From the NCBI GenBank assembly GCA_902798605.1, contig CADBXH010000053.1:1-14421 (forward strand): a stretch of 14,421 bases of DNA. The letters run 5' to 3'. The position numbers and the translations under genes were made by a program. The notes beneath the pieces were generated by a model. The model was not told the DNA's origin and made no database searches. It saw only the letters and a program-made list of their open reading frames with translations. Of this stretch, positions 1 to 14,421 are shown in pieces (within the stretch, counting starts at the first letter, position 1; each line of letters starts with the position of its first letter). This stretch comes from an uncultured Ruminococcus sp. (GTDB lineage Bacteria; Bacillota_A; Clostridia; Oscillospirales; Acutalibacteraceae).

Positions 1-40
1 TCTTGATGGTCTCCGTAAGAGTTACGTTAACCTGAATCAT
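1..40 (-). CDS. 5' end of an unidentified gene (first 13 codons only)
   Basis: Reading the minus strand, an AAAGGAGGAG ribosome binding site at about 45-55 precedes two adjacent ATG codons (43-41 and 40-38). The second has the better spacing (7 bases after GGAGG) and is chosen. The visible peptide is MIQVNVTLTETIK, and the gene runs off the left edge. It has its own promoter and a long structured leader. Thirteen residues do not identify a family. The stretch NVTLTETIK loosely resembles the N-terminus of ribosome hibernation factors (HPF/RaiA), but the first strand would be short, so this is only a suggestion. That something is translated here is well supported by the promoter, leader and ribosome binding site. 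Its function is unknown. Confidence 0.6.
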   Translation of the reverse strand, partial: MIQVNVTLTETIK

Positions 41-43
41 CAT

Positions 44-289
44 CTCTCCTCCTTTTGCATTTTGTGCATCGTGGAAAAAGAGACGTGTTCTTTTTGGGCA
101 TATAAACCCAAAACCACGCAATTACCCTTTGGAATTGCAGGGTTTTAGGTTTATGATCGTTTCACACAATGAACGCAACACCGGCGCTCACTGCTACTTC
201 GCCCGGGAACAACGCCTAAACTTCCGTCTGCGTCCATTAATGTTTCACCCCTTTTGTTCAAAATATTACTGAAAAAACTCAGCGCTTAC
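44..289 (-). promoter_or_regulatory. Structured 5' leader, candidate cis-regulatory RNA
   Basis: About 245 nt separate the predicted transcription start (near 289) from the start codon at 40, and no gene fits in between. Three helices are visible in the minus-strand RNA. (1) AAUGGACGCA (238-229) pairs with UGCGUUCAUU (177-168), 10 bp with one G-U, enclosing an inner stem GGCGUU/AGCGCC. (2) A 53-nt hairpin (154-102) has 14-bp arms AUAAACCUAAAACC and GGUUUUGGGUUUAU, then a second 6-bp stem GCAAUU/AAUUGC. (3) A weaker AAAAAGA/UCUUUUU stem (95-75) lies just before the ribosome binding site. Length, position and the enclosed multi-stem layout would fit a raiA-type RNA, but I cannot confirm the consensus from memory. 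I see no TPP, FMN, cobalamin, glycine, THF, SAM or T-box signature. Confidence 0.5.
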
Positions 290-295
290 CTATTT

Positions 296-324
296 ATTTT
301 ATCCCTTTTGCGGACTATTGTCAA
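296..324 (-). promoter_or_regulatory. Strong sigma-A type promoter for the leader and left-edge gene
   Basis: On the minus strand TTGACA (324-319) is followed after exactly 17 bases by TAAAAT (301-296). The -35 is a perfect consensus and the -10 has one mismatch. Transcription would start near 289, giving a leader of about 245 nt. It lies back to back with the plus-strand promoter at 341-368. Confidence 0.75.
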
Positions 325-340
325 CAGTGATTTTCTTTTC

Positions 341-368
341 TTGATTTTTTTAAATTTTATAGTATAAT
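341..368 (+). promoter_or_regulatory. Promoter of the membrane protein gene
   Basis: TTGATT (341-346) and TATAAT (363-368) are separated by 16 bases in a very A/T-rich stretch. The predicted start near 375 leaves a leader of about 35 nt before the AGGAG ribosome binding site (399-403) and the ATG at 410. Confidence 0.6.
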
Positions 369-409
369 AACAAATAGAAATTGATACAATTATAACTTAG
401 GAGTACATT

Positions 410-1021
410 ATGGTTGGAATGATTAAAAAATATTTGCCGTACGCTATCGTTATTTTCGCGGTGTATCTGCTTGTCCCGCTTATTTTTATCAGCGCGCCGA
501 TGCAGAAATTCTCGGCAATCGGTTATTACTTTATTATGCTGATGACCCAAGTCGTCTGCTCGGCGATATACTGCGCAAAGCACGGGCTTGACTTTTTGTT
601 TACGCTTATCGCACCGATCGCGTTCTTGTTTACAATGATGATCTACGCGGAAGGCTTTGGCAACCCGACAAACATTATTCTTTTGGTCGTATACCTGATC
701 GCGGGTATTTTCGGACTGTTTTTGGGCGATTTGGCGTTTGGAGACGCCCGCAGAAAGCAGGAGAAAAAGGAAAAGCAGGCGGCAGAGGAATTACTGTTGC
801 AGGCCAAGCGGCGCGACGAGCGTGAAAAGCAGAGAATGGCGAGCAAAAACGCCAACAGCCGCCGCTCAGATCACGAACAGAGCACATATTACGATGATGA
901 CATTGACAGCACGTCAAAGACAAACATCGACGATGACGATTTTGACTATGACAAGTATATGTCCGACATCGACAAAATGCTCGACGATTTGGACGATGAA
1001 AAAACTGAATATGATTATTAA
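410..1021 (+). CDS. Four-helix membrane protein with charged linker and acidic C-terminal tail, function unknown
   Basis: The 203-residue product is not a family I recognise. It starts at ATG 410, six bases after AGGAG. Four hydrophobic segments are visible at about residues 9-29, 36-54, 60-80 and 86-108, making it an integral membrane protein without a cleavable signal peptide. A strongly charged Lys/Glu/Arg-rich helix follows (about 113-145, probably coiled coil), then a disordered tail (about 157-203) very rich in Asp and Tyr, with runs such as DDDD and DDLDD. The positive charges right after the last helix and the even number of helices place both ends in the cytoplasm. The acidic tail could bind a protein or metal ions, but this is inference. 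The gene is monocistronic, with its own promoter and a strong terminator at 1026-1056. Confidence 0.75.
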   Translation: MVGMIKKYLPYAIVIFAVYLLVPLIFISAPMQKFSAIGYYFIMLMTQVVCSAIYCAKHGLDFLFTLIAPIAFLFTMMIYAEGFGNPTNIILLVVYLIAGIFGLFLGDLAFGDARRKQEKKEKQAAEELLLQAKRRDEREKQRMASKNANSRRSDHEQSTYYDDDIDSTSKTNIDDDDFDYDKYMSDIDKMLDDLDDEKTEYDY

Positions 1022-1025
1022 AAAT

Positions 1026-1057
1026 ACCGGGCAACCTCTGAAAGGTTGTCCGGTTTA
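1026..1057 (+). terminator. Rho-independent terminator of the membrane protein gene
   Basis: A 12-bp stem, ACCGGGCAACCT (1026-1037) with AGGTTGTCCGGT (1043-1054), has one G-U pair and a 5-nt loop. It begins 5 bases after the stop codon and is followed by TTATTATT. Confidence 0.8.
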
Positions 1058-1092
1058 TTATTACAATGCATCCGCTTTGTATGCGTAAATCA

Positions 1093-1121
1093 TTGACACC
1101 TGTATTCTCAAATGCTATACT
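1093..1121 (+). promoter_or_regulatory. Promoter of the dockerin-protein gene
   Basis: TTGACA (1093-1098) and TATACT (1116-1121) are spaced by 17 bases. The predicted transcription start near 1128 lies only about 20 bases before the ATG at 1149, while the only good ribosome binding site comes after that ATG. This supports the TTG start at 1173. Confidence 0.75.
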
Positions 1122-1157
1122 AAAAGTATATTAAGTTCATAAAAAACAATGAGATAT

Positions 1158-1175
1158 GGGGAGGCGATCATATTG
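1158..1175 (+). promoter_or_regulatory. Ribosome binding site that selects a TTG start codon
   Basis: GGGGAGG (1158-1164) lies 8 bases upstream of an in-frame TTG (1173-1175). The in-frame ATG at 1149 has only A/T-rich sequence before it and lies upstream of this site. Starting at TTG also gives a cleaner signal peptide. Confidence 0.75.
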
Positions 1176-3884
1176 ACACACAATATTAAAACCAAAACCG
1201 ATAAACGCATCGTTTCCCTTTTTCTCACTATTATAATAGCTGTATCCTTTATCATTCCTTCGTCTGTGACCGCTTTGGCTGAGGAAACATCCCCCGTTAG
1301 GATCGTAACGGAATCTCTCGGCAACCACGTTTCTATACACAGCGATTTGCAGGAGCAGTACCTGAACGGACCGCTTCAGGATATTGCAAGCTACGCTGAC
1401 GGTACCGAAGAACTCAGCAGACCGGCAAATATCACGCTTTCTTGGAATACTGAAATCGACGAAACATACGCCGCAGAAAACGGAGTTTCGGCTGACGGAT
1501 GTAATTATGAGCTGTATTTCGGAAAATCAGACGATTTTTCCGACGCTAAGGTATATTATACCGCCGAAACATCATATCAGGTCACGAATCTGGAACTGAA
1601 TACGACATACTATTGGAAAGTCGGATCCGAGATCGGAGGCGAGCGTTACGAAAGCGAGGCATCCTCCTTTACGACCGAGCGAAACGGTCCGCGCAACCTC
1701 TATGTGAGCGGCATTACAAATGTGCGCGATATCGGCGGGTACACGACCCTAAACGGCGATACCGTAAAGCAGGGACGGATCATACGCTGCGGGAAGCTGC
1801 ATAACAGCGACGGAAGCCAAAGGATCAACGCAAAAGGTATTACCGAAATGAGGGAAAACCTCGGTATTAAATCCGAAATAGAGCTTCGCAAAGTATCAAA
1901 CAACGAGTACGGCGGTGTAAGCGGCAGTGTGCTCGGAGATGATGTAAATTATTATCTTTTACCGATGCACTATTCGGGCAATATGTTTGAAGGCACATTT
2001 GATGAAGACAACATCGGCTCGCTTCGCGGTGTATTTGAAGTGCTTTCAAAGGAAGAGAATTACCCCGTTATTTTCCACTGCGCGATCGGAACAGACCGCA
2101 CGGGAATGGTCGCGTATTGCATTGAGGCATTGCTCGGTATGAGCGAGACGGATATTATCCGCGATTACCTCTATTCTAATTTTGGCAAAATCGGCGGTTC
2201 ACGCTCCGTTTCAACTATCCGTTCAAAATATCCGAAATTCATCAAGAATTATGACGGAAAGACCCTGCAGGAAAAGACATACAATTTTTTGAACGAATAT
2301 GTCGGCGTCCCGACCGAACAGCTCGACGCCGTTATCAGGCTCAACCTTATTCCGCGTGACGATACCCTGCGCGGTGAGCCCATCTCCTCTCCAGAGGATT
2401 TCCTCTCAATGAAAGACGACGGCAATTACTATCTCGCGAATGATATTTCCCTTTCGTCCGGATATGCTTCGCAGTTTTTCGGTACGCTTGACGGAAACGG
2501 CCACACCGTAACGACCTCTCAGCCGATGTTTAAAAACCTGAGCGGCGTGGTTAAGAATCTGTCTATCCGCGGCAGCATTTCTTCCTCGGACGGAAGGATA
2601 GGAGCCTTAGCGTATGAAGGCTCGCGCCTCACGTGTATAAATATTAATAACTATGCCGATGTTTCCGTAACAGGTAAGTATTACGCCGCCGGACTCGTGG
2701 GGCACTCTACCGCGTGGGCGTCGTTTATTGACTGTGAAAACTATGGAAATATCAACTCGGCGTATCACGCTGCGGGAATAGTTTGTAGAACGACCGGAGA
2801 ACTGACGCTTTCAAACTGCAAAAATAACGGCAGAATCACCGCTGCTCCCGCGTCGGTTTCGTACTATGCGGGCGGTATGGTAGCAAAATCCGGCGGTTCC
2901 GTAATGATGCAGAACTGCCAAAACAGCGGAGAGGTGACAACGTCGGCGAAATACGTCGGCGGTCTCGGTGGTTATCTCGACACGGATGACGTAATGAAAA
3001 CATTGCTTTCCTGCGAGAACAGCGGCAATGTTATTTGCGGAGGCAAAAACGCTCAGGAGCTTTCGTATGCCGGAGGCGTTGTCGGCTTTATGAAAGGCGG
3101 TAGGTCATACTGTACCCTTTCGCATTGCAGCAATTCCGGTGAGATCATATCCTATGCAGGCGGCAAGACGATCCTTTGCGGTATCTGCGGATATGTCAGT
3201 TCCGAGACTATGGTGATCGCCCATTGCTCGAACACCGGCAGCGAATTGTCGCCGAACGCCGAGGAGAGTACTTGCTACCATTTGTATTACAATCCAACAG
3301 AACCGGAAGCCAAGTATATCCACGATAACGATCCTTGGAAATATGACAATGTTTCGTTTACGATCGAAGGAAAAGGAACATTTAATATCCCTCACGAAAT
3401 GACATTTGGCGAGTGGATCATGACAGGCGGATCTTCGACCGGCAATAATGCGGTCTGGGTTTCTCCCGTGACGGGATTGACCGAAAAACAGATCAGCGAA
3501 AATCCCGCGTTTTCAGGCGTATGGAGCTTTTTCCGCGATGATGTACAAGGGCAGCTCTATACCGAGATCCCTTCGCACCGCGACAACAAAGGCAATGTTA
3601 TCCTGCCCGAGAAAGCGCTTTTGAACCCTGACGGTTCACCGCTCACGGTATCCGATGTGATAACGCCGAATTTTGAATATATGAATATGAATGATCCGAC
3701 CCTTGACGGTGAAATCACTATCAGCGATGTGACTGCCATTCAGCGCCACCTTACCGAATTGGAAAAGATTCCGGACGAAAATCTTGATTTAGTCGACACT
3801 AACGGCGACGATGTGATCAATATAATTGACGCAACCCATCTGCAAAAATATATTGCAGGATTTGACGGCATTGTTTTAAGGTAA
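1173..3884 (+). CDS. Secreted dockerin protein with tyrosine-phosphatase-like domain and GLUG-type repeats
   Basis: The product has 903 residues from TTG 1173. It opens with a Sec signal peptide: a Lys/Arg-rich start, a hydrophobic core LFLTIIIAVSFII, and likely cleavage after VTALA near residue 30. A fibronectin-III-like domain (about 77-167) follows. Next is a Y_phosphatase3-type domain (about 180-395) that begins NVRDIGGY and holds the phosphate loop HCAIGTDRTG, with Cys303 as nucleophile and Arg309. The family often has Lys where this protein has Thr in GTDRTG. Residues about 403-700 start with a DFLSMKDDGNYYLANDISL / TLDGNGHTV opening and contain glycine-rich repeats such as GGMVAKSGG and GGVVGFMKGG with regularly spaced Asn-Cys pairs, as in GLUG or beta-helix repeats. 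A type I dockerin ends the protein (about 841-900), with two calcium-binding repeats (DGEITISDV and DTNGDDVINIIDATHL). Dockerins attach proteins to cohesin scaffolds, so this is probably an extracellular cellulosome or cell-surface component. The substrate is unknown. The gene stands alone between its own promoter and terminator. Confidence 0.85.
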   Translation: MTHNIKTKTDKRIVSLFLTIIIAVSFIIPSSVTALAEETSPVRIVTESLGNHVSIHSDLQEQYLNGPLQDIASYADGTEELSRPANITLSWNTEIDETYAAENGVSADGCNYELYFGKSDDFSDAKVYYTAETSYQVTNLELNTTYYWKVGSEIGGERYESEASSFTTERNGPRNLYVSGITNVRDIGGYTTLNGDTVKQGRIIRCGKLHNSDGSQRINAKGITEMRENLGIKSEIELRKVSNNEYGGVSGSVLGDDVNYYLLPMHYSGNMFEGTFDEDNIGSLRGVFEVLSKEENYPVIFHCAIGTDRTGMVAYCIEALLGMSETDIIRDYLYSNFGKIGGSRSVSTIRSKYPKFIKNYDGKTLQEKTYNFLNEYVGVPTEQLDAVIRLNLIPRDDTLRGEPISSPEDFLSMKDDGNYYLANDISLSSGYASQFFGTLDGNGHTVTTSQPMFKNLSGVVKNLSIRGSISSSDGRIGALAYEGSRLTCININNYADVSVTGKYYAAGLVGHSTAWASFIDCENYGNINSAYHAAGIVCRTTGELTLSNCKNNGRITAAPASVSYYAGGMVAKSGGSVMMQNCQNSGEVTTSAKYVGGLGGYLDTDDVMKTLLSCENSGNVICGGKNAQELSYAGGVVGFMKGGRSYCTLSHCSNSGEIISYAGGKTILCGICGYVSSETMVIAHCSNTGSELSPNAEESTCYHLYYNPTEPEAKYIHDNDPWKYDNVSFTIEGKGTFNIPHEMTFGEWIMTGGSSTGNNAVWVSPVTGLTEKQISENPAFSGVWSFFRDDVQGQLYTEIPSHRDNKGNVILPEKALLNPDGSPLTVSDVITPNFEYMNMNDPTLDGEITISDVTAIQRHLTELEKIPDENLDLVDTNGDDVINIIDATHLQKYIAGFDGIVLR

Positions 3885-3890
3885 AATGAT

Positions 3891-3921
3891 ACAGGCTGAC
3901 CAAAACGGTCAGCCTGTTTTT
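3891..3921 (+). terminator. Rho-independent terminator, probably acting in both directions
   Basis: A perfect 11-bp stem, ACAGGCTGACC (3891-3901) with GGTCAGCCTGT (3907-3917), has a 5-nt loop and is followed by TTTTTCT. It ends the dockerin-protein gene. It also lies directly after the stop codon of the convergent methyltransferase gene (3922) and may terminate that transcript, though the minus-strand tail is only ATCATTTT. Confidence 0.85.
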
Positions 3922-4980
3922 CTATACGCAATATAAATTTGTGTCCCACGCGGGGATGTACGGATGGTGACGCAGGTAGATTTTGTAATCGGGGTTTAGC
4001 TTTTTTATCAAAAGCGGCAATTTAAAAATATCCTCAAAACGGTGGTACGCTGAGAAATTAAGCTTTGGCTTGTTATTTTTCAGCGTATTTTTCATACCCA
4101 AAAGCGTATCAAAATCGGCGCCCTCAACGTCCGCCTTTATATAGCTCGCAGCGGTACCGCAGAGGATCGTGTCGACCGTAACCACATGGGTTTTTACGCC
4201 GCTGTCGGCGATCGCGCTGTTGCGCCCCACCTTGTTGTTGAATTCAAGAACTGTATTGCTGCTGTACGCACCGAGCTGCCAAAGCTCGGTTTTGGGAATA
4301 TCGGAGCAGTGAGCCTTTAGCTTTTCAAAATTTTTGGCGTTTGGTTCGAGCGCGATGATTTTTCTGTAGCTGCCGTTTGCGTAGTTCAAAAACTCGTCGA
4401 TAGTGTCACCGTTGTACGCGCCGAGGTCGACATAGACCTCGTTGCCGCCGAGCTTTAAAATACTGTTAAACGCCTCATCTTTGCCGGTTGTGATCTCGTC
4501 GAGCAAATGCAGCTCGCCTGTGCGGTAAAAGCTCAAAATATTTTTATAAACCGATTTTGACTGCTCATCGGCAAGCAAAGAATACGCAGCTTCCATATTC
4601 TCAGCGTATTTGTCAATAAACTCATCATCAAACAATACATCGCCGAAAACCGGCACACTGGGCACAAGGGTTTTGTGCCTTTGAGCTACTCTCTTTATTG
4701 TTTCCATAACATCGGGCAGTTGGCTTGCAAAGCAGAGAGCCACGGTAAAATCCCCGAGCGCCGCCTCAAGCTCACTGAGCTTTTTTACCTTGAAGCCGCA
4801 AAAGCTCTGACCGCGGACGAATTCATCGCTCGCCATAACACCGGCGGCTTGTATATTAAATTTTTCAAAGGCTTTGAGCACCTTGTCCGCCCCGTCGCCC
4901 ATTCCGTAAAGCACTATGGGCTTGCCGCTGTTTTTAAGCGACTCCCATACGCACGGCTGTTTTTTTATAAAATCGATCAT
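3922..4980 (-). CDS. FkbM-family SAM-dependent methyltransferase with N-terminal Rossmann-like domain
   Basis: The 352-residue protein has two parts. Residues about 20-110 form a Rossmann-like domain (IVLYGMGDGADKVL then a substrate-like loop), often fused to sugar-modifying enzymes. Residues about 175-350 are an FkbM methyltransferase: motif I VDLGAYNGDT (184-193), the acidic-strand motif ALEPN (210-214), the signature IKADVEGAD (281-289) and the C-terminal SAYHRFEDI / YLRHHPY blocks. FkbM enzymes usually O-methylate sugars or natural products using S-adenosylmethionine. The target here is unknown, and a surface glycan is a reasonable guess. There is no signal peptide, so it acts in the cytoplasm. 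A GGAG site at 4992-4989 supports the ATG at 4980. The gene starts only about 20 bases after the 5S rRNA terminator with no room for a promoter, so it probably depends on read-through from the 5S unit. Confidence 0.85.
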   Translation of the reverse strand: MIDFIKKQPCVWESLKNSGKPIVLYGMGDGADKVLKAFEKFNIQAAGVMASDEFVRGQSFCGFKVKKLSELEAALGDFTVALCFASQLPDVMETIKRVAQRHKTLVPSVPVFGDVLFDDEFIDKYAENMEAAYSLLADEQSKSVYKNILSFYRTGELHLLDEITTGKDEAFNSILKLGGNEVYVDLGAYNGDTIDEFLNYANGSYRKIIALEPNAKNFEKLKAHCSDIPKTELWQLGAYSSNTVLEFNNKVGRNSAIADSGVKTHVVTVDTILCGTAASYIKADVEGADFDTLLGMKNTLKNNKPKLNFSAYHRFEDIFKLPLLIKKLNPDYKIYLRHHPYIPAWDTNLYCV

Positions 4981-5000
4981 TTTAAAATCTCCGTATAAAG

Positions 5001-5026
5001 AAAAACGCCCACCCTACTGGGTGGAC
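5001..5026 (-). terminator. Rho-independent terminator after the 5S rRNA gene
   Basis: On the minus strand an 8-bp stem, GTCCACCC (5026-5019) with GGGTGGGC (5014-5007), closes a 4-nt loop and is followed directly by GTTTTTCTTT. It lies 8 bases beyond the mature 5S 3' end. Confidence 0.85.
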
Positions 5027-5033
5027 ACTTTCG

Positions 5034-5152
5034 CAGTGTTGGCATCTTCCTATTTTCCCGGGCCGTCGCCAGCCAAGTATTTTCGGCACTATAGGGCTTA
5101 ACTTCTGTGTTCGGTATGGGAACAGGTGGACCCCCTACGTCATCAACACCAA
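5034..5152 (-). rRNA. rrf: 5S ribosomal RNA, solitary gene
   Basis: The minus strand contains the conserved 5S core CCCATACCGAACACAGAAG followed by TTAAGCCC and a GGCTGGCGAC block near the 3' side. The terminal helix forms between GGUGUU (5150-5145) and AACACU (5040-5035). The size of about 118 nt is normal. The ends are estimated from this helix and could be off by a few bases. No 23S rRNA precedes it. Upstream lie its own promoter and then the argF terminator, so this copy is outside a full rRNA operon. Confidence 0.95.
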
Positions 5153-5176
5153 CTCGTTCTGTTTGGAACAGTAGCT

Positions 5177-5205
5177 ATTATACTACAACGATTTCGATTT
5201 GTCAA
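5177..5205 (-). promoter_or_regulatory. Perfect consensus promoter of the 5S rRNA gene
   Basis: TTGACA (5205-5200) and TATAAT (5182-5177) are separated by exactly 17 bases on the minus strand. All twelve hexamer bases match the sigma-A consensus. Transcription would start near 5170, about 18-20 nt before the mature 5S RNA. Confidence 0.85.
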
Positions 5206-5275
5206 CACCTTTTTTCGGTTTTTCTTTCTATCTGCCAAAAAGTCAGTGTTTATCGCAAAACTTTACATAATTGCG

Positions 5276-5307
5276 CAAAAAATAACCGCCGAAAAACGAC
5301 GGTTATT
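5276..5307 (-). terminator. Terminator of the arginine operon
   Basis: On the minus strand AATAACCGTCG (5307-5297) pairs with CGGCGGTTATT (5291-5281) through 11 bp with one G-U. The loop is TTTTT, and a run of about six T follows from the end of the stem. It lies 17 bases after the argF stop codon and marks the end of the operon. Confidence 0.88.
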
Positions 5308-5324
5308 GATACTATATTGCTGTT

Positions 5325-6257
5325 TTAGGGAGTGATTTCCTCTTCCTTTTTGTCGATAAGACATTCTACGAGAACAGCCTTTTGAGCGTGGAGACGGTTC
5401 TCCGCTTCCTCAAAGATCTCGTCGGCGTGAGCCTCGAATACCTCGGCGGTGATCTCCTCTCCGCGGTGAGCCGGCAGACAGTGGAGAACCATACAGCCTT
5501 CGTTTGTAACGCTCATCAAATCATCGTTGACCTGATAGCCCTCAAACGCCGCCTCGCGGATCTTCTTCTCTTCCTCCTGACCCATAGAAGCCCAAACGTC
5601 GGTGTAGACAACGTCGGCGTTTTTAGCCGCTTCCTTGGGGTCGTGAACGATCTCGAATTTATCGCCGAAGCTCTTGCCGAATTCAAGAATATGCTCGGGC
5701 GGCATATATCCCTCGGGACAAGCGGCAGAAAAGCTCATTCCCGTGCGCAATGCGCCGACGATAAGAGAATTCATCATATTGTTGCCGTCACCGATAAAGC
5801 ACATCTTCAAGCCCTCGAGCTTGCCCTTAAACTCGCGGATAGTCATAAGGTCTGCGAGCACCTGACAGGGGTGGCAGTAGTCTGTAAGTCCGTTGATGAT
5901 CGGGATCGAGCCGTACTCTGCAAGAGCCTCTACCTCGCTCTGCTCAAAGGTGCGGATCATAATAGCGTCAATAAAACGCGAGAGCACGCGCGCGGTATCC
6001 TGAACGGGCTCTCCCCTGCCGATCTGCAAATCATTTGACGACAGGAAAAGCGGATATCCGCCGAGCTGGGTCATACCGACCTCAAAGGATACGCGGGTAC
6101 GGGTGCTGGATTTTTCAAAAATCATACCGAGGGTCTTGCCCTTGAGCAGCTTGTGCTCAATGCCGTGCTTCTGCTCGTATTTGAGCTGATCGGCAAGGTT
6201 AAGGGAGTGTACGATCTCCTCGGTTGACCAATCTTCAAGTTTTAACAGATGTTTCAT
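5325..6257 (-). CDS. argF: Ornithine carbamoyltransferase (anabolic)
   Basis: The enzyme transfers the carbamoyl group of carbamoyl phosphate to ornithine, giving citrulline, the sixth step of arginine synthesis, in the cytoplasm. The 310-residue length is typical. Visible motifs are the carbamoyl-phosphate loop SSTRTR (50-55), HPCQ (129-132), DVWASMGQEEE in the ornithine-binding loop and the catalytic HCLPAHRGEEI near residue 265. The open frame extends upstream to 6389, but that part overlaps argD. The ATG at 6257 has an AAGGAGA site (6271-6265) eight to nine bases upstream and yields the expected N-terminus MKHLLKLEDW. The argD stop codon lies 2 bases before the start, so translation is probably coupled. 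It is the last gene of the operon and is followed by a strong terminator. A catabolic role (arcB) is unlikely because no arginine deiminase or carbamate kinase gene is nearby. Confidence 0.95.
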   Translation of the reverse strand: MKHLLKLEDWSTEEIVHSLNLADQLKYEQKHGIEHKLLKGKTLGMIFEKSSTRTRVSFEVGMTQLGGYPLFLSSNDLQIGRGEPVQDTARVLSRFIDAIMIRTFEQSEVEALAEYGSIPIINGLTDYCHPCQVLADLMTIREFKGKLEGLKMCFIGDGNNMMNSLIVGALRTGMSFSAACPEGYMPPEHILEFGKSFGDKFEIVHDPKEAAKNADVVYTDVWASMGQEEEKKIREAAFEGYQVNDDLMSVTNEGCMVLHCLPAHRGEEITAEVFEAHADEIFEEAENRLHAQKAVLVECLIDKKEEEITP

Positions 6258-6259
6258 TT

Positions 6260-7432
6260 TTATATCTCCTTTAGCGTTTTTTCTAATATGCTTACCGCCT
6301 CGTTTATTTCTTCCTCTGTGATAGTCAGCGGAGGAAGCATTCTGAGCAAGTCCTTGGCGGTGATTATCAAAAGTCCGTTTTCTACGCATTTGAGCGCGGC
6401 GTCGTGGGCGTCGCCGTCGATCTCAACACCGACCATCAACCCCATTCTGCGGACATTTTTTACTTCTTTTATTTTTCTGAGCTTTGCTTCAAGGTAAGCT
6501 CCCTTTTTCTCGACTGAATCGAGGAACTTTTCGTCTGCAATCTTATCTATCACATAATTCGCGCCCGCGCAGACAACGGGATTCGCGCCGAATGTGCTGC
6601 CGTGGCTTGAAGGCCCCATAACATCATTGAGCTTTTCCGAGCAAAGGCAAACGCCGATCGGCAGCCCGCCGCCCAAGCCCTTTGCGGACGTTACAAGGTC
6701 GGGCACAAAATCGTAGTTTTGGAAGGCGTACAGCTTTCCTGTCCTGCCGATTCCTGTTTGGACTTCGTCGCAGATAACAAGAATATCATACTCGGCGCAA
6801 AATGCCGCGAGCTCCTTTACATAATCTTTATCGAGGATATTGACTCCGCCCTCGCCCTGGATAACTTCGAGCATTACGGCGCAGGTTTTGTCTGTCACTG
6901 CTTCCTTTAAGGCGTTTATGTCATTCGCCTTGACGTACTTGAACCCGCCCGTGAACGGGAAAAAGTAGTTGTGAAAAACATCCTGACCCGTCGCGGAAAG
7001 GGTGGTCACTGTTCTGCCGTGGAAGGAGTCGCGCAGGGTGATTATCTCGTTCCTGCCCTCCCCGTATTTGTCAAAGCTGTATTTGCGGGCGATTTTTATC
7101 GCGCACTCGTTCGCCTCGGCGCCGCTGTTGCCGAAGCAGACCTTTGAAAGCCCCGAAAGCGTGCATAGTTTTTCGGCGAGGTCAGCCGCCTGATCGCAGT
7201 AGTAGTAGTTTGACATATGCTGGATCGCCGCAGCCTGATCCGATACCGCCTTTACCCAGCCGTCGTCGCAGTAGCCGAGGCTGTTTACGCCGATACCCGA
7301 GCTAACATCGATATACCGCTTGCCGTCCTCGTCATAAGCGGTCACGCCCTTGCCTTTTTTTAGGGCGACATCGTACCTGCCGTAGGTGTGCATTATGTAT
7401 TTTAAGTCTTTTTCCTTGGTGTTCATATTCAT
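6260..7432 (-). CDS. argD: N-acetylornithine aminotransferase
   Basis: This class III pyridoxal-phosphate aminotransferase exchanges the amino group between glutamate and N-acetylglutamate semialdehyde, giving N-acetylornithine. The 390-residue length matches the family. Visible are the phosphate/cofactor segment GNSGAEANE, DEVQTGIGRTG with the Asp that holds the pyridine nitrogen, the Schiff-base lysine in SAKGLGGGLPIG (Lys251) and HGSTFGANPV. The ATG at 7432 lies 4 bases after the stop codon of the GNAT gene. No strong ribosome binding site is seen (only GAAGCG), and a second ATG lies two codons downstream, so translation may depend on termination of the upstream gene. In some bacteria ArgD also serves lysine synthesis as N-succinyl-diaminopimelate aminotransferase. 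Confidence 0.95.
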   Translation of the reverse strand: MNMNTKEKDLKYIMHTYGRYDVALKKGKGVTAYDEDGKRYIDVSSGIGVNSLGYCDDGWVKAVSDQAAAIQHMSNYYYCDQAADLAEKLCTLSGLSKVCFGNSGAEANECAIKIARKYSFDKYGEGRNEIITLRDSFHGRTVTTLSATGQDVFHNYFFPFTGGFKYVKANDINALKEAVTDKTCAVMLEVIQGEGGVNILDKDYVKELAAFCAEYDILVICDEVQTGIGRTGKLYAFQNYDFVPDLVTSAKGLGGGLPIGVCLCSEKLNDVMGPSSHGSTFGANPVVCAGANYVIDKIADEKFLDSVEKKGAYLEAKLRKIKEVKNVRRMGLMVGVEIDGDAHDAALKCVENGLLIITAKDLLRMLPPLTITEEEINEAVSILEKTLKEI

Positions 7433-7436
7433 CGCT

Positions 7437-7856
7437 TCAATCTATATTATTATACGAAAAATCAAAAAGGTCGTCGCGTCTTTCAAAGCCGAAGTCGCTC
7501 CAGAATTTTTGACCCGCCTCGTTTGTACGGTAACAGAAAATATGAGTCTTTTCGATGCCGTCTTCGGTAATTTTTTCGATCGCCTTTTGTGCGAGCTTAT
7601 GCCCGATATGCCTTCTTCTGTATTCGGGCAACACCGCCATATGGTGAATGGATCCGCGCCTGCCGTCGTGACCCGCAAGCACCGTGCCGACGATTTTTCC
7701 GTCTATCACGGCAACCTGGCTCATTCCCTTATTGCGGTTAAGATAACGCTCAATTTGGCCGCGCTCGTCAGCCTTTGACAGCGCGCGTTTTGAGGTGATT
7801 TGCCACATTGCGAAAACCTCGTCGTAATCGCCTATGGTCATTGGACGAATTGTCAT
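7437..7856 (-). CDS. GNAT-family N-acetyltransferase, YpeA-like
   Basis: The 139-residue single-domain acetyltransferase uses acetyl-CoA, but its acceptor is unknown. The central block VGTVLAGHDGRRGSIHHMAV (56-75) and the acetyl-CoA loop in YRRRHIGHKLAQ (79-90) resemble E. coli YpeA, an uncharacterised GNAT protein. The C-terminal FWSDFGFERRDDLFDFSYN also fits. The frame is open up to 7934, but the start at ATG 7856 is chosen because AAAAGGA lies 8 bases upstream and the extra residues would come from a repeat. The gene lies between the fold-back element and argD, 4 bases from argD. Since ArgJ may or may not make N-acetylglutamate from acetyl-CoA, this protein could be an alternative N-acetylglutamate synthase, but nothing in the sequence proves it. 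It could equally acetylate an unrelated amine or a protein N-terminus. Confidence 0.85.
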   Translation of the reverse strand: MTIRPMTIGDYDEVFAMWQITSKRALSKADERGQIERYLNRNKGMSQVAVIDGKIVGTVLAGHDGRRGSIHHMAVLPEYRRRHIGHKLAQKAIEKITEDGIEKTHIFCYRTNEAGQKFWSDFGFERRDDLFDFSYNNID

Positions 7857-7870
7857 ATACCTAATCCTTT

Positions 7871-8039
7871 TTAAGGCAATACCGCATAATTCAGGCGTGC
7901 GGATTGCGTAGTCAGATTTTTTGTCAGGGTGCACAAATAATCGGCTTGCATACTGACGTATGGATGCCGATTTTTGGGCAGTCTGACAGAATAATATGCA
8001 AACAAGGCGTGCGCCGCGAATTGTGCGGTGTTGCCTTAA
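7871..8039. repeat. MITE-like fold-back element between argB and the GNAT gene
   Basis: A 169-bp imperfect palindrome has 22-bp terminal inverted repeats. TTAAGGCAATACCGCATAATTC (7871-7892) matches the reverse complement of 8018-8039 at 20 of 22 positions, and both differences leave G-U pairs in RNA. The two halves have equal length around a centre near 7955. Further matching blocks are GTCAG with TGC, and AATCGGC with GCCGATT, and the apex is ATACTGACGTAT. No open frame of note lies within. The argB stop codon TAA sits inside the right terminal repeat and the left end abuts the GNAT ribosome binding site. The transcribed RNA would form one long hairpin in the middle of the operon. No transposase gene for it is present, and clear target duplications cannot be defined. 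Confidence 0.75.
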
Positions 8040-8893
8040 AGTTGATAGAACATTGTGCCGATACCCTCGTCGCTGAACAGCTCGAGCAAAATCGAGTGCT
8101 CGATCCTGCCGTCGATGATATGCGCGCGGTTGACGCCGTTGCGCACCGCCTCAACACAACAGTCGATTTTGGGGATCATTCCGCCCTTGATTATTCCGTC
8201 GCGCTTGAGCATCGGAACTTCGCTGACATTAACCACGGGGATAAGTGAATCCTCATCCTCAACATCCTTGAGAAGTCCGCGGATATCGGTCATCAAAATC
8301 AGCTTTTTCGCTCTTAGCTTCGCGGCGATCTGAGCTGCCGCGAGGTCGGCGTTGATGTTGTAGACCTTGCCGTCAAAGCCGTCCGCTACCGTAGCCACGA
8401 TCGGGATATAACCGTCCTTCATAGCCATAATCAGGGGATCGGGGTTTACGTCGCGAATCTCGCCGACATAGCCGAGGTCGTGAGCGGAAGCCATTTTGTC
8501 AGCCATCAAAAGTCTGCCGTCGAGTCCGCACATACCAAGCGCCTTGCCGCCGTGCTGTTCGAGGTGCTGAACAAGGCTCTTGTTCACCTTGCCCGCGAGT
8601 ACCATTTGAACGATGTCGATCGTCTCCTGATCGGTGACTCTCATTCCGTCCTTAAACTCGCTTTTTTTGCCGACCGCGTCAAGCATAGAGTTGATCTCGG
8701 GGCCGCCGCCGTGAACCAGCACAACGCTGATACCGACAAGCTGCATAAGCACCAGATCGCTCATTACGGCGGATTTGAGCTTCTCGTTTATCATAGCGTT
8801 GCCGCCGTATTTAACAACGATAGTCTCTCCCGCGAATTTTTTTATGTAAGGCATCGCCTGAATCAGTATTTTTGCCCTTTTTGCATTGTCCAT
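8036..8893 (-). CDS. argB: Acetylglutamate kinase
   Basis: The enzyme phosphorylates N-acetylglutamate with ATP, the second and often feedback-controlled step of arginine synthesis. The 285-residue protein shows the nucleotide-binding VVKYGGNAM near the N-terminus, the substrate loop VLVHGGGPEIN, and the later INADLAAAQIAAKL and LMTDIRGLL motifs of the amino-acid kinase fold. The frame is open to 8941, but the ATG at 8893 has GAGGAG 7 bases upstream and gives the usual start MDNAKRAKILIQAMPYIKKF. The start lies 17 bases after the stop of the upstream transposase. The C-terminus DEGIGTMFYQL is followed by a stop codon provided by the terminal repeat of the fold-back element, which may have replaced the last few residues. 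The N-terminal helix before KYGG is the part that forms the arginine-sensitive hexamer in feedback-inhibited enzymes, so inhibition by arginine is plausible. Confidence 0.95.
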   Translation of the reverse strand: MDNAKRAKILIQAMPYIKKFAGETIVVKYGGNAMINEKLKSAVMSDLVLMQLVGISVVLVHGGGPEINSMLDAVGKKSEFKDGMRVTDQETIDIVQMVLAGKVNKSLVQHLEQHGGKALGMCGLDGRLLMADKMASAHDLGYVGEIRDVNPDPLIMAMKDGYIPIVATVADGFDGKVYNINADLAAAQIAAKLRAKKLILMTDIRGLLKDVEDEDSLIPVVNVSEVPMLKRDGIIKGGMIPKIDCCVEAVRNGVNRAHIIDGRIEHSILLELFSDEGIGTMFYQL

Positions 8894-8910
8894 TTTGTGC
8901 TCCTCTATAC

Positions 8911-9417
8911 TTACCAAATATTTAACGAATCCATTTCCCACCTGACCGGATTATTATCTATATATTCATATATTTTATAATAATCTTTTTCATCCCTGAC
9001 TATATGGTCATAGAAAGATTTTTGCCAAATTGATTTGCCGACCTTTTTGGTAACAGCACCTTTTAGGTGTTGAATAACTTGAGAAATATCGGGTGTAGGG
9101 GCGTGCATTGCACGCCCGCGCTCGTCAGCGCAAACCATCAAAAGCAAATGAATGTGGTTAGGCATAACCACATAATTATCAACAGTGACACACGAATATC
9201 GTTTTGGTATTTCTGCAATCATTTCATCAATAATCTTACCAATGTATGAAAGATCTACTTCTGCCTGCGGGCGAGCAATGCTCGCCCCTACATTCCAAAA
9301 CAGCCATTGTTTATCTTTTGAACAAATCGTAATGAAATACGCACCGTTTTGTGAATAATCATAGTTTTCAAGTCTGTTCCTTTTGCGAACAGGTTTTTTA
9401 TGTTCTGTAATCACCAT
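8911..9417 (-). CDS. REP-associated tyrosine transposase (RAYT, Y1/HUH family), copy 1
   Basis: The 168-residue protein is a single-domain Y1 transposase of the IS200-like/RAYT branch, which nicks single-stranded DNA at small hairpins. Visible are the family opening RLENYDYSQNGAYFITIC (15-32), the metal-binding HIH in MPNHIHLLL (HIH at 88-90) and the catalytic tyrosine in SFYDHIVR (Tyr136), then the end motif YEYIDNNPVRW. All catalytic residues are present. The ATG at 9417 lies inside the last codons of argJ, overlapping it by 20 bases. The stop is 17 bases before argB, whose ribosome binding site follows at once. Two palindromes of the GTAGGGGCG family are inserted in frame, encoding VGASIARP (43-50) and RGRAMHAPT (100-108). 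The gene is richer in A/T than the arg genes around it, a sign of separate origin. Confidence 0.88.
   Translation of the reverse strand: MVITEHKKPVRKRNRLENYDYSQNGAYFITICSKDKQWLFWNVGASIARPQAEVDLSYIGKIIDEMIAEIPKRYSCVTVDNYVVMPNHIHLLLMVCADERGRAMHAPTPDISQVIQHLKGAVTKKVGKSIWQKSFYDHIVRDEKDYYKIYEYIDNNPVRWEMDSLNIW
9096..9120 (+). repeat. REP-like palindrome inside transposase copy 1 (C-terminal insert)
   Basis: GTAGGGGCGTGC / GCACGCCCGCG read on the plus strand forms an 8-bp perfect stem (9099-9106 with 9110-9117) and a 3-nt loop. The gene is on the minus strand, so this copy is in reverse orientation relative to the gene and encodes RGRAMHAPT. Together with the copy at 9267-9291 it forms an inverted pair. 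Confidence 0.8.
9267..9291 (-). repeat. REP-like palindrome inside transposase copy 1 (N-terminal insert)
   Basis: On the minus strand this reads GTAGGGGCGAGC / GCTCGCCCGC, an 8-bp stem (9287-9280 with 9276-9269) with a 3-nt loop. It is in the gene's own orientation and is translated as VGASIARP. It differs from the copy at 9096-9120 by a paired change (GAGC/GCTC instead of GTGC/GCAC), which keeps the stem intact. Confidence 0.8.
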
Positions 9418-10669
9418 TTATCTTAACATAATCATATGTCAAATCGCAGCCGTATGCCTCGGCGGTACCTGTGCCGTCCGCTAAATTTATTATGATATCG
9501 ATCTCGTTTTCGAGCAGGATCTCCTTTGCCTTGTCCTCGTCAAAAGCTAAGCCGTAGCCGTCCTTGCAGACCAAAATTTCTCCCTTTGCGGATTTATATG
9601 ACACATCGATTTTGCCGGTATCTACCTCTGCGCCGCTGTAGCCGATCGCGCACAAGATCCTGCCGCAGTTCGCGTCCGCGCCGAACATAGCCGCCTTTAC
9701 AAGGCTCGAGCAAATGACGCTCTTTGCGATGATCTTTGCCGCCGCTTCGTCCTTTGCGCCGTTGACCATGCAGATAACGAGCTTTGACGCGCCCTCGCCG
9801 TCTGAGGCGAGTTTCTTTGCTACGTTTTTGAACGCCGCCGTCAGCGCCTCGGTAAAGAGATAATAGTTATCGTTTTTCTCGGTGATCTCCGTATTTCCGG
9901 CAAGTCCGGAAGCCATTATCGCAAGCGTGTCGTTCGTTGAGGTGTCGCCGTCCACGCTCACCATATTGTAGCTTACATCCGCCGCTTCTACAAGGGCTTC
10001 TCTGAGCATTTCCGCCGAGATCGCCGCGTCGGTCGTGACGAACGACAATGTTGTGCCCATATTGATGTGGATCATACCGCTGCCCTTGGCGATACCGCCT
10101 ATGGTAACCGTTTTGCCGTCGAGCGTGAGCTGAACCGCCCACTCTTTTTTGACGGTATCGGTCGTCATTATTGCCTCGGCGGCGTTTGTTCCGCCGTCAC
10201 GGCTGAGGATATTTTTCAACTCTTCAACGCCCTTTTGTATCGGCTCGATCGGCAACGCCTGACCGATAACACCCGTTGAGGCAACGATCACATCGTCCTC
10301 GTTGACTCCGAGAGCTTCTGACGCTAATGCGCACATAGCCTCCGCCTTTTCGTATCCGTCGGGATTGCAGGCATTGGCGTTGCCGGAGTTGACGATCACC
10401 GCCTGCGCCTTGCCGTTTGCAAGGTGCTTTTGAGTCACATATATCGTATCCGATTTGACCAGATTCTTTGTAAAGATCGCCGCGGCAGTGCACTGCTTTT
10501 CGCAGTAGATCATCGCGAGGTCGCGCTTGCCGTTTGAGGGCAGAAGCGGCTCGTTTTTTTGAGCCGCCTGAGTCACGCTGCCATATGCTTTAACTCCGGC
10601 GCAAACCCCGTTCGCGGTAAAGCCCAAAGGCGTTGTTACAGAACCTTCTATGAAGGAGTATTTATTCAT
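9398..10669 (-). CDS. argJ: Glutamate N-acetyltransferase / ornithine acetyltransferase
   Basis: The enzyme moves the acetyl group from N-acetylornithine to glutamate, producing ornithine and renewing N-acetylglutamate. Some family members also make N-acetylglutamate from acetyl-CoA. The precursor has 423 residues and cuts itself into two chains at a conserved Thr. Here the site reads GSGMIHINMGTTLSF with Thr206 as the likely nucleophile. The residue before it is Gly205, where most family members have Ala. The oxyanion-hole segment STGVIG (131-136) and the family ending DYVKINGDYRT are present, so the protein is complete although the next gene starts within its last codons. The start at ATG 10669 follows AAAAAGGAAAG. 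A GTG six codons upstream is possible but has no better site. About 98 bases separate it from argC, the largest gap inside this part of the operon. Confidence 0.95.
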   Translation of the reverse strand: MNKYSFIEGSVTTPLGFTANGVCAGVKAYGSVTQAAQKNEPLLPSNGKRDLAMIYCEKQCTAAAIFTKNLVKSDTIYVTQKHLANGKAQAVIVNSGNANACNPDGYEKAEAMCALASEALGVNEDDVIVASTGVIGQALPIEPIQKGVEELKNILSRDGGTNAAEAIMTTDTVKKEWAVQLTLDGKTVTIGGIAKGSGMIHINMGTTLSFVTTDAAISAEMLREALVEAADVSYNMVSVDGDTSTNDTLAIMASGLAGNTEITEKNDNYYLFTEALTAAFKNVAKKLASDGEGASKLVICMVNGAKDEAAAKIIAKSVICSSLVKAAMFGADANCGRILCAIGYSGAEVDTGKIDVSYKSAKGEILVCKDGYGLAFDEDKAKEILLENEIDIIINLADGTGTAEAYGCDLTYDYVKINGDYRT

Positions 10670-10692
10670 AATTCTTTCCTTTTTCACAATTT

Positions 10693-10768
10693 ATAAACGC
10701 GCCGTTTATCAACATATAAAATCAAGACAAACGTAATAATAGGCGCATCGGATGCAACGTCACGTTGC
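10693..10768 (-). other. argC-argJ intergenic stretch with two small hairpins
   Basis: The 98-base gap between argC and argJ contains GCAACG (10754-10759) paired with CGTTGC (10763-10768), touching the argC stop codon, and ATAAACG (10693-10699) paired with CGTTTAT (10703-10709) just before the argJ ribosome binding site. Neither is followed by a T-run, so neither looks like a terminator. They could affect mRNA stability or processing. No promoter with good hexamer spacing was found here. Confidence 0.4.
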
Positions 10769-11802
10769 TAAAATGCGGGAGGCATTATGACCAGCCCTGT
10801 TTTTTCATCAAGTCCGAAAATAATATTCATATTCTGGATAGCCTGACCCGCGGCGCCCTTGACCATATTGTCGATCGCCGCGCAGGCTACAAGCTTCTTC
10901 GCTCGCTTATCGTGGTGGAGCGAAATATCGCAGAAGTTTGAATATCTAACGTTGTGGATATCCGCGCACTTGCCGTCATCGAGGAGCCTGATAAAGAACT
11001 CATCCTTATAGTAATCCTCGTAAGCCTTTTTGATATTTTCAAAGCTTACGCCGTCCTTGATGTCGGCGTAAACCGTCGCCAAAATACCCCTGTTTACGGG
11101 CAGAAGATGCGGAACGAATGTGATGGTAACATCTTCTCCGCTGAGCTTTGACAAGGTCTGCTCGATCTCGGGAGTGTGGCGGTGAGAAGCTACCTTGTAG
11201 GCGTGGAAGCCCTCGTTGAGCTCGGGGAAGTGGCTGCCCTGGTTAGGCTTTCTGCCCGCGCCGGTCACACCGCTTTTGCAGTCGCAGATTATTCCCTTTG
11301 TGCTGATCAAGCCGTTAGCGATAGCCGGAGCGATCGCCAAGGGCGAACAGGTCGTGTAACAGCCGGGGTTTGCGATAAGGCGCTTGCCCTTGATCTGCTC
11401 CCTGAAAAACTCGGGCAGACCGTAAACGCTGTGCTTGTGGAGCTCCTTGTCAAGGAAGGTTCCGCCGTACCACTCGGTGTACTCCTCCTCGCTCTCAAGG
11501 CGGAAATCCGCGCCGAGGTCTATAAACGCCTTGCCTGCCACAATGCATTTTTCCGCAAGCTCCTGAGAAAGTCCATGCGGAAGAGCGGCAAAGATAACGT
11601 CGCTCTTTTCGATAACTTCGCCCTGGGTCTTGCAAATCATATCGTTTAAGAATTTGTAGGACGGGTAAACGTCGCTGAGCGCCTGACCCTCAAACGAAAC
11701 CGAGCTGATCGCCGCGATCTCCGCCTGCGGGTGAGCATACAAAAGCCTTACCAGCTCAGCGCCCGCGTAACCCGTTGCGCCTACGATTCCTGCTTTTATC
11801 AT
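10768..11802 (-). CDS. argC: N-acetyl-gamma-glutamyl-phosphate reductase
   Basis: The enzyme uses NADPH to reduce N-acetylglutamyl phosphate to the semialdehyde, the third step of the pathway. The 344-residue length is typical of the long form. The NADP-binding start IVGATGYAGAELVRLL (6-21), the catalytic cysteine in NPGCYTTCS (Cys148), the GVTGAGRKP loop and the SHRHTPEIEQ block with the catalytic His are all visible. The ATG at 11802 lies 7 bases after the stop codon of the upstream transposase, and the AGGTGATGA that serves as ribosome binding site overlaps the transposase stop. Thus the end of the mobile gene forms the translation start region of argC. Confidence 0.96.
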   Translation of the reverse strand: MIKAGIVGATGYAGAELVRLLYAHPQAEIAAISSVSFEGQALSDVYPSYKFLNDMICKTQGEVIEKSDVIFAALPHGLSQELAEKCIVAGKAFIDLGADFRLESEEEYTEWYGGTFLDKELHKHSVYGLPEFFREQIKGKRLIANPGCYTTCSPLAIAPAIANGLISTKGIICDCKSGVTGAGRKPNQGSHFPELNEGFHAYKVASHRHTPEIEQTLSKLSGEDVTITFVPHLLPVNRGILATVYADIKDGVSFENIKKAYEDYYKDEFFIRLLDDGKCADIHNVRYSNFCDISLHHDKRAKKLVACAAIDNMVKGAAGQAIQNMNIIFGLDEKTGLVIMPPAF

Positions 11803-11809
11803 TTTATCA

Positions 11810-12322
11810 TCACCTATAATAATGTTTATCTTTAATCCAACTAATTGGATTCCCTTCTATATATTCTCTGATTTCATTTAAATCTTGTTCACACCTGACT
11901 ACATGTTCATAATAACTTCTTTGCCAAACTCGACCATCAAACGGCTTTAACATTCCGCTCTTTACCATTTTGATGTATTCATTAGTCGTCTGTGTTTTAA
12001 ACCACTGGATAACCGTTTGTAGGGGCGGACCCGTGTGTCCGCCCGCTTGTGCGCACTTAAAGATTATAAAGTGAATGTGGTTAGGCATTACGCAGTGGTA
12101 ATCAAGTATTATATTATCAAACTTTTGCTCCAAAGAATATAGTTTCTGTAAAACCATACGCCCGGCTATGTTCGGGCGGACACATGGGTCCGCCCCTACG
12201 ATATCAATATCAGCTAACAGATTTGCCTTGTTATGCGTACAAACAGTAACAAAGTACGCTCCGTTTTCTGAATAATCGTAATTCTTAAGACGTAATTGCT
12301 TTCGTTTTGGAAGTCTTTTCAT
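11810..12322 (-). CDS. REP-associated tyrosine transposase (RAYT, Y1/HUH family), copy 2
   Basis: The 170-residue protein is of the same family as the copy at 8911-9417 but clearly diverged, so the two are not a recent duplication. The opening RLKNYDYSENGAYFVTVC, the HIH of MPNHIHFII (82-84) and the catalytic tyrosine of RSYYEHVVR (Tyr138, matching Tyr136 of the other copy) are intact. Its ATG overlaps the argH stop in ATGA, the classic arrangement for translational coupling. Two palindromes are inserted in frame and translated as VGADPCVRP (42-50) and AGGHTGPPLQ (93-102), at the same two places as in the other copy. The gene is A/T-rich compared with argH and argC. It is likely translated as part of the operon. 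Whether it still mobilises anything cannot be seen. Confidence 0.88.
   Translation of the reverse strand: MKRLPKRKQLRLKNYDYSENGAYFVTVCTHNKANLLADIDIVGADPCVRPNIAGRMVLQKLYSLEQKFDNIILDYHCVMPNHIHFIIFKCAQAGGHTGPPLQTVIQWFKTQTTNEYIKMVKSGMLKPFDGRVWQRSYYEHVVRCEQDLNEIREYIEGNPISWIKDKHYYR
12019..12046 (+). repeat. REP-like palindrome inside transposase copy 2 (C-terminal insert)
   Basis: On the plus strand GTAGGGGCGGAC ... GTCCGCCCGC forms an 8-bp stem (12023-12030 with 12037-12044) with a 6-nt loop. It is reversed relative to the gene and is translated as AGGHTGPPL. The palindrome is read in a different codon phase from the corresponding insert in the other transposase. Confidence 0.8.
12172..12200 (-). 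repeat. REP-like palindrome inside transposase copy 2 (N-terminal insert)
   Basis: On the minus strand GTAGGGGCGGAC ... GTCCGCCCG forms an 8-bp stem (12195-12188 with 12181-12174) with a 6-nt loop and is translated as VGADPCVRP. Its stem sequence equals that of the copy at 12019-12046, with which it forms an inverted pair. An adjacent CGCCCG (12159-12164) could pair with CGGGCG (12173-12178) as an alternative fold. Confidence 0.8.
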
Positions 12323-13623
12323 CTGCGCTGTGATACGCAGTTTTCAAGCGAGATCGCGTTGTAAACATCATCGCTAAACACATCGCAGACCGCTTTGTAC
12401 TCCTCGATCGGGAGATTCTCAAGATCCGTGCCGAGCTCAATGCATCTTGCGACAAGCTCGCCGGTAGCCTTGTACGCGTCGCGGAAGGGCACGCCGTTTT
12501 TGGTGAGCCAATCGGCGCAGTCGGTAGCGTTGATAAATCCGCCGGCGGCCGCTTTGCGCATATTTGTCGGGATAACGCGCATTGTATCGAGCATAGGAGT
12601 GAACGCCGTCAGGCACATCTTTACGGTGTCGACCGCGTCAAAGATCGCCTCTTTGTCCTCTTGCATATCCTTGTTGTACGCAAGCGCGATTCCCTTCATA
12701 ACGGTGAGCAGGGTCATTGTGTCGCCGAACACGCGTCCGCTCTTGCCGCGAACAAGCTCCGCAATATCGGGATTCTTTTTCTGCGGCATAATCGACGAAC
12801 CGGTTGAAAACGCATCGTCGAGCTCAACAAACTTGAACTCCCAGCTGCACCACATAATGATCTCCTCGGAAAAACGGCTTAGGTGCACCATAATTATCGA
12901 GAGGATAGACGCAAGCTCTATGCAGTAGTCACGGTCGGATACACCGTCGAGCGAGTTGTTTGTAACTCTGTCAAAGCCGAGCAGATCGGCTGTAAATGTT
13001 CTGTCGATCGGATATGTCGTTCCTGCCAACGCGCAGGAGCCGAGCGGCATTTCGTCCATTCTGTCAAGGCAGTCGTCCAAACGCGAAACATCCCTGAGAA
13101 GCATTTCGGCGTAAGCCAAAAGATGGTGACCAAAGGTTATGGGCTGCGCCCTTTGAAGGTGGGTGTAGCCGGGCATTACCGTGTCGCTGTACTTATCTGC
13201 CTTGTCGGCGATGACCTTTATAAGGTCAACCACAAGCTTTTCTATGTTGACGATCTCTTTTTTCAAGTAGAGTTTAATATCAAGAGCGACTTGGTCGTTA
13301 CGGCTTCTGGATGTATGCAAACGCTTGCCGTTGTCGCCGATACGCTTCGTCAACTCGCCCTCGATAAAGGTGTGGATATCCTCCGCCTCCATATCGATTT
13401 TCAGCTTTCCGCTGTCAATATCGGCAAGGATCCCACTGAGGCCCTTAATGATTTCCCGAGAGCTTTCCTCGCTGATGATCCCGCACTTGCCGAGCATAGT
13501 CGCGTGGGCGATGCTGCCCTCGATATCCTCGCGATACATACGGCTGTCAAACGGGATCGAGCTGTTAAAATCGTTTGTTGTTTTTGATAATTCCTTTTTA
13601 AATCTGCCTTTCCAAAGCTGCAT
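12319..13623 (-). CDS. argH: Argininosuccinate lyase, C-terminal tail probably lost
   Basis: The enzyme splits argininosuccinate into arginine and fumarate, the last step of the pathway, as a cytoplasmic homotetramer. Visible are HTSRSRNDQ (103-111), the catalytic-region YTHLQRAQP (153-161) and the flexible signature loop GSSIMPQKKNPD (275-286) with the catalytic Ser. The product has 434 residues, while family members usually have about 455-465. It ends AISLENCVSQRR, exactly where relatives continue with a segment like S-x-GG-x-(S/T)-P-x-x-V over another 20 or so residues. The stop codon overlaps the ATG of the transposase gene (ATGA), so insertion of that gene most likely replaced the tail. 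The active-site regions are intact, so activity is expected but unproven. The start at ATG 13623 is supported by GAGG 9 bases upstream and the usual MQLWKGRF opening. Confidence 0.93.
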   Translation of the reverse strand: MQLWKGRFKKELSKTTNDFNSSIPFDSRMYREDIEGSIAHATMLGKCGIISEESSREIIKGLSGILADIDSGKLKIDMEAEDIHTFIEGELTKRIGDNGKRLHTSRSRNDQVALDIKLYLKKEIVNIEKLVVDLIKVIADKADKYSDTVMPGYTHLQRAQPITFGHHLLAYAEMLLRDVSRLDDCLDRMDEMPLGSCALAGTTYPIDRTFTADLLGFDRVTNNSLDGVSDRDYCIELASILSIIMVHLSRFSEEIIMWCSWEFKFVELDDAFSTGSSIMPQKKNPDIAELVRGKSGRVFGDTMTLLTVMKGIALAYNKDMQEDKEAIFDAVDTVKMCLTAFTPMLDTMRVIPTNMRKAAAGGFINATDCADWLTKNGVPFRDAYKATGELVARCIELGTDLENLPIEEYKAVCDVFSDDVYNAISLENCVSQRR

Positions 13624-13663
13624 ATTTCACTACCTCATAACTAACCTGTATAAAACACTTTAT

Positions 13664-13687
13664 GGGCAGGGGTATTTCACCCTGCCC
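13664..13687 (-). other. GC-rich hairpin between argG and argH
   Basis: GGGCAGGG pairs perfectly with CCCTGCCC (13687-13680 with 13671-13664) across an 8-nt A/T-rich loop in the 80-base argG-argH gap. On the minus strand it is followed by ATAAAGTGTTTT, not an uninterrupted T-run, so it is a poor terminator. It may lower downstream expression or protect the argG mRNA end. It is not a member of the GTAGGGGCG palindrome family. Confidence 0.45.
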
Positions 13688-13703
13688 GAATGATTAATCT
13701 TGA

Positions 13704-14421
13704 TTATTTTATAAGACCTTTTTTAGCGCGAACCTTGATCGGAAGTCCGAAGAGGTTGATGAATCCGGCGCTGTCGTTCTGGTTGTAAACCTCGTCCTCG
13801 TCAAAGGTCGCGATCTCCTCATCATAGAGCGAGTAGGGGCTTGTAACGCCGGCGTCGATGATGTTGCCCTTGTAGAGCTTGAGCTTGACGTCGCCTGTTA
13901 CATACTCCTGAGTGCTGTCAACGAAAGCCGACATAGCCTCGCGCAGAGGTGTGTACCACTTTCCGTCATATACAAGATCAGCAAAGGTGTTCGCGAGGTT
14001 CTTCTTGTAGTGGAGAGTGTCCTTGTCAAGGCAGATCTCCTCGAGCTTGTCGTGAGCCGCATAGAGGATCGTGCCGCCGGGAGTCTCATAAACTCCGCGC
14101 GCCTTCATACCTACAAGGCGGTTTTCTACGATGTCGGTGATACCAACGCCGTTGCGTCCGCCGATCTCGTTGAGCTTTTCGATGAGCTCTACCGAACCTA
14201 CAGCCTCGCCGTTGAGTTTTACGGGGATACCCTTTTCAAACGAAAGTGTAACATACTCCGGCTTGTCGGGTGCCTGCTCGGGAGATACGCCCATCTCAAG
14301 GAAGCCTTCCTTGTTGTACATGGGCTCGTTTGCGGGATCCTCAAGGTCAAGTCCCTCGTGGCTGAGGTGCCAGAGGTTTTTATCCTTTGAATAGTTTGTC
14401 TCTCTGTTTATCTTGAGCGGA
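13704..14421 (-). CDS. argG: Argininosuccinate synthase, C-terminal part (gene cut by window edge)
   Basis: The enzyme joins citrulline and aspartate with ATP to form argininosuccinate. The frame is open to the right edge. The 238 visible residues cover roughly the last 60 percent of a protein of about 400. Near the edge it reads [20 protein letters not shown], the family's conserved block before the citrulline- and aspartate-contacting region. Further on are [23 protein letters not shown], the [14 protein letters not shown] segment and a normal end [15 protein letters not shown]. The ATG at 14321 inside the frame is not the start. As the first visible gene of the operon it probably lies close to the operon promoter, which would be outside the window. 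The gap to argH is 80 bases and holds a GC-rich hairpin. Confidence 0.96.

Follow-up and report, generated by a model that had tools for sequence, protein, structure and literature searches.

Inverted pairs of in-frame REP hairpins enclose the HuH codons in two RAYT transposase genes

We found that two genes for REP-associated tyrosine transposases (RAYTs), RAYT-A and RAYT-B, each contain two hairpins of one REP family within their reading frames. In each gene, one palindrome precedes the HuH motif and the other follows it; the two form an inverted pair with their GTAG tags outward and the HuH codons between them. The genes lie on the minus strand of a 14,421-nucleotide stretch of DNA, called the window here, in which RAYT-A (168 aa) occupies 8911..9417 and RAYT-B (170 aa) 11810..12322. 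On balance, it is somewhat probable that each gene is a RAYT with a nested REPIN-like pair of cognate substrate hairpins, which is kept as nucleic acid while the encoded peptide is a passenger.

In RAYT-A, the site-1 REP (9269..9291, minus strand) has GTAG on the coding strand and is translated as codons 43-50, VGASIARP, and the site-2 REP (9095..9117, plus strand) has GTAG on the non-coding strand and is translated as codons 101-108, GRAMHAPT. Their predicted single-stranded DNA folds are -10.3 kcal/mol (z -4.77) and -10.6 kcal/mol (z -4.61). The site-1 REP of RAYT-B (12174..12199, minus strand; GTAG on the coding strand) gives codons 42-50, VGADPCVRP, and its site-2 REP (12019..12044, plus strand; GTAG on the non-coding strand) lies within codons 93-102, AGGHTGPPLQ; both fold at -9.9 kcal/mol (z -3.95 and -4.09, respectively). 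The pattern GTAGGGGCG-N(0-25)-CGCCC has exactly four matches in the window, all inside the two RAYT ORFs, and none in 200 dinucleotide shuffles; by the GTAGGGGCG pattern no REP was found outside the RAYT coding sequences in the 14.4 kb. Five further GT[AG]GGG tags are present in the window, none of which has a comparable stem by inspection. When the peptides were held fixed and coded by random synonymous codons, equal pairing was reached in 133, 269, 221 and 620 of 200,000 draws for the four palindromes, which are thus not imposed by the protein. A sequence-only reading of this DNA had described four translated palindromes of one family inside two RAYT genes. Pattern matching and the ORFs confirm this description, the residue positions and peptides agree to within a residue or two, and the palindromes are indeed GTAG-type REPs in inverted pairs at two loop sites.

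RAYT-A and RAYT-B are RAYTs (TnpAREP) and appear most like subclass 2.4. Pfam Y1_Tnp matches them with 27.2 and 30.5 bits, respectively (gathering threshold 23). Both translations contain the HuH motif of class 2 RAYT/TnpAREP as PNHIH, at residues 86-90 of RAYT-A (9148..9162, minus strand), where the columns are invariant, and at residues 80-84 of RAYT-B (12071..12085, minus strand), in each case inside the REP pair. The class 2 signature Y---NP (PMC6006769) is present as YIDNNP in RAYT-A and as YIEGNP in RAYT-B. The two proteins are 34% identical. The NCBIfam model REP_Tyr_transpos gives 65.9 bits for RAYT-A and 64.9 for RAYT-B, both under its 80-bit cut-off, which is a naming threshold and not a defining trait. 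A sequence search of the PDB yielded no real relative. AF2 models had pLDDT values of 78.1 (RAYT-A) and 83.8 (RAYT-B), and a fold search carried out on the RAYT-B model alone gave TnpAREP 4er8_A as the best PDB match (E 2.9e-6, TM 0.59).

The minus-strand gene order is argH, RAYT-B, argC, argJ, RAYT-A, argB, an acetyltransferase-like gene, argD and argF; the arg names are assigned from the arginine pathway and agree with synteny in relatives. RAYT-B is thus located between argH and argC, and RAYT-A between argJ and argB. The argC and argJ genes between the two RAYTs are outside the REP feature, though within 8911..12322. RAYT-A begins within the final codons of argJ (9398-9417), read in a different frame, and its stop lies just before argB; the first bases of RAYT-B coincide with the final ones of argH. 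Thus the inserted (or surviving) DNA is essentially the ORF. The argH of the window ends with CVSQRR and a stop codon (12319-12330), and that of L001 is about 25 residues longer (CVSQRTAFGGPAPEL...); the argH tail seems to have been lost at the RAYT-B junction. L001 belongs to the genome G001, whose argH and argC share 92% and whose argJ shares 82% identity with the window genes; a RAYT 60% identical to RAYT-B is found in the same operon place. No RAYT was found at the argH/argC or argJ/argB junction of L143, nor between argJ and argB in L142, L144, L145 and L146. Elsewhere in the window, 1149-3884 encodes a 911-aa protein with an apparent tyrosine-phosphatase segment and an apparent C-terminal dockerin-like repeat.

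We surveyed 112 related RAYT ORFs, taken from stop to stop, which comprise 80 genome loci (the best 80 of at least 585 confirmed), 30 loci of the G001 family and the window; ORFs below 60 bits or 330 nt had been excluded. They contain 206 tagged hairpins, whereas 20 synonymous shuffles gave 4-20 (mean 11.6) and four control tags 7-20. At least one tagged hairpin occurs in 98 of the 112 ORFs, and 95 have one at the two loop sites; since the ORFs were picked by protein similarity, these shares do not represent prevalence among RAYTs at large. Site 1 was defined as the region from the DYS motif to HuH and site 2 as that from HuH to the Trp preceding the Tyr. Another 27 of the 206 hairpins lie before the DYS motif and, the ORFs being stop to stop, some of these may be upstream of the start codon. 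Site 1 has 57 plus and no minus hairpins, and site 2 has 29 plus and 89 minus. The layout of the window genes (site-1 plus and site-2 minus) was found in 41 genes with a median spacer of 140 nt, and a second layout with both copies in site 2 was found in 14 genes with a median spacer of 39 nt, including loci titled Geobacter, Nitrospinota, Latescibacterota and Cyanobacteria (L011, L019, L030, L042); 14 genes have no hairpin. The three reading frames account for 40, 12 and 37 hairpins at site 2. A coding filter does not account for the one-sided site 1, as none of the three frames of the minus-orientation tag contains a stop; common descent might. A tree of the 112 genes from 148 masked columns, too weak to tell gain from loss, contains at least 16 changes of site-1 state and five independent pairs on supported branches.

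The arms of these hairpins pair and covary beyond what the peptide requires. Because choosing hairpins for their pairing would bias covariation, loci were chosen by tag only and arms were swapped between genes. Own arms paired at 7.66 of 9 positions for site 1, 7.73 for site-2 minus and 7.32 for site-2 plus hairpins, whereas swapped arms paired at 5.45, 5.58 and 6.07, respectively. Stem families differ widely from gene to gene. In the site-1/site-2 class (n=50), evolution of the two copies within a gene is concerted: the match within a gene's own pair was 0.849, compared with 0.689 when the partner came from the nearest relative (31 wins, 12 ties, 7 losses). The two copies are identical in 16 of these 50 genes; throughout the class their strands are opposite, and in 22 genes their frames differ. 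The G001 ortholog of RAYT-B has a CAC/GTG stem in both in-gene REPs and the window gene has GAC/GTC in both, which suggests that the ortholog changed stem type at both sites together. No concert was found in the class with both copies in site 2 (0.620 vs 0.598; 11 wins, 2 ties, 8 losses; identical in 0 of 21), and this counts against the in-gene pair being a substrate. Perhaps near-identical inverted repeats are unstable at such close distance. The left copy in this class is often of one stem type and the right copy of another. As a separate observation, a left AGACC stem and a right GAACC stem recur in the differently named groups of L017, L021, L022, L029, L030 and L047, all with both copies in site 2; in L047 it is the second of the plus copies that has the AGACC stem. 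At the protein level, the covariation between site 1 and site 2 among A-type homologs (n=109) was reached in none of 5000 permutations. For the B-type set the observed value was reached in 166 of 5000, and the predicted code was found in 27 of 89, against a permutation mean of 20.0 and a maximum of 27; this set mixes both architectures, and the DNA-level test was therefore preferred.

In-gene stem types are linked to the REPs elsewhere in the genome, without always being the same. In G001, GTAGGGGC-N(8-20)-GCCC had 49 matches and the reversed control one. Among the 48 that were placed, 26 are in no ORF of at least 70 aa, 15 are confined to short ORFs (70-100 aa), 6 are in longer ORFs that may not be genes (110-725 aa) and 1 is in the RAYT. 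Nine close pairs, picked by hand, are outward REPIN-like units, and the right end is identical to the RAYT-A site-2 REP in five of them. The expectation that the window palindromes occur elsewhere in the genome, looked at in G001 as the nearest relative among the genomes examined, held for the RAYT-A site-2 REP, which has six exact copies, and not for the other three, which have no exact copy among the 49 listed matches. The stem type inside G001's own RAYT accounts for 2 of the 49 matches and another type for 11, which speaks against a substrate pair. We also counted five in-gene stem types in 16 genomes, the owner of a type being defined by the one RAYT gene read per genome. The type was matched in all seven owner genomes and beyond the gene pair in five of them: 15 times in G157 (3 identical to the in-gene sequence), 3 in G077, 8 in G086, 25 in G091 and 3 in G006. 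In G021 and G159 the pattern matches only the in-gene pair, so that no genomic population of that type would be served there, again contrary to a substrate pair. Non-owner combinations gave any match in 9 of 73 cases, including 12 matches in G001 and 24 in G105; the latter are copies of a type absent from the one in-gene pair read in that genome (L120), which likewise weighs against it.

Flanking REPs were also considered, with 11 of the 112 genes left out for too little flank. No REP lies within 600 bp on either side in 41 of 49 genes with at least two in-gene REPs, compared with 20 of 31 genes with none by strict count; since the absence is common without in-gene REPs too, it argues only weakly for replacement of flanking REPs. 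The 80-bit REP_Tyr_transpos cut-off is passed by four RAYT ORFs of G530 and one of G531, which are of another class and were each read whole. In G531 (the genome of L037, titled Bergeriella denitrificans), this RAYT has six flanking REPs and none inside, and another RAYT, whose loops are empty, lies between two outward-tagged REPs that stand 86 bp before it and 10 bp after it, respectively. The four ORFs of G530 have none inside, and the L012 gene of that genome has two in its ORF. For the in-gene controls, 14 of 19 loci were unused, ten of them without a whole gene read.

In-frame REPs inside tnpAREP genes are already known. Quentin 2018 (PMC6006769) describes them within subclass 2.4 genes, generally between HuH and Y, and calls them predominant; the variable region between HuH and Y is placed there in a peripheral loop, the insertion at the equivalent of site 2 is likewise located away from DNA, and subclass 2.4 holds Bertels RAYT group 4. 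The site-2 REP of both window genes corresponds to this arrangement. The window genes differ from subclass 2.4 as described in the text consulted by the REP before HuH, by the outward pair around HuH and by the concerted change in homologs; flanking REPs are described there as well, whereas the window genes have none. The view that in-gene REPs are peculiar to this genome has to be abandoned, because they occur in related RAYTs also and the essence is in print (Quentin 2018). We encountered no published account of the pair architecture or of how it evolved: the main-text parts consulted of the openly licensed papers searched contained no mention of the pre-HuH site, the outward pair or the concerted change, and RepRanger 2025 (PMC12306157) gave no match to the terms sought. 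As far as the accessible sections of the following papers go, REPINs (Bertels and Rainey 2011, PMC3116915) share the outward layout of two inverted REPs and a spacer, but they are extragenic and mobile, whereas the spacer here is coding sequence. The classical REPtron (PMC3733652, PMC8266576) also joins a RAYT with GTAG REPs, but these flank the gene, whereas in the window they are inside and none is outside. Di Nocera 2013 (PMC3733652) treats GTAG REPs, intragenic REPs and REP-flanked RAYTs, with no in-RAYT pairs in the sections seen. Rickettsia palindromic elements and other intragenic REPs (PMC3733652) are similarly in frame and translated; however, they are in unrelated host genes, mostly at different sites, and not in the transposase itself.

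These genes bear on how RAYTs and REPs remain matched. The two same-family hairpins, placed in frame at the two loop sites with the HuH-core codons as spacer, may be the cognate substrate of the enzyme that the gene encodes. In E. coli, recognition by TnpAREP requires GTAG and is confined to the single-stranded REP, excluding the complementary strand (PMC8266576); each strand of the window genes would therefore offer one substrate. It is plausible that a RAYT recognises the hairpins while its gene is single-stranded, and that the peptides are passengers in tolerant loops. A pair inside the gene would keep enzyme and target linked when an essentially bare ORF inserts, here between operon genes. 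We infer that the RAYT acts on its own gene and that selection favours enzyme-target linkage. The sequence-only reading had also suggested that the protein might bind its own gene or mRNA or be tethered to it. A bolder and rather doubtful extension is that the transposase gene is its own substrate: the two hairpin ends, which relatives have outside the gene, would now be in the reading frame around the catalytic core, and the bare ORF would be a complete enzyme-plus-target unit whose specificity and target co-evolve and travel together. Since one stretch of 500 bp yields both the enzyme and its candidate target in many genomes, these genes provide natural matched and mismatched sets for binding and cleavage tests. 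In addition, they clearly exemplify coding sequence that is maintained as a palindrome or rewritten into one time and again.

A possible but less probable explanation is passive: an ancestral RAYT would have received REPs in two permissive loops and passed them on, and conversion, between the two copies or with REPs elsewhere in the genome, would sometimes have replaced their sequence, with no role for the gene. Common descent can give one orientation and one frame at site 1, where 52 of 57 hairpins are in frame 0. The models also agree with permissive loops, as site 2 is coil in both (in RAYT-B mostly coil, followed by helix 101-121) and residues 46-51 of RAYT-A, at site 1, have pLDDT below 50; part of site 1 in RAYT-B is modelled as strand 45-50. 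Unrelated genes are also known to contain intragenic REPs (PMC3733652), and decayed copies exist: some homologs retain the peptide without a good hairpin (L111, L114), which qualifies the earlier REP-insertion proposal. These are a minority: of the 61 tags at site 1, 43 pair at 8 or more of 9 positions, as do 72 of the 94 minus tags at site 2. However, REP density is 2.77 per kb in RAYT ORFs, 0.064 in other ORFs of at least 130 aa and 1.10 in the rest (ORFs called mechanically), and pairing is kept beyond chance even where no genomic copy of the same type was found outside the gene. Passive insertion, which the sequence-only reading had offered as its alternative, accounts by itself for neither the one-sided orientation nor the concerted change of both copies.

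Control at the mRNA level is improbable by comparison. In the mRNA, pairing of the two copies with each other would create a fold over the HuH codons, which would either damp translation or bind the protein for autoregulation. Folding of both RAYT mRNAs is better than that of 100 shuffled versions (z -4.03 and -4.54), and the predicted structure pairs the REPs with one another, which leaves room for an RNA role, but any inverted pair would yield the same prediction. Moreover, the copies in the both-in-site-2 class differ in stem, making a long joint stem weaker there, and the GTAG tag is part of TnpAREP recognition in single-stranded DNA (PMC8266576). Selection for the encoded peptides, with the palindromes as a consequence, is very improbable: similar peptides recur at the same places in many homologs, but synonymous shuffling destroys the hairpins and the three reading frames at site 2 give different peptides.

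As a minor observation, the post-HuH loop of L017, L021, L045 and L048 contains tandem partial copies of the minus REP half, and that of L140 contains tandem partial copies of a peptide derived from the minus half, as if an in-gene REP had been expanded by slippage.
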